From Pseudolabrys sp. (GTDB lineage: Bacteria > Pseudomonadota > Alphaproteobacteria > Rhizobiales > Xanthobacteraceae): a stretch of 64,000 bases of DNA. Position 1 is the stretch's first letter; each line of letters starts with the position of its first letter. A program made the translations under genes and the position numbers. A model generated the notes under the pieces. That model was given only the letters and a program-made list of their open reading frames with translations. It made no database searches and was not told the origin of the DNA. This document shows, in pieces, positions 1 through 64,000 of this stretch. The DNA is taken from NCBI GenBank assembly GCA_026125895.1, contig JAHCKG010000022.1:1-64000 (forward strand), given 5' to 3'.

Positions 1-4666
<4,666 letters not shown>

Positions 4667-5143
4667 CCTGCCTCGCCGTTCGTTCGGCGCACCTCGCTCG
4701 TCCGCGACACCGAGTTCAAGCTGCATCGTCGCAGCCTTCAAGGGCCCGCAGGCAAAGCGTACCGAGTCTTTAGAAGGCGCGAGCCGCGGGTCCGGTCCTC
4801 GGACGCAGCGGCTGCTCCCGTCGGGCGCCTGCTGTGCCTGCCCGCTTTACCAGCCGGCACCGCAGCGGCCCCATTAGGACAGCATTGCTGTCCTAATGAA
4901 CCATGCCAAATTTTGCCCTGCCGCACAAGACCGGTCCACGCCGGAATCGCTCAAACTTGGCGTTTTGTTGCGGCGGCGGCTTCACGCCGAGCAAGAACAA
5001 GACCACGGCCGGGCGGTTTGGCGCAACGGCATTGCGTTGGCGGTAAAAGCGCAGTCGGATTAACCGTTTAATAGTGAAAACGGGAAACTGCGGCGCGTTT
5101 TCCGCGCTTGGATAAGGTGGCGCAACCCTTTTTGGAGGCGCCC
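4667..5143. other. Intergenic region between divergent gltB and doxX-like gene
   Basis: This is 477 bases between two divergently transcribed genes, so it should hold both promoters. The clearest element is the perfect palindrome at 4872-4898. I see no convincing coding region and no sigma-70 hexamer pair I would defend on either strand. Around 5060 there is a short A+T-rich stretch (TTAACCGTTTAA) whose spacing does not fit a CtrA box. Confidence 0.5.
4872..4898. promoter_or_regulatory. Perfect 27-nt palindrome, candidate operator for gltB
   Basis: The left arm CATTAGGACAGCA (4872-4884) and right arm TGCTGTCCTAATG (4886-4898) are exact reverse complements around a single central T. There is no T-run on either side, so it does not look like a terminator. 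It lies 206 nt upstream of the gltB start and 246 nt upstream of the divergent doxX-like start. It reads as a dimeric regulator site. I do not recognise the motif as that of a named regulator (it is not NtrC-, Irr- or RirA-like). Confidence 0.6.
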
Positions 5144-5881
5144 ATGTCCCTCGCCGAAGTCAGCCCCACCGCTCTCGCCAGCCGCGCCAGCGGCGCCGCC
5201 GCGATGGAGCGGCTCGCCGACCGGCTGATCTCCATGGCGCCGCAGCCCATGGAACTGCCGCAGACCTCGATCGCGCGCCAGTCGCCGGCGGTTGCCGCCG
5301 GGCTCGCGGCCAGCGCCGCCATTGCCCGCCGCGCCGACGAGCGCGCGCGCCGCTCGCGCCGGCCGATCCTCACGTCGGTCGTCGATAGTTTCGTCGCCGC
5401 CTGCGCCTTCATCCCGTATTCGGCGGTGGCGCTGGCGCTGCGGCTGATCATGGCCAAAGTCTTCTTTCTCGACGGCCAGACCAAGGTCGATGGCCTGTGG
5501 CTGCCGGTGCGCGTCGCCGAGCTGACCAAGAATTATGTCACCGGCTTTGACTTCGCCGTCACTTTGCCGACTGGCGTGCGGCCGGACGTCTTCAGCACCT
5601 TCGCCACGCAATATCCGCTGCTGCCGGTGCCGCCGACGATCGCTGCCTATGCCGTCAGCTTCGCCGAATTCATCCTGCCGGTCATGTTGGTCATCGGCCT
5701 CGGCACGCGCTTCGCCGCGCTCGGCCTGTTGGTAATCACCGCCATGATCCTCGGCTTCGTCGCGGTCGACCCGCTGGCGAGCGTGCAGTTCTACTGGGCG
5801 GCGCTGCTCGTCGTGCTGGTGACTCAAGGGCCCGGCGCGGTGTCGCTCGATCATCTTGTTCGCCGCTGGAAGGGCTACTAG
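5144..5881 (+). CDS. DoxX-family inner-membrane protein
   Basis: A protein of 245 residues in the DoxX family, whose members are small four-helix membrane proteins linked to thiol/redox homeostasis; the exact role is unknown. The first ~80 residues are a polar Ala/Arg-rich cytoplasmic extension. Hydrophobic segments follow around ALALRLIMAKVFFLDG, the PTIAAYAVSFAEFILPVMLV region, and two C-terminal helices ending in VLVTQGPGAVSLD. The DGQTK and PVMLVIGLGTRFAALGLL portions are typical of DoxX. The start is set at ATG 5144 because GGAGG lies 5 nt upstream (5134-5138); a TTG at 5108 is in frame but lacks such a site. It ends directly against the next gene. Confidence 0.85.
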   Translation: MSLAEVSPTALASRASGAAAMERLADRLISMAPQPMELPQTSIARQSPAVAAGLAASAAIARRADERARRSRRPILTSVVDSFVAACAFIPYSAVALALRLIMAKVFFLDGQTKVDGLWLPVRVAELTKNYVTGFDFAVTLPTGVRPDVFSTFATQYPLLPVPPTIAAYAVSFAEFILPVMLVIGLGTRFAALGLLVITAMILGFVAVDPLASVQFYWAALLVVLVTQGPGAVSLDHLVRRWKGY

Positions 5882-6466
5882 TTGCGCAAGCTGCTGACCC
5901 GCGCGTTGCTGATCGCGGCGCTGTCGAGCGCCAGCATGATGGCGTTCGCGGACGGCTTCGGCATTCCCTATTACGCGCGCGGCCCGCGCATCATTCACGT
6001 GCCGCAGCCCGGCGACGATCTGCGCGACAACCAGGCGAGCCTGGATAGCGTTGCGTCTGAGGAGGATGACGACGACGTCGTCAGCGCCGCTCCGCCGCCA
6101 CGGCGTGGGGCAAAGCCGATTGCAAAGCCGCAAAAGACGGCCGCGAGAACCGGCCCGAGCGCGCCGCCGCGGCGCAAGCCGTTCAGCTTGTCGCTGCCGG
6201 AGCCGCCGCCACCGCCGCCTGAACCGCTCGGACCGCGCCGCGCGCTCCTGAGCGCGCCGCCGCCGCCGACGCCGTCGATTCATGACGGACCGACACCTTT
6301 GCGGACGACGCCGCGTTTCTCTCAGCCCCCGCCGCCGCCAGTTTCTTCCGATGCCGTCACCGCGGCGATGCCCGCGCCGGAGAGCGCCGCCGCCCCGGAC
6401 ACCAGCGACGATCACCTGCCGCCGCCGGGCGACCCGAAGCTGGCGCCGCCGGAGCCAGCCCAATAA
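5882..6466 (+). CDS. Secreted proline-rich hypothetical protein
   Basis: A protein of 194 residues with no recognised domain. It starts with a Sec-type signal peptide (MRKLLTRALLIAALSSASMM, likely cleaved after AFA near residue 23). An acidic patch (EEDDDD) follows, then a long low-complexity tail of poly-Pro runs with basic and acidic residues, like a periplasmic linker or cell-wall spanning tail. The start is TTG immediately after the DoxX TAG stop, with GGAAGG about 7 nt upstream, so the two genes are probably translationally coupled. A strong terminator follows. The function cannot be told from the sequence. Confidence 0.7.
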   Translation: MRKLLTRALLIAALSSASMMAFADGFGIPYYARGPRIIHVPQPGDDLRDNQASLDSVASEEDDDDVVSAAPPPRRGAKPIAKPQKTAARTGPSAPPRRKPFSLSLPEPPPPPPEPLGPRRALLSAPPPPTPSIHDGPTPLRTTPRFSQPPPPPVSSDAVTAAMPAPESAAAPDTSDDHLPPPGDPKLAPPEPAQ

Positions 6467-6468
6467 AA

Positions 6469-6497
6469 AAAGCGCCCCGGGGCATCCGGGGCGCTTT
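6469..6497. terminator. Bidirectional rho-independent terminator
   Basis: A perfect 12-bp stem, AAAGCGCCCCGG (6469-6480) and CCGGGGCGCTTT (6486-6497), with a 5-nt loop. It has an A-run before it and T-rich sequence after it, so it can serve both the rightward Pro-rich gene and the leftward hsp20 gene. Confidence 0.9.
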
Positions 6498-6524
6498 CTC
6501 AGTCTGGAGGTCAGGCGTCGCGGG

Positions 6525-6980
6525 TTACGCGGCGACCTTGTTCTCGACCACCTGGGGCTTCGCCTGGGCGTTGCCGATCGGGATCTGCCGCGGCTTCTTG
6601 GCCTCGGGAATCTCGCGCACGAGATCGACGTGCAGCAAGCCGTTCTCGAGGGCGGCGTTCTTCACGGTTACATAATCGGCAAGCTGGAAGACGCGCTCGA
6701 AGGCGCGGGCCGCGATGCCCTGATAGAGCACCTCGCCGTTCGGCGCGGTCTGCGGCTGCTTGCTGCCCTTGATGGTCAGCGAGTTCTCTTTCGATTCGAT
6801 CGAAAGCTCGTTCTCGCCGAACCCGGCGACCGCGACGGTGATGCGGTAAGCGTTCTCGCCCGTGCGTTCGATGTTGTAGGGCGGATAGCCCGGTGCGGCT
6901 TCAAAGCCGTCGAGCATCGAAAACAGCCGGTCAAAACCGACGGTGGAACGGTAAAGGGGAGAGAGATCGAAAGTACGCAT
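6525..6980 (-). CDS. Small heat-shock protein, Hsp20/IbpA class
   Basis: A protein of 151 residues: an ATP-independent holdase chaperone that binds unfolding proteins in the cytoplasm. It has the class A rhizobial sHSP layout. The N-terminus MRTFDLSPLYRSTVGFDRLF is IbpA-like, the alpha-crystallin domain runs from about 35 to 125 (YNIERTGENAYRITVAVAGF through AALENGLLHVDLVREIPE), and a C-terminal IPI anchor motif (RQIPIG) supports oligomer assembly. AAAGGAGGA precedes ATG 6980. Control looks double: a sigma-32 promoter (7110-7137) and a 5' UTR with ROSE thermometer features that would hide this SD at low temperature. Confidence 0.95.
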   Translation of the reverse strand: MRTFDLSPLYRSTVGFDRLFSMLDGFEAAPGYPPYNIERTGENAYRITVAVAGFGENELSIESKENSLTIKGSKQPQTAPNGEVLYQGIAARAFERVFQLADYVTVKNAALENGLLHVDLVREIPEAKKPRQIPIGNAQAKPQVVENKVAA

Positions 6981-7103
6981 GGATAAGTCCTCCTTTGAGC
7001 GACTTGTTTCAGGCGGCTTGTGACCAAGCCGTCTGGTTTGGTCCTTCGGGGGATCCGCCGAGTGGCCGGATCATCCCGTGCGCAGCCATCAGTGGCCTGC
7101 GCT
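6981..7103 (-). promoter_or_regulatory. ROSE-like RNA thermometer in the hsp20 5' UTR
   Basis: The roughly 120-nt leader between the sigma-32 promoter and the hsp20 ATG can fold into consecutive hairpins. The one next to the start (6985-7005) pairs AAGUC-CUC with GAG-GACUU. It sequesters the SD GGAGG and leaves one bulged G inside a UCGCU element, which matches the conserved U(U/C)GCU anti-SD element of rhizobial ROSE thermometers. Just upstream is a perfect 7-bp hairpin CGGCTTG/CAAGCCG with a 4-nt loop (7014-7031), and further up a 6-bp GATCCG/CGGATC stem (7052-7072). Family knowledge: ROSE elements control sHSP genes in Bradyrhizobium and relatives. The fold was done by eye. Confidence 0.8.
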
Positions 7104-7109
7104 TTGTTG

Positions 7110-7137
7110 ATATGGGGGCACTTTCGCGAGCCGCAAG
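7110..7137 (-). promoter_or_regulatory. Sigma-32 (RpoH) promoter of hsp20
   Basis: Reading leftward, CTTGCG (7137-7132) is followed after 14 nt by CCCCATAT (7117-7110). This fits the heat-shock consensus CTTGAA-N13-17-CCCCATNT. The predicted transcript start near 7103 gives a leader of about 120 nt, the length expected for a ROSE-controlled mRNA. Confidence 0.82.
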
Positions 7138-7203
7138 AGGATCGGCGCCTTTACGTAAGTGTCTATGAAATATAATGTTTTATGTGACGGCAACGGGTCT
7201 AGT

Positions 7204-7268
7204 GCCCGGGTGGAGCGAAGCGCAATGCGGCCCTATTGCTCCCGGATTTCGCTGCGCTTCATCCGGGC
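7204..7268. repeat. Extragenic palindromic repeat (type A)
   Basis: An imperfect inverted repeat. The left arm begins GCCCGGGTGGAGCGAAGCG (7204 on). The right arm (7241-7268) reads in reverse complement GCCCGGATGAAGCGCAGCG, with about five mismatches over 27 nt and a ~10-nt loop. It resembles the short palindromic repeats scattered between genes in Bradyrhizobium-like genomes. It lies in the gap between the hsp20 promoter and the next gene. Confidence 0.7.
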
Positions 7269-7317
7269 TACGGTCTATAACGCCCTGTATTTCGTCCCGC
7301 CTCGACCTTGAGACCTC

Positions 7318-8265
7318 ATGAGATTCGTCTCCATTCCCGCCAATCCGGTGCCCGAGAACGGTCTCGCCGGCGTCGTCAAGACGCCGGACGGCGTCTCGCT
7401 GCGCTTCGGCCGCTGGGAGCCGCCGCCGGGCCGCAAAGGCACCGTTGTCATCCTGCAGGGCCGCGCCGAGTACATCGAAAAGTACTTCGAGACGGTGCGC
7501 GATCTGCGCGCCCGCGGCTTTGCCGTTGCGACGTTCGACTGGCGCGGGCAGGGGCTGTCGGATCGCGCTTTCGGCGACCGGCGCAAGGGCTACGTCCGCA
7601 ACTTCTCGCAATATGCGATGGACCTCGACACCATCATGGAGCAGGTTGTGCTGCCGGACTGCCCGCCGCCTTACTTCGTGCTCGGCCACTCAATGGGCGG
7701 CGCCATCGCCATCCGCGCCTGTCACGACGGTCGCCGCTGGTTCGATCGCGTTGTGTTGTCGGCGCCGATGCTGGCGCTGCCGCCACGGCGCTTCGACGGC
7801 ATGGCCGGGCCGATGGCGCGCGTCATGCGTCTCATCGGCCGCGGCTCGGCCTATGTGCCCGGTGCCGGCGAATACGAGCCGCCGGGTGCCGACAATTTCA
7901 TCGGCAATGTGCTGACCTCGGATCCGGTGCGCTTTGCCCGCAATGCTGCGATCCTGGTCGAAGAGCCGGATCTGGCGCTCGGCGCTCCGACGATCGCCTG
8001 GGCCGACTCGGCGCTGCGGCAGATGCGGCAGTTCCGCGAGCCGTCTTACCCGGCGCATATTCGTCAGCCGATGCTGCTGGTGGCGGCCGGTTACGATCAG
8101 GTGGTGTGGACGCCCGCGATTGAGGATTTCGGCATGTATCTGCTGGCCGGCCGACATCTCATCCTGCCGGGCGCGCGCCACGAAATCCTGCAAGAGCAGG
8201 ATCAATTCCGCGCCCAGTTCTGGGCCGCGTTCGATGCCTTCGTGCCGGGCACGCCGCGCTATTGA
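7318..8265 (+). CDS. Alpha/beta hydrolase, lysophospholipase/monoacylglycerol lipase-like
   Basis: A protein of 315 residues with the PldB/serine-aminopeptidase S33 layout. The nucleophile elbow GHSMGG places Ser at residue 115. An acid in VAAGYDQVVW and a His in LPGARHEILQE complete the likely triad. The early motif FDWRGQGLS is typical of monoacylglycerol lipase/lysophospholipase L2 proteins. No signal peptide is seen, so a cytoplasmic esterase acting on lipid esters is likely. The substrate cannot be told. It converges on and overlaps the DUF2147 gene by 7 nt. ATG 7318 is used. Confidence 0.88.
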   Translation: MRFVSIPANPVPENGLAGVVKTPDGVSLRFGRWEPPPGRKGTVVILQGRAEYIEKYFETVRDLRARGFAVATFDWRGQGLSDRAFGDRRKGYVRNFSQYAMDLDTIMEQVVLPDCPPPYFVLGHSMGGAIAIRACHDGRRWFDRVVLSAPMLALPPRRFDGMAGPMARVMRLIGRGSAYVPGAGEYEPPGADNFIGNVLTSDPVRFARNAAILVEEPDLALGAPTIAWADSALRQMRQFREPSYPAHIRQPMLLVAAGYDQVVWTPAIEDFGMYLLAGRHLILPGARHEILQEQDQFRAQFWAAFDAFVPGTPRY

Positions 8266-8693
8266 GAGGCGGTCGTCGGCGCGAGGCGCTGCCACGTCGT
8301 TGTGCGGCAGATCATGCCGGCGACCATGCATCCCTTCGTTGTCATCGCGTTGCCTTCGGCTGACAACGTGGTGGAGAAGGTTAGGTTGCGCTGCGGATCG
8401 TAAGCGTTGCCGCGCCAGCCGCCGCCATCGGGCTTGATGTTGAACTCGAGACGATCGCCGACCTTCTCGCCCTGCTTCTGCGGATCGCGGATCCAAAGAT
8501 TGGTGGCGCAGATCGCGCCGCCGCAGGGCGCGACGCGCACGCGCGCATTGCCGTCGTCGCGCAGCCAGGTGCCGAAGATCGCGTCGCTGGCTGCTGCAAC
8601 CGGAGTGGCGCCGGCGACTGTCAGCAAGGTCACGGCGATCAGCCGCGCCTGATGCGTGGAACTCGAGCGAGGCGTTTTTCTGTACGCGGCCAT
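8259..8693 (-). CDS. DUF2147-family secreted protein
   Basis: A protein of 144 residues. An N-terminal signal sequence (LIAVTLLTVAGATPVAAA) is followed by a DUF2147 domain starting at DAIFGTWLRDDGNARVRVAP. It has the typical GTW, the CGGAICATNLWIRDP segment and the closing cysteine pair in KGCMVAGMICRTTTWQRL. Family members are small beta-rich periplasmic proteins with no settled function. The last codons overlap the stop of the convergent hydrolase gene (8259-8265), so the two mRNAs have complementary 3' ends. Confidence 0.8.
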   Translation of the reverse strand: MAAYRKTPRSSSTHQARLIAVTLLTVAGATPVAAASDAIFGTWLRDDGNARVRVAPCGGAICATNLWIRDPQKQGEKVGDRLEFNIKPDGGGWRGNAYDPQRNLTFSTTLSAEGNAMTTKGCMVAGMICRTTTWQRLAPTTASQ

Positions 8694-8724
8694 GTGACCA
8701 ATACGGCCGGCCGCCGGTTTTGGA

Positions 8725-9507
8725 TCAGGACCGGTTCAGCAATTCGAGCGCCGCCTGGTGCACACGCTTGTCGCCGGCGACCACGACGCGGCCGCCGCCT
8801 TGGGCCGGCGCGCCTTCCCAGGTGGTGATGATGCCGCCGGCGCCGTGGATGATCGGGATCAGCGCCACGATGTCGTAAGGCTTGAGTTCGGTCTCGACGA
8901 TGAGATCGATCTGTCCCGCCGCCAGCATGCAGTAAGCGTAACAGTCACCGCCATAGCGTGACAGCTTCGCCTTGTTCTCGACGTTGCGGAAACGCGCTCG
9001 GTCCGCCTCGTTCATCAGCAGCGGGCTGGTGGTGAACAGCAGGGCGTCGCTCAGGGAGTCGCACGAGCGGACGCGCAGGTCGCGGTTGCCGGTCGGGCCG
9101 CGATACACCGCGGCGCCGTTGTCGCCTGAAAACCGTTCGCGCGTGAAGGGCTGGTGCATCATGCCGTAGACCGGCTCGCCGAAGCGCATCAAGCCGATCA
9201 GCGTGCCCCAGGCCACCATGCCGGAGATGAACGACTTGGTGCCGTCGATCGGATCCAGCACCCAGACATACTCGGCGTCGCTGCCCTCGGTTCCGTACTC
9301 CTCACCGAGGATGCCGTGCTCCGGGAAGGTCTTGCGGATGAGTTGGCGCATGGCCTCTTCGGCGGCGCGGTCGGCGGCGGTCACCGGGTCGAAGCCGCCG
9401 GCCTTTTTGTTCTCGACCGTCAGCGCCGAGCGGAAGAACGGCATGATGGTGTCGCCGGACACCGCAGCCAGCCGGTCAACGAACGAGGTGAAATCGATGG
9501 CCGTCAT
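8725..9507 (-). CDS. hisN: Histidinol-phosphatase, inositol monophosphatase family
   Basis: A protein of 260 residues: a Mg2+-dependent phosphatase of the IMPase fold. The alphaproteobacterial HisN branch dephosphorylates histidinol phosphate in histidine synthesis. Metal ligands are visible: GEEYG (Glu69/Glu70), DPIDGT (Asp85, Asp88) and Asp212 in KPYDIVAL. The sequence PYDIVALIPIIHGAGG and the short loops favour HisN over SuhB, but inositol-1-phosphatase activity cannot be excluded. An sRNA of the family once called suhB lies upstream on the other strand. Confidence 0.88.
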   Translation of the reverse strand: MTAIDFTSFVDRLAAVSGDTIMPFFRSALTVENKKAGGFDPVTAADRAAEEAMRQLIRKTFPEHGILGEEYGTEGSDAEYVWVLDPIDGTKSFISGMVAWGTLIGLMRFGEPVYGMMHQPFTRERFSGDNGAAVYRGPTGNRDLRVRSCDSLSDALLFTTSPLLMNEADRARFRNVENKAKLSRYGGDCYAYCMLAAGQIDLIVETELKPYDIVALIPIIHGAGGIITTWEGAPAQGGGRVVVAGDKRVHQAALELLNRS

Positions 9508-9761
9508 GGGCTCCTTCAGCCTTAAAGGTTATGGCGCGGTCGTCGCGCCGATAGCGCGTTTTTGTCGCTCAGAAGTCGCAGACCGCATCGTGACAGCGCC
9601 ATGACACCATCATTCACCAAAATGTCTTCAAGGCCCGGCGCTGCGTAATCTTGTTGCGGTGCAGTGTCGCTAGCTGCAACATTCGCGCATAGCCCAAAAA
9701 ATAATCTGCGAATTCGGCATCCAGTCATGCAGTTGGTGCATGGGAAAACGCTTTGCAGACC
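9508..9761. other. Intergenic region upstream of hisN
   Basis: This is the non-coding stretch between the hisN start and the promoter of the divergent sRNA. It must hold the hisN promoter. I see no convincing gene here: the short frame across 9522-9728 has no family features and no Shine-Dalgarno site. Confidence 0.4.
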
Positions 9762-9789
9762 TTGAATTTTGTGCGGTGCGGCGTATTTT
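9762..9789 (+). promoter_or_regulatory. Sigma-70-type promoter of the mmgR-like sRNA
   Basis: TTGAAT (9762-9767) and TATTTT (9784-9789) are separated by 16 nt. The expected start at about 9795 coincides with the 5' stem of the sRNA and gives a transcript of about 80 nt. Confidence 0.6.
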
Positions 9790-9791
9790 AT

Positions 9792-9874
9792 CGCAATGCG
9801 GTAGCGATACCGTTGCCCTCCTTGGGCGTTTCCTCCCTAGACTTGGGCCGCTTGCTTCGCGAGCGGCCCTTTTT
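9792..9874 (+). ncRNA. mmgR: mmgR/suhB-family small RNA
   Basis: A compact RNA of about 80 nt. It has a 5' stem-loop (9793-9816: GCAA-CGGTA paired with TACCGTTGC, 2-nt bulge, GCGA loop). A single-stranded middle with two C-rich anti-SD-like patches follows (CCTCCTTGGG and GTTTCCTCCCT, 9817-9839). It ends in a GGGCCGCTTGC/GCGAGCGGCCC terminator with T5. The TTTCCTCCCTAGACTTGGGCC core and the terminator match my memory of the alphaproteobacterial mmgR (alpha-r8, formerly suhB) family. In Sinorhizobium meliloti, MmgR is Hfq-dependent and affects polyhydroxybutyrate accumulation. The family call is from recall, not from a covariance search. Confidence 0.72.
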
Positions 9875-9875
9875 C
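9845..9875 (+). terminator. Rho-independent terminator of the sRNA
   Basis: GGGCCGCTTGC (9845-9855) pairs with GCGAGCGGCCC (9859-9869) with one mismatch around a TTC loop, followed by TTTTTCTTT. Confidence 0.85.
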
Positions 9876-9924
9876 TTTGCCCTGCGCGACCCGCCGGCAA
9901 GCGGCAACATTCCCGGGGCAGGCG

Positions 9925-10827
9925 CTATTCGGCTGCCGACCGATAGGGCTGAAGTTCTTCGAGGGGGATTTCGCCGAGTTGGCCCGCGAGAGCCTCCAGA
10001 TCCTCGGCCAAGCGGGCAAAGCCCGGGCTCTTCTGATAGCGGCGCTCGTCCATATAAAGCGCGCGGTTAATCTCGACCTGGATGACGTGAAGGCCGGCAG
10101 CCGGATTGCCGTAATGCTCGGTGATGAAGCCACCGGCATAGGGCTTGTTGCGGCTCACCGTGTAGCCCATGCCGCGCAAGGTCTGCTCGACCACCTCGCT
10201 GACGGCCCCGGTGCAGCTCGTGCCGTAGCGGTCGCCGATGACGAATTCCGGCCGGGGCCGCTCGTCGCGATGACCGGCGGTCGAGGGCATCGAGTGGCAG
10301 TCGATCAGCATGGCAGCGCCGAAATCGCGGTGCAGCCTGGAGAACAGACGGCGCAGGGCCCGGTGATAGGGCTTGTAGAGCACTTCGATGCGGGTCAGCG
10401 CGTCGTCCACCGGGATGCGCCGGCCGTAGATTTCCTGGGCATCGCCGACAACGCGGGCGATGGTGCCAAGCCCGCCGGCGACGCGCATCGAACGCGTATT
10501 GGCGAAGGAGGGCAGACGGCCTTCGAACATGCGCGGGTCGAGTTCGTAGGGTTCGCGGTTGACGTCGACGAAGCAGCGCGGGAAATGCGCGTGCATCAGC
10601 GGGTAGCCCTGTTTCACCACGCCGGCGAACAGCTCATCGACGAAGCTATCTTCCGATCGCCGCAACGTGCCGATGTCGAGCTGCGACATCTGCAGGAAAG
10701 CGTGCGGGTAGGTCGAGCCCGAATGTGGTGAGTTGAACAGCACCGGTCCGCGGACGGCCTCCGGCTCGACGATATCGAACGGCGGGTCGAGGTCCTGATG
10801 GTCGGCACCGGGGCGAAAATCACTCAT
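9925..10827 (-). CDS. N-formylglutamate amidohydrolase family protein
   Basis: A protein of 300 residues in the N-formylglutamate amidohydrolase family, Zn-dependent enzymes that release glutamate and formate at the end of one histidine-degradation route. Family features are LFNSPHSGSTYP, RRSEDSFVDELF, HFPRCFVDVNREPYELDP, LIDCHSMPS and a late GGFITEHYG. Histidines and acids in these motifs are likely metal ligands. No other hut genes are near, so a general deformylase role is equally possible. In many Hyphomicrobiales this gene sits beside cpdR and a tRNA-Val, as here. ATG 10827 is used. Confidence 0.88.
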   Translation of the reverse strand: MSDFRPGADHQDLDPPFDIVEPEAVRGPVLFNSPHSGSTYPHAFLQMSQLDIGTLRRSEDSFVDELFAGVVKQGYPLMHAHFPRCFVDVNREPYELDPRMFEGRLPSFANTRSMRVAGGLGTIARVVGDAQEIYGRRIPVDDALTRIEVLYKPYHRALRRLFSRLHRDFGAAMLIDCHSMPSTAGHRDERPRPEFVIGDRYGTSCTGAVSEVVEQTLRGMGYTVSRNKPYAGGFITEHYGNPAAGLHVIQVEINRALYMDERRYQKSPGFARLAEDLEALAGQLGEIPLEELQPYRSAAE

Positions 10828-11076
10828 GGGCGGTCGGCATTTCCAAACGAATTGGCTTTTGAGGGGGCTGCGGTCGGTTCGGCCGCCGAAGTCCCGGTTC
10901 GGGCGTGTTTTTGCCCTTATTTTGGGTCTTTGGACTGTTACGATCCATTGTCTATTGGCAGACCTATAAAGCCAAGCAAAGCTTTGGGTTCACCCGTTAT
11001 TTACCCGGGACAAGTCTTATGGGGTGTCTGGGGGTCGGCTCGCCTGAGCCGGCGCGTGCGAGGCAGTTAGAAGACA

Positions 11077-11436
11077 ATGTCGAAAATCTTGTTGGCCGAA
11101 GATGACACCGATATGCGGCGCTTTCTGGTCAAGGCGCTGCAGAACGCCGGCTTCGAGGTCACCTCCTACGACAACGGCCTGTCCGCCTACCAGCGGCTGC
11201 GCGAAGAGCCCTTCGAACTACTGCTGACCGATATCGTGATGCCGGAAATGGACGGTATCGAGCTCGCCCGGCGTGCCGCGGAACTCGATCCCGACATCAA
11301 GATCATGTTCATCACCGGCTTTGCCGCCGTGGCGCTGAATGGCGACTCCACGGCGCCCAAGCAGGCCAAGGTGCTGTCCAAGCCGGTGCACCTGCGCGAC
11401 CTCGTCAACGAGGTCCACAAGATGCTGGCGGCCTGA
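11077..11436 (+). CDS. cpdR: Single-domain response regulator CpdR
   Basis: A 119-residue receiver-only protein. In Caulobacter and rhizobia, unphosphorylated CpdR acts as an adaptor that recruits and primes ClpXP for cell-cycle protein turnover. It is phosphorylated through the CckA-ChpT relay. The sequence shows the acidic pocket AEDD (residues 7-10), the phospho-acceptor Asp52 in LLTDIVMPEMDG, a Thr in FITGF and the conserved Lys in LSKPVHLRDL. There is no output domain and the protein ends in -AA, as CpdR does. ATG 11077 is used; no strong SD precedes it. Confidence 0.92.
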   Translation: MSKILLAEDDTDMRRFLVKALQNAGFEVTSYDNGLSAYQRLREEPFELLLTDIVMPEMDGIELARRAAELDPDIKIMFITGFAAVALNGDSTAPKQAKVLSKPVHLRDLVNEVHKMLAA

Positions 11437-11528
11437 CCGGCCACTATTGTCTGGCTGCCGCCTGGTTTGGGGTCGCTTTTGTCCCCTTGCCACCCCGGGG
11501 CGGAGCCGATAAGACCACACCCTCTATA

Positions 11529-11603
11529 GGGCGCGTAGCTCAGCGGGAGAGCACTACCTTGACATGGTAGGGGTCACAGGTTCGATCCCTGTCGCGCCCA
11601 CCA
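11529..11603 (+). tRNA. trnV: tRNA-Val (anticodon GAC)
   Basis: 75 nt including an encoded CCA. The acceptor GGGCGCG (11529-11535) pairs with CGCGCCC (11593-11599), with discriminator A. The D-arm is GCTC-AGCGGGA-GAGC. The anticodon stem is CTACC/GGTAG with loop TTGACAT, so the anticodon is GAC. The T-arm is CACAG-GTTCGAT-CCCTGT-like. It reads GUC and GUU valine codons. I found no second copy of its 3' end downstream that would mark an island attachment site. Confidence 0.96.
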
Positions 11604-11759
11604 TCTTTCCGGGCCTTTTGCAATGTGACCCGAGCCCGGGTTAGGCCGTCCCTGTCATGGGACGAGGCCGGAACGCCGCCAGGAATTCCCTCACGCGTCG
11701 CTTAGCGGCCATTGGCAGAACGCCGGCCGACGGGCAGTCCTTCGGTAACTGAGCGGGAC

Positions 11760-11787
11760 GCGAGGGGACCGCGCGGCGTCCCCTCGC
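11760..11787. terminator. Perfect GC-rich hairpin downstream of the ABC/SDR operon
   Basis: GCGAGGGGAC (11760-11769) and GTCCCCTCGC (11778-11787) form a 10-bp stem with an 8-nt loop. It sits 14 nt past the stop of the leftward binding-protein gene. It lacks a T-run, so it may act as an mRNA 3' stabiliser or a weak terminator. Confidence 0.5.
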
Positions 11788-11800
11788 AATTTGCGCAAAG

Positions 11801-12790
11801 CTACTGGAGTTTGTTGGTGAACAAAGTCGCGGGGTCGAACCCGCTCTTTGTCTCCAACTCACCCAAGGCCGTCATGTAGGCCATGGTGCGTTTGGCCTGC
11901 TCGAGGTTCATCTTTCCGTCCTTGGGCCAGGTCGGGAGCATGGCCATGTAGATAGCAGCGTTGTCCTCCGCGCTCAGCCGTGGAAATTCCTTGGCCATGG
12001 CGGCGATGCCTTTCTCGGGCTCGTCATGCATGATCTTCAGCGCTTCGTCATATGCCGCGCAGACCTTGCGAAGGATGTCCGCCTTTTCAGCGATGATGTC
12101 CGGATGGGCCACCAGCGTCAGGAAGATGATGTCGTTGAAGCGCGGCTCCTCGCCCTTGATCACGTTGAGGAGCGTTCCGCCCATGTTGCCTTTCTCGACC
12201 ATCAGGCCGACCGGCTCCGCATAAACGGCGGCGTCGATCTGGTTGGTCTTGAATGCCGCAACGTAAGATCCAGGATCGCCGCCCAGATAGAGACGTTTGA
12301 CCGTGTTCATGTCGAGGCCGTAGACGCTCGCCAGCATTTCCAGCATCTTCTCGTTCGAGCCGCCGGCCGACGGAATCGCCACGCGCGCGCCTTTCAGCGC
12401 CCGAATGCGCTCCTCAACCGACTTGCCTTTGGCACGGGCCATGATTTCATTGTTTGCAATGATGTTGTTGGCGGGCGCCTTTCCGAACCGATAGAACGAT
12501 TCGACGCGCTGGCCCTTCGATGCGGCTTTCAGAACGTGTTCGAAGGTTACCTGCGTCAGGTCCACGCTCTTGGTCAGGGCGGATTGAAATGCGAGAGAGC
12601 CGCCTTTGACCTCGGTGACCTCCGCGTTCAGACCGTGCTTCTCGAAGAGCTTGTAGTATTGCGCGACGTAGAGCGGTCCCGCCCAGTAGGCGTGGCCGAT
12701 GTTCGAGATCTTCACCGTATCGAGCGCCCACGCCTTGCCCGTGAGAAGCATTGTGCTGAGAAGGAATAGTACGGCACTCAAGCGTTTCAT
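11801..12790 (-). CDS. ABC transporter periplasmic binding protein, NitT/TauT (NMT1) family
   Basis: A protein of 329 residues with a Sec signal peptide (MKRLSAVLFLLSTMLLTGKA, cleaved near WA-LD). The fold is the SsuA/TauA/NMT1 type: an early DTVKISNIGHAYWAGPLYVAQ segment, the ALTKSVDLTQVT pocket strand, VAIPSAGGSNEKM after the first lobe, and IDAAVYAEPVGLMVEKG. Relatives bind nitrate, sulfonates, pyrimidine precursors or aromatic acids. The ligand here is unknown. It is the last gene of a six-gene leftward operon with three SDRs, an ATPase and a permease. AGGAGGG lies 5 nt before ATG 12790. Confidence 0.87.
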   Translation of the reverse strand: MKRLSAVLFLLSTMLLTGKAWALDTVKISNIGHAYWAGPLYVAQYYKLFEKHGLNAEVTEVKGGSLAFQSALTKSVDLTQVTFEHVLKAASKGQRVESFYRFGKAPANNIIANNEIMARAKGKSVEERIRALKGARVAIPSAGGSNEKMLEMLASVYGLDMNTVKRLYLGGDPGSYVAAFKTNQIDAAVYAEPVGLMVEKGNMGGTLLNVIKGEEPRFNDIIFLTLVAHPDIIAEKADILRKVCAAYDEALKIMHDEPEKGIAAMAKEFPRLSAEDNAAIYMAMLPTWPKDGKMNLEQAKRTMAYMTALGELETKSGFDPATLFTNKLQ

Positions 12791-12826
12791 GTTTCCCTCC
12801 TGTGTATTGGTTATGGTTGTCGTGCA

Positions 12827-13663
12827 CTAGTGGCTGATGATCTTCCAGCGTTGCTGACGAACCTGGATAACTTCCACGATGTGGTTGAGGACGATCGCCA
12901 GCAAACCGATCACCACCAGCACCGCAAAGACGCCGGTCGTGTCGAAATCCGCTCCCATACGTTGAACCAGATAACCGAGGCCCTGGTTGGCCGCGATCAG
13001 TTCGCCAACGATCGCGCCTATCAGAGCGTAAGGAACGGAGATCTTGAGCCCAGCGAAGATCCAGCTCATCGCCGAGGGAATGACTACGTGTATGAGAACC
13101 TGATACGGCCGCGCCTTCATCAGGCGAACCGTGTCGATCATGTCCTGATCGACCTCGCGCACGCCGGTGAAGGTGTTATAGAACACCAGAAAGAAGACGA
13201 TGACGGTCGACAGCGCGATCTTCGATTCGAGCCCCAGGCCGAACCACAGCACCAATAGCGGCGCCAGCGCGATCTTCGGCAGCGCGTAGAATGCGAACAG
13301 GAACGGGTTGAGCAGGCGGCTCATGAAGTGCGAGACACCGAGCCAGATGCCGAGCAGGGCACCGATGAGAGAACCCAGGACAAAGCCGGCAATCGTCTCG
13401 TAGAAGGTCACCCACAAATGGGGAAAGATGTAGCCGGTAATAGTCCACTCCCAGAGGCGGACCGCGACATCAAGCGGATTGCTGATGAAGAAATTGTCCA
13501 CCAGCCGTCCGGATGCCGCCTGCCAGCACGCCAGGATGAAGAATGCCAAGCCGAATTGCCAAACCAGCAGTTGCTGGTTGCTCATTTCGTCGAGTCGGCG
13601 CTTGCGCGAAGGGCGAGTAGAGCCTGCGGGCGCGATATCGCTGGTTCCGGCGTTTGTACTCAA
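12827..13663 (-). CDS. ABC transporter permease, SsuC/TauC type
   Basis: A protein of 278 residues with about six membrane helices and the inner-membrane BPD_transp_1 fold. The coupling-helix EAA-like loop is DTVRLMKARPYQVLIHVVIPSAMSW (split across the loop). The start is TTG 13663, whose bases overlap the ATPase TGA stop (TTGA) and which has GAGGAGG 8 nt upstream. The alternative ATG at 13584 has no SD and would drop the polar N-terminal tail. The tight overlap says it is translated together with the ATPase. The substrate is unknown. Confidence 0.87.
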   Translation of the reverse strand: MSTNAGTSDIAPAGSTRPSRKRRLDEMSNQQLLVWQFGLAFFILACWQAASGRLVDNFFISNPLDVAVRLWEWTITGYIFPHLWVTFYETIAGFVLGSLIGALLGIWLGVSHFMSRLLNPFLFAFYALPKIALAPLLVLWFGLGLESKIALSTVIVFFLVFYNTFTGVREVDQDMIDTVRLMKARPYQVLIHVVIPSAMSWIFAGLKISVPYALIGAIVGELIAANQGLGYLVQRMGADFDTTGVFAVLVVIGLLAIVLNHIVEVIQVRQQRWKIISH

Positions 13664-14430
13664 AGCCGTTCCTCCTCGTATTCGAGCCGCAGGAAGTCCC
13701 AGAGCTGGTCGTAGATTTCCTTGAAGCGGGGCGAAAAGCGGACGTTCTGAACGTCGCGCGGTCGGGGCAGGTCGATTTCCTGATCCAGGATGATCCGGGA
13801 CGGCCGTCGCGTCAGGACGATCACACGATCGGAAAGGGTGATGGCTTCGACCAGATCGTGCGTTACGAGTAGAATTGTCTGCTTGTCCTCGGTCCAAAGG
13901 CGCAGCAGCAACTCGTGCATCGCGAGTTTCAACTGCGCGTCGAGGGCTCCAAAGGGCTCGTCGAGAAGGAAGGTCTCGGGCCGGTAAATCAGCATGCGGG
14001 CCAGAGCCGCGCGCTTGCGCATGCCGCCGGAAAGCTCGCTCGGATATCGCGTCTCGAAGCCATCGAGGCCGACGCGGCCGAGGATATCCGCCGCTTGACG
14101 GTGCCTATCCGCCTTGGCCTTACCTGCGAGTTCGGAGGGCAAGGCAACGTTGTCGCGCACGGTCCGCCACGGAAACAGTGTATCCTTCTGCGTCATGTAC
14201 CCGGTCGCGGTGTTGACCGAATCGACCGAACGACCGTTGTAGATGACGTCGCCGCTCGACGGCTCGTAGAGACCGGCGATCATGTGAAGCAGCGTCGATT
14301 TCCCGCAGCCGCTCGGCCCGATCAGGGACACGATGCTGCCGCGCGCGACGGTCAGATCGATATTGCGCACCGCTTCGACTGGCGCCGAGCCCTTGTCGAA
14401 AGTCTTGTGCAAGCCGCGTAGCTCGATCAT
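13660..14430 (-). CDS. ABC transporter ATP-binding protein, SsuB/TauB type
   Basis: A 256-residue ATPase. Walker A is GPSGCGKST (residues 38-46), the Q-loop lies in YMTQKDTLFPWRTVRDNV, the signature is LSGGMRKRAALAR, Walker B is TFLLDEPFGALD and the H-loop is VTHD. The FPWRTV and LDAQLKL wording is typical of the nitrate/sulfonate/taurine branch. The start is set at ATG 14430 because AGGAG lies 8 nt upstream and the match to the family begins there; a longer in-frame extension overlaps the SDR gene. It sits 11 nt after the SDR stop. Confidence 0.92.
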   Translation of the reverse strand: MIELRGLHKTFDKGSAPVEAVRNIDLTVARGSIVSLIGPSGCGKSTLLHMIAGLYEPSSGDVIYNGRSVDSVNTATGYMTQKDTLFPWRTVRDNVALPSELAGKAKADRHRQAADILGRVGLDGFETRYPSELSGGMRKRAALARMLIYRPETFLLDEPFGALDAQLKLAMHELLLRLWTEDKQTILLVTHDLVEAITLSDRVIVLTRRPSRIILDQEIDLPRPRDVQNVRFSPRFKEIYDQLWDFLRLEYEEERL

Positions 14431-14441
14431 GGGGCCGGCTC

Positions 14442-15239
14442 CTAGCTCAGCGGATAGCGGTGATATCCGCCATCGACACAAACCGTGCTGCCGGTGATGA
14501 ACGAAGCTGCGTCCGAGGCCAGGAAAACCGCGGTCGAGGCGATTTCATCCGGCTGGCCCAGCCGGCCGAGCGGGTTCGCCCGGGCGTAGCTGAAGGTCGA
14601 TGTCTTCCGATCGATCCCATGCTTGCGCATCTGCTCTTCGATGATGAAGTTCAGGAGCGGTCCTTCTACGTATTGGGGGGAAATGACGTTCAGCCGGACG
14701 TTGTCACGGGCAACGCCGTCGGAGATGCTCTTCACCATCGCAGCCTGGCCGGCATTGGTAATGCCGGAAGGCAGGCGGTCGGACTGAGGGTGCCAACCAG
14801 CCTGGCCGACAAACACCACGATCCGGCCGTCCTTCTTCTCCCGCATGCCCGGCAGCACCGCCTGAATGGCATGGAGCGTTCCAAAGATCTTTTCGTTGAT
14901 GTGCAACTGCATCTCTTCGTCGGTGAGACTTTCGACAGTGGATCGGCGGCCCGTTCCGGCCGAATAGATCAGGATATCGATAGTGCCGAAGCGCTGCTGG
15001 ATCGCTTTGACGAAATTGTTCATGGCCGACCTGTTGTCGACATTGAACGCGGCGCCCATCACGCGGGCCGGGCCGTATTCTTCGCCCAACTCGTTGACCG
15101 TACTGTCGACATTCGCCCGGTTGCGGCTGCACACGGCGACGATCGCGCCTTCGTCAAGGAGACGACGCGCTGTGGCCTTGCCAAGCAGCCCCGTCCCACC
15201 CGGCACCAGTGCGACTTTTCCCTTCAAACCAAGATCCAT
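14442..15239 (-). CDS. SDR-family protein lacking the catalytic Ser-Tyr-Lys
   Basis: A 265-residue protein with the classical SDR fold. The Rossmann start is KVALVPGGTGLLGKAT, with Pro where Thr is usual; an SAG segment and the C-terminal FITGSTVCVDGGY are recognisable. The catalytic residues are gone. The Ser strand reads VFVGQAGWHP, and the YxxxK helix reads SGITNAGQAAMVKS, with Ile for Tyr and Gly for Lys. The neighbour at 15251-16045 shows the same losses and a near-identical N-terminus (MDLGLKGKVAL), so they are duplicated paralogues. It is unlikely to be a normal NAD(P) oxidoreductase; a partner-subunit or non-redox role is possible. ATG 15239 has AGAGG upstream. Confidence 0.85.
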   Translation of the reverse strand: MDLGLKGKVALVPGGTGLLGKATARRLLDEGAIVAVCSRNRANVDSTVNELGEEYGPARVMGAAFNVDNRSAMNNFVKAIQQRFGTIDILIYSAGTGRRSTVESLTDEEMQLHINEKIFGTLHAIQAVLPGMREKKDGRIVVFVGQAGWHPQSDRLPSGITNAGQAAMVKSISDGVARDNVRLNVISPQYVEGPLLNFIIEEQMRKHGIDRKTSTFSYARANPLGRLGQPDEIASTAVFLASDAASFITGSTVCVDGGYHRYPLS

Positions 15240-15250
15240 GGCTGTGCCTC

Positions 15251-16045
15251 TTAAAAGATCATCCGTTGATAGCCGCCGTCGACATCGAAATTCGTGCCGC
15301 ATAGGAATGACGCGCGTTCGGAAGCGAGAAACGCGATGGCGTTCGCCACGTCCTCCGGCGCGCCCATGCGCCCGAGCGGAACCTTGAGGCCCCAGCCCGA
15401 CTCCTGGTGCTCCAGCGATTGCCCGAGATAGCGCTCGCCTTCGAGGTTCAATCCCTCCGTCATCGGCGTGACGATGCGGCCCGGACACACGGCGTTCACG
15501 AGTACGTTGTCCTTTGCAAAATGGTCCGACAGCGCTTTGACGAAGGCGTGTTGCGCCGCCTCGGTGACGCAGGCGCCTATCGTGTCGGCGGCCGGGACTT
15601 TGCCTTCCTGACCGATCACGACGATGAAGCGGCCGGAAGATTGCCGCCGTAGATGCGGCGCCGCCTGACGGGCCAGTTCCCAACTACCCATCACTTTGGT
15701 GCGCCAATAGGTTTCGAAAGCCGATACCGCGAGGGTGTCGATATTCCCAGGCAGGCGGGACCCGGCGTTGCTGACGACAATGTCGAGGCGGCCCAGATTG
15801 TCGACAGCAGCCGTGACCATCGCCTGGACGTCGGCAGGTTTGGCAACGTCGCCTACGACGACCGCGACGTCTTCGGCCGGCGCGTTCTCGCGTAACGCCG
15901 CTGCTGCGCTTTGCAGTTTTTTCTTGTCGCGGCCGGTGACGACGACCCTGGCACCTTCCGCAAGAAAGCGCTCTGCCGCTGCCAGCCCGATGCCGCTGCT
16001 GCCGCCCGTAATAAGTGCGACCTTTCCCTTCAATCCCAGATCCAA
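15251..16045 (-). CDS. Second SDR-family protein lacking the catalytic Ser-Tyr-Lys
   Basis: About 264 residues. The cofactor motif is canonical (ALITGGSSGIG) and NAG is present (VSNAGS), but the Ser strand reads VVIGQEGKVP and the expected YxxxK helix reads GACVTEAAQHAFVKAL, with Ala and Glu at the Tyr and Lys positions. It ends CGTNFDVDGGYQRMIF. The start is uncertain. TTG 16045 is preferred because GGAGG sits 5 nt upstream and it aligns with the MDLGLKGK start of the next gene. In-frame ATG 16057 and TTG 16084 lack an SD. It lies between the active-looking SDR (stop 16085) and its paralogue (11-nt gap). Confidence 0.8.
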   Translation of the reverse strand: MDLGLKGKVALITGGSSGIGLAAAERFLAEGARVVVTGRDKKKLQSAAAALRENAPAEDVAVVVGDVAKPADVQAMVTAAVDNLGRLDIVVSNAGSRLPGNIDTLAVSAFETYWRTKVMGSWELARQAAPHLRRQSSGRFIVVIGQEGKVPAADTIGACVTEAAQHAFVKALSDHFAKDNVLVNAVCPGRIVTPMTEGLNLEGERYLGQSLEHQESGWGLKVPLGRMGAPEDVANAIAFLASERASFLCGTNFDVDGGYQRMIF

Positions 16046-16084
16046 GGAGGCCTCCATTGCTATTTGCGTTAACTTGGCGGTCAA

Positions 16085-16822
16085 TCAATAAGTGGCTCGG
16101 CCGCCTGACAGATCGAAGACCGCGCCGGTATTGAAAGTGCAGGAATCGGAACAGAGCCACATCGCGAGTTCGGCGACCTCCGAGGGCTCGATCAGTCGGC
16201 GCATCGGGCTTTTGTCGACCATGGTCTGAACGTGCGCCGGGCTCATTTGCTCGAGCAACCGCGTGCGAACGGCGGCCGGTGCGATAGCATTGACGAGCAC
16301 GCCGGCCTCGGCGAGTTCTTTGCCTAGCGATTTGGTGAGCGCGATCACACCGGCCTTTGCCGCGCTGTAAGCCGAGGCGTTGGGCGTGCCTTCCTTGCCG
16401 GCCAAGGACGCGATGTTGACGATGCGCCCGCCGCCTGCCTTGCGGAAGAGGGGAACGGTCGCATGACAGACGTTGAAGGTGCCCAGCAGATTTACGTCGA
16501 CCACTCGACGCCACTCGTCCGGCGGGTATTGATCGAGTGGAACGGTCAGGCCGGCATAGCCGGCATTGTTGACGAGGATGTCCAGCCGCGGAAGCAGGGA
16601 GGCAGCGTGCCTGACCGCGGTCATGTCGGTGACATCGACCCTCGTGCAATCGGCGCCGATCCCGGGGTCGCAATCCCAAATGATGACGCGGGCCCCGGCG
16701 CTGCCTAACGAGTCGGCGATGGCGGCGCCGATGCCGTTGCCGCCTCCGGTCACGACGGCGACGCGGCCGGCAAAATTGTAGCCAGCCCGCGAGCTTGCGG
16801 CGTTGCCGGCGGCAATCGTCAC
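16085..16822 (-). CDS. Short-chain dehydrogenase/reductase with intact active site
   Basis: A 245-residue classical SDR, likely an NAD(P)-dependent alcohol or 3-oxoacyl oxidoreductase. It has TGGGNGIG, NNAG, a Ser in VNIASLAGKEG, and the catalytic YSAAK (SAYSAAKAGVIALTKSL). The acidic residue after the second strand (IIWDCDPG) favours NAD over NADP. It starts at GTG 16822 with GGGAGG 6 nt upstream and is the first gene of the leftward operon, so it is probably the redox-active member of the three SDRs. It lies divergent from the GMC oxidoreductase, across a region with repeated palindromes. Confidence 0.9.
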   Translation of the reverse strand: MTIAAGNAASSRAGYNFAGRVAVVTGGGNGIGAAIADSLGSAGARVIIWDCDPGIGADCTRVDVTDMTAVRHAASLLPRLDILVNNAGYAGLTVPLDQYPPDEWRRVVDVNLLGTFNVCHATVPLFRKAGGGRIVNIASLAGKEGTPNASAYSAAKAGVIALTKSLGKELAEAGVLVNAIAPAAVRTRLLEQMSPAHVQTMVDKSPMRRLIEPSEVAELAMWLCSDSCTFNTGAVFDLSGGRATY

Positions 16823-16846
16823 CCTCGGCCTCCCTGTCTATATTGT

Positions 16847-16859
16847 GGACAGTATGTCC
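16847..16859. promoter_or_regulatory. Palindromic operator candidate, copy 1
   Basis: GGACA-GTA-TGTCC is a perfect 5-bp palindrome with a 3-nt centre, 24 nt upstream of the SDR operon start codon. A second version lies at 17040-17052. The paired arrangement suggests one regulator acting on both divergent units; the IclR protein at 19950 is the nearest candidate. Confidence 0.5.
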
Positions 16860-17039
16860 GAATTTACTAAAGGCTAGGAGCCGCGCGTTATGGAGTCAAC
16901 CGCGCTGAGACGGCCGCGGCAAAGTGGCCACCATCTCACTGTTCATTCCGGCGGGACTTGCGGGGATCCGATGCGCCGGCCGGGTGCGAGGGCTGCGCGC
17001 CTTGACAGTCTGAAGTACGATTTTCTAGCATCCGACGAT

Positions 17040-17052
17040 GGGCAATATGTCC
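17040..17052. promoter_or_regulatory. Palindromic operator candidate, copy 2
   Basis: GGGCAATATGTCC differs from copy 1 at two of 13 positions and keeps the ATGTCC half. Its centre is 193 bp from copy 1 and about 245 bp upstream of the GMC start codon. Confidence 0.45.
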
Positions 17053-17054
17053 AT

Positions 17055-17096
17055 ATGTTAGACAAGAGTGGCTTGATGTTAGACAAGAGCGGCTTG
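17055..17096. repeat. 21-bp tandem duplication
   Basis: Two adjacent 21-bp units (17055-17075, 17076-17096) differ at one position. Each contains ATGTTAGACAAGAG and ends GGCTTG. It lies directly after operator candidate copy 2, so it may be a recent slippage duplication of a regulatory segment. Confidence 0.8.
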
Positions 17097-17291
17097 CGGG
17101 GTTGTGACCTCACTGCCGGTTCGGCGGTGTCCGGCTAATTGGGGTCGCGTTGCGGCGATGATCGAGATGTGCCCGCTCGATTGCTCGGACCGGCCTATAA
17201 CGCAGCACCCGGGCCAATCGCCGCCGTAGCCGGGGGCGCAACTTCGGAACATGGCGCGGCGCTTCTCGCAACCCAGATCAGGGGATGGACT

Positions 17292-18935
17292 TTGTCGGAA
17301 GGCGAACTTTTTGACTACATCGTGGTCGGCGCGGGAAGCGCGGGATGCGTTCTGGCGGAGCGTCTGACGGTTTCGGGCCGTCATCGCGTCCTGCTGCTGG
17401 AGGCGGGACCCGCGGATCGCAATCTGTGGATTCACGTTCCGCTGGGCTACGGCAAGCTCTTCACCAATGCTCGCTACAACTGGCTCTACCAGTCGGAGCC
17501 GGAAGCCGAACTGAACAACCGTCAGATCATCCAGCCGCGCGGCAAGGTGCTGGGTGGATCGAGCTCGATCAACGGCCTGCTGTATATCCGCGGCCAGCGC
17601 GAAGACTTCGACCACTGGCGCCAGCTCGGCAACACGGGCTGGAGTTACGACGACGTGTTGCCTTACTTTCTCCAGTCCGAGGATCAGCAGCGGCCAGGGG
17701 AAATGAACGATCACGGTCGTGGCGGGCCGCTGGCGGTGTCCGACGTCGAGACGCACCCGATCTGTGACGCCTTCATCGAGGCGGCGGAGCAGGCGGGCTT
17801 CCCGCGCAATGACGACTTCAATGGTGCGAGCCAGGAAGGGGCGGGCTACTACCAACTTACCTGCCGCGATGCCCGGCGATGTTCGACCGCGAAAGGCTAT
17901 CTGAAGCCGGCGCTGAAGCGCGCCAATCTCAGGGTGGTTTCGGAAGCCCTGGCGACGCGTGTCCTGTTCGAAGGCAAGCGCGCCGTCGGTGTGGAATATC
18001 GCCGCGATGGCCGGTTACACCAGGCGCGTGCCGCCGGCGAAGTCGTGCTAGCCGGCGGCGCATTCAACTCGCCGCAATTGCTGCAGCTTTCAGGCGTCGG
18101 ACCTGGCGACTTGCTGCGGTCGCATGGCATCGAGGTTCGGCACGAACTGCCGGGTGTCGGAGCCGACCTGCAGGATCACTTCCAGGCGCGCTTCAACTAC
18201 CGCTGCAGCGAAGCGATCACCATCAACGACATGATGGCAAGCTTGCCGCGGCAGGTCGGCGCGGCGCTCGACTATCTGTTCAACCGCAAGGGGCCGCTGA
18301 CCATAGGCGCCGGTTACGCCGGGGGCTTCTTCAAGACCGATCCCGCACTGGCGTCGCCGGACGTCCAGATCCATTTCATCCTGTTCAGTGCGGACGCCGT
18401 CGGGCAGAAGCTGCATCCGTTTCCCGGCTTTCTTTCGTCGATCTGCCAGTTGCGGCCGGACAGCCGCGGCACGGTGCGGATCAAGTCTGCCGACCCGGCG
18501 CAAGCCCCAGCGATCCAGCCCAATTATCTGTCGGCCGCGCATGATCGCGACGTGATGATCGCGGCCATGAAACTACAGCGCAGGATCATGGCGCAGCCCG
18601 CGATCAAGCGTTATATCGTCGAAGAGCTCAATCCCGGTCCGCAATGCCAGAGCGACTCGGAGTTGCTCGACTTCGCCCGCGCCAAGGGCACCACGATCTT
18701 TCATCCCACCAGCACTTGCCGCATGGGCCAGGACTCGAAGTCGGTGGTCGACGAGCGGTTGCGCGTGCGTGGCATCGAAGGTCTCCGCGTGATCGACGGC
18801 TCGATCATGCCGACCGTGGTGTCCGGAAATACCAATGCGGCAATCGTCATGATCGGCGAGAAGGGCGCGCACATGATGCTGGAGGATGCGAAGACGTCCG
18901 CGTTCTCGAAGGCTCCGACGCAACTTGCCTCATAG
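17292..18935 (+). CDS. GMC-family FAD oxidoreductase (choline dehydrogenase-like)
   Basis: A 547-residue flavoprotein alcohol dehydrogenase or oxidase. The FAD motif VVGAGSAGCVLAERL (Gly13-Gly18) is followed by the GMC signature around QPRGKVLGGSSSINGLLYIRG and by AGGAFNSPQLLQLSGVGP. The catalytic His is likely in FHPTSTCRMG and the Asn in VSGNTNAAIVM. No signal peptide is seen. TTG 17292 is chosen because AGGGGA lies 7 nt upstream and the Rossmann strand starts 7 residues later; the upstream open frame has no homologous content. A 22-nt gap to the hydrolase gene suggests co-transcription. The substrate is probably a primary alcohol and is otherwise unknown. Confidence 0.92.
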   Translation: MSEGELFDYIVVGAGSAGCVLAERLTVSGRHRVLLLEAGPADRNLWIHVPLGYGKLFTNARYNWLYQSEPEAELNNRQIIQPRGKVLGGSSSINGLLYIRGQREDFDHWRQLGNTGWSYDDVLPYFLQSEDQQRPGEMNDHGRGGPLAVSDVETHPICDAFIEAAEQAGFPRNDDFNGASQEGAGYYQLTCRDARRCSTAKGYLKPALKRANLRVVSEALATRVLFEGKRAVGVEYRRDGRLHQARAAGEVVLAGGAFNSPQLLQLSGVGPGDLLRSHGIEVRHELPGVGADLQDHFQARFNYRCSEAITINDMMASLPRQVGAALDYLFNRKGPLTIGAGYAGGFFKTDPALASPDVQIHFILFSADAVGQKLHPFPGFLSSICQLRPDSRGTVRIKSADPAQAPAIQPNYLSAAHDRDVMIAAMKLQRRIMAQPAIKRYIVEELNPGPQCQSDSELLDFARAKGTTIFHPTSTCRMGQDSKSVVDERLRVRGIEGLRVIDGSIMPTVVSGNTNAAIVMIGEKGAHMMLEDAKTSAFSKAPTQLAS

Positions 18936-18957
18936 AACGTCACGACTCGAGGAAGCA

Positions 18958-19875
18958 ATGATTGACGCAGTCAGCCGGACGATCGCAGGCGAAGAACATT
19001 GGACGAACAAAGGCGACGTCCGGTTGTTCCTCTGGAACAAGGTGGTTGGCAATGCGGCAGCCGCCAAGGGCACCATTCTCTTCGTGCACGGCTCCTCGAT
19101 GGCGTCGACACCGACTTTCGACCTGCAGGTGCCCGGCGAGCCGGATTATTCGGCCATGGATTACTTCGCCCGCCGCGGTTACGACTGCTGGTGCGTCGAC
19201 ATGGAAGGCTACGGCCGCTCGACCAAGGATCGTGACAACAACGCGCCGATCGCGCAGGGCGCAGAAGATTGCTTCGCCGCGGGCAAATACATCCAGCGCC
19301 TGCGCGCCGGGCGCAAACTGCTGCTCTATGGCGTGTCGTCGGGCGCGCTGCGCGCCGCTCTGTTCGCACAGAACCATCCCGAGATGATCGAACGGCTCGC
19401 GCTGGACGCTTTAGTGTGGACTGGAGCGGACAGCCCGACGCTCGAGCAGCGTGCCAAGAAGCTCGACGAATGGCGTTCGAAAAACCGCCGCCCGACCAGC
19501 CGTGAATTCATCCAGACCATCTTCACGCGGGACCATCCAGGCTCGGCCGAGCAGAAAGTGATCGACGCGTTCGCCGATGCGATCCTCGCGCTCGACAGCT
19601 CGGTGCCGACGGGTACGTACGTCGACATGTGCGCCAACCTTCCGGTGTGCGACCCTCGTATGATCAAGGCGCCGACCCTCGTGATGCGCGGCCAGTGGGA
19701 CGGCATCGCGAGCGAGCAGGACCTGATTGACTTCTTCCGCCTGCTGCCCAACCCGGACAAACAGTTCACCGTCATGCCCGGCGTCGCGCATGCGAGCTTC
19801 CAGAGCAAAAACTACCGGCTCGTCCTTCACATACTGGAAAGCTTCTTTGCCCAACCGTTGCCGGTTTATCCGTAA
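18958..19875 (+). CDS. Alpha/beta hydrolase
   Basis: A 305-residue alpha/beta-hydrolase-fold protein. The oxyanion segment is FVHGSSMASTPTFD, the nucleophile elbow is GVSSGA (second Ser of the GxSxG), the acid is in MRGQWDGIAS and the His is in PGVAHASFQ. The tyrosine/aromatic-rich cap suggests a small organic ester or a C-C bond substrate. No signal peptide is seen. ATG 18958 has GAGGAAG 3 nt upstream, and the gene follows the GMC oxidoreductase by 22 nt, so the two probably act in one pathway. Confidence 0.88.
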   Translation: MIDAVSRTIAGEEHWTNKGDVRLFLWNKVVGNAAAAKGTILFVHGSSMASTPTFDLQVPGEPDYSAMDYFARRGYDCWCVDMEGYGRSTKDRDNNAPIAQGAEDCFAAGKYIQRLRAGRKLLLYGVSSGALRAALFAQNHPEMIERLALDALVWTGADSPTLEQRAKKLDEWRSKNRRPTSREFIQTIFTRDHPGSAEQKVIDAFADAILALDSSVPTGTYVDMCANLPVCDPRMIKAPTLVMRGQWDGIASEQDLIDFFRLLPNPDKQFTVMPGVAHASFQSKNYRLVLHILESFFAQPLPVYP

Positions 19876-19949
19876 CCGGGAAGACAACGCGTATCGTCAG
19901 CGCGATCTTTGCCGTCAACGGCGGCAAGGTAATGCGACCGAGGTGGCGG

Positions 19950-20771
19950 TTAATCGGGTAGCGGGCTCTCGGCACCTGCGACCTGCGCGCCGATCTTGTC
20001 GGCGCAACCGCGGACAATTGCGGGCAGGCGCGCCTCGACAGTCTTGTCATAGCGATATTTAGGAACGCTGACGCTGATGCCACCCACCGGCATTCCGGCG
20101 CCATTGAGGATGGCGGCGCCGACGCAGCGGATCTCGAGCTCCGTCTCTTCGCGATCGAGCGAGTAGCCGCGCTTCTGCGTGGCCTTGAGTTCGGCTTCCA
20201 GCGCCTTTCGCTGCGTGATGGTGTTCGGCGTGTAGCGCTTGAACGCGATCTTGCCGAGGATGTCGTCGCGAGCCGCTTGCGGCAGGGCCGCGAGATAGGC
20301 TTTGCCGACTGAACTCGAATAGAGCGTAATGCGCGTGCCGATGCGCGAGGTCATGCGCACCGCCTGCGGGCTCTCCAGCTTGTCGATGTAGACCATTTCG
20401 AGGCCGCTCGGCACGGCCAGATGGACCGTCTCGCCCGTCTCGTTGCGCAGCTTCTCGATGAGCGGATGAGCCACGGTGCGCAAATCAAACGAGGCCCAGC
20501 TTCGCGACGCGAGGTTGATCAGCCGTGGGCCCAGTACGAACTTGTTGCCGGGTTGTCCTTCGGCGATCAAGCCTTCGGCGCGAAGAGCGTCGACGATGCG
20601 ATAAACGGTAGCCCGAGGCAGTTTCACCGTCTTGCAGAGTTCCGAGATGGCGTATTCGCCGGGCGCATCGCCGATGGTCTGAAGTACGGTCATGAACTTC
20701 GTAAAAGCCGCGGTCCCAGGTACTTTTGGAGCCGCGTGCGGCGCTCGACTTTTCACAGGTCGTGTTGTCAT
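19950..20771 (-). CDS. IclR-family transcriptional regulator
   Basis: A 273-residue regulator. The N-terminal winged helix (KFMTVLQTIGDAPGEYAISEL, recognition helix PRATVYRIVDALRAEGLI) is followed by a wing and by the IclR effector domain (IEKLRNETGETVHLAV, SSVGKAYLA, GYSLDREETELEIRCVGAAI, ISVSVPKYRY). Family members sense small organic acids, often repressing a neighbouring catabolic operon. The start is taken at ATG 20771; upstream in-frame ATGs exist but would add a Cys/Arg-rich tail unlike the family. It converges on the GMC/hydrolase pair and is the likely local regulator of this block. Confidence 0.9.
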   Translation of the reverse strand: MTTRPVKSRAPHAAPKVPGTAAFTKFMTVLQTIGDAPGEYAISELCKTVKLPRATVYRIVDALRAEGLIAEGQPGNKFVLGPRLINLASRSWASFDLRTVAHPLIEKLRNETGETVHLAVPSGLEMVYIDKLESPQAVRMTSRIGTRITLYSSSVGKAYLAALPQAARDDILGKIAFKRYTPNTITQRKALEAELKATQKRGYSLDREETELEIRCVGAAILNGAGMPVGGISVSVPKYRYDKTVEARLPAIVRGCADKIGAQVAGAESPLPD

Positions 20772-21607
20772 CAGTTCGGTCTGGAGCCTCGGCCACTCTG
20801 ACGGACGAATATACACCGTTGCCTGCATTGTGGAAACGTTGCCCATTGGGGCGCCCGGCGGCGAACCGCACCCCGTTCGCCTGCAGCTGCAGCCACGGCC
20901 CGGAAGGCATATTGCGCTGGTCCGCATAGGGGACCTGCTGCTTCGGGCGCCGGCCGGCCGCTCTCGCCGCTAGGGGCGGCTCGCTCTCCGGCAGAAACGC
21001 GCCGCCAGGATGTACCTCGAACGGATTGAGCGCGCCGCCGGCGATCACCATGGCGATGTTCGCCAGGCGACGAGGCCTGCGCTGTCGCGGGCGACGGTGG
21101 AGCTCATGCGCGGCAAATTGGCGCTCGCTGCAACCGTGTCCTGCGGACGACGGCCGTTAACGGGAAGGTTGCGCCAGCATGCGCTGCGTCACGACCTTGC
21201 CTGTGATGAAACGGAAAGCTGAAGGACGAACCGGGGCAATCAAACAAACGTTGCTGCGTCAGGTATCAGGGCAGACTCCGTCCAGCGAAATCTCGCCGAA
21301 CTCCATTGCTGCGCACAGTCGCACAGTAATGGCGAAGCTGTTCCCAGCGCCTGGCGTTAAGATCGTCGGTTCTGTGCGGCGGCTGCATAGTATTTCGGCG
21401 CCGATCACCTCAGGCGCGCATCGCTATCTATTCCGTCATCGCTTGGCCGAATTCCCTGGGCTCTCGAATACGTTCCGCAGTCGAAAAGCCGATCGCGCTG
21501 CGCGCGCGTACTGCAGCGGGCAAAACGGGCAACGCGCACCTTCCGATACGCACTTCGCCCAAAGATGAGCGCGGCGGGCCGGATGGCTCAGCCAGCAAAC
21601 AGCCTAG
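20772..21607. other. Gene-poor region between the IclR and GntR regulators
   Basis: About 840 bases with only short frames on both strands, none with a recognisable family, a good SD or consistent codon bias. The leftward frame ending upstream of the IclR gene starts MVIAGGALNPFEVHPGGAFLP, which looks protein-like but is broken just upstream. This may be the remnant of a lost gene. The IclR promoter must lie in the first part. No RNA gene or transposon end is visible. Confidence 0.45.
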
Positions 21608-21639
21608 TTGACTCACCCAACTGATTAATTAGATAATCA
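21608..21639 (+). promoter_or_regulatory. Sigma-70 promoter with overlapping inverted repeat, GntR operon
   Basis: TTGACT (21608-21613) and GATAAT (21632-21637) are 18 nt apart. The inverted repeat TGATTA/TAATCA (21622-21627, 21634-21639) overlaps the -10 hexamer, where a repressor would block polymerase. It lies 26 nt upstream of the GntR start codon, in a markedly A+T-rich patch, which suggests autoregulation. Confidence 0.62.
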
Positions 21640-21664
21640 ACTAACATATCAGGGAGCCACGGCT

Positions 21665-22372
21665 TTGCTGAAAGCGCATGCCTATCAGTTGATCAAGCAG
21701 CGTCTGTTCGACCTTGATCTCGTGTCCGGGCAGTTCGTCAGCCAAAAGCAGATCGTGGAGCTCATTGATTTCCCGCTGGGGCCTGTCCGCGAGGCGATGC
21801 TGCAACTACAAGCGGAAGGCCTCGTCGAGATATTCCCCCAACGCGGAATTCAGATCACCCCTGTCACAGTCGAGATGGTGCGCGATCTTTTCGGCTTGCG
21901 CCGATTGATCGAGCCGCCGGGGATCAAGGCGTTGGCGCGCACCGGCGATCTGGCTGCTTTGAAGGAGTTGCGCCGCGCAACCAAAGAGGCGCTTCAGAAA
22001 GAAAAGAGCGGCGAGGTCAAGCCGGTTTCAAATCACACCTTCCAGGTGGATCAGCGGCTGCACGAAATGGCGATTGACGCCCTCGACAACAAACTGGTCC
22101 GCGAAATTTATCGCGTGCAGCAGGATCGTATCCTCCTGATCCGTCTGAACATCCGGCCCTGGGCGACTCAGGAGCCCGGTCTCGTCGACCATCTGCACAT
22201 TCTCGACGCGCTTTGCCGGCGCGATGCTGCGGGCGCAACTGCGTCTTTGTTGCGGCACTTGAAAAATGCCGAACAAGCCGCACTCGACGCTCTCGCTCGA
22301 TCGCCGCACATCAAGACAACTCTGCCGAGGGCAGCAAGCAACGGAACACGACCTGCAGCAGTACAAACGTAA
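21665..22372 (+). CDS. GntR-family regulator, FCD subfamily
   Basis: A 235-residue regulator. The N-terminal winged helix (YQLIKQRLFDLDLVSGQFVSQ, PLGPVREAMLQLQAEGLVEI, PQRGIQITPV) is followed by an all-helical FCD domain. The metal/ligand ligands Asp and His are in FQVDQRLHEMAID and the later His in LVDHLHILDALCRRD. FCD regulators usually bind carboxylic acids and repress the adjacent operon. It starts at TTG 21665 with AGGGAG 9 nt upstream. It is followed after 26 nt by an ABC binding-protein gene, so it is probably co-transcribed with, and controls, this transporter. Confidence 0.9.
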   Translation: MLKAHAYQLIKQRLFDLDLVSGQFVSQKQIVELIDFPLGPVREAMLQLQAEGLVEIFPQRGIQITPVTVEMVRDLFGLRRLIEPPGIKALARTGDLAALKELRRATKEALQKEKSGEVKPVSNHTFQVDQRLHEMAIDALDNKLVREIYRVQQDRILLIRLNIRPWATQEPGLVDHLHILDALCRRDAAGATASLLRHLKNAEQAALDALARSPHIKTTLPRAASNGTRPAAVQT

Positions 22373-22398
22373 ACATCTTGAACGAGGGGGTTGAGAAA

Positions 22399-23475
22399 AT
22401 GTCACGCGTTTCTGAACAGCTTGCTCACAGACACTGCCAGGCACTTGACACGAACATCACGCGCAGAACCTTCTCGATATCTGCTTTATCGGCGATCGCG
22501 GTCGCGGCGGGCGTCGGGGCCGCAAAGTCGGCGACGACGACGATCAAATACGGCCACACGTCCGGCATCCATGAACTGGGGCAATACGGCTTGCCTGATG
22601 CGTTGCCGTCATCGACGGGTATCGAGTGGGTGGACTTCGGGCAGATTGGTACTGGCCGTCTTGCCGCCATGACTCGCGGCTTATGCGACGCGATGACGAC
22701 GGCGAACACCTATGTGATCAGCGGCCGGGCTGAAGGCGTCGCCATAACGGGCATCTGCGGGATGGCCGGCGGTGGGCAGGCGCTCGTCGTGCGGGAAGAT
22801 CGAGGCATCAGGAAATTCGAGGACCTGAAGGGCAAGAAGATCGCGACCGCACGATTCTCCAGCTCGCACGTGATGCTGATGAGCCTGTTGCGAGCCATCG
22901 GGCTGGATCCGGTGAAGGACGTCACCATCGTCGATATCGGGCAGCCGGCGGCATTCAATGTGCTGTTGGAGAAGGGCGACGTCGACGCCGGCCTGCTTTG
23001 GGAGCCGAATGTCACAATCGCTTCAGCGCGCCCGGGCTTGCGCAAATTCGATCTCGATCGCTTTTTCAGTCTGACGTGGAAGACGCACAGCGGAACCTAC
23101 GTCCTGCAGAAGTTGATCGATGAAAATCGCGAGGTCGTGCAGAACATTGTCACGGCATCAGTGAAGGCCACCGAAGATTTCAAGAAGAATCCGGAGAAAT
23201 GGGCTAAGTTCGCTGAGCGCTACACGGCTCAGCCCCGGCCAATCATCGAAGAGTCGATGAAGAACTGTCACCTGCGCAATGATCACGACCTGACGATGAC
23301 GTACCGCTGCGCGGAGACGATGTTTGAACTGGGCATCGTCAAGAAAGACGTGACGGCGGAGATGGAAACCGCGTTCGACTACAGTTTCCTGACCAAAGCC
23401 ACCGGAAAGACCAAGGAGCAATTGGGCTTCGTTTCTTACGCCGATTACAAGGCGGGAAAGAAGTCGGTCCTGTGA
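22399..23475 (+). CDS. ABC transporter binding protein, NMT1/TauA type, Tat-exported
   Basis: 358 residues. The N-terminus carries a twin-arginine signal (ITRRTFSISALSAIAVAAG) ending near AKSA, so folded export by Tat is likely. The mature part has the NitT/TauT-type two-lobe pattern: GRLAAMTRGLCDAMTTAN, LKGKKIATARFSSSH, KDVTIVDIGQPAAFNVLLEKGDVDAGLLWEPNV. It differs from the other binding protein in this window, so it is probably a different ligand system. ATG 22399 has GAGGGGG about 8 nt upstream. The stop overlaps the start of the next gene (GTGA). Confidence 0.85.
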   Translation: MSRVSEQLAHRHCQALDTNITRRTFSISALSAIAVAAGVGAAKSATTTIKYGHTSGIHELGQYGLPDALPSSTGIEWVDFGQIGTGRLAAMTRGLCDAMTTANTYVISGRAEGVAITGICGMAGGGQALVVREDRGIRKFEDLKGKKIATARFSSSHVMLMSLLRAIGLDPVKDVTIVDIGQPAAFNVLLEKGDVDAGLLWEPNVTIASARPGLRKFDLDRFFSLTWKTHSGTYVLQKLIDENREVVQNIVTASVKATEDFKKNPEKWAKFAERYTAQPRPIIEESMKNCHLRNDHDLTMTYRCAETMFELGIVKKDVTAEMETAFDYSFLTKATGKTKEQLGFVSYADYKAGKKSVL

Positions 23476-24287
23476 CGGTCAAGTCATCCTGGACGAAGGT
23501 GCGGGTCGATCCGGTGGCCTTCTTGCTGCCGGTCGGTCTGCTCGTAACCTGGTGGGCGGCGGCGCGCTTTGGGCTGTTCCATAACCCGTTGCTGCCGACC
23601 ATTGACGATGTCACGACCGCTACGCGCGAATGGATATTCGGCACGAACCAACGGTACTTCTTCTCCGGAACATGGTGACGCGATCTGATAGGCAGCGTCG
23701 TGCGCGTCTTTGTCGGTCTTGTGGTCGGATCGGCACTGGCGATCTTTGTCGGCATGTTGGTCGGTTGGTATTCCATCGTCGAACGCGTATTCGATCCGGT
23801 GATCCAGATACTGCGGCCGATCCCCAAAACCGCCTTTCTGCCCTTCGCGATCCTCATTTTCGGAATCGGAAACCCACCTGCGCTTTTTCTGACGATCTAC
23901 GGCGTATTCTTGACGGTGTACATTCAGATTATCGTCGGAGTGAAGCTCGTTCCGCGAGATTTGAAACGGGCAGCGCGCATGCTCGGAGCGAAGGACAGGG
24001 ACATCCTGCTCCGAGTCGTCCTGCCGGCCGCGCTTCCTTCCATATTTGCAGGAGTCCGCGTCGGCGCCGCATACGCGTGGCTCATCCTTATCCTGGCTGA
24101 AATGCTCGCTGTCGGAGAAGGCTTCGGCTTCGTCCTGTGGCGCGGCTACGAGAACTTGCGCATGGATGTCGTGGTCATGTGCATGTTCTGCATCGGCATG
24201 TTCGGATACCTGACCGATCGCATCATTGTCGCAGGCTTGGGCCGGCAGCTTAGATGGGCGCAGAGCGCCGCCGAGACGAGGTTCTGA
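23472..24287 (+). pseudogene. ABC permease (SsuC/TauC type) interrupted by an in-frame TGA
   Basis: The frame starts at GTG 23472, overlapping the stop of the binding protein. It reads 68 codons to FFSGTW and then meets TGA at 23676-23678. The same frame continues directly with RDLIGSVVRV and a complete permease body (segments AIFVGMLVGW, PKTAFLPFAILIFG, EAA-type loop KRAARMLGAKDRDI) to 24287. No frameshift is involved; one base change explains it. Restarting at GTG 23700 would give 195 residues without the first helix. Either the gene is inactivated, the product is split, or the base is a sequencing error. The neighbouring binding protein and ATPase are intact. Confidence 0.85.
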
Positions 24288-24290
24288 GCC

Positions 24291-25049
24291 ATGACGATCT
24301 CTCTGCAGTCTGTGTCGAGAGTGTTCGCCGATTCGGAGTCCGGCACCGAAATGGTCGCGTTGCAGGATATCGATCTCGCGATCGCCGACAATGAGTTCTG
24401 CGCTCTCCTGGGGCCGTCTGGTTGCGGCAAGACCACCATTCTCAATCTGGTCGCAGGATTCGATATGCCATCATCCGGCCGCATCCTGGTCGATGGTCGG
24501 CCGGTAATGGCGCCTGGGCCGGATCGTGGCGTCATCTTCCAGAGTCTGAGCCTGTTTCCCTGGCTGTCTGCGCTCGACAACCTTCTGTTCGGTCCGCGCG
24601 TTCGCGGACTCGATCTCAAGGCCGAACGGCATCGGGCTCAGGAGTTGATCCGAATGGTGGGCCTGGAGGGATTTCAGCATCACCTGCCACATGAACTATC
24701 CGGCGGCATGCAGCAGCGGGTTGCGATTGCACGCGTGCTGATGAACGAGCCAAGCGTTCTTCTGGCTGATGAGCCCTTTGCGGCGCTCGATGAGTACACG
24801 AGACGTGCCATGCAGGAGGAATTCTCGCGCATCTGGCAACGTACGCGCGCCACCGTGGTCTTCGTCACCCACAATATCGAAGAGGCGATTTTCCTCGCTG
24901 ACCGCATTGTCGTCATGGGCCGGAAACCCGGACGAATAAAGGCGGTCCTGACAATCGATATGCCGCGCCCACGCAGTCGCACCAGCGAGCGCGTCATGGA
25001 ACTGACGCGGCAAGCGCTGGATCTCATCCAGCCGGAGGTCGCTATTTGA
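24291..25049 (+). CDS. ABC transporter ATP-binding protein, SsuB/TauB type
   Basis: A 252-residue ATPase. Walker A is GPSGCGKTT, the Q-loop is VIFQSLSLFPWLSALDN, the signature is LSGGMQQRVAIAR, Walker B is VLLADEPFAALD and the H-loop is VTHNIEEA. It starts at ATG 24291, 3 nt after the broken permease frame, as expected for an operon. All catalytic motifs are intact, which argues that the transporter was lost recently or is still used. Confidence 0.93.
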   Translation: MTISLQSVSRVFADSESGTEMVALQDIDLAIADNEFCALLGPSGCGKTTILNLVAGFDMPSSGRILVDGRPVMAPGPDRGVIFQSLSLFPWLSALDNLLFGPRVRGLDLKAERHRAQELIRMVGLEGFQHHLPHELSGGMQQRVAIARVLMNEPSVLLADEPFAALDEYTRRAMQEEFSRIWQRTRATVVFVTHNIEEAIFLADRIVVMGRKPGRIKAVLTIDMPRPRSRTSERVMELTRQALDLIQPEVAI

Positions 25050-25114
25050 ATCGCAGGCGGACGCCGGCGCATCGAAACATAAGATAACCGAGTCACCAAA
25101 GTAGGGAGTCGAAG

Positions 25115-25876
25115 ATGGCGATCAAGTTCAGATATCTTGGATGGACGGCATTCGAGATCACGATGAACAACGGGTTCCGGATTATAATGGACCCGATGCT
25201 GCAAGGGCGCCCGTCCGAAGATGTTCCGCCGAGTCCGATCGGCATCGAAGAATTCGACGATGTCGACCTCGTGATGGTGACTCACGTCGCTGCCGACCAC
25301 GTCGGTCAGGCTTTCGAGATTATGAAGCGCAGCAAGGCCAAGCTGGTCTGCGACATGTCGACCCGGTTCAAGGCACTTGCCGCGGGTATCGCGGCAGAAC
25401 GAATTCTGTTCATGGTCTCTGGGGTGCGTTTCAAGATCGGCGAGATACATGTCAAGGCGCTCCCGGCAACGCATCTTTCGTTCTCGCAGCTCGGCGAAAA
25501 CCAGTTCATCAATTCGCAGCCTCTCAGCTATCTCATCACCGCGCCGGATGGAGAGCGGCTGTTTTTCGGGGGCGATACCTCGATCACCTCGGACCACAAG
25601 CTGTTTGGCGAGCTTTACAAGCCCGATGTAGCGATGCTTGGGGTCGGCGGCGTCAACGTTCTGGGACAGTCGTTTACGGAACTGTATCCGGATGAAGCCG
25701 CTATGGTGGCGAAGTGGCTTGGCGTCGAATTGGCATTCCCGATGCACTATCGCTACAACGAAGGCCGGGAATTCGCCGACGAACTCAAGAAACAGGCGCC
25801 GAATGTGAAAGCTCTTCTGCTCGAGCCTGGCGACAGCCATCTCTGGGAAAAGAAGAAGGTGGCCGTACCGGCCTAG
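25115..25876 (+). CDS. Metallo-beta-lactamase-fold hydrolase with altered metal motif
   Basis: A 253-residue protein of the L-ascorbate-6-phosphate lactonase/UPF0173-like branch: FRYLGWTAFEI, then LVMVTHVAADHVG, the ALPATHLSFS His strand, FFGGDTSI and the C-terminal AFPMHYRYN. The usual HxHxDH motif reads H57-V-A59-A-D61-H62, with Ala replacing the second His. Zn1 ligation would therefore be incomplete unless another residue substitutes. ATG 25115 follows GTAGGGAG. It is the last gene of the GntR-ABC block, so it may hydrolyse the imported compound or an intermediate. Confidence 0.83.
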   Translation: MAIKFRYLGWTAFEITMNNGFRIIMDPMLQGRPSEDVPPSPIGIEEFDDVDLVMVTHVAADHVGQAFEIMKRSKAKLVCDMSTRFKALAAGIAAERILFMVSGVRFKIGEIHVKALPATHLSFSQLGENQFINSQPLSYLITAPDGERLFFGGDTSITSDHKLFGELYKPDVAMLGVGGVNVLGQSFTELYPDEAAMVAKWLGVELAFPMHYRYNEGREFADELKKQAPNVKALLLEPGDSHLWEKKKVAVPA

Positions 25877-26254
25877 GTTTCGCTGAGCGTTTGGCCGCAT
25901 CACCCGGCAAAGGGCTTGGTTCGGCGCGGCATAAAAATGAAGGGCCCCCACGCCGGGGCCCTTTTTCTCGGTCCATTGCATGCCGGCATCGATCGGCCGT
26001 TTCGGGCGGCTTTTGGACCGTTGCAGGCTGGGTCGTCTAAGCTGTTGATTGGCTTACCGAATGGCGAGAGGGCGCCGACTGGGCTCGCTGGTTCGGTCGC
26101 CATCTCATCCATCACTCCTTGACAGACTTGCCGTTCAACGACGGGGCTTCCGCGCCTGACCCGCGGTCTTGACGGGTCGGCCTGCCCACGGCTTCATCGG
26201 CGCAATGCAAAGCATTCGCGGTTGTCTTCATCCATTTCCCGAGCCGGTGCGGCT
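25877..26254. other. Intergenic region before dgoK
   Basis: 378 bases. It opens with the terminator at 25941-25967. A short hairpin GACCCG/CGGGTC lies at 26158-26178. Nothing else here looks like a gene; the frame starting at TTG 26222 merges into dgoK. Confidence 0.45.
25941..25967 (+). terminator. Rho-independent terminator of the GntR-ABC-MBL operon
   Basis: AGGGCCCC (25941-25948) and GGGGCCCT (25955-25962) form a perfect stem with a 6-nt loop, followed by TTTTTCTC. Confidence 0.92.
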
Positions 26255-27181
26255 ATGAGCGGGCCCGCCGAAACGGCCGCCTTCGTTGCCGTTGATTGGG
26301 GCACGAGCAGCTTCCGCGCCTGGCGCATGGCGGCGGACGGCACGCCGCTCGCTTACAGCCGCGGCCCGGAAGGCATGTTGCATTGCGCGAGCGCCGGCTT
26401 CGCGCCGGTCCTGCAGCGGCATCTCGAGAAACTCGGCGTCTCCGGCGCCGTGCCGGTGCTGATCTGCGGCATGGCCGGCGCCCGCCAGGGCTGGGTCGAG
26501 GCGCCATACCTCACGACGCCCAGCCGCCTCGACCGGCTGCATGACGGCGCGGTCCGCGTCGACACGGCCGGCGACGTCCGCATTCTGCCCGGCATCGCCC
26601 ATCGCGATCCGGCATCGCCGGAAGTGATGCGCGGCGAAGAAACCCAGATTCTCGGTGCCATCGACAATGGCTTCAGCGGGCTCGTCTGCATTCCCGGCAC
26701 GCACAGCAAATGGGTGGCGATCGAAGATGGCAGCATCGCCGGCCTGACGACGTTCATGACGGGCGAGTTGTTCTCCGTCATCACCGCGCACACGATCCTC
26801 ACGCACGCCATCGATGCGGACGCGCTGCCGGTGCGCCCGGGCGCGGCATTCGACGAGGCGCTGTCCGCAGCCGCGTCCGGCACGACGGAGTTATCGTCGG
26901 CGCTGTTCAGACTGCGCGCTGCGCAATTGCTCGGCTTCGAGCAGCGCGCCGACGGCGCGGCCCGGCTGTCGGGCCTGCTCATCGGCAGCGAGATCGCCGG
27001 CGCCACCAAGCGCTACGGCCGTCAGCCGCTGCGCCTCTTGGCCTCGGGCGATCTCGGCGCGCTCTATGAGCATGCCCTCAGGCATCTCGGCTTCGACGTC
27101 GTCGTGGCCGATGCCGAACAGACGGCGCGGCGCGGCCTGATGAAGGCCGCCGCCGGACTATGGAAGGAGCGTTTCCGCTGA
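26255..27181 (+). CDS. dgoK: 2-dehydro-3-deoxygalactonokinase
   Basis: A 308-residue kinase that phosphorylates 2-dehydro-3-deoxy-D-galactonate at C6 in the De Ley-Doudoroff galactose route. The ASKHA fold begins AAFVAVDWGTSSFRAWRM and continues with ICGMAGARQGW, ILPGI, MRGEETQILGA and IPGTHSKWV, all typical of DgoK. ATG 26255 is used; an in-frame TTG at 26222 would add 11 residues, and neither start has a strong SD. The stop overlaps the dgoA ATG (TGATG). The dehydrogenase, lactonase and dehydratase of the pathway are not in this window. Confidence 0.93.
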   Translation: MSGPAETAAFVAVDWGTSSFRAWRMAADGTPLAYSRGPEGMLHCASAGFAPVLQRHLEKLGVSGAVPVLICGMAGARQGWVEAPYLTTPSRLDRLHDGAVRVDTAGDVRILPGIAHRDPASPEVMRGEETQILGAIDNGFSGLVCIPGTHSKWVAIEDGSIAGLTTFMTGELFSVITAHTILTHAIDADALPVRPGAAFDEALSAAASGTTELSSALFRLRAAQLLGFEQRADGAARLSGLLIGSEIAGATKRYGRQPLRLLASGDLGALYEHALRHLGFDVVVADAEQTARRGLMKAAAGLWKERFR

Positions 27182-27822
27182 TGGCTCAACACCCGACGTG
27201 GCCGAAGCTTGCTCGCCCGCTCGCCGCCATCCTGCGCGGCGTTCGCCCGGACGAAGTCGAAGCGATCGGCGACGCGCTCGTCGGCGCCGGCTTCGAGATG
27301 ATCGAGGTGCCGCTGAACTCTCCGGATCCGCTGCGTTCGATCGAACGTCTGGCGATGCGGTTAGGCGCCGATTGCATCATCGGCGCCGGCACCGTGCTGA
27401 GCGCGGCCGACTGCGCAAGCGTCGCGGATGCCGGCGGGCGCCTGATGGTCAGCCCGAACATCGATCTCGGCGTTCTGGCGATGGCGCAGAAGCGCGGCAT
27501 GGTCACGCTGCCGGGCATTTTCTCGCCGACCGAGGCGCTGGCGGCGCAGCGCGCCGGCGCTTCCGCGCTCAAGTTCTTTCCCGCTTCCGTGCTCGGGGCC
27601 TCGGGCATTGCCGCCATTCGCGCGGTGTTGCCGGAGGACACGGTCGTTGTCGCGGTGGGCGGCGTTTCCGACAAGAATTTCGCCAGCTATATCGACGCCG
27701 GCGTGCGCGCCTTCGGCCTCGGCGGCAGCCTCTATAAGCCCGGCATGAGCGCGGCGGATGTCGCCACCACGGCCCGCGCAACAATCGAGGCCTATGATGC
27801 CAGCAGCGTCAGGCGTGGCTAG
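27181..27822 (+). CDS. dgoA: 2-dehydro-3-deoxy-6-phosphogalactonate aldolase
   Basis: A 213-residue class I aldolase of the KDPG/KDPGal family that splits the DgoK product into pyruvate and glyceraldehyde 3-phosphate. The Schiff-base Lys is K131 in SALKFFPAS and the general base Glu is E42 in MIEVPLNSP. The phosphate-binding GGVSDKNF and GLGGSLYKPG loops are present. PLNSPDP is characteristic of KDPGal rather than KDPG aldolases. ATG 27181 overlaps the dgoK stop, so the two are translationally coupled. Confidence 0.94.
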   Translation: MAQHPTWPKLARPLAAILRGVRPDEVEAIGDALVGAGFEMIEVPLNSPDPLRSIERLAMRLGADCIIGAGTVLSAADCASVADAGGRLMVSPNIDLGVLAMAQKRGMVTLPGIFSPTEALAAQRAGASALKFFPASVLGASGIAAIRAVLPEDTVVVAVGGVSDKNFASYIDAGVRAFGLGGSLYKPGMSAADVATTARATIEAYDASSVRRG

Positions 27823-28240
27823 CCTCGTCGTCGGCTGATCCATCCGGCAACGCTGTCGATCTCGACGCGCGCTCGCGCGTCATATTGTCGGACATTCGCT
27901 CCGCCAATGTTCCCGAGACCGCCAAAATCGTTGACGGGGACGAAGGTTCAATGTTGCGATGCTGTCGATGACAGGCTCTACTAGAGCGCTAGCCGTCCGC
28001 GTGCGGGGGCAGGGACACGACAGAAAGTCTCGCCTCGCATCCTAAAGGAGGAGGTTACTCGGCATTATTCTTGCCTGAAAGACAGAGGTTGATCGTCATC
28101 CCGTTGCCACGGCCGAGGGGGCGAGTGGCAACCGACCGCGCGGCAATGCGCGTCGGATGGTTTGACGGGAGATCTGGCTGGCATGGGCGGTCAATTCAGT
28201 CGGTCCGTGCGCAAGTGAACGGGTTCATCTGGAGGGGATC
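27823..28240. other. Intergenic region before the family-5 ABC operon
   Basis: 418 bases with no convincing gene. A strong SD-like GGAGGAGG at 28048-28055 has no properly spaced start codon after it. A small GCTCT/AGAGC palindrome lies at 27975-27987. The promoter for the downstream transporter operon presumably lies here, but I cannot place it with confidence. Confidence 0.45.
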
Positions 28241-29821
28241 ATGAAGCGTTTGATGCTGGCGGCCGTCGCCGCACTGGCTCTTTCGACAGTTTCGGCGCAA
28301 GCGGTGACGCTGCGTTACGCCAATCAGGGCGATCTGAAATCACTCGATCCATATACGCTGAACGAAACGACGACGAACGCGCATCTCGGACAGGTCTATG
28401 AAGGTCTGACCGCACGCGAGAAGGATCTGAAGATCGTTCCGGCGCTGGCCGAAAGCTGGGAAGTGCTCGATGGCGCCAAGCGCTGGCGTTTTCATCTGCG
28501 CAAGAACGTCAAGTTTCACGACGGCTCCCCGTTCAGCGCCGACGACGTGCTGTTCTCCGCCGACCGCGTGAGAGCCTCCGGTTCGAACTTCACGACCCGC
28601 GTTCCCAAGGATGCCAAATTCGTCAAGGTCGATGACTTCACGGTCGACGTCCAGTTGCCGGAGCCCAATCCCATTCTGATCGCCCAGTGGGATACCTGGT
28701 ACATCATGTCGAAGAAGTGGGCAGAAGCGAACAACGCGGTGGCGCCGACGCCGGCATCGGCGACGACACCGAGCTACGCCTCGCTGCACGAGAACGGTAC
28801 CGGGCCTTTCAAGATCGAAAGTCACGAACCCGGCGTTAAAACGGTGTTCAAGGTCAATCCCGGCTGGTGGCACAAGCGGGAACACAATATCGACGAGGTC
28901 ATCTTCACGCCGATCCCGAACGCTGCCACGCGCGTCGCGGCGCTGTTGTCGGGCGAGGTCGATGTGATCGAACCCGTTCCGGTGCAGGATATCCCGCGGG
29001 TCAATTCGTCGTCGACGGCGCACGTGCTGGCGGGCCCCGAGCTGCGCACCATTTTCCTCGGCTTCGATCAGTCGCGCGACGAACTGCTTGAATCCAACGT
29101 CAAGGGCAAGAATCCGTTCAAGGACGTTCGCGTCCGCCACGCCTTCAACATCGCCATCGACAAGGAAGCCATCAAGCGCTCGGTGATGCGCGGCCTGTCG
29201 ACGCCTTCGGCGCTGATGATCGCGCCGTCGCTCTTCACCTACTCGAAGGACTTCAAGAATCCGAAGTTCGATCCGACGGCGGCGAAGAAGATGCTGGCGG
29301 ACGCCGGGTATCCGAACGGCTTCGAAGTCGGCATGGATTGTCCGAACGACCGCTATGTCAACGACGGACAGATCTGTCAGGCGGTCGTCGGCATGCTGGC
29401 GCGCATTGGCGTCAAGGTGAACCTCAATGCTCAGCCGAAGGCCAAGTACTTCGCCAAGGTGCTCAAGCCGGGCGGCTACCAGACCTCCTTCTATCTGCTG
29501 GGCTGGACGCCGGGCACCTTCGACAGCCACAACGTGCTGTTTGATCTGCACGGCTGCCGCGCGCCGGACTCGCCGCGGGGCGAGACCAATCTCGGTGGCT
29601 ACTGCAACAAGAAGGTCGATGAGCTGACCGACAAGATCCTGGTCGAAAGCGATCCGAAGAAGCGCGATCAGATGATCAAGGAGGCCTTCGAAATCACGAC
29701 CGGCGAATACGCCTACGTGCCCTTGCACCAGCAGGCGCTGAGCTGGGGCGTCGCCAAGAATGTCGACCTGGCGCAGCGGGCGGATAATTCCGTGATGCTG
29801 TATTGGGCGCACAAGAAGTGA
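28241..29821 (+). CDS. ABC transporter substrate-binding protein, family 5 (DppA/OppA type)
   Basis: 526 residues. The signal peptide MKRLMLAAVAALALSTVSAQ is cleaved near AQA-V. The family-5 pattern includes LRYANQGDLKSLDPY, LAESWEV, WRFHLRKNVKFHDGSPFSADDVLFS, NGTGPFKIESHEPG and VRHAFNIAIDKEAI. The family imports peptides, but also nickel, heme and alpha-galactosides. It heads a five-gene operon. Given dgoK-dgoA upstream, a sugar-type ligand is worth considering. A stem-loop follows its stop. Confidence 0.93.
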   Translation: MKRLMLAAVAALALSTVSAQAVTLRYANQGDLKSLDPYTLNETTTNAHLGQVYEGLTAREKDLKIVPALAESWEVLDGAKRWRFHLRKNVKFHDGSPFSADDVLFSADRVRASGSNFTTRVPKDAKFVKVDDFTVDVQLPEPNPILIAQWDTWYIMSKKWAEANNAVAPTPASATTPSYASLHENGTGPFKIESHEPGVKTVFKVNPGWWHKREHNIDEVIFTPIPNAATRVAALLSGEVDVIEPVPVQDIPRVNSSSTAHVLAGPELRTIFLGFDQSRDELLESNVKGKNPFKDVRVRHAFNIAIDKEAIKRSVMRGLSTPSALMIAPSLFTYSKDFKNPKFDPTAAKKMLADAGYPNGFEVGMDCPNDRYVNDGQICQAVVGMLARIGVKVNLNAQPKAKYFAKVLKPGGYQTSFYLLGWTPGTFDSHNVLFDLHGCRAPDSPRGETNLGGYCNKKVDELTDKILVESDPKKRDQMIKEAFEITTGEYAYVPLHQQALSWGVAKNVDLAQRADNSVMLYWAHKK

Positions 29822-29830
29822 CGGTGCGGC

Positions 29831-29852
29831 GGGGGGCGCGAGCGCGCCTCCC
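29831..29852 (+). other. Intercistronic stem-loop between binding-protein and permease genes
   Basis: GGGGGGCGCG (29831-29840) pairs with CGCGCCTCCC (29843-29852) through 10 pairs including one G-U. It has no T-run. Such hairpins after the first gene of binding-protein transporter operons often protect that part of the mRNA and raise binding-protein levels over permeases; applying this here is an inference. Confidence 0.6.
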
Positions 29853-29883
29853 GTCCGCCCATTCTTCGTGTGATTGACGGTCG

Positions 29884-30861
29884 ATGTTAGCGTTCATCAT
29901 CCGGCGTATTCTGCAATCGGCGGGCGTGCTGCTGGCCGTGACGCTGATCGCTTTTCTCATGTTCCGCTTCGTCGGCGATCCGATCAACCAGATGGTCGGC
30001 ATCGACACGCCGCAGGCTGAGATCGCGCAGATCCGCGAGTCGCTCGGGCTGAACGATTCCGTTATTGTGCAGTTCGGCCGCTTCGTCTGGAATGCGCTGC
30101 ATTTCCAGTTCGGCATTTCCTACCAGTTTCGCCAGCCGGTCACCCAGCTGCTGGCGCAGCGCATGCCGGCGACGCTGGAGCTTGCCTTCACCGCCGCCGG
30201 CTTCGCTCTCGTCGTCGGCGTGCTGATGGGCGTCTATTCCGCGCTGCGGCGCGACAGCATATTGGCGCGGCTGTTCGAGGCCGTCAGCCTCGTCGGCGTG
30301 TCGCTGCCAACCTTTCTGATCGGCATCCTCCTGATCTATCTGTTCGCCGTGATCCTCGGCTGGCTGCCGTCGAACGGCCGCGGCGAGGTGGTGCGGATCG
30401 GCTCATGGTGGACGACCGGCTTCCTCACCAGTTCGGGGCTGCGCTCGCTGGTGCTGCCGGCGATCACGCTCGGCCTGTTCCAGATGACGCTCATCATGCG
30501 GCTGGTGCGCGCCGAGATGCTCGAGGTGCTGCGAACCGATTACATCAAGTTCGCGCGCGCGCGCGGGCTGACCGCGCGCGCCATCAACTTCGGCCATGCG
30601 CTCAAGAATACGCTCATTCCGGTGATCACCATCGCGGGCCTTCAGCTCGGCTCCATCATCGCCTTCGCCATCATCACCGAGACGGTGTTCAACTGGCCGG
30701 GCATGGGCATCCTGTTCCTCAAGGCTGTGCAGAACGTCGATATTCCGATCATGGCCGCCTACCTGGTGATGATCGGGCTGATCTTCGTCGTGATCAACCT
30801 CGTGGTGGATCTTCTCTACGGTCTCGTCGATCCGCGTCTGCGGCTGACGATGCGGCGATGA
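29884..30861 (+). CDS. ABC transporter permease, DppB type
   Basis: A 325-residue inner-membrane protein. The N-terminal helix MLAFIIRRILQSAGVLLAVT is typical of DppB/OppB. About six helices follow, with the large periplasmic loop after helix 1 (GDPINQMVGIDTPQAEI, RESLGLNDSVIVQFGRF). The EAA coupling loop is RTDYIKFARARGLTARAINF, and it ends DLLYGLVDPRLRL. It pairs with the DppC-type permease 10 nt downstream. Confidence 0.93.
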   Translation: MLAFIIRRILQSAGVLLAVTLIAFLMFRFVGDPINQMVGIDTPQAEIAQIRESLGLNDSVIVQFGRFVWNALHFQFGISYQFRQPVTQLLAQRMPATLELAFTAAGFALVVGVLMGVYSALRRDSILARLFEAVSLVGVSLPTFLIGILLIYLFAVILGWLPSNGRGEVVRIGSWWTTGFLTSSGLRSLVLPAITLGLFQMTLIMRLVRAEMLEVLRTDYIKFARARGLTARAINFGHALKNTLIPVITIAGLQLGSIIAFAIITETVFNWPGMGILFLKAVQNVDIPIMAAYLVMIGLIFVVINLVVDLLYGLVDPRLRLTMRR

Positions 30862-30871
30862 GGAGGGGCGG

Positions 30872-31822
30872 ATGAGCGAGATGGCCGGAGCATCGAAATC
30901 AGCCGCGCGGGGCGGTGCGTTCACGCGCCTCCGCCAGTCCGACATCTTTGTAAGTTTTCGCTCGTCGCCGCTGGCGATGACCGCCGCCGTCATCGTGCTG
31001 GCGATGTTCATCGGTGCGGGGTTCGCGGCCTTCATCGCGCCGTACAATCCGTTCGACCCCGCTCAGGTCTTTCTCTCCGACGCGTCGCTGCCGCCGCGCT
31101 GGCAGGACGGCGGCGATCCGCGCTTCTTCCTTGGCACCGACGATCAGGGCCGCGACATGTTCTCGGCCATCCTTTACGGCCTCCAGGTCAGCCTGTTGGT
31201 CGGCGGTCTCGGCGTAGCGCTGGCGGCGCTGATCGGCATCACGCTCGGCCTCATCGCCGGCTATGTCGGCGGTCGCACCGATGCGCTTATCATGCGCATC
31301 GCCGATGTGCAGCTCACGTTCCCGGCGATCCTGATCGCATTGCTGATCGACGGCGTCGTGCACGCCACATTCAAGGGCGCCACGCGCGAGGCCAGTGCCA
31401 TTCCGGTTCTCGTCGTGTCGATCGGGCTGTCGTTCTGGGTGCAATATGCCCGCACCATCCGCAGTTCGACCTTTGTCGAGAAGGGCAAGGATTATGTCTC
31501 CGCCGCCCGTCTCGTCGGCCTGCCGGCGCCGGTCATCATGTGGCGACACGTTCTGCCGAATGTGCTCGGCCCCGTGCTGATCATCCTGACCATTAATCTC
31601 GGCCTCGCCGTCATCACCGAGGCGACCTTGTCGTTTCTCGGCGTCGGCCTGCCGCCGACCGAACCTTCGCTTGGCACGTTGATCGCCATCGGCAATCAGT
31701 ATCTGTTTTCCGGCGAATGGTGGATCGTCGCTTTTCCCGGAGCGACGCTGGCGATCCTTGTCCTGTCGGTCAATCTGCTCGGCGACTGGCTGCGCGATGC
31801 CCTCAATCCGAAGCTGAGGTAA
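30872..31822 (+). CDS. ABC transporter permease, DppC type
   Basis: 316 residues. It has the OppC N-terminal domain (FRSSPLAMTAAVIVLAMFIG) and the FLGTDDQGRDMFSAILYGLQ motif found just before the transmembrane domain of DppC/OppC. The coupling loop is KGKDYVSAARLVGLPAPVI and the C-terminus is NLLGDWLRDALNPKLR. AGGAGGGG lies 4 nt before ATG 30872. It is followed after 4 nt by the first ATPase gene. Confidence 0.93.
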   Translation: MSEMAGASKSAARGGAFTRLRQSDIFVSFRSSPLAMTAAVIVLAMFIGAGFAAFIAPYNPFDPAQVFLSDASLPPRWQDGGDPRFFLGTDDQGRDMFSAILYGLQVSLLVGGLGVALAALIGITLGLIAGYVGGRTDALIMRIADVQLTFPAILIALLIDGVVHATFKGATREASAIPVLVVSIGLSFWVQYARTIRSSTFVEKGKDYVSAARLVGLPAPVIMWRHVLPNVLGPVLIILTINLGLAVITEATLSFLGVGLPPTEPSLGTLIAIGNQYLFSGEWWIVAFPGATLAILVLSVNLLGDWLRDALNPKLR

Positions 31823-31826
31823 GCGT

Positions 31827-32854
31827 GTGACGCAAACGCCAGCCCATTCTGCGCCCGTCATTTCCGTTCGCAACCTGGTGGTTGAGTTCGCGACTCGCCG
31901 CGGCATCCTGCGCGCGATCGACGGCGTCTCCTTTGACATCGGTAAAGGCGAGGTGCTCGGCGTCGTCGGCGAAAGCGGGGCCGGCAAGTCGGTGACGGGC
32001 TCGGCGATCATCGGCCTGATCGACCGGCCGGGGCGCATTGCCGGCGGCGAAGTGCTGTTGCATGGCAAGCGCATCGACAACCTGCCGGCCGAGGACATGC
32101 GCCGCCTGCGCGGCCGCAAGATCGGCATGATCTTCCAGGATCCGCTGACCTCGCTCGATCCCTTGTTCCGCGTCGGCGATCAGCTCATCGAGACAATCCA
32201 GACGCATTCCGATCTGTCGGCGGGCGCGGCGCGCGAGCGGGCTATCGCGCTGCTCGCCGAGGTCGGCATTCCGGCGCCGGAGCGGCGCATCGACGGCTAT
32301 CCGCATGAATTTTCCGGCGGCATGCGCCAGCGCGTCGTCATCGCCCTGGCGCTGGCCTGCGAGCCGGATTTCGTCATCGCCGACGAACCCACCACGGCGC
32401 TCGACGTCTCCGTGCAGGCGCAGATCATTGCGTTGCTGAAGAAGCTGTGCGCAACACGCGGCACCGCGGTGATGCTGGTGACGCATGATATGGGCGTGAT
32501 CGCCGAGGCCGCCGACCGGGTCGCCGTGATGTATGCGGGGCGGATCGCCGAGATCGGCCCGGTCCGCGATGTCGTCAAGCATCCGCTGCATCCTTACGCG
32601 GCCGGCCTGATGGGCGCGATCCCGACCTTGTCGAGCGAGGCCGAGCGGCTCACGCAGATTCACGGGTCGATGCCGCGGCTGACCAACATCCCGCCGGGCT
32701 GCGCCTTCAACCCGCGCTGCACGCGCGCCTTCGACCGCTGCTGCGTCGAGCGGCCCGAGCCCTTTACGCCAGGTGCCGCGTTCGTCAGCCGAGCGCATCT
32801 CGCCGCTGGCCACCGGGTCGCCTGTCATCTCTACGATGCCGGGGAGGGCAAGCC

Positions 32855-32858
<4 letters not shown>
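31827..32858 (+). CDS. ABC transporter ATP-binding protein, DppD type
   Basis: A 343-residue ATPase. Walker A is GESGAGKS, the signature is FSGGMRQRVVIA, Walker B is VIADEPTTALD and the H-loop is VTHDMG. The C-terminal oligopeptide/dipeptide transporter domain has the cysteine-rich Fe-S-like motif (GCAFNPRCTRAFDRCCVERP). It starts at GTG 31827. Its stop overlaps the next GTG (GTGA). Confidence 0.94.
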
Positions 32859-33841
<983 letters not shown>

Positions 33842-33917
33842 CACGCCGAAGGCGAACCGATTGCCGATATCGTGTATTGATACCGGGGCCCCGGCACGCC
33901 CGCACAACGATTGACCC

Positions 33918-35456
33918 ATGAATTTTTTCGAAAGCCTTCTGCTCCTGCTCGCCATCGCGATCGCGCTGTTGCGGATTTCCCGGCCGCTGGCGATCCCGTA
34001 CCCAACGATGCTGGCGGCCGCCGGCGTTCTGCTCGGGTTGCTGCCGGGCGCGCCGGCCATCGGCCTCGATCCGCAGATCGCGCTGGCGCTGTTCATCGCG
34101 CCGGCGCTGGTCGATGCCGCCTATGATTTTCCGCTGAACGACATCAAGCGCTTCTGGCGGCCGCTGTTCGCGCTGGCCGTGATCGCGGTTCTGCTGACGG
34201 CGGCGGCGGTCGCCTGGCTCGGCGTCGCCATGGCCGGCCTGCCGATTTACGCGGCGGTCGCACTCGGCGCCATCGTCGCGCCGCCCGATGCCGCGGCGGC
34301 CACCGCGGTGCTGCGCAATGTCAGCATGCCGCGCCGTTCGGTGGTGGTGCTCAAAGGCGAGAGCCTGCTCAACGACGCCAGCGCGCTGATCCTGTTCGGC
34401 GCCGCGCTCAGCTTTCACACGCGCGATGCGACGACGGCCGAGGTGACGTTGCGCGTCCTGTCGGCGGCGCCGCTCGGCGTGCTGCTCGGCGTTGCGCTGG
34501 CCTTTGCCGTACGCCGGGTGATGCCGTACTTCACCGGCACGCTCGGGGGCAACTTGCTCGAATTCGTCACCACCTTCGGCATCTGGATCATCGCCGAGCG
34601 GCTGCACATTTCACCGGTGCTGTGCCTCGTCGCCTTTGCCATGACGCTCGCGCGCACGGCGAACCTGACGACGCCGCCGCGCATGCGCATTCACAGTTTC
34701 GCCGTCTGGAGCGCGGCGGTGTTCCTGCTCAACGTGCTGGCCTTCCTGCTGATGGGCTTTCAGGCGCGCACCATCCTCGGCGGCATGACGCCGGATCGCC
34801 TGCGCGAGGCCGCCTGGTTCGCCGGCGCCGTGGTGCTTTGCGTTGTCGTCGTCCGGATGGTGTGGGCCGTTGCCTATAGCTGGCTGTCGGGGCGTTGGCG
34901 CTGGCTGCGCGGCGGCAGTCCGCGTGTGCCGGTGCCGCAGAGCATTCTGGTCGGCTGGGCGGGGATGCGCGGCCTCGTCACGCTGGCGACCGCCTTCGCC
35001 TTGCCGGCCACGTTTCCCGAGCGGGACATGATCGTGCTCGCAGCTTTCGCCGTGGTGCTTGCCACTCTGGTGGTCCAGGGCCTGACGCTCGGTCCGCTGG
35101 TCCGGCTGCTCGGGCTCGACGGCGAGGATGGTTTGCAAGCCGAGATCGACCGGGCGCGCGCCGCCATGGCGTCGCAGGCGTTGCAGCGGTTCGATGGCCA
35201 ATCGGGCGTCATCGCCGATCAATGGCGCTATTCGCTGACGGCCCGAATCCGCGCCATCGAAACAGGCGACGAGGGCGAGTTGACGGAAAAGCGCCGGCTC
35301 GGTCTCGATGCGATCCGGCACCAGCGCCATGTGCTGGAGGAGATGCGGCGTACGGGCCATGTCGGCGCCGACGCGTTCCTCATCCTTCAGGAAGAACTCG
35401 ATTTCACCGAGGTCACGTTGTCCAGCGAAGCCGAGCGCCAGATCGAGGAAAGTTAG
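33918..35456 (+). CDS. Sodium/proton antiporter, CPA1 family
   Basis: A 512-residue membrane protein with about 12 helices. CPA1 hallmarks are AIVAPPDAAAATAVLR in the unwound helix and the ion-binding Asn-Asp pair in KGESLLNDASALILFG, followed by the Gly-rich WAGMRGLVTLATAFALP helix. It ends with a ~100-residue cytoplasmic helical tail rich in Arg/Glu. It probably exchanges Na+ or K+ for H+ in pH or salt balance. ATG 33918 has no strong SD. It is transcribed alone and shows no clear regulatory element. Confidence 0.88.
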   Translation: MNFFESLLLLLAIAIALLRISRPLAIPYPTMLAAAGVLLGLLPGAPAIGLDPQIALALFIAPALVDAAYDFPLNDIKRFWRPLFALAVIAVLLTAAAVAWLGVAMAGLPIYAAVALGAIVAPPDAAAATAVLRNVSMPRRSVVVLKGESLLNDASALILFGAALSFHTRDATTAEVTLRVLSAAPLGVLLGVALAFAVRRVMPYFTGTLGGNLLEFVTTFGIWIIAERLHISPVLCLVAFAMTLARTANLTTPPRMRIHSFAVWSAAVFLLNVLAFLLMGFQARTILGGMTPDRLREAAWFAGAVVLCVVVVRMVWAVAYSWLSGRWRWLRGGSPRVPVPQSILVGWAGMRGLVTLATAFALPATFPERDMIVLAAFAVVLATLVVQGLTLGPLVRLLGLDGEDGLQAEIDRARAAMASQALQRFDGQSGVIADQWRYSLTARIRAIETGDEGELTEKRRLGLDAIRHQRHVLEEMRRTGHVGADAFLILQEELDFTEVTLSSEAERQIEES

Positions 35457-35583
35457 ACCGCCACGACATTGCCGCTATGTCGGAAATAGGGCTTACAATT
35501 CAGCGCCTTATTGACCGGCGGAAATCGGCCGTGGTACGGCATGCCGCCTTGCCGCCGGATTTTTCAATCACAAGCCCATCGCG

Positions 35584-36279
35584 ATGACACCTAACCGCCG
35601 CCGGCTGTTGTTGATTGCGATTGTGCTGCTCATTCTCGCGGCCGGGGCCTTTCTCTATTGGCTGTTCGACGGCATCGCCAGCATTGACGCGGTGCAGGCG
35701 CGCGTCGCTGCTTTGGGGTCGTGGGGGCCGGTCGGCTTCATCCTGCTCTACGGTATCGCGACGATTGCCGGCGTGCCGGGCGGTATATTCGACGTGGCCG
35801 GCGGCGCGCTGTTCGGCCCCATCATCGGCAGCGTGATCAATCTCGTCGGCGGCACGCTCGGCGCTGCGCTGGCGTTTCTGGTAGCGCGCTATCTCGCAGC
35901 GGATTGGGTGCGGCAGCGCGCCGGCCCGCGCATGCAGAAGGTGATGCGCAACGTCGAGAAGGACGGCTGGCAGTTTGTCGCCTTCGTGCGGCTGGTGCCG
36001 GTGCTGCCATACACGATCGTCAATTATCTGCTCGGGCTGACGCGCATTCCCTTCTGGCACTATCTGTTGGCGACGCTCGTGTTCATGGCGCCGTCAACGG
36101 TCGCCTATACCTGGATCGGCCATGCCGGCAGCCAGGCCTTGTCCGGCGACACCAACAACATCCGCTACGCGCTCGCCATGCTGGCGGTGATCGCGATCCT
36201 GATCTTCGCGCCGCAATTCTACAAGCGCTGGCGCAAAAGCGATGTGATGAGCGACGACGAGCCGCCGGCGGCGGCCTAG
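35584..36279 (+). CDS. VTT-domain (TVP38/TMEM64, DedA-like) membrane protein
   Basis: 231 residues. There is one N-terminal helix (LLLIAIVLLILAAGAFLYWL). The VTT core has re-entrant loops: GVPGGIFDVAGGALFGPIIG, then FVAFVRLVPVLPYTIVNYLLG with the conserved Arg, and WIGHAGSQAL. Members are linked to lipid carrier or phospholipid flipping across membranes; the specific substrate is unknown. It converges with the MetE-like gene, the stops overlapping by 4 nt. Confidence 0.88.
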   Translation: MTPNRRRLLLIAIVLLILAAGAFLYWLFDGIASIDAVQARVAALGSWGPVGFILLYGIATIAGVPGGIFDVAGGALFGPIIGSVINLVGGTLGAALAFLVARYLAADWVRQRAGPRMQKVMRNVEKDGWQFVAFVRLVPVLPYTIVNYLLGLTRIPFWHYLLATLVFMAPSTVAYTWIGHAGSQALSGDTNNIRYALAMLAVIAILIFAPQFYKRWRKSDVMSDDEPPAAA

Positions 36280-37430
36280 GCGTCGCGGCTCCAGAACTGC
36301 TTGGTCGCGATCGCCGCGCCTTCGGCCATGGCCTTGAACTTGGCGAACACCACCTGCGGATCGACCGCGGCCTGGCCGACCCAGGTGCCGTAGCCGCAAT
36401 CCGTGCCGGCGATGACGTTTTCGCGGCCGACCAGCTTGGCGTAACGGCCGATGCGCTGCGCGATCAGCTCCGGGTGCTCGATGAAGTTCGATTTCGACTC
36501 GAGCACGCCGGGGATGAGCACCTTGCCTTCCGGCAGCTTCACCGTCTCGAACACCGTCCATTCATGGGCATGCCGCGGATTGGCGGCTTCGAGCGACAGC
36601 GCGCAGGGCTTCGCCTTGAAGACGATGTCGATGACGTCGGCGAGCGGCACGTCGAAGTGGTGCGGGCCTTCGTAATTGCCCCAGCACAGATGCATGCGCA
36701 GGCTTTCCGCCGGGATATTGGCGACCGCATGATTGAGCGCCTCGACATGCAGCTGCGCGCGCTTGCGGAAGGCGGCGAGATCGAGATCGGCATACTGGAT
36801 GTGGCGGCCCATGCCGAGATCGGGGCAGTCGATCTGCAAAACCAGGCCGGCCTTCGCCACCGCCTCGTATTCGTACTTCATCGCATCGGCGATGGCATAA
36901 ATGTAAGTCTCGAAGTCCTTGTAGTGGTCGTTGCGGAAGAACAGCGACACGACGCCGGGCGAGGCGGCGCTCATGAAGCCGCCGACATGCGGCACGGCCT
37001 TGAGCGCGTCCTTGAGATTGGCGATGTCGTCGAGCGGCGCCTGCTTGTCGCGAACGGTGATGTTGGCGTTGCAGGCCGGCGTCTTGCGCCGTGAGCGGCC
37101 GGGATCGCCGAAGACCTTTTTCTCCAGCGCCGGGAATTCGTGGACGTCCTGGTAGACGAAGGTGTTGCCGGTGCCGCCGAAGCCGCCCAGCCGGTCCTTG
37201 ACGTAGGTGGCATAGCTCGGCTTCGACATCTCGCCGTCGTTGATGAGATCGACGCCGGCATCGGCCTGCTTCTTCACCACCTCGGCGACGGCGGCCCGGA
37301 TTCGCTCGGCCAGCGCATGGGGCTCGACCGGGACGCCTTCCTCCTTGGCGTACATCATCCGGATCAGGTCGTCGGGGCGCGGCAGGCTGCCGGTATGGGT
37401 GGTCAGGAAACGGTCGCGGCTGCGCTGCAT
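36276..37430 (-). CDS. Cobalamin-independent methionine synthase (MetE C-terminal) family protein
   Basis: A 384-residue TIM-barrel protein related to the catalytic half of MetE and to epoxyalkane:CoM transferase. It opens FLTTHTGSLPRPDDLIRMM and has GVDLINDGEMSKPSY. Zn-ligand candidates are His and Cys in MHLCWGNYEGPHH and Cys in GTDCGYG, with an acid in between. It lacks the MetE N-terminal half and its folate-binding features, so it is probably not the main methionine synthase. A methyl or alkyl transfer to a thiol is the likely chemistry. GAGGAG lies 6 nt before ATG 37430. Confidence 0.87.
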   Translation of the reverse strand: MQRSRDRFLTTHTGSLPRPDDLIRMMYAKEEGVPVEPHALAERIRAAVAEVVKKQADAGVDLINDGEMSKPSYATYVKDRLGGFGGTGNTFVYQDVHEFPALEKKVFGDPGRSRRKTPACNANITVRDKQAPLDDIANLKDALKAVPHVGGFMSAASPGVVSLFFRNDHYKDFETYIYAIADAMKYEYEAVAKAGLVLQIDCPDLGMGRHIQYADLDLAAFRKRAQLHVEALNHAVANIPAESLRMHLCWGNYEGPHHFDVPLADVIDIVFKAKPCALSLEAANPRHAHEWTVFETVKLPEGKVLIPGVLESKSNFIEHPELIAQRIGRYAKLVGRENVIAGTDCGYGTWVGQAAVDPQVVFAKFKAMAEGAAIATKQFWSRDA

Positions 37431-37587
37431 GCTGGCTCCTCGGGATACCTCTGGATCGGCCTCTGACGGTGGGCCTTTTGCGGGGCGGACTGTAGACGGA
37501 ACCGCCCGTAACCACTACCGGGGAGGGCGCGTTGACAGGGCCGCCCGGGACCCCTAAAAACCCGGCCAGTCGCACTGTGAGATTGAG

Positions 37588-37713
37588 ATGAAAGTTCGTA
37601 ACTCGTTGAAATCGCTGCGGGCGCGCCACCGGAACAACAAGCTTGTTCGGCGCAAGGGCCGCGTTTTCATCATCAACAAGACCAATCCGCGCTTTAAGGC
37701 CCGTCAGGGCTAA
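37588..37713 (+). CDS. rpmJ: Ribosomal protein bL36, zinc-free form
   Basis: A 41-residue protein: [20 protein letters not shown], then a basic segment ending RFKARQG. It matches bL36 of Hyphomicrobiales, which lacks the Cys/His zinc ribbon (C-minus form). It binds 23S rRNA in the large subunit. ATG 37588 is used, and its terminator follows directly. Confidence 0.95.
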
Positions 37714-37735
37714 GGCGACCGCCGCCAGGCCCTTT

Positions 37736-37760
37736 ACCGGCCTTGGGGCCGGTTTCCTCT
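37736..37760 (+). terminator. Terminator after rpmJ
   Basis: ACCGGCC (37736-37742) pairs with GGCCGGT (37747-37753) around a TTGG loop, followed by T-rich TTCCTCTT. It begins 22 nt after the rpmJ stop. Confidence 0.75.
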
Positions 37761-37824
37761 TCAAAGCCGCAGATTTGCCGTCACCATTTTGCCATCAGGC
37801 GCAGAGACGCTAGTCTCCGTGCTC

Positions 37825-38445
37825 ATGGATCGATTCCGCACGTCTGCCGCCCTTCTAGCCGCCGCGCTCGCCGCCGGCCTGGGTGCCGCCATGCCCGCGC
37901 CGGCGCAGGCCGAGCAGGGGAGCTGGATCGAGCCGCCGGCCAACATGCCGAAGAAACGGCCGTTCAGCGAAGACCTCAATTTCCTGTTCGGCGCGCTGAA
38001 GGTCGCGCCGGACGATGCCAGCGCCAAGGCCATCGAGCAGCGCATCTGGGCGCAATGGATCGTATCGCGCAGCGACACGACCAACCTGTTGATGTCGCGG
38101 GTCGTCGCCGCCGTCGAGGCCAAGGACACCGATCTCGCCATCAAGCTGCTCGACGGCATCGTCAAGATCCGCCCCGACTATGTGGAAGGCTGGAACCGCC
38201 GCGCCACGCTCTATTACATGAAACACGATTACGGCCGGGCGCTGGCGGATATCCGTGAAGTGCTCAAGCGCGAGCCGCGCCACTTCGGCGCCCTGGCGGG
38301 GCTGGGTCTCATTCTTCAGGACATCGGCGACTCCAAGCAGGCGCTCGAGGTCTATCGCCGCGCGCTGGCCGTCTATCCGCGGCTGCAGCGCATCCCCGAC
38401 GTCGTGAAGAAGCTCAAGGAAGAGGTCGAAGGCCGCGATATCTGA
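37825..38445 (+). CDS. Periplasmic TPR-repeat protein
   Basis: 206 residues. The signal peptide MDRFRTSAALLAAALAAGLG is cleaved near AQA-EQ. The rest is mainly helical with at least two clear TPR units (DYVEGWNRRATLYYMKHDYGRALADIREVL split over the repeat, and FGALAGLGLILQDIGDSKQALEVYRRALAVYP). TPR domains bind partner proteins. The partner is unknown, but the family is common in alphaproteobacterial envelopes. ATG 37825 is chosen over an in-frame upstream start because the signal peptide begins there. Confidence 0.82.
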   Translation: MDRFRTSAALLAAALAAGLGAAMPAPAQAEQGSWIEPPANMPKKRPFSEDLNFLFGALKVAPDDASAKAIEQRIWAQWIVSRSDTTNLLMSRVVAAVEAKDTDLAIKLLDGIVKIRPDYVEGWNRRATLYYMKHDYGRALADIREVLKREPRHFGALAGLGLILQDIGDSKQALEVYRRALAVYPRLQRIPDVVKKLKEEVEGRDI

Positions 38446-38479
38446 GCGCGCCTTCAACCAGCGGCCTCGCCGTTCACCA

Positions 38480-38863
38480 TCAATGCGCGCCGTCGGTCCG
38501 AGCGCGTTCGGCCTCTCGCAGTAAGTCGAGCGGCAGGAACGGCTTGCGCATGAACAGAGTCTGCTCCGGCAGTTCGTTCTTCAAGGGATATCCTGAGGCC
38601 ACGATGACGTGGATTTGCGGATGTTCCTGCCGGGCGACGCGCGCGAGTTCGACGCCATCGACCTCACCGGCAAGGCTGACATCCGTATAAAGCATTGTCA
38701 GCCACGGACCGACCCGGTCGAGAACCTGCAGCGCCGCTTCGGCGCTGTCGCACTGAATCACGCCCATCTCGCATTCTTCGAGCAGCATCGCGATCACATC
38801 GCGCTGTGTTTCGTCGTCTTCAACGACCAAGGCCATCGGTTTGAACGGTTTCGATTGTCCCAT
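38480..38863 (-). CDS. Single-domain response regulator
   Basis: A 127-residue receiver domain without output domain. The acidic pair is in ALVVEDDET, the phospho-acceptor is Asp61 in LYTDVSLAGEVDG, and the conserved Lys is in FMRKPF. It resembles the FixJ-N/CheY-like stand-alone regulators common in rhizobia. The start is placed at ATG 38863, preceded by GGAGG; a longer frame upstream has no homologous content. It lies just downstream of, and on the same strand as, a diguanylate cyclase gene, but separated by 198 nt, so a link is only suggested. Confidence 0.85.
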   Translation of the reverse strand: MGQSKPFKPMALVVEDDETQRDVIAMLLEECEMGVIQCDSAEAALQVLDRVGPWLTMLYTDVSLAGEVDGVELARVARQEHPQIHVIVASGYPLKNELPEQTLFMRKPFLPLDLLREAERARTDGAH

Positions 38864-39061
38864 GGCAGGCGCGCCTCCGCATGTTCCACTTATCGATGAG
38901 GGACAATGTCTTGGCGCGACAATTTGTTCATAATGGAACCGCGATTTATGGCGCAAATCGACAGCCGATGACCAGAAATGATGGCGGACGCTGCGCGCCG
39001 GCCACTTTTGATTGCTGTTTGTTTGACCGATCGCGGCAAAGCTGCACTGCCGCGCTTGCGC

Positions 39062-40276
39062 TCAGGCGGCGGCTGTCTTGCGGAAGGGGCCGTGATAGCC
39101 GTGCAGGCGGCGCAGCGCCGATACATTCGTCAGCGCCGAGGCCATGCAGCAGCGCGATTTGCCGGCCGTTTTCGCCTCATAGAGAGCGGCATCGGCGACC
39201 GCGAGCAAGTCGGCGAAATCCATGCCGTGATCCGGCGCCATGGCGATGCCGACGCTGACGCCGATGTTGGCGGCGGTGCCGTTGCCGAAGTCGTAGGAGC
39301 AGGCGATCGCGCCGATCAACTTTTCCCCGAGCGCCAGCGCGCGCTCTTCGTTCAGATTATCCGCCAGCACGACGAATTCATCGCCGCCGATCCGGGCGGC
39401 GACGTCGTTGGTGCGCAGCACGCGCAGCAGACGTTCGGCGGCCATCCGGAGCAACTGATCGCCGGCGGCATGGCCATAGGTGTCGTTCACTTTCTTGAAG
39501 CCGTCGAGATCGAGAAATAGCAAGGCCACCGCCTCGTCGCCCGGCCGGGCGGCCGTCAGCTTTTCCTCGACGGCGTTGATCAGGCCGCGCCGGTTCGTGA
39601 GCCCGGTGAGTGGATCGTGACGCGCGCGATGCTCGTTCTCGCGCTCGGCGCGCATGGTTGCGACCAGCATCTTGTTGAGCTTGAAGGCCGCCGCCGTCAT
39701 CGCCACGAAATACATCGGCGCCTGGAGGAAGACGATATACAGCAACGGCTCGTGTGACAGTGCGGCGCCGGCAAAGCAGGGTCCGATGCTGGTCAGGATC
39801 ATTGCCGCCGCCAGGCGCGGCGCGCCGAAATTGCGGAAGCATATGCCGCCGACCATGGCCGCCCCCGACAGGCAGACGACCGTGGCGATGACCCAGTCGC
39901 CGCAGATCAAGCTGACGAACGCGCCGTAACCGACGCCGCAGCTCCACAACAGCGACAGGACGACATGAATATCGGTCGGGGTATTGCGTCCCGCCGCGGC
40001 GGCTCGGCGCGCGATGATCAGGACGGCGAGGCGGGCGAGGCAAACGGTGACTTCGAAGACGAACCAGGTGATGAACGCCGCGGTTTGCATGCGCCAGGCG
40101 ACCGCCGCCGACACCAGCGTGGTATTGATGACGCCGCCGGCGAAGATCGGCAGCGTGCCGAACAGGCCGCCGACCATGGCGACGCGGATGTCGTCGGGAA
40201 TGCCCGGGCCGGCGTCGACCAGCCAGCGCGTCAAGCGCCAGCGCGGCAGACTGAAGACTCCGGTCTCACTTTGCAT
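39062..40276 (-). CDS. Membrane-bound diguanylate cyclase (GGDEF)
   Basis: 404 residues. The N-terminal ~215 residues contain several membrane helices (LFGTLPIFAGGVINTTLVSA, AAFITWFVFEVTVCLARLAV, VVLSLLWSCGVGYGAFVSLI and two later segments). The C-terminal GGDEF domain has DPLTGLTNRRGL, LFLDLDGFKKVNDTYGH and the intact active motif RIGGDEFVV. It should make c-di-GMP from GTP. An inhibitory RxxD is not obvious, and there is no EAL domain. The signal is probably sensed by the membrane part. GAGGGGAG precedes ATG 40276. Confidence 0.92.
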   Translation of the reverse strand: MQSETGVFSLPRWRLTRWLVDAGPGIPDDIRVAMVGGLFGTLPIFAGGVINTTLVSAAVAWRMQTAAFITWFVFEVTVCLARLAVLIIARRAAAAGRNTPTDIHVVLSLLWSCGVGYGAFVSLICGDWVIATVVCLSGAAMVGGICFRNFGAPRLAAAMILTSIGPCFAGAALSHEPLLYIVFLQAPMYFVAMTAAAFKLNKMLVATMRAERENEHRARHDPLTGLTNRRGLINAVEEKLTAARPGDEAVALLFLDLDGFKKVNDTYGHAAGDQLLRMAAERLLRVLRTNDVAARIGGDEFVVLADNLNEERALALGEKLIGAIACSYDFGNGTAANIGVSVGIAMAPDHGMDFADLLAVADAALYEAKTAGKSRCCMASALTNVSALRRLHGYHGPFRKTAAA

Positions 40277-40445
40277 GGGCTCCCCTCTCGGGGGACAAAG
40301 ACGCCTGTGCCACTTAACGGCGGATTACTACAGGTTGTGGCTTAAGAACGTCCTTGCCGAACGGTAAATAGATATGGACCAGTGTTTATTAACGTTGCGG
40401 TTTGAGTCGATCAACACCGGAGGTAGCGAGCCGGCTGCTTTCGTC

Positions 40446-42044
40446 TCAACCCTCGGTCTCGAGGGCGCGGCGCAACCGGCGCACGATGACGCCGCGGGCG
40501 CGGTCGTCGGCGGCGGCTTCGATCCGGTCATTAATATCGAGAATGAGTTTCGACATGTCGTTATGCCAATCGAGCGAAATCACCGCTTCAGGCGCCAATC
40601 GGCGGCGCTGCACCGCCGTCAGCGGCGTCGGCGCGCTGGTCGTCAGTTCATAAACATCGTCGAGAATTGGAACGAACACCTTCGCCGCCGGCACCAGCCG
40701 CTCGGCGATGCGACCGGACAAGGCGGCGAGGGCGGGCTCTTCGCCGTGAACCAGGAACACGCCCCGTCCGATCGGGCGCCGCCCGGCGATCCAGCGCGCC
40801 AGTTCCGGGCCGTCGGCGTGACCGGAATATTCCTGGAACGAGACGATGCGCGCGGCGACCTTGATCTCCTCGCCCTGGATGCGCACGGCGCGCGCGCCGT
40901 CGGCGAGAAAGCGGCCGAGCGTGCCTTGCGCCTGGAAGCCGGACAGCAGCACCGTGGCGTTGGCGTGCCACAGCCAGCGCTTGAGGTGATGGCGGATGCG
41001 CCCGGCATCGCACATGCCGCTGCCGGCGATGATGATGTGAAAGCCGGAAAACTTGGCAATCGCCTTGCTCTCGTCGACCGTCTCGGTGAAGCGCAGATGC
41101 GGCGAGTTCAGTGCCCTCACCACATCGACATCGCGGTTCAGCGCCGAAGCATGCCGGCGGAACACCTCGGTGGCGCGGATCGCCAGCGGCGAGTCGAGAA
41201 AGATCGGCGCCGTGGGCACGCGGCCCTGCTCCATGAGATCGACGAGATCGATCACCAGTTCCTGGGTGCGCTCGACGGCGAAAGCCGGAATGAGCAGCGG
41301 CCCATCGCGGTGCTGCGCCGCGCCCACCAGTTCGGCCAGCTTCTCCCGTCGCGATTCCGGTGTCACCGCCGGCCGGTCGACCTGGCCGTAAGTCGATTCC
41401 GCGATCACGTAATCGAGCCCCGCCGGCGCTTCCGGCGACGGCTGCAGCAATTTTGCGTCCGGCCCGACATCGCCCGACACCAGAATGCGCAAGCCTTGAC
41501 CCGCTTTGCCTTCGCCGGCGAATTCGATCTCGATAGAGGCCGAGCCGAGCAGATGCCCGGCGTTCCAGTAGCGTGCGCGCACGCCCTTCATCACCTCGGT
41601 CCAGGTTTCGTACTCGACAGGATGAAACGAATCGAGCGCGGCATTCGCATCGGCCTGCGTGTAGATCGGCTGGACTTCGGCGCGGCCGCGCGCCGCGTTG
41701 CGGCGGTTGAGCGCCGCGACCTCCGATTCCTGAATGCTGCCGGCGTCGGGCAGCATGCACGAACATAGTTCGATGGTGCCGCGCGTGGCGTAGATTCGGC
41801 CGCGGAAGCCGGCGCGCACCAGCTTCGGTAGCAGGCCGCTGTGGTCGATATGCGCGTGCGTCAGCAGCACCGCATCGATGTCCGCCGGATTAAACGGGAA
41901 GGCGCCGTAGTTCAGTTCCTTCAGCGTCTTCGGGCCCTGATACAGGCCGCAATCGACGAGCAGGCTGCCGGCCGGCGTCTTGAACCAGGCGCAGGAGCCG
42001 GTCACCGTGCGCGCCGCGCCGCAAAACTGGATCGTGACGCTCAT
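40446..42044 (-). CDS. Beta-CASP metallo-beta-lactamase exonuclease/RNA-processing protein
   Basis: A 532-residue protein like CPSF73/YsgI-type bacterial beta-CASP nucleases. It begins IQFCGAARTVTGSCAWF. Motif 2 is the canonical THAHIDHSG (HxHxDH), followed by WNAGHLLGSASIE, LVSGDVG, and the beta-CASP block PAFAVERTQEL, IIIAGSGMC and SFQEYSGHADGPEL with the terminal KH-like His motif. It probably degrades or trims RNA with two Zn ions. ATG 42044 is used. Single-gene unit. Confidence 0.9.
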   Translation of the reverse strand: MSVTIQFCGAARTVTGSCAWFKTPAGSLLVDCGLYQGPKTLKELNYGAFPFNPADIDAVLLTHAHIDHSGLLPKLVRAGFRGRIYATRGTIELCSCMLPDAGSIQESEVAALNRRNAARGRAEVQPIYTQADANAALDSFHPVEYETWTEVMKGVRARYWNAGHLLGSASIEIEFAGEGKAGQGLRILVSGDVGPDAKLLQPSPEAPAGLDYVIAESTYGQVDRPAVTPESRREKLAELVGAAQHRDGPLLIPAFAVERTQELVIDLVDLMEQGRVPTAPIFLDSPLAIRATEVFRRHASALNRDVDVVRALNSPHLRFTETVDESKAIAKFSGFHIIIAGSGMCDAGRIRHHLKRWLWHANATVLLSGFQAQGTLGRFLADGARAVRIQGEEIKVAARIVSFQEYSGHADGPELARWIAGRRPIGRGVFLVHGEEPALAALSGRIAERLVPAAKVFVPILDDVYELTTSAPTPLTAVQRRRLAPEAVISLDWHNDMSKLILDINDRIEAAADDRARGVIVRRLRRALETEG

Positions 42045-42124
42045 CGTGCCGCCTGCTGCGTTATGCCGGCATCATCCTATCGCAAGACGCCGCGCGGCAC
42101 TTGATCTGGAGCAAGGCGCGGGCG

Positions 42125-43558
42125 TCAGTCGTCGATGGCGTCGTCCGCGACATAGGCGATACGCAGCATGTTGGTCGCCCCCGGTGTGCCGAACGGCACG
42201 CCGGCAACGACGATGACGCGCTGACCCGGCTTGGCGAAGCCTTCGCGAAAGGCGATGCGGCAGGCGCGATCGACCATGTCGTCCTGGTCGTGGGCGTCTT
42301 CCGTGACGACGCAGTGCACGCCCCAGACGGCGGCGAGGCGGCGCCCGGTCTCCAGCTTCGGCGACAGCGCCACGATCGGCGGCCGCGGCCGCTCCCGCGC
42401 GACGCGCAGCGCCGTCGAGCCCGACGAGGTCCAGCAGATCACGGCGGCGAGATCCAGCGTATCGGCGATGTGCCGCGCGGCGTCGGCGATGGCGTCGGCG
42501 CCGGTCGCTTCCGGCTCCGCCCGCTGGCCGTTGATGATCTCGCGATAGGGCGGTTCGCTCTCAACCTGCCGGGCGATGCGGCTCATGGTGCTGACGGCTT
42601 CGACCGGAAACTGGCCGGCCGCTGATTCCGCCGACAGCATGACGGCGTCGGCGCCTTCGAAGATCGCGGTAGCGACGTCGGAGACTTCGGCGCGCGTCGG
42701 CACCGGCGAGGAAATCATCGACTCCAGCATTTGCGTCGCCACCACCACCGGCTTGCCGGTGGCGCGGCCGAGGCGCGTCATCTGCTTCTGCACGCCCGGC
42801 ACTTTCTCGAGCGGCATCTCGACGCCGAGATCGCCGCGCGCCACCATGAGCGCATCGGCAATGTCGATGATGTCGCCCAGTCGGGCGACCGCCTGCGGCT
42901 TCTCGACCTTGACCATCACCAGCGCGCGGCCGCGCGTCAGCTTCTTGGCCTCGGCGACATCTTCCGGCCGCTGCACGAAGGACAGCGCGATCCAGTCGAC
43001 GCCGGCCTCCAGCGCCGCTTCGAGATCGGAGAGATCCTTGGGGCCCAGCGCCGACAGCGGAATGGTGGTGTCGGGCACGCTGATGCCCTTACGGTCCGAA
43101 AGCTTGCCGGCGACCTCGACCCGCGAGGTGATGCGGCCCGACTCGGTCTTGGTCACGGTCAGCCGCACCTTGCCGTCGTCGATCAGCAGCGTATGTCCGG
43201 GCTCGACGGCGGCGAAGATTTCCGGATGTGGCAGGTAGATGCGGTCGGCGCCGCCGATCGCCGGATCCTGATCGAACACGACGGTGTCGCCGTGCTTCAC
43301 CGCGATCGCGCCGTCTCTAATGGTGCCGAGCCGCAGCTTCGGGCCTTGCAGGTCGGCGAGAATGCCGATCGGACGCGCGTTGGTCTCCTCGACCTGACGG
43401 ATCATCGACACCAGTTCGCGCATGCGATCCTGGCTCGTATGGCTCATGTTGATGCGGAAGACGTCGGCGCCGGCCTTGAACAGCGCGTCGATCATCTCGG
43501 TGGTGCCCGACGCGGGCCCAAGCGTGGCGACGATCTTGGCGCGGCGGTGACGTCTCAT
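42125..43558 (-). CDS. pyk: Pyruvate kinase
   Basis: A 477-residue glycolytic enzyme making pyruvate and ATP from phosphoenolpyruvate and ADP. Key parts are RRAKIVATLGPAS, FRINMSHTS, the K+/Mg2+-binding VKVEKPQAV with the catalytic Lys, and the E-D metal ligands in ARGDLGVEMPLEKVP. The signature is followed by MLESMISSPVPTRAEVSDVA and an allosteric C-domain (WTSSGSTALRVARERPRPPI). Its ATG overlaps the DUF1036 stop by 4 nt. It is the last gene of the glycerate kinase operon, which delivers 2-phosphoglycerate two steps upstream. Confidence 0.97.
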   Translation of the reverse strand: MRRHRRAKIVATLGPASGTTEMIDALFKAGADVFRINMSHTSQDRMRELVSMIRQVEETNARPIGILADLQGPKLRLGTIRDGAIAVKHGDTVVFDQDPAIGGADRIYLPHPEIFAAVEPGHTLLIDDGKVRLTVTKTESGRITSRVEVAGKLSDRKGISVPDTTIPLSALGPKDLSDLEAALEAGVDWIALSFVQRPEDVAEAKKLTRGRALVMVKVEKPQAVARLGDIIDIADALMVARGDLGVEMPLEKVPGVQKQMTRLGRATGKPVVVATQMLESMISSPVPTRAEVSDVATAIFEGADAVMLSAESAAGQFPVEAVSTMSRIARQVESEPPYREIINGQRAEPEATGADAIADAARHIADTLDLAAVICWTSSGSTALRVARERPRPPIVALSPKLETGRRLAAVWGVHCVVTEDAHDQDDMVDRACRIAFREGFAKPGQRVIVVAGVPFGTPGATNMLRIAYVADDAIDD

Positions 43559-44175
43559 CGTCGCAATCCTTCCTTGTTGGCGCCGCCGGGCGACGGCGCT
43601 GACGGCGGCGGTGGAGCGCCCGGCGTTCGCGGCGGCGCGCCGCCGCTGCGCGGCGGCAGCGGCCGGTCGACCGGCTGTTCGGCGGTGTCGGTCAGTTGCA
43701 CCGTCCAGGAGCGCTGCTCCTGCGTATCGACTTCGAAGAAGCCGGTGCGATCATAGCCGCGCGCCAGGCAATTCTCGGTGCCGCGAATGGTGAATTCCTT
43801 TTCGCGCGAGCACATGAAAGCGTGCCCAGACCACTCGCCGCCGCGATCGTAATCGACCGCGTAGATGTAATAGTAGCGCGCGACCAGCGCGCCGCGCAAA
43901 AGCGTATCGCAGCTTCGCGCCGAGATATTCCACCAGCCTTCGGTGGTCCAGCCTTCGGCATCCTTGTAGCCGATGGCGACGCCGACGCGGCTGCCGGTGT
44001 TGTTGCACAGACGGAAATCGGCGTGCGCCGGCTCGCTGAGCGCCATCACACAGACGAACAGCGCCGGCAGCACGGTGAGCAGGGTGCGAAGAACGCGGCG
44101 TTTGGCGGAAAAGACGGGCAAATCGGTCACGGAGCCGGCGTGTTCGAGTCGCTTGGACTGTAAGCAGACCGTCAT
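43555..44175 (-). CDS. DUF1036 secreted/membrane-anchored protein
   Basis: 206 residues. An N-terminal polar stretch is followed by a hydrophobic signal or anchor (LLTVLPALFVCVMALSEPAH, cleavage near AHA-D) and a DUF1036 domain: FRLCNNTGSRVGVAIGYKD, EGWWNISARSCDTLL, RYYYIYAVDYDRGGEWSG, FTIRGTENCLARGYDRTGFFEVDT. Four cysteines may form disulfides. A Pro/Gly-rich tail ends the protein. The function is unknown. It overlaps both neighbours by 4 nt (ATGA), so it is translated with glycerate kinase and pyruvate kinase. Confidence 0.88.
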   Translation of the reverse strand: MTVCLQSKRLEHAGSVTDLPVFSAKRRVLRTLLTVLPALFVCVMALSEPAHADFRLCNNTGSRVGVAIGYKDAEGWTTEGWWNISARSCDTLLRGALVARYYYIYAVDYDRGGEWSGHAFMCSREKEFTIRGTENCLARGYDRTGFFEVDTQEQRSWTVQLTDTAEQPVDRPLPPRSGGAPPRTPGAPPPPSAPSPGGANKEGLRR

Positions 44176-45473
44176 GGCGTGTCGACGACGATCGCGCGAA
44201 AGTCGTTGACGTTGGTGAAGGTGGGTCCGGGTTCGAGCAGATCGCCGAGCCGGGCGAAAAATTCGGTCGAATTGTTATCCGCGAGAAACGCGGCAGGATC
44301 GAGGCCAAGCGCCTTGGCGCGGGCCGCCGTTTCGCCGTCCACCAGGGCGCCGGCGGGGTCGGTGGCGGCGCCGCCGCCGCCATCGGTGCCGTCGGTATCC
44401 CCGGCAATCGCGGCAACGTGGTCAAGACCGTTAAGCTGATCGACCAGCGCGAGAGCATATTCCTGATTGGGTCCGCCGCGCCCCTGACCGCGCATGGTGA
44501 CGGTGAGCTCGCCGCCGGAGATGATCACCGCACGCTTGCGTTGCGCGCGCAGTTCGCGGGCCACGGCGGCATGCGCCGCCGCCACCTCGCGCGCCTCGCC
44601 TTCGACATCGGGGCCGAGCGAGATGCATTCATAGCCGGCGGTGATCACCGCCTTCTCGGCGGCCTCGAGCGCATCGCGCGGCCGCGCCGCCAGTACGAAG
44701 CGCGCGTGCTCGAAGGCGGCATCGCCGGGCTTCGGCGATTCATTGGCGGCGTCGTTCAACGCGCGCGTGACCGAGGCCGGCAGATCGAGCTTGAATTTGG
44801 CGACGATGGCACGCGCATCCTCGAGCGTCGTCGGGTCGGGCACCGTCGGTCCGGAGCCGATCGCGGAGGGATCGTCGCCCGGCACATCGGAGATGGCGAT
44901 GGTGACGATCTCGGCCGGCGCCGCGCGCTTGGCGAGACGCCCGCCCTTGATGCGCGACAGGTGCTTGCGCACGGTATTGATCTCGCCGATATGCGCGCCC
45001 GAGCGCAGCAGCGCGCGAGTCACGGCTTGTTTGTCGGCAAACGAGATGCCGTCCGCCGGCGCGATCCAGTTGGCCGAAGCGCCGCCCGACATCAGCACCA
45101 GCACAGTGTCGCCGGCGCCGGCGCTGCCAGCGAGTTCGAGCGCGCGCGCCGCGCCCTTGAGACCGGCTTCGTCCGGCACCGGGTGGCCCGCCTCGATCAT
45201 CGTCACTACGCGGGTGGGCCGGCCGTAGCCGTGCCGCGCCACGGCAATGCCGGCGAGGCGCTCGGTGGGCAGCTTGAGCGTGTCGAGATAGTGCCGTTCG
45301 GCGGTTTCGACCATCGAGCCGGCGGCCTTGCCGGCGGCGAGCAGGATGACGCGGTTCTTGGGCACCGGCAGCAGCGGTGGGAGGAAGGTCGCGGGATGGG
45401 CAGCAGCTACCGCGGTGCGAAACAGGTTCTGCAGGAATGGTCTTAATGCCGCGGCCATCTGTTCATTTCCCAT
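44172..45473 (-). CDS. Glycerate 2-kinase (GckA/TtuD type, MOFRL family)
   Basis: 433 residues. It phosphorylates D-glycerate to 2-phosphoglycerate, feeding glyoxylate, tartrate or serine carbon into lower glycolysis. It has the DUF4147 N-domain ([68 protein letters not shown]) and the C-terminal MOFRL motif region ([28 protein letters not shown]). ATG 45473 is used. It is the first gene of a three-gene operon with pyk, consistent with glycerate being taken to pyruvate. Confidence 0.93.
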
Positions 45474-45639
45474 CTACTCGGTCGGCCGAAATCCGGCTTA
45501 TATTTTTCCAGTTCTAACAATAGCGCGCAGTGCAAGCTTCGACTTTCGTAGCCCCGCTCGGCAGTACCACAGTCTGCGTCAGCCAATAGGTGCGGAAACA
45601 ACCGCGCTTCACAACAGAAATCGTCCTGGGGAGGGACAA

Positions 45640-46101
45640 ATGGCGGCAATTTCGTTCACGATCAACGGGAAATCGGCGAGCGTCGACGCCGAACCCGATA
45701 CGGCGCTGCTCTGGGTCGTCCGCGAGCAGCTCAAATTGACCGGCACCAAATTCGGCTGCGGCTCCGGCCTGTGCGGCGCCTGCACTGTCCACGTTGATGG
45801 CAAGCCGGTGCGCTCCTGCCAAACGTCCGTGTCCCAAGTGCAGGGCCGTACGGTCACGACCATCGAGGGCCTTTCACCGGATGGCCAACATCCGTTGCAG
45901 AAGGCCTGGGTCACCGAGCAGGTGCCGCAATGCGGCTACTGCCAGTCCGGCCAGATCATGCAGGCAGCGGCGCTGCTCGCCACCACCAAGCAGCCGACGC
46001 GCGAGCAGATCGTCGAGCACATGGACGGCAACATCTGCCGCTGCGGCACCTATCCTCGCATCGTGCGCGCCATCGAACGCGCCGCGGGAGGCCGGTCATG
46101 A
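45640..46101 (+). CDS. Mo-hydroxylase small subunit, two [2Fe-2S] clusters (IorA type)
   Basis: A 153-residue electron-transfer subunit. The N-terminal plant-type [2Fe-2S] motif is [15 protein letters not shown] plus a further Cys in SCQTS. The C-terminal second cluster has CGYCQSGQ and CRCGTY. The layout matches isoquinoline 1-oxidoreductase alpha and related aldehyde oxidoreductase subunits. GGGGAGGGAC precedes ATG 45640. Its stop overlaps the large-subunit ATG (ATGA). Confidence 0.94.
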
Positions 46102-48302
46102 ACATGATGGACAAGACCATGCGCAAGCAAAGCGGCCTGACGCGCCGTCAGATGCTCGCCGGCTCCGCCGGTCTCACCTTCGCCTTTGCCTTCGCGCCTG
46201 CGATGGAAGCGCTGGCGCAGGGCGCCGCCGGCAAGCTCAACGCCTATGTCACCATCGCCGCCGATGGCGCCATCACCATCCTGATGCCGGCGCCGGAAAT
46301 GGGGCAGGGCGTCAATACTACGCTGCCGCTGATCATCGCCGAAGAGCTCGATGCGGACTGGAGCAAGGTGAAGGTCGCGCAGGCGCCGGTGAACCCGGCC
46401 TATAACCATCCGGTGTTTCGCGCGCAATATCAGGTCGCGAGCCTGACGACGCGCGGCTACTGGATGCCGCTGCGCACCGCCGGCGCGCAGGCCCGCCGCG
46501 TGCTGCTCGATGGCGCGGCGGCGAAGTGGAATGTGCCGGTCACCGAGCTCACCACCGAGCCGAGCACGGTTGTGCACGCCGCCTCGAACCGGAAGATGAG
46601 CTACGGCGAGGCAGCGGCGCTGGTGCCGGCGTCCGCAACGCTGCCCGAGATCAAGCCGGAGCAGCTCAAGCCGGCGGCGCAATTCCGGCTGCTGGGCAAG
46701 GACGTGCCACGTCACGATTTGCCGGACAAATCGAGCGGCAGACTGACTTATGCCAGCGACGTGCAGGTGCCAGGTATGCTGTACGGCACCATCGTGCGCG
46801 CGCCGGCGCGCGGCTCGGGGCCGTCCTCGTTCAATCAGGATGAGATCAAGAAGCAGCCCGGCGTCGTCGATGCGGTGGCCTTCGATCACGCCATCGGGAT
46901 CGTTGCGCAATCGGTGCCGCAGCTCTTCGCCGCGCGCCACAAGGTCAAGGCGACCTGGAAGGACGCCAAGGCATCCAAAATGGATTCCGGCCGCGACCTG
47001 AAGGAGTATCTCGCCGCGGTGCGCGACACCTCTAAGAAGGGCGTCGTCGTGCGCAAGACCGGCGAAGCCGAACAGGCTTTGGCCGGCGCGGCCAAGGTGG
47101 TCTCGGCCGAATTCACCTCGCCTTACGTCTATCACGCGCAGATGGAGCCCTTGAGCTGCACCGCGTCGGTGACGGCCGACGGCGTCGAAGTCTGGGCGGG
47201 CACGCAATGGCCGACCAAGTCTGTCGAGGAAGCGGCCAAGGCGGCGGGCGTTACTCCGGACAAGGTCAAATTCCACACGCTGCAGATGGGCGGCGGCTAC
47301 GGCCGGCGCGCTTTCGTCGAATACGTCACCGACGCCGTCATGCTGTCGAAGGCGGTCGGCAAGCCGGTGAAGATGGTGCAAAGCCGCGAGGACGACATCC
47401 GCGTCGGTCGCTTCCGGCCCATGACGGCGCAGAAGGTCGATGTCGGCCTCGACGCGGACGGCAAGGTGGTGGCCTGGCGTCACCGCCTCGCCGCCGAGCC
47501 GGTCGCGCCCTATGTCTACAATCAGGCGCGGTTAGAAGCCGACAAGGGCGTCGATCTCATCGTCATCTACGGCGCCGACATGCCGTTCTACGATGTGCCG
47601 GCACATGTCACCGAGCACCTCTACGAGGATCGCGGCGCGCGCGTCGCCGCCTATCGCGGCATCGGCGCGGGCTACACCAACCTCGCCAACGAAGCGATGA
47701 TCGACGAGGTTGCCCTGGCCACCGGTAAGGACCCGTTCGAGTTCCGGCTCGCCCTGCTCAAGGACCCGCGCGCCAAGGCAATTCTCTCGCGCGTCGCAGA
47801 GATGTCGGAGTGGAAGCGCAAGCGGACGGACGGCCGTGCGCTCGGCATGGCCTTCTCCAAGCTCGGCCTGCCGCCGGTCGGCTTCTCGATGATCGCCACG
47901 GTCGCCGAGATTTCGGCGGACACGGCGTCCGGCAAGATCAAGGTGCACAACATGTGGAGCGTCGCCGATGTCGGCCTGCCGTTGCAGCCGAACAACGTCG
48001 CCGCCCAGATCGAGGGCGCGTTGGTCTACGGCCTCAGCGGCGCGCTGAAGGAGGCGATCTCGATCAAGGACGGCGCGGTGGAGCAGTCGAACTTTCACGA
48101 CTACGAGGTTCTGCGGCAGTCGGACGTGCCTCGCTTCATGACCGAGGTGGTTCGCTCAGGCGAGATACCGCTCCCCGTGGGTGAACTGGCTATCGGCGTT
48201 ACCGCGCCCGTGGTCGCCAACGCCTTCCTGGCGCTGACCGGCAAGAAGCTGCGCGACATGCCGTTCTCGCCGGAGACCGTGAAGGCGGCGCTGAAGGCCT
48301 GA
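46098..48302 (+). CDS. Mo-hydroxylase large subunit, Tat-exported (IorB type)
   Basis: A 734-residue molybdopterin-binding subunit of the xanthine dehydrogenase family. A twin-arginine signal ([20 protein letters not shown]) would carry the folded complex to the periplasm. The Mo-pterin region shows [51 protein letters not shown] and the late [12 protein letters not shown] / [17 protein letters not shown] segment. GVGELG-type catalytic Glu is probable in PVGELAIG. No FAD subunit or XdhC-like maturation factor is next to it. Likely substrates are aldehydes or N-heterocycles. ATG 46098 overlaps the small-subunit stop. Confidence 0.93.
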
Positions 48303-48321
48303 TCGGCCGCTGAGCTGACCC

Positions 48322-48358
48322 AACCCGCCGCGCTCCAGCCCGGAATGCGGCGGGTTTC
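48322..48358 (+). terminator. Terminator of the Mo-hydroxylase operon
   Basis: AACCCGCCGC (48322-48331) pairs with GCGGCGGGTT (48347-48356) over a 15-nt loop, followed by TCCTT. Confidence 0.8.
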
Positions 48359-48419
48359 CTTATGGAATTGGCCGGTGTTCATCCCTATCTTGGGAGGAAC
48401 TCACGGAAAGGTGGCCGCT

Positions 48420-48716
<297 letters not shown>

Positions 48717-48822
48717 ATTTTTGCGCCGCCATGACGGCCATGTGAACAACGTGGATGACCGCACCCCCGCCTTGACCCGGCGCGCCTGAATTCCGAAAGC
48801 TTCTCCCGGGACGTTGCCCGGT

Positions 48823-48841
48823 TCCCGCGGCTTTCGCGGGA
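48823..48841 (+). other. Hairpin in the gapR 5' leader
   Basis: TCCCGCG (48823-48829) and CGCGGGA (48835-48841) form a 7-bp stem with a GCTTT loop, about 32 nt upstream of the gapR ATG. It has no T-run, so it is more likely a leader structure than a terminator. Confidence 0.5.
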
Positions 48842-48873
48842 CCTGCCGCACGCGCATTCAGGGAGTTCAAGTC

Positions 48874-49149
48874 ATGTCGATGCCCGCAGCGGCCGATAAG
48901 GAAGAAACCTCGCACCGCTTCGCCAAAGATCAGCTCAAGGCGATCATCGAGCGCATCGAGCGGCTTGAAGAGGAGAAGAAGGCTACATCCGACGACATCA
49001 AGGACGTCTACGCCGAGGCCAAGTCGAACGGCTTCGACGCCAAGGCGCTGCGCACTATCGTGCGCCTGCGCAAGCAGGACGCCAACGAGCGCCGCGAGCA
49101 GGAAGAGATCCTCGAGACCTACATGCACGCCCTGGGGATGTTGCAGTAA
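48874..49149 (+). CDS. gapR: GapR-family DNA-binding protein (DUF2312)
   Basis: A 91-residue basic, mostly coiled-coil protein: [75 protein letters not shown]. The segments [14 protein letters not shown] and IVRLRKQD match Caulobacter GapR. GapR is a nucleoid-associated tetramer that clamps overtwisted A+T-rich DNA ahead of polymerases and helps topoisomerases. ATG 48874 has CAGGGAG 8 nt upstream. Confidence 0.93.
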
Positions 49150-49158
49150 GGCTCTGTC

Positions 49159-49189
49159 GTCCCGGGCGAGCGTTAGCGAGGCCCGGGAC
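49159..49189. repeat. Extragenic palindromic repeat (type B)
   Basis: GTCCCGGGC (49159-49167) and GCCCGGGAC (49181-49189) are exact inverse arms, with GAGCG...CGAG pairing further inside the loop. It lies 10 nt after gapR and 28 nt before the end of the convergent DUF882 gene, where it may act as a terminator for both. The sequence is typical of repetitive extragenic palindromes in rhizobia. Confidence 0.7.
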
Positions 49190-49216
49190 CCATAGTCACC
49201 GCTCTCTTGCTTGAAT

Positions 49217-50839
49217 CTACCTCAGCGATGCCGTCGTCTGCGTGACGAAACTCGCGGTGGCGAGGAACACCACGGCGTGGCCGGTGAAGCGGTCGGCGAC
49301 GATGCCGAGCCCGGGATCGGCCGAGAAGCTCATCATCAGCGACTGCGCCGGCTTCTGGAACAGATGCGCCAGGCGCCCGGTGTCGAGATCGCCCATATGC
49401 GTCGTCGACATATGCGTAGTCAGGTTCGGGGTCAGCACCGCGGCGCGCAGCCACGGACTGTCGGCGCGCTGGCCGCCGCCGGTAATACTAGCCGGCGCCG
49501 CTGAGGCGACCGCGGCCTGGGCCTGCGGCATCAGCCCGGCCGTCGGCGGCGCGGCTGGAACATTGACGCCCATCGGCCGGGCGCGGGCCGGGCGCGGCAG
49601 CGGCGGGATGTCCGCGGCTGCGGTCCTGGTCGGAGCTGCCGCATAAGCCAGCGCCGCCTGCGGCAGGCTCGCGGTGGTCATCGTATCGGCGAAGGTGAAG
49701 GGCGATTGGACGGACGTCGGAGCCAGATCGCCGCTTTCGACGGCGCTGGTCCAGACGCCGCTGCGGGTGGCGATGACATTCGCCGCGGTCTGCGGCGCCG
49801 GCTCGGCCGACGCAACCTGGATCACGCGCGGCCGCGACGACGGCAGCGGCACGATGCTCGCGGTCGCCACCGGCTTCGGCTTCGCGCTGGCGAGCACGAC
49901 CGGCGCCTTCTCAGGCTTGGCTTCCGGCGTCTCGGACTTCGAACTGCCGCCGAACAGGCTGGCGAGCAGATTGCGCGGCTTGCCGGCCGGCGCTTCGGCG
50001 CGGGCTTCCGCCACGTCCGCCGCGGTGATTCCGGCTTCACGCGCCTGCGCCATGATCACGCGCGACGGCTCGTTGCCGCGACGCTCGACGTCGGCCAGCG
50101 CCAGCGCATAGCCGGCAAGCGGCTTGCCGTCGGAGGGAATGTGCACGGTGCGCTCGTCAGGAAACACCTTAACCAGTTGCTCGCGCGTCATACGCGGCCA
50201 GTGGCGGATGGTGCCGGTGTCGAGATGGACGAAGGGCGAGCCCGAGGTCGGATAGAAGCCGACGCCGCCGCGCTGCAGGCGCAGGCCGACTTCGCGGATC
50301 TTGGCCAGCGGCACGCCGGGAATCTCGAAATCCATGGCATGGCCGGTGGTGTGGTTAGAATTCTCGGCGACGCCGCTCGAGCGCGCGCGCAGCATGTTGT
50401 TGGTGCTCGGCGCGCGATAGCCGCAGATCACTTCGATCGGCTGCGTGGCGCCGACTTCACGATAGACCTCCCACAAGATGTCGAACAGCTTGGGATCCAT
50501 CTTGACGTCTTCGTTCTTGCGCCAGTCGCGCATGAACCAGTCGAGCTTCTTCAGCGCATCCTGGTCGTAACGACCGTTGCGCTTGTAGGTGATGGTGATG
50601 GTTTCGCGGGTGTGCAGGTGCAGGAAGGAGAGGGTGCGGTTGTCGCCTTCGGCCGACGCCGGCTGCAGCACCAGATTGGCGCCGAGCAGCATGACACCGG
50701 CGAGCGCCAGCGAGGCGCCCAGGCTGATACCGGCGCGCCGCAGCGAGCGGCGGGTCGGGGAAGCAATCTTGCGATGACGCGGAGCGCGGCGAACCGACAC
50801 TGACAAGTTCCGTGAGTTTCGTCCGAGAATCATCGGCAC
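49217..50839 (-). CDS. DUF882 (M15-type) peptidoglycan-hydrolase-like protein
   Basis: 540 residues. After an Arg-rich N-terminus a signal or anchor helix (ISLGASLALAGVMLLGANLV) precedes the DUF882 domain (residues ~65-215): FLHLHTRETITITYKRNGRY, EVICGYRAPSTNNMLRARS, SNHTTGHAMDFEIPG and FVHLDTG. The His-Asp-His positions match a Zn site of the D-alanyl-D-alanine carboxypeptidase-like M15 fold. The C-terminal ~300 residues are Ala/Pro-rich low complexity, probably spanning the envelope. It starts at GTG 50839 or ATG 50833. It is convergent with gapR. Confidence 0.85.
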   Translation of the reverse strand: MPMILGRNSRNLSVSVRRAPRHRKIASPTRRSLRRAGISLGASLALAGVMLLGANLVLQPASAEGDNRTLSFLHLHTRETITITYKRNGRYDQDALKKLDWFMRDWRKNEDVKMDPKLFDILWEVYREVGATQPIEVICGYRAPSTNNMLRARSSGVAENSNHTTGHAMDFEIPGVPLAKIREVGLRLQRGGVGFYPTSGSPFVHLDTGTIRHWPRMTREQLVKVFPDERTVHIPSDGKPLAGYALALADVERRGNEPSRVIMAQAREAGITAADVAEARAEAPAGKPRNLLASLFGGSSKSETPEAKPEKAPVVLASAKPKPVATASIVPLPSSRPRVIQVASAEPAPQTAANVIATRSGVWTSAVESGDLAPTSVQSPFTFADTMTTASLPQAALAYAAAPTRTAAADIPPLPRPARARPMGVNVPAAPPTAGLMPQAQAAVASAAPASITGGGQRADSPWLRAAVLTPNLTTHMSTTHMGDLDTGRLAHLFQKPAQSLMMSFSADPGLGIVADRFTGHAVVFLATASFVTQTTASLR

Positions 50840-50995
50840 GCCCGGTTACAGCCGCCGCGATGACGGCCTTCAGTGTTGTCGGGATTTCGTTAACTGTCCC
50901 TTGCGGCGGGACGAGTTCCCCCTGCGGCAATTTGGATACACAGGAAACTTGGCGAAAAAAGGTTCGGTATCAGGGAACTTCTGCGCGTGACGCAA

Positions 50996-51023
50996 AATGG
51001 CCGGGGCGCTGGCCCCGGCCATT
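50996..51023 (-). terminator. Terminator of the L,D-transpeptidase gene
   Basis: AATGGCCGGGGC and GCCCCGGCCATT (50996-51007, 51012-51023) form a 12-bp perfect stem with a 4-nt loop. In the leftward direction it is followed by TTTTGCG. Confidence 0.85.
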
Positions 51024-51049
51024 CGGCATCTGGCGTATCGCGTTCGAGA

Positions 51050-53206
51050 TTACCGGAAGATCTTCTCGAAGAACTGGAAGGGATTGCCGGCCTCGCGGCG
51101 CTCGACGCGGCTGAGAATCTCCTGGTTGCTCTTCATCGTCGCGAGGTCGCGCGTCTTGTCCTGCGGCGGCGCGACATCGGCGACGCGGCGTTCGTCGCTG
51201 GTCATGATGGCGTGGATGCGCTTGTCGAAGCCGTAAATGTCGTCGCGCAGTTGCAGCTTGCCGTCATCATCGACGAAGGCGGTCTGATAGGTCAGGTGCA
51301 CCATCGGCCGGTTGACCATCTTGAAGATCTTCTCTTCGTGACCCACCAGCTTTTCGAGCTGCGGCTGCGACGGGGTCTGGCCGGGGATCGCCATCGCCAG
51401 CATCACCTCGCCGAACTTGGTCGGGTTCTCGACGCGCATGCAGCCGTGGCTGAAGGCGCGGCGGTCTGCCGCGAACAACCGCTTCTCCGGCGTGTCGTGC
51501 AGATAGACCTGGTACTTGTTCGGGAAGTTGAACTTGATGCGGCCGAGCGCATTGGCCATGCCGGGCGGCTGCACGACGTTGATGTGCCCGTCCGGCCCGC
51601 GCTTCACCTCGAGGCCCATGCGGTCGAAGATGTTCGGGTCGCTGGCGTATTGCGGCAGCAGTTCGTTCTGGATGATCGACTGCGGCACGTACCACGACGG
51701 ATTGACGACGACATTGTCCATCGCCGCGGTGAGCAGCGGCGTCGGCGTCTGCGGCTTGCCGGCGACGATCTTGGTGCGCCAGACGACCGAGCCGTCCTTC
51801 ACGACCTTGAGCGTGTAGTCCGGCACGTTGACCATCACGTAATTGCGGCCGAGGTCGCGCGGCAGCCAGCGCCAGCGCTCCATGTTGGCCATGACGGTGT
51901 CGATCTGCTGTCGCGGCGAGGGGCCGTTGATATAGGCGATGGTCTTGTTGTCGATGACGCCGGTCGGCTTGATGTCGGCACGCGCCTGGACGTTCTTGAT
52001 CGCGCTGAACAGCGCCTTGTCATAGACGAGTTCGAGCGCCTGAGGATCTTCCGCCGGCAGCTTGACGGTCTTGACGCGCCCGGTGTGGCGGTCGCGCACT
52101 TGCGTCGTGCGCGGGCCCTGCACCGCGAGCCGGACATTGAGGCGCTGACGCAGATGCGGCACGCGCGGGTCCTTGTCACCGGGCTTGATCGCCGGTCCGT
52201 TGGCGATGCGCTCATCGGCGTCGGCGCGGGCGCCGGCGCTGCGCAATTCTGCAAGCTTGCGCTTGAGCGCGCGGAAGCCGGCCTGCGGCGGTTCGAAGCT
52301 GTCGAAGGCGGCGTTGGCGTCGCGCGCCTCGGCGAGCTTCTTCAGAATCTCGGCGGTGTCCGGCGTGCGCTGGCCGTAATCGACTTCGGCGGTCACGCGG
52401 GTCGGCGCGATGCGCCCGATGGCGAGGTGGCGAGCGAAATCGAGTGCCGCATTCGTCAGCTTGAGGTCGGCGGTGGCGAGCTGATCGGCGCTGGAGGCGC
52501 CGGCGAAATCCGGCAGCGGGTAATCGGCCGGCTCGAGCGCGTCGGCCTGCGCATTCTTCATGCGCAGCACGGCTGTCTTGGCGCCGGTCGTGAGGCGGCC
52601 GTCATGGATCCACAGCGGTGCGTAGTTGCGCGCGGCATAGAAGGCGACGATTGCCTTGCGCTCGGCGTCACCCTTGTCGGCCTTGGCCATCGCGCCGCGC
52701 AGACGGTCGGCGATCTGCGCGTCGGAGGCGCCGAGCACGCGGTCGAGCGAACTGACGCTGCGGTCCTCGGCCGCGGCGGCCTGAGCCTGCGCCTGGGCTT
52801 GTGCCTGCGCGACAGGTTCGCCGCGCGGGATTTCGACGCGCACGGCCTCGGCGCGCGCCGGCTCGACACGCACGGGCGCGCGGAGGCGCGGCTCATTGAC
52901 GGTTGTTTCCTGACGCAGCGGTTCGGGCGGACGCGGCGCTTCCTGACGCACCGCTTCCTGACGGACGGCTGGCAGCGGCATCAGCACCGGCTGTTCGGCC
53001 GTGTTGCGCACGGGCGCCGACGGCGGCTCGGGCATCGGGTCGGGGCGGCGGTGAATGATGCGCGCGCCATTCAGCGATGGCGGCAATGGCGCAACCTGAC
53101 GAATGCCATCGGGCGCGGCGAAGGACGGCGTCGCCGTTGCAACGCCTGTGACGACGGCCAGCATCGTGCCGGCGAGCCAATGGTCGAACCTGACGTTACG
53201 CATCAC
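51050..53206 (-). CDS. L,D-transpeptidase, YcbB/LdtD type
   Basis: 718 residues. A signal peptide (HWLAGTMLAVVTGVATATPS) is followed by a ~150-residue Pro/Arg/Glu-rich linker. An N-terminal scaffold domain and a peptidoglycan-binding repeat (KDPRVPHLRQRLNV) come next, then the YkuD catalytic domain with AFSHGCMRVENPTKFGEVML carrying the catalytic His and Cys. It should form 3-3 crosslinks in periplasmic peptidoglycan, which are abundant in Hyphomicrobiales. GTG 53206 or ATG 53203 is the start. It is upstream of, and on the same strand as, the DUF882 gene, and both concern cell-wall peptides. Confidence 0.92.
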   Translation of the reverse strand: MMRNVRFDHWLAGTMLAVVTGVATATPSFAAPDGIRQVAPLPPSLNGARIIHRRPDPMPEPPSAPVRNTAEQPVLMPLPAVRQEAVRQEAPRPPEPLRQETTVNEPRLRAPVRVEPARAEAVRVEIPRGEPVAQAQAQAQAQAAAAEDRSVSSLDRVLGASDAQIADRLRGAMAKADKGDAERKAIVAFYAARNYAPLWIHDGRLTTGAKTAVLRMKNAQADALEPADYPLPDFAGASSADQLATADLKLTNAALDFARHLAIGRIAPTRVTAEVDYGQRTPDTAEILKKLAEARDANAAFDSFEPPQAGFRALKRKLAELRSAGARADADERIANGPAIKPGDKDPRVPHLRQRLNVRLAVQGPRTTQVRDRHTGRVKTVKLPAEDPQALELVYDKALFSAIKNVQARADIKPTGVIDNKTIAYINGPSPRQQIDTVMANMERWRWLPRDLGRNYVMVNVPDYTLKVVKDGSVVWRTKIVAGKPQTPTPLLTAAMDNVVVNPSWYVPQSIIQNELLPQYASDPNIFDRMGLEVKRGPDGHINVVQPPGMANALGRIKFNFPNKYQVYLHDTPEKRLFAADRRAFSHGCMRVENPTKFGEVMLAMAIPGQTPSQPQLEKLVGHEEKIFKMVNRPMVHLTYQTAFVDDDGKLQLRDDIYGFDKRIHAIMTSDERRVADVAPPQDKTRDLATMKSNQEILSRVERREAGNPFQFFEKIFR

Positions 53207-53385
53207 GCTTGCACTCCGTTCGTCCGTTCATCACCAGGATGCGTCAAATGCGACGCAATCTGTTAACGGGCGTCGATCGGCATTATGCCGCCGAAGAAGG
53301 CGCGAGACGAACGAAAAACGTGGCTGGCTACCGCTTACTTCTCATCACGGTGAACTGCGCACCGCGATCGCTAAAATTTTAAACA

Positions 53386-54939
53386 TTAACCAGCGTCGGC
53401 GCTCTCGTTAACCGGCGCTTCGCTCGATTCACCATCCAGTTGCAGGCTTTCCAGCTTGCGGTACAAAGTAGAGCGTCCGATTTTGAGACGCCTTGCCACT
53501 TCCGACATCTGGCCGCGGTAATGCGCGATGGCGAAACGGATGACTTCGCGCTCGATGTCCTCGAGCGCTCTCACGTCATTGTGAGGGTCGGTCAGCGCCA
53601 GCATCGGCTGCGTCGGCGTCAGCGCCGCGGGGTTAACTCGCTGCAGCCGCTCGGCCAGGCTGATGGGCGCGCCGGCTTCGGGCGGCTCGGCGATCATGTC
53701 GGGCGCGGTCTGTGGCGCGGCGTCGAGCTCGATAGTCGCGATCGCGGTGCGCGACGAGGATGAGGCGAAGACTTGCGGGAATTCGTCGATGCCGATGGTG
53801 TCGCGGTCGGCCAGTACCACGGCGCGATACACGGCGTTTTCGAGCTGACGCACATTGCCCGGCCAGCGATAGGCGGCGAGGCGTTCCAGCGTGCCGGTCT
53901 CGAGGCCGCGGATGCGCTTGCCCTGTTCGGCGGCGATGCGGGCCACGAAGTGCCGCGTCAGTTCGGCGATGTCTTCGGGACGCTGGCGCAGCGGCGGAAT
54001 GGTGATCGGGAAGACGTGCAGGCGATAGAACAGGTCTTCGCGGAAGCGCCCGGCCTTCACCTCGGCGATCAGATCGCGGTTGGTCGCGGAAACGATCCGG
54101 ACATCGACCTTGACGGACTTGCGGCCGCCGACCGGCTCGACCTCGTTCTCCTGCAACGCGCGCAACAGCTTGACCTGCGCTGCCGGCGGCAGTTCGCCGA
54201 CCTCGTCGAGGAAGAGCGTGCCGCCATCGGCTTCGACGAACTTGCCGTTGTGCTTTTCGGTGGCGCCGGTGAAGGCGCCTTTCTCGTGACCGAACAAAAT
54301 GGATTCGACGAGGTTCTCGGGCAGGGCGCCGCAATTGACCGCGACGAAGGGCCTGGTGCGACGTGCGCTCGAGCCGTGGATGGCGCGTGCCATCAGTTCT
54401 TTGCCGACGCCGCTCTCGCCTTCGAGCAGCACCGGAATATCGGAGCTCGCGGTCTTTTCCGCCGCCTTGATCACCGGCGTCATGGCGGGCGATCGGGTGA
54501 TGACATCGGCGAGGCTCAGGGTGCCGTCGCGGCTGCGCTTGACGCGCGACAGTTCGCCCGCCAGCGCCTTGGTGGTCAGCGCATTGCGCAGCGATACTTC
54601 GAGACGTTCGGGGCTCGCCGGCTTGACGACGAAATCGGTGGCGCCGGCGCGCATCGCCGAGACGACATTGTCGATGCCGCCATGGGCGGTCTGCACGATG
54701 ACGGGGGTGTCGAGGCCGGCCTGGCGCAGGCGCGACATGACGCCGAGGCCGTCGAGGTCCGGCATGACGAGATCGAGAATGACGCAGTCGACCGCGGCCG
54801 GCGTATCGCCGAGCAGCAGCGCCAGCGCCGCGTCGCCGCCATCGGCGGTGAGCGGGCGATGGCCGAAGCGTTCGACCATGGCTTCGAGCAGACGACGTTG
54901 AACCGGATCGTCGTCGACGATCAACACAACTTGCGACAT
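53386..54939 (-). CDS. Sigma-54-dependent response regulator (NtrC class)
   Basis: 517 residues. The receiver domain has LIVDDDPVQ, Asp56 in [13 protein letters not shown] and the Lys in FVVKPASPE. The AAA+ domain has Walker A GESGVGKE, the sigma-54 contact loop GAFTGA, Walker [13 protein letters not shown] and [12 protein letters not shown]. The C-terminal Fis-type HTH is [20 protein letters not shown]. It activates sigma-54 promoters after phosphorylation; the partner kinase is not in the window. The start is placed at ATG 54939, just before the first beta strand. It looks related to rhizobial regulators of the NtrX/FlbD type, but I do not assign one. Confidence 0.92.
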
Positions 54940-55190
54940 GACACGTCCCCAAACGGCGGCCGACGCGCATTCGCGTTTCTGGCTGTGCCGATTTGGCGCA
55001 GTATCGGGAGGCGCCCTTAAGGGGCCCTTAAACGGGGTAGAGGCCAAGGGGCCGGCTCCCGATAAGGTGAAAAAGAGGGAAAAATCTTACCCGTTGCCAT
55101 CGCGCCGCCACGCGGCAAAGCTTAGATATTGCGGGCCGGACGCCCGATTCCACCCGATTTCTTTTCCCTAACGAAACGTATCGACCGAAA

Positions 55191-57095
55191 ATGGCCAGAA
55201 CCGCGCTCAAGAAGAAATCCGCCGCCCGCAAGTCCGTGAAGCCGAAAGCCAAGGCCAAAGCGGCGCCAAAGCTGGCCGCCAGAACGTCCGGCAAGGCGCG
55301 CATCGCGGCGCTGCCGAAGCTCGGCGATCTGCCGGACTGGAATTTGAACGACCTCTATCCCGGCATCGAGAGCACGGCGCTCAAGCAGGACCTTTCCTGG
55401 ATCGACGGCGAATGCATTGCCTTCGAGGAGCTGTACAAGGGCAAGCTCGGCGCCATCGCGGCGCAGCCGGGCGCCAGCGAGCAGTTGTGCGAAGCGGTGA
55501 AGCGCTACGAGAAGATCGGTGACGTGCTCGGCCGCATCGGCTCCTATGCCGGCCTGCTGCACGCCGGCAACTCCACCGATGCGGCGATCGCCAAGTTCTA
55601 CGGCGACATGAACGAGCGCATCACCACGGCTTATTCGCATCTCCTGTTCTTCGATCTCGAGCTCAACCGCATCGACGACAAGCTGCTCGACACTGCGATG
55701 GCGGAAGGTCCGCTGGCCCATTACCGGCCGTGGATCGAAGACGTGCGCAAGGAGAAGCCGTATCAGCTCGAGGATCGCATCGAGCAGCTCTTCCACGAGA
55801 AGTCGCTGACGGCCTATTCGGCGTGGAACAGATTGTTCGACGACACCATCGCGGCGTTGCGCTTCAAGATCCGCGGCAAGGAGATGTCGATCGAGCCGGC
55901 GCTCAATTTCATGCAGGACGCCGATGGCGCCAAGCGCAAGGACGCCGCCGAGGCGCTGGCGGCGACCTTCAAGGCCAATCTGCGGCCGTTCACGCTGATC
56001 ACCAATACGCTGGCCAAGGACAAGGAAATCTCCGACCGCTGGCGCGGCTTCAAGGACGTCGCCGATGCGCGGCATCTGGCGAACCGGGTCGAGCCGGAGG
56101 TGGTCGAGGCGCTGGTCTCGGCGGTGCGCGCCGCCTATCCGAAATTGTCGCACCGCTACTACGCTCTGAAAGCCAAGTGGTTCGGCAAGAAGAAGCTGGC
56201 GCACTGGGACCGCAACGCGCCGCTGCCCAAGGTCGAGCAGCGCACTATTCCGTGGACCGACGCCCGCGCCACCGTGATCACCGCATATGGCGCCTTTTCT
56301 CCGGCCATGGCGGAAGTGGCGGATCGTTTCTTCCAGAAAAACTGGATCGATGCCGGCGTCCGCCCCGGTAAACAACCCGGCGCATTCTCGCATCCGACGG
56401 TGCCGTCGGCGCATCCTTATGTGCTGCTCAACTATCAGGGCAAGCCGCGCGACGTGATGACGCTCGCGCACGAACTCGGCCACGGCGTGCACCAGGTGCT
56501 CGCCGCGCCGAACGGCGCGCTGATGGCGCCGACGCCGCTGACGCTGGCGGAGACGGCCAGCGTGTTCGGCGAGATGCTGACGTTCCGCAAGCTGCTCGCC
56601 AACACCACGGACAAAAAGCAGCGCAAGGCCATGCTCGCTGCCAAGGTCGAGGACATGATCAACACGGTGGTGCGGCAGATCGCCTTCTATACCTTTGAGC
56701 GCAAGGTCCACACCGAGCGCCGCAACGGCGAACTCACCGCCGACAAATTGTGCGAACTGTGGATGTCCGTGCAGGCCGAAAGCCTGGGGCCCGCGATCGA
56801 TCTGAGGCCCGGCTACGAGACCTTCTGGGTCTACATCCCGCACTTCATCCATTCGCCGTTCTACGTCTACGCCTATGCCTTCGGCGATTGCCTGGTGAAC
56901 TCGCTCTATGCGGTCTACGAGAAATCGGAGAGCGGCTTTGCCGAGCGCTATCTTGCGATGCTCGCGGCCGGCGGCACCAAGCACCACTCCGAACTGCTCA
57001 AGCCGTTCGGCCTCGACGCCACCGACCCGACATTCTGGGACGGCGGCCTGTCGGTGATCGCCGGCCTGATCGAGGAGCTGGAGGGGTTGGGGTAG
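55191..57095 (+). CDS. pepF: M3-family oligoendopeptidase F
   Basis: A 634-residue Zn-dependent peptidase that degrades peptides of about 6-20 residues in the cytoplasm. The HExxH motif is in TLAHELGHGVHQVL, with the third ligand Glu likely in LAETASVFGEML. The C-terminal FWVYIPHFIHSPFYVYAYAF segment is typical of PepF. The first ~40 residues are Lys/Ala-rich (AARKSVKPKAKAKAAPKLAA) and probably disordered. ATG 55191 is used. It is followed 60 nt later by the ABC1 kinase gene on the same strand. Confidence 0.94.
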   Translation: MARTALKKKSAARKSVKPKAKAKAAPKLAARTSGKARIAALPKLGDLPDWNLNDLYPGIESTALKQDLSWIDGECIAFEELYKGKLGAIAAQPGASEQLCEAVKRYEKIGDVLGRIGSYAGLLHAGNSTDAAIAKFYGDMNERITTAYSHLLFFDLELNRIDDKLLDTAMAEGPLAHYRPWIEDVRKEKPYQLEDRIEQLFHEKSLTAYSAWNRLFDDTIAALRFKIRGKEMSIEPALNFMQDADGAKRKDAAEALAATFKANLRPFTLITNTLAKDKEISDRWRGFKDVADARHLANRVEPEVVEALVSAVRAAYPKLSHRYYALKAKWFGKKKLAHWDRNAPLPKVEQRTIPWTDARATVITAYGAFSPAMAEVADRFFQKNWIDAGVRPGKQPGAFSHPTVPSAHPYVLLNYQGKPRDVMTLAHELGHGVHQVLAAPNGALMAPTPLTLAETASVFGEMLTFRKLLANTTDKKQRKAMLAAKVEDMINTVVRQIAFYTFERKVHTERRNGELTADKLCELWMSVQAESLGPAIDLRPGYETFWVYIPHFIHSPFYVYAYAFGDCLVNSLYAVYEKSESGFAERYLAMLAAGGTKHHSELLKPFGLDATDPTFWDGGLSVIAGLIEELEGLG

Positions 57096-57155
57096 GGGTG
57101 GCGACGCGGCACCGCGTGATCTTTTATTGCGCGTGCCGCGTACTAGATTGAGATC

Positions 57156-58541
57156 ATGGCCGCCGACACCCCCGACGATTCCGAAAGAAACCGCTTCTCC
57201 GCCCGCGCCGCGCGCTACGCCAAGGTCGGTACGCGCGTCGGCGGCGTCGCCGCCCGCATGGCCGGCCAGCGCCTGGTCGGCGCGCAGGATACCCGCGGCG
57301 GTAACGCGCTGGCGCTGGCGAGTGCGCTCGGCGGCCTCAAGGGCCCGATCATGAAGGTGGCGCAGTTGCTCGCCACCATTCCCGATGCGGTGCCGCCGGA
57401 ATACGCCAGCGAACTGATGAAGCTGCAAAGCGAAGCGCCGCCGATGGGCTGGGCTTTCGTCAAGCGCCGGATGTCCGCCGAACTCGGGGCCGACTGGCAG
57501 TCGAAATTCAAATCCTTCGAGCATCAGCCGGCCGCGGCCGCCTCGCTCGGCCAGGTGCATCGCGCGCAGGCGCTCGACGGCACGGCGCTCGCCTGCAAGC
57601 TTCAGTACCCCGACATGCAGTCGGCCGTCGAAGCCGACCTCAAACAGCTCAACATCCTGTTCGCGCTGCGCAAACGCTTTGATCCGGCGATCGATACCGA
57701 CGAGATCGCCGTCGAGATCGGTGCCCGGCTGCGCGAGGAGCTCGATTATGCGCGCGAAGCCAAGCACGCCGCTCTCTACCAGCACATGCTCAAGGACGAG
57801 CCGCTGATCCGTGTGCCCAAGGTTTGGCCGGATCTCTCGAGCGGCCGCCTGCTCACCATGGACTGGATGGACGGCACGCGAATGCTGTCGCACAAGGACG
57901 ACAGCCTCGAGATCCGCAATCGCCTTGCCACCGCGATGTTCACCGCCTGGTGGTTTCCGTTCAGCCGCTTCGGCGTCATTCACGGCGATCCGCATCTCGG
58001 CAATTACTCGGTGTTCGCCGAGAACGGCGACCCCGCCGGCATCAACCTGCTGGACTACGGCTGCATCCGCATCTTCCCGCCGCGCTTCGTCGCCGGCGTG
58101 GTCGATCTCTATCGCGGCCTGCTCGAGGGCGACGAGGCGCGGGTGGTCCACGCCTACGAGACCTGGGGCTTCCGCGGCCTCACCCGCGACCTGATCGAGG
58201 CGCTCAACATCTGGGCGCGTTTTATCTACGGTCCGCTGCTCGACGACCGCGTTCGATCCATCGCCGATGGCGTCAAGCCGGCCGACTACGGCCGCCGGCA
58301 GGCCTTCCAGGTCCACCAGGCGTTGAAGCGGCTGGGGCCGGTACAGGTGCCGCGGGAATTTGTGTTCATGGACCGCGCCGCTGTCGGCCTGGGGGCGGTC
58401 TTTCTCCATCTGGCGGCGGAGTTGAACTTTTACCGCCTGTTCAATGAGGCGATAGAGAATTTCTCGGTCGAGGAAGTCGCCGCCCGGCAGGCCGCGGCGC
58501 TGGACGCGGCCGGGCTCGCCGAGGCCCGGCCTGCGGATTAG
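57156..58541 (+). CDS. ABC1/UbiB-family atypical kinase
   Basis: 461 residues. The ABC1 family shares the UbiB/ADCK fold and supports ubiquinone or lipid metabolism through ATPase activity. The KxGQ-like motif is LKGPIMKVAQLLATIPDAVP, then AAASLGQVHRAQALDGTALACKLQYP (Ala-rich loop and Lys), LLTMDWMDGTRML, VIHGDPHLGN (catalytic Asp/Asn) and LLDYGCIRI (DFG-like DYG). There is no C-terminal membrane anchor of the E. coli UbiB type, so it is closer to the AarF-like soluble group. ATG 57156 is used. Confidence 0.9.
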   Translation: MAADTPDDSERNRFSARAARYAKVGTRVGGVAARMAGQRLVGAQDTRGGNALALASALGGLKGPIMKVAQLLATIPDAVPPEYASELMKLQSEAPPMGWAFVKRRMSAELGADWQSKFKSFEHQPAAAASLGQVHRAQALDGTALACKLQYPDMQSAVEADLKQLNILFALRKRFDPAIDTDEIAVEIGARLREELDYAREAKHAALYQHMLKDEPLIRVPKVWPDLSSGRLLTMDWMDGTRMLSHKDDSLEIRNRLATAMFTAWWFPFSRFGVIHGDPHLGNYSVFAENGDPAGINLLDYGCIRIFPPRFVAGVVDLYRGLLEGDEARVVHAYETWGFRGLTRDLIEALNIWARFIYGPLLDDRVRSIADGVKPADYGRRQAFQVHQALKRLGPVQVPREFVFMDRAAVGLGAVFLHLAAELNFYRLFNEAIENFSVEEVAARQAAALDAAGLAEARPAD

Positions 58542-58639
58542 CCCGTCCACAGGGCCGGCGGCGCTTGGCCCGTTGCCCTGAGGCCGCGATTGCGGTAACC
58601 GGAAAGCCGCTGGAACCAGTTTTTCGGAGATCTTCCGCT

Positions 58640-58933
58640 ATGGCCGACCACGGCACCGTCGAATACGCTACCGCGCCCGGCAACGACTACCCGGCGCACG
58701 AGCAGACCTACGAAGGCTTCATCAAATACGCTTTCGACGGCTCGATCCACGTCATCAACCTGCTGCTGGCGCTGACCGTGGGCGGCGTGCTCGGCCACTG
58801 GTTTCTGGCCATCCCGGTGTTTCTGATCGCGATCATCGGCCTCGTGGCCGCGCTGGGTTCGGGATCGAAGACGCCGAGCTATGTGGCCTTCGTGCTCTCT
58901 TTCCTGATCTTCGGCTTCACCGCCCTGTCTTAA
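58640..58933 (+). CDS. aa3-type cytochrome c oxidase subunit IV (COX4_pro-like)
   Basis: 97 residues. A polar N-terminus (TYEGFIKYAFDGSIHVINLL) is followed by three hydrophobic segments. Small proteins of this type are annotated as subunit IV of bacterial aa3 oxidases and are often encoded next to pnt genes in Hyphomicrobiales, away from the coxBAC operon. Here it precedes pntAA by about 80 nt on the same strand. ATG 58640 has CGGAG upstream. Confidence 0.8.
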   Translation: MADHGTVEYATAPGNDYPAHEQTYEGFIKYAFDGSIHVINLLLALTVGGVLGHWFLAIPVFLIAIIGLVAALGSGSKTPSYVAFVLSFLIFGFTALS

Positions 58934-59013
58934 TCGCGCATAATCATCGCCGCTGGGGCTGGCGGATTAATTGATGCGCCAGACCTCGCGCGGGGCGAGC
59001 GGAGGCATTGTCG

Positions 59014-60147
59014 ATGCGTATCGCGGTAGCAAGGGAAGCCGAGGGCAATGAACCGCGCGTCGCGGCAACGCCCGAGACCGTCAAGAAATTCAAGGCGCTC
59101 GGCGCCGAAGTCGTGGTGGCGCGCGGTGCCGGCAACGCCTCCGGCATTCCCGACATGGAATATGAGGCCGCCGGCGCCACGCTGGCCGATCAGATCGGCA
59201 GCGACGCCGACATGATCCTCAAGGTACGCCGGCCCTCGGCCGGCGAGATCGCGTCCTACAAGAAGGGCGCCATCGTCGTCGCCATCATGGACCCCTACGG
59301 CAACGACGCCGCGCTGAAGACAATGGCTGATGCCGGGCTCACTTCCTTCGCCATGGAACTGATGCCGCGCATCACCCGCGCGCAGTCGATGGACGTTCTC
59401 TCCTCGCAGGCCAACCTGGCCGGCTACCGCGCCGTGATCGATGCGGCCGCGGAATATGGCCGCGCCATGCCGATGATGATGACCGCGGCCGGCACCGTGC
59501 CGGCGGCCCGCGTCTTCATCATGGGCGTCGGCGTCGCCGGCCTGCAGGCGATCGCCACCGCTCGCCGCCTTGGCGCCGTCGTCACCGCGACCGACGTTCG
59601 TCCGGCCACCAAGGAGCAGGTGGAAAGCCTCGGCGCCAAGTTCCTTGCCGTCGAGGACGAGGAGTTCAAGAACGCGCAGACCGCCGGCGGCTACGCCAAG
59701 GAAATGTCGAAAGAGTATCAGGCCAAGCAGGCCGCTCTGGTCGCCGAGCACATCAAGAAGCAGGACATCGTCATCACCACGGCGCTGATCCCTGGCCGCC
59801 CGGCGCCGAAGCTGGTGTCGGCCGAGATGGTGGCGTCGATGAAGCCGGGCTCGGTGATCGTCGATCTCGCCGTCGAGCGCGGCGGCAATGTCGCGGGCGC
59901 GGTCGCGGGCCAGGTGGTGCAGGTCGGCCCGGCGAAGATCGTCGGCCATCTCAACGTGCCGGGCCGCCTCGCGGCCTCGTCCTCGGCGCTTTACGCCAAG
60001 AACCTTCTCACCTTCATCGACACCATGATCGACAAGAAAGAGAAGAAGCTGGCGATCAACTGGGACGACGAACTGATCAAGGCGACGATGCTGACGCGCG
60101 ACGGCGCGGTGGTGCATCCGAATTTCATGCCGAAGACGGCGGCGTGA
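59014..60147 (+). CDS. pntAA: NAD(P) transhydrogenase subunit alpha part 1 (NAD-binding)
   Basis: A 377-residue soluble domain I of proton-translocating transhydrogenase. It binds NAD(H) and passes hydride to domain III of PntB. It is of the alanine-dehydrogenase fold: RIAVAREAEGNEPRVAATPE, LSSQANLAGYRAVIDAA, and the NAD-binding FIMGVGVAGLQAIATARRLG. A second block is DIVITTALIPGRPAPKL. ATG 59014 is chosen because GGAGG lies 8 nt upstream; TTG 59008 is in frame but only 2 nt from that SD. The alpha chain is split as in rhizobia and Rhodospirillum. Confidence 0.96.
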   Translation: MRIAVAREAEGNEPRVAATPETVKKFKALGAEVVVARGAGNASGIPDMEYEAAGATLADQIGSDADMILKVRRPSAGEIASYKKGAIVVAIMDPYGNDAALKTMADAGLTSFAMELMPRITRAQSMDVLSSQANLAGYRAVIDAAAEYGRAMPMMMTAAGTVPAARVFIMGVGVAGLQAIATARRLGAVVTATDVRPATKEQVESLGAKFLAVEDEEFKNAQTAGGYAKEMSKEYQAKQAALVAEHIKKQDIVITTALIPGRPAPKLVSAEMVASMKPGSVIVDLAVERGGNVAGAVAGQVVQVGPAKIVGHLNVPGRLAASSSALYAKNLLTFIDTMIDKKEKKLAINWDDELIKATMLTRDGAVVHPNFMPKTAA

Positions 60148-60181
60148 CGATGATTTGCTGTGGGGGCAAGCGTCCCTCTCT

Positions 60182-60319
60182 CTTCACCTCTCCCCTTGGG
60201 GGAGAGGTCGCGCCGAAGGCGCGGGAGAGGGGGCAAGGACCGCTCGCTGGATTGCTTCCCCCTCTCCCGGCTCACGGCTTCGCCGCTCGCCGACCTCTCC
60301 CCCAAGGGGAGAGGTGAAG
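60182..60319. repeat. Long perfect inverted repeat between pntAA and pntAB (type C)
   Basis: Arms of 29 bp (60182-60210 and 60291-60319) are exact reverse complements; each carries CCTCTCCCC next to GGGGAGAGG-like sequence. The 80-nt spacer contains a second nested pair GGGAGAGGGGG / CCCCCTCTCCC and two local GC hairpins. The right arm ends about 18 nt before the pntAB start, next to its SD. The element resembles repeats scattered in rhizobial genomes. Confidence 0.92.
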
Positions 60320-60336
60320 AAAGGAAGGAAGCGCAG

Positions 60337-60660
60337 ATGCACGAACTAGCCACCGCGGTCGATCCCTTCGTCTTCCGCCTCTCGATCTTCGTCCTCGCCG
60401 TGTTCGTCGGCTATTACGTGGTCTGGTCGGTGACGCCGGCGCTGCATACGCCGCTGATGTCGGTCACCAACGCCATTTCCTCGGTCATCGTGGTCGGCGC
60501 GCTGCTCGCGGTCGGCGTGCCCCTGGTCACCAACGACAACGGCCCGCTCTGGGCCCGCGCCTTCGGCTTCGTGGCGCTGATCTTCGCCTCGATCAATATC
60601 TTCGGCGGCTTCCTGGTCACCTCGCGCATGCTGGCGATGTACCAGAAGAAGAAAAAGTAA
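60337..60660 (+). CDS. pntAB: NAD(P) transhydrogenase subunit alpha part 2 (membrane)
   Basis: 107 residues. Three to four membrane helices (FRLSIFVLAVFVGYYVVWSV, SVTNAISSVIVVGALLAVGV, WARAFGFVALIFASINIFGG) form the alpha-chain part of the proton channel (domain II). ATG 60337 is chosen, with AAGGAAGGAAG upstream; a longer frame upstream runs through the inverted repeat and has no homologous content. Confidence 0.95.
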   Translation: MHELATAVDPFVFRLSIFVLAVFVGYYVVWSVTPALHTPLMSVTNAISSVIVVGALLAVGVPLVTNDNGPLWARAFGFVALIFASINIFGGFLVTSRMLAMYQKKKK

Positions 60661-60698
60661 GGCGGGGCCGATGGGGGGCGCCGTGCACAGTCATTTCC

Positions 60699-60807
60699 CC
60701 GTCATCCTGAGGTGCCGCCGCGCAGCGGCGGCCTCGAAGGACGACGGCCCGGGATTCACTGCCTGCCATCCTTCGAGGCTCGCTGCGCTCGCACCTCGGG
60801 ATGACGG
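60699..60807. repeat. Inverted repeat between pntAB and pntB (type D)
   Basis: CCGTCATCCTGAGGTGC (60699-60715) and its inverse at 60791-60807 differ at one position. Nested arms GGCCTCGAAGGA / TCCTTCGAGG lie inside. The right arm ends 25 nt before the pntB ATG. It belongs to a different family from the repeat before pntAB. Confidence 0.88.
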
Positions 60808-60831
60808 TCTAATGCTGCGGAGCATTCAGTC

Positions 60832-62229
60832 ATGAGCGCCAATCTCGTCGCTATTCTCTATCTCGTCGCCGGTGTGCTGTTCATCCTGGCGCTGCGCGGC
60901 CTGTCGAGCCCGGATAGCTCGCGCCGCGGCAATCTGCTCGGCATGATCGGCATGACGGTCGCCGTGCTGACCACGCTCGCCTCGCACCCGCCGGCGAGCG
61001 CCGTGTCCTGGGCCTTGGTGATTGGCGGCATCGCCATCGGCGGCGGCATCGGCGCCGTGATCGCGCGCCGCGTGCCGATGACCTCGATGCCGGAACTGGT
61101 CGCCGCCTTCCACTCGCTGGTCGGCATGGCCGCGGTGCTGGTCGCCGCCGGCGCCTTCTACGCGCCGGAAGCCTTCGGCATCGGCAGCGAGGGCAACATC
61201 CATGCCCAGAGCCTGATCGAAATGTCGCTCGGCGTCGCCATCGGCGCGCTGACGTTCACCGGCTCGGTCATCGCCTTCCTCAAGCTGTCGGCGCGCATGA
61301 GCGGCAAGCCGATCCTTCTGCCGGCCCGCCATATCGTCAACATCGTGCTGGCGCTGGCGCTGGTCTGGTTCATCTACGGCTTCTACGTCTCGCAGAGCGC
61401 GCTCGACTTCTGGATCATCACCATCATCTCGCTGGTGCTCGGCGTGCTGATCATCATCCCGATCGGCGGCGCCGACATGCCGGTGGTGATCTCGATGCTC
61501 AATTCCTATTCGGGTTGGGCCGCGGCCGGCATCGGCTTCACACTCGGCAACTCGGCGCTGATCATCACCGGCGCGCTGGTGGGCTCGTCGGGCGCGATCC
61601 TGTCCTACATCATGTGCCACGCGATGAACCGCTCGTTCATCTCGGTCATTCTCGGCGGCTTCGGCGGCGAGACCGCGGCGGCGGGCGGCGCCGGCGGCGA
61701 GCAGCGCCCGGTCAAGCTCGGCTCGGCGGACGATGCCGCCTACATCATGAAGAACGCGCAGAAGGTCATCATCGTGCCGGGCTACGGCATGGCGGTGGCG
61801 CAGGCGCAGCACGCGCTCAAGGAAATGGCCGACAAGCTCAAGGCCGAAGGCGTCGAGGTGAAATACGCCATTCATCCGGTCGCCGGCCGCATGCCCGGCC
61901 ACATGAACGTGCTGCTGGCCGAAGCGAACGTGCCCTATGACGAGGTGTTCGAGCTCGAGGACATCAATTCGGAATTCGCGCAGGCCGACATTGCCTTCGT
62001 CATCGGCGCCAACGACGTCACCAACCCGGCGGCGGAAGAAGACAAGACCTCGCCGATCTACGGCATGCCCGTGCTCCAGGTCTGGAAGGCCGGCACCGTG
62101 ATGTTCATCAAGCGCTCGCTGGCGTCGGGTTATGCCGGCATCGACAACCCGCTGTTCTACCGCGACAACACGATGATGCTGCTCGGCGACGCCAAGAAGA
62201 TGACCGAAAGCATCGTCAAGGGCATGTGA
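60832..62229 (+). CDS. pntB: NAD(P) transhydrogenase subunit beta
   Basis: 465 residues. An N-terminal membrane domain of about nine helices (proton channel, His in PELVAAFHSLVGMAA, Asn in VVISMLNSYSGWAA) is followed by the NADP(H)-binding domain III (VIIVPGYGMAVAQAQHAL, YAIHPVAGRMPGHMNVLLAE, FVIGANDVTNPAA, KRSLASGYAGIDNPLFY). The complex drives NADPH formation with the proton gradient at the inner membrane. ATG 60832 is used. Confidence 0.97.
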   Translation: MSANLVAILYLVAGVLFILALRGLSSPDSSRRGNLLGMIGMTVAVLTTLASHPPASAVSWALVIGGIAIGGGIGAVIARRVPMTSMPELVAAFHSLVGMAAVLVAAGAFYAPEAFGIGSEGNIHAQSLIEMSLGVAIGALTFTGSVIAFLKLSARMSGKPILLPARHIVNIVLALALVWFIYGFYVSQSALDFWIITIISLVLGVLIIIPIGGADMPVVISMLNSYSGWAAAGIGFTLGNSALIITGALVGSSGAILSYIMCHAMNRSFISVILGGFGGETAAAGGAGGEQRPVKLGSADDAAYIMKNAQKVIIVPGYGMAVAQAQHALKEMADKLKAEGVEVKYAIHPVAGRMPGHMNVLLAEANVPYDEVFELEDINSEFAQADIAFVIGANDVTNPAAEEDKTSPIYGMPVLQVWKAGTVMFIKRSLASGYAGIDNPLFYRDNTMMLLGDAKKMTESIVKGM

Positions 62230-62263
62230 GACGGCCGCGGGCGCGAACCTGATCGCCGGCGCC

Positions 62264-63130
62264 ATGGCCCATCTCCTCATCGTCGGCTTCGGTTACTCGG
62301 CGCGCCATTACTGCGCCATCGATGCCGCGCGGTGGTCCCATATCACGGCGACGCTGCGCGATCCGGCCCGCGCCGGCATCATGCCCGATAATTGCGCCGT
62401 CGTGCCCTTCGACGGCCGCACCGTAACGGCCGAACTGGAGGCGGCTGTCGCCGGCGCCGATGCCCTGCTGCTCTCGGCGCCGCCGGACGAGGCAGGCGAC
62501 CCGCTGCTCGCCTGCTGCGGCGAGGCGCTGCTCAAGGCGGGCCGCGTGCGCGACGTCGTCTATCTCTCGACGCTCGGCGTCTATGGCAACCACGACGGTG
62601 CCTGGGTCGATGAGACCAGCGAATGCCGTGTCAAGGATGGCCGCACGCGGCGGCGCTACGAGGCCGAGCAGGCGTGGCTCGATTTCGGCCAGCGGACAGG
62701 AGCGACGGTGAGCGTGCTGCGGCTCGCCGGCATTTACGGTCCCGGCCGCAGCGCCATCGACAATCTGCGCGCCGGCACCGCGCGCATCATTGATAAGCCG
62801 GGCCAGGTGTTCAACCGCATCCACGTCGCCGATATCGCGCAGGCGATCGAGGCGGCGTTCGCGCGCCGCGCCGGCGGCATCTTCAATGTCTGCGACGACG
62901 AGCCGACGCCGCCCGGCGATCCGATCGTCCATGCGGCGAAGCTTCTCGGCGTCGAGCCCCCGCCCGCAATTCCGTTTGAGATCGCGCGGCAGTCGATGTC
63001 GCCGATGGCCGTAAGCTTCTATGCCGATTGCCGGCGGGCGCGGAACGGCAAGTTGAAATCGCGGCTCGGCGTCACCTTGCGCTATCCGACCTATCGCGAG
63101 GGTCTGGATGCGATTGCGCGGTCTTCCTGA
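62264..63130 (+). CDS. NAD-dependent epimerase/SDR-like protein (YeeZ type)
   Basis: A 288-residue atypical/extended SDR: LLIVGFGYSARHYCAIDAAR (Rossmann GxGxxxR-type), LLLSAPPDEAGDP, VYLSTLGVYGNHDGAWVDET, RLAGIYGPGRSAIDNLRAG and FNRIHVADIAQAIEAAF. The usual YxxxK is replaced by RRYEAEQ, as in the YeeZ/YwnB-like group. Its role is unassigned. It follows pntB by 34 nt, possibly co-transcribed. ATG 62264 is used. Confidence 0.85.
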   Translation: MAHLLIVGFGYSARHYCAIDAARWSHITATLRDPARAGIMPDNCAVVPFDGRTVTAELEAAVAGADALLLSAPPDEAGDPLLACCGEALLKAGRVRDVVYLSTLGVYGNHDGAWVDETSECRVKDGRTRRRYEAEQAWLDFGQRTGATVSVLRLAGIYGPGRSAIDNLRAGTARIIDKPGQVFNRIHVADIAQAIEAAFARRAGGIFNVCDDEPTPPGDPIVHAAKLLGVEPPPAIPFEIARQSMSPMAVSFYADCRRARNGKLKSRLGVTLRYPTYREGLDAIARSS

Positions 63131-63264
63131 ACGGAAATTGAGTGCGGCGATGCAACCAAAAATAAATCGCCGCGATCCGACCAAAGAGTTTCACTTCTCG
63201 CCGCATCGGATCTGACGAAACTCCTCCGCATCGCGCGGCTGATCCGCGCCAGAGGAGGGTGACG

Positions 63265-63570
63265 ATGATCCACGGACAAACGTTACGCGGTGCGTTGGCG
63301 GCCGGCGCGCTCGGCCTTGGCTTCATGGCGCTGATGGCGGGCACCGCGCATGCCATCGATCCGGGCTTCGGTGTCGGCCGCGCGGGCCCGGGCGTGCGTC
63401 CGGCGCTGGGCGCGCCGGGTGTCGGCGTCGCGCCGGGTGCGCCGCTCTACGCGCTGCCGAAAGGCTGCGTCGCCGTAATCGTCAACGGCGTTAAGATGTG
63501 GCGCTGCGGCGCGGTGGTGTATCGCCCGGTGGTGCAGGCCGGCCGCACCGTCTACGTCGTCGTGCGCTAG
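63265..63570 (+). CDS. Small secreted hypothetical protein
   Basis: 101 residues. A signal peptide (LRGALAAGALGLGFMALMAG, cleavage near AHA-I) is followed by a Gly/Pro-rich stretch (PGFGVGRAGPGVRPALGAPG) and a compact C-terminus with two Cys in PKGCVAVIVNGVKMWRCGAVVYRPVV. The last segment looks like a beta hairpin, perhaps disulfide-linked. ATG 63265 is chosen because GAGGAGG lies 6 nt upstream; GTG 63259 is too close to that site. I do not recognise a named family. Confidence 0.72.
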   Translation: MIHGQTLRGALAAGALGLGFMALMAGTAHAIDPGFGVGRAGPGVRPALGAPGVGVAPGAPLYALPKGCVAVIVNGVKMWRCGAVVYRPVVQAGRTVYVVVR

Positions 63571-63591
63571 GTGGAGCAGGCGCAAAAGAAA

Positions 63592-63616
63592 ACGCGGGCG
63601 TTGGGAACGCCCGCGT
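63592..63616 (-). terminator. Terminator of rpsU
   Basis: ACGCGGGCGTT (63592-63602) and AACGCCCGCGT (63606-63616) form a perfect 11-bp stem with a 3-nt loop. In the leftward direction it is followed by TTTCTTTT, so it serves rpsU, and it may also stop the convergent gene. Confidence 0.88.
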
Positions 63617-63668
63617 CACAAACTTTATGGAAGACCGCCCGACGACATTCGCCGGTTGGTAGCCTGGC

Positions 63669-63977
63669 CTAGAAGCGCGGCGCGCCGCCACGGCCGCCGG
63701 CACCGGCGCCACGGCCTTCGCCACCACGGCCGCCACCGGCGCCCGCACCAAAGGCCGGCTTCGGCTTCATCGGCAGCAGGCCTTCGCGCTGCATCTTCTT
63801 GCGCGCGAGCTTGCGGGCGCGGCGGACGGCTTCCGCCTTCTCGCGGGCCTTCTTCTCGGAGGGCTTTTCGTAGTGGCCGCGAAGCTTCATCTCGCGGAAA
63901 ATCCCCTCGCGCTGCATCTTCTTCTTGAGCGCCTTGAGGGCCTGATCGACGTTGTTGTCGCGAACGAGAACTTGCAC
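63669..63977 (-). CDS. rpsU: Ribosomal protein bS21 with Gly-rich C-terminal tail
   Basis: 102 residues. The core [60 protein letters not shown] is typical bS21 of the 30S subunit. The extra ~30 residues ([20 protein letters not shown] and neighbours) form a Gly/Arg-rich tail like those of RNA-binding proteins and found in many Hyphomicrobiales S21 copies. ATG 63977 is used; its promoter lies beyond the right edge. Confidence 0.94.
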
Positions 63978-64000
63978 GCTTGCTCCTTAGCTGAGGCCGG

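Follow-up and report, generated by a model that had tools for sequence, protein, structure and literature searches.

The window, a stretch of 64,000 nucleotides of DNA from Pseudolabrys sp., contains a minus-strand gene run in the order SDR-c, SDR-b, SDR-a, ABC ATPase, permease and NMT1/SsuA-like binding protein (Table 1). Gaps of only 11 bases lie between SDR-b and SDR-a and between SDR-a and the ABC ATPase. For SDR-b, ATG 16057 and TTG 16045 are both possible starts, and the homologous ORF of the related genome G002 likewise begins with TTG. On the plus strand, a GMC oxidoreductase, which is a possible pathway neighbour of the SDR operon, and an alpha/beta hydrolase diverge from this run, with an IclR-family regulator beyond them on the minus strand. 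The original prediction that the atypical pair of SDR-a and SDR-b adjoins an intact SDR and an ABC importer is confirmed by the N/S/Y/K residues of SDR-c and by the NitT/TauT-type importer genes. Near the operon, another NMT1-like binding protein is encoded at positions 22393-24287 (+) along with an ORF similar to the ABC permease of the operon, and a GntR regulator (21665-22372) precedes them. This transporter is of the same class as the importer of the SDR operon, and its substrate is possibly related.

Table 1. Genes of the SDR operon and its flank in the window.
Feature	Position	Strand	Remarks
SDR-a, 265 aa	14442..15239	-	N/S/Y/K replaced by K117/G145/S158/N162; glycine motif PGGTGLLG; NNAG replaced by YSAG
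SDR-b, 268 aa (ATG 16057)	15251..16057	-	K/G/A/E in place of the tetrad; TGGSSGIG and the Arg that follows strand 2 intact
SDR-c, 245 aa	16085..16822	-	Canonical N/S/Y/K
ABC importer ATPase, NitT/TauT/Ssu type	13660..14430	-	Pfam ABC_tran; NCBIfam SaoA/NtrCD/TauB-like below cut-off; start placed at ATG by choice
ABC importer permease	12827..13663	-	Pfam BPD_transp_1; SaoP/TauC/SsuC-like below NCBIfam cut-off; start chosen within ORF 12827-13897
Periplasmic substrate-binding protein, NMT1/SsuA-like	11801..12790	-	Pfam NMT1; SsuA_fam below cut-off
GMC oxidoreductase	17232..18935	+	Pfam GMC_oxred_N/C; divergent from SDR operon; start chosen within ORF 17139-18935
Alpha/beta hydrolase, weakly PcaD-like	18958..19875	+	Pfam family match; specific NCBIfam below cut-off; start chosen within ORF 18886-19875
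IclR-family regulator	19950..20927	-	BhcR/KdgR/PcaR-like, all below cut-offs

SDR-a and SDR-b combine the Rossmann fold with an adh_short/adh_short_C2 match, as expected for classical SDRs (Pfam adh_short_C2, 146 bits for SDR-a and 159 bits for SDR-b), and their AlphaFold2 models reach mean pLDDT values of 96.1 and 95.5, respectively. Both frames (265 and 268 aa) are open and free of stops. Comparison of the window with G002 yields dN/dS ratios of 0.085 for SDR-a, 0.137 for SDR-b, and 0.148 for SDR-c, which are rough as dS is near 1; other pairs of relatives range from 0.042 to 0.120. SDR-a and SDR-b are under purifying selection, and the frames proposed to be intact are indeed both open and constrained.

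The YxxxK tetrad of classical SDRs (Asn/Ser/Tyr/Lys, N/S/Y/K) is absent from SDR-a and SDR-b, while SDR-c keeps it. At the four positions, SDR-a carries K/G/S/N and SDR-b K/G/A/E, both in a MAFFT alignment with AerF, BbsD, Q9HYA2, APE0912, and sorbose reductase and in HMM alignments, in agreement with the predicted loss of Ser, Tyr, and Lys in both proteins. The MAFFT alignment has a gap at the Ser column, caused by BbsD; the register was fixed by the ungapped Ser-to-Lys stretch together with the HMM alignment. Counted ungapped from Ser, the Tyr and Lys positions correspond to Ser158 and Asn162 in SDR-a (SGITN) and to Ala and Glu in SDR-b (ACVTE), two residues away from the ITNAG and VTEAA at which YxxxK had been placed before, and no shifted Ser, Tyr, or Lys was found in this stretch of either protein. 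Moreover, the helix-4 Asn, the fourth tetrad residue, had been overlooked: It is replaced by Lys in both proteins (K117 in SDR-a, K121 in SDR-b). The N-terminus MDLGLKGKV is shared by the pair as described, but is not private to it, as AerF starts with MDLGLKDKV and sorbose reductase with MDMGISGKV.

The exchange was followed in 169 SDRs aligned with an HMM, which derive from the window, relatives, the window genome, and loci from a scan with generic SDR patterns (14 duplicate loci left out, every hit kept in the count). While 116 of these SDRs are N/S/Y/K, 36 carry Lys at the Asn position. None of these 36 Lys-type SDRs retains Tyr or the Lys of YxxxK, the latter position being occupied by Asn (33/36), Arg (2/36), or Glu (1/36); among the other 133, Tyr is found in 127 and Asn at the Lys position in one. 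The set is biased to relatives of the query, with 28 of the 36 Lys-type rows being a, b, or the neighbouring SDR d, and as the rows are related, the counts of Lys/Asn co-variation do not represent independent events. They show that the tetrad pattern is maintained across six divergent lineages, AerF included: K/G/x/N is common to a, b, d, e, a Burkholderiales group, and AerF. In this branch, the tetrad has become Lys/Gly/[Ser, Ala, Gly or Pro]/Asn: the helix-4 Asn has given way to Lys and the helix-5 Lys to Asn, or to Glu in SDR-b of the window, where SDR-b of G002 carries Asn. The contig scan with two generic SDR patterns contributed 80 loci, which serve mainly as a background set, since they are 26-34% identical to SDR-a and only six hold a Lys-type SDR.

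Within the window genome, three of 41 aligned SDRs are Lys-type, namely a, b, and e. The latter (K/G/P/N; C23, L019 7999-8817, +) is preceded by an alpha/beta hydrolase and followed by a Peripla_BP_6 binding protein and ABC ATPases; homologues of e in L015 and L025 are also near ABC genes, as judged by BLAST or eye. Other SDR matches of this genome (L111, L114, L134, and L135 on C23 and C1) contain one stop codon each within the match. These stops may be just overrun, because the match to SDR-c, which extends past the gene's own stop, was flagged in the same way.

Of the 36 Lys-type SDRs, 33 retain the glycine motif TGxxxG[IL]G. Exceptions are SDR-b of G024 (SGGTSGIG) and SDR-a of the window (PGGTGLLG) and of G002 (PGGTGLIG), the last two of which additionally carry YSAG in place of NNAG. 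TGxxxGxG is thus kept in 11 of the 12 SDR-a homologues besides the window, with G002 as the exception. The two of 13 SDR-a proteins devoid of the glycine-rich cofactor loop (window 14442-15239; G002, L012 2145-2942) share a long branch, yet their dN/dS is low (0.085). In SDR-b, the cofactor motifs are intact (TGGSSGIG, Arg after strand 2). This Arg, which favours NADP in SDRs, is present in all 36 Lys-type SDRs versus 45 of 133 others.

In a quick tree of all columns (83 rows; six near-copies, rows shorter than 220 aa, and canonical rows of other genomes left out), 29 K/G-type rows including AerF are united with an SH-aLRT of 92. For a second tree of 49 rows, the tetrad columns and their direct neighbours were removed. 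Here, a and b are sisters (93/77) and are joined by d (87/85), both with moderate support, and a wider clade of 37 additionally includes AerF, Q9HYA2, APE0912, and sorbose reductase (96/91). A single K/G/x/N clade is not recovered in this tree, yet it is not rejected either (p-AU 0.18). As d branches outside the sisters a and b and also reads K/G/S/N, the triad was most likely lost before the a/b duplication, judged from this moderately supported topology. Of the two timings originally proposed, before or along with the duplication, the tree favours the earlier one.

Homologues of SDR-a occur, the window genome counted, in 8 of 60 relatives (at 1e-50), in 8 of 43 genomes of the genus (1e-55; 7 of 42 others), and in 4 of 397 of the order (1e-55; 3 of 396 others). 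At 1e-60, the only hit among 385 genomes of the class is the window itself (0 of 384 others), and SDR-b homologues are found in 3 of 198 genomes of the family (1e-60, window counted). With so few matches per genus, order, and class search, the distribution of the pair is patchy. A single one of 72,556 plasmid records, the mobilizable plasmid pSM-1 of Skermanella mucosa, harbours an SDR-a homologue at 1e-50. This copy (L101) is located between transposase genes (52-1772 and 18807-20821), and a transposase-flanked copy on a mobilizable plasmid fits the cluster's patchy distribution.

The two genes stay together. In all 12 distinct loci besides the window, eleven from SDR-a searches and one (L105) from the SDR-b search, SDR-a has an SDR-b homologue as its immediate same-strand neighbour, corroborating the pair as a unit. 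The gene order c-b-a is restricted to the window and G002; elsewhere (11/12 loci), a-b is accompanied by d, located in the same run or divergently and reading K/G/S/N in 11 of 11 loci. In the last three loci, all nine SDRs are K/G/S/N. No d orthologue was seen in the window genome (82%-complete assembly), where the best match outside the pair (37%) is the e-type SDR at C23. SDR-c had been put forward as the active partner on the model of BbsC/BbsD. This part of the original prediction is unsupported, because SDR-c neighbours the pair in just two loci, those of the window and G002, and is replaced by d in 11 of the 12 other loci; as a conserved partner, it was rejected.

ABC genes come after the pair in eight of the nine other loci whose wider surroundings were read. 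In the ninth, G002 (contig of 5.6 kb), a TctC-type receptor (L012 3429-4400, +) takes the usual place of the ABC ATPase; hence, one transporter may be able to replace another. In L018, the binding protein is directly followed by a homologue (48%) of the window's alpha/beta hydrolase, and in L101 by an alpha/beta hydrolase matching the same Pfam families. Further enzymes near the clusters comprise MBL-fold hydrolases, one of which was scanned with NCBIfam and is nearest to AidB lactonase, an Amidohydro_2 protein nearest to 4-sulfomuconolactone hydrolase, a dienelactone-hydrolase-family protein, and alpha/beta hydrolases, with Pfam matches above and specific NCBIfam matches all below the cut-offs. 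These lactonase-like and hydrolase neighbours point to carboxylates or lactones as a substrate class, without naming a compound. In titles and abstract openings of the open-licence literature, queried for the SDRs, no published description of the a/b pair was found.

Among structures in the PDB, AerF is the best match to SDR-a (E 1.2e-35), to SDR-b (E 9.7e-40), and to the A1 profile (202.6 bits; next 162.5 bits), and a Foldseek search with the SDR-a model, the model used for this comparison, likewise ranks it first. BacG (YwfH) is also among the matches to SDR-a and the A1 profile, and VIA-align 2 does not separate AerF from canonical SDRs. AerF of Microcystis aeruginosa (PDB 6jh7, 6jha, 6jhb) was crystallised with NADPH and 4-hydroxyphenylpyruvate (6jhb). 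By sequence, SDR-a and SDR-b appear to fall into an AerF-like branch of the classical SDRs, with AerF as the nearest solved relative. "Catalytic erasure" is too strong a term; more likely, the active site has been rebuilt in a form that the pair shares with a reductase known to bind NADPH.

We favour SDR-a and SDR-b as candidate AerF-like, NADPH-dependent ene-reductases for an imported unsaturated carboxylate, an assignment with about an even chance of being right, in which substrate, reaction, and heteromer are what we infer. NADPH would supply the hydride, to be accepted by the beta carbon of the conjugated C=C-C=O group in the imported, probably lactone-derived, carboxylate, while the relocated Lys would hold the carbonyl or enolate and donate the proton. 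In principle, hydride transfer of this type to a conjugated carbonyl does not need Tyr, which would be dispensable here because the relocated Lys would take over these tasks. In the canonical tetrad, a water connects the Asn with the Lys, which makes an exchange of the two plausible. The lactonase-like hydrolases around the clusters may open or trim the substrate beforehand. A heteromer of a with b is possible, and SDR-a of the window lineage, with its eroded glycine loop, may now be mainly a partner subunit of SDR-b. A more far-reaching version combines a permuted active site with an obligate a/b heteromeric ene-reductase for the catabolism of an imported, lactone-derived unsaturated acid. 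Lys and Asn would have exchanged helices, with the helix-4 Lys serving ribose binding and/or substrate protonation and no Tyr involved, and SDR-a of the window lineage would have given up cofactor binding and still shape the active site or assembly of SDR-b. That all these parts hold jointly is rather unlikely.

An active pair might instead act on C=O/CH-OH with NADP(H), as a substrate-assisted carbonyl reductase or dehydrogenase that obtains its proton from the substrate or from Ser, Asn, or water. Precedents are described with SimC7, which reduces a ketone with neither Tyr nor Lys, and with BcSDR, in which Leu replaces Tyr, and most Lys-type SDRs keep the cofactor motifs. However, SimC7 and BcSDR are reported to keep Ser, and BcSDR also Lys, whereas all three are gone in the pair; moreover, the new Lys is accompanied by Asn opposite in 33 of 36 cases, and the very name of AerF is that of a double-bond reductase. 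We regard such carbonyl chemistry as a minor possibility. It is likewise unlikely that SDR-a, and perhaps SDR-b, are BbsC-like pseudoenzymes, non-catalytic subunits of a heterotetramer whose role is to stabilise or adjust its active SDR. The heterotetrameric SDR BbsCD (7pcs), as described, the adjacency of a and b in 12 of 12 loci, and the loss of TGxxxGxG and NNAG in SDR-a of the window and G002 would all fit this role, but 11 of the 12 other loci have no canonical SDR-c next to the pair, SDR-b keeps its cofactor motifs, and AerF binds NADPH with a K/G/S/N tetrad.

If the SDR fold served as a mere scaffold, the loss of the redox tetrad and the hydrolases in the surroundings could reflect non-redox chemistry on the imported substrate by an isomerase, hydratase, or lyase. 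This is quite improbable in view of the Arg after strand 2 (36/36) and TGxxxG[IL]G (33/36) in Lys-type SDRs and of AerF being named as NADPH-dependent. Finally, the eroded glycine motif of SDR-a could suggest decaying pseudogenes that remain in the operon. Such decay is hardly credible because of the dN/dS of 0.085 and 0.137, both below the 0.148 of SDR-c; in addition, stops are lacking and the pair is kept in 12 of 12 other loci.

Annotations call such proteins plain SDR oxidoreductases, the Skermanella record being one example, and they look dead when their sequences are read. The Lys/Asn exchange shared with the crystallised, NADPH-bound AerF suggests a second, Tyr-free route for SDR chemistry. 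The constant a/b pairing offers a bacterial case of a paralogue that is maybe turning from enzyme to partner.

Several known systems share single traits with the pair. BbsD has a canonical N/S/Y/K tetrad and is placed in the canonical part of the tree; BbsCD was compared via this sequence. We take BbsC to be the member of BbsCD without active-site residues. The complex, from anaerobic toluene degradation, is described as a heterotetramer of two SDRs. In contrast to BbsCD, the conserved pair here consists of two atypical SDRs and SDR-c is not conserved, so that a BbsCD-type neighbour pair of canonical and atypical SDR is limited to the window and G002. Q9HYA2 (3lf1/3lf2, P. aeruginosa) and APE0912 (2z1n, Aeropyrum) also lack the catalytic Tyr and Lys. 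Q9HYA2 has Lys at the Asn position like the pair; unlike the pair, both keep Ser and carry Arg at the Lys position. Presumably, both are placed in cd05344 by CDD. The title of 3lf2 refers to an atypical catalytic site in the NADPH-bound state.

In PRISE/VEP1 enzymes (PmMOR, iridoid synthase), the usual Lys is lost as well and a new, strictly conserved Lys is described elsewhere, albeit in motif 5 and not at the Asn position; many of them keep Tyr179, others do not, and a descent from extended SDRs is suggested for them. The mutations K147A and K147M are reported to abolish enal reduction by PmMOR, and its authors suggest Lys as the proton donor, while Lys mutants of the related CrIS, by the same account, retained full or partial activity when other groups examined them. 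SimC7 is, by its description, an active SDR without catalytic Tyr and Lys (Ser-Ile-His), but differs from the pair as an extended SDR with an I/LxxxH motif that keeps Ser and acts on a ketone, which it reduces by substrate assistance.

AerF comes closest. It shares with SDR-a the tetrad K/G/S/N, the MDLGL N-terminus, the SGxxNAA motif, and the classical SDR length, and with SDR-b the K/G, which is followed by A/E in SDR-b as against S/N in AerF; on the other hand, it is only ~30% identical to SDR-a and 32% to SDR-b. To our knowledge, AerF does not form a tandem SDR pair next to an importer. Its gene is assigned to the biosynthesis of the peptide aeruginosin, and the protein is named as an active NADPH-dependent double-bond reductase in the account of its structure. 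The SDR pair is of this known, AerF-like kind, and what makes it a variant is the constant pairing, the gene cluster it belongs to, and the erosion of the cofactor loop in one of the two proteins.
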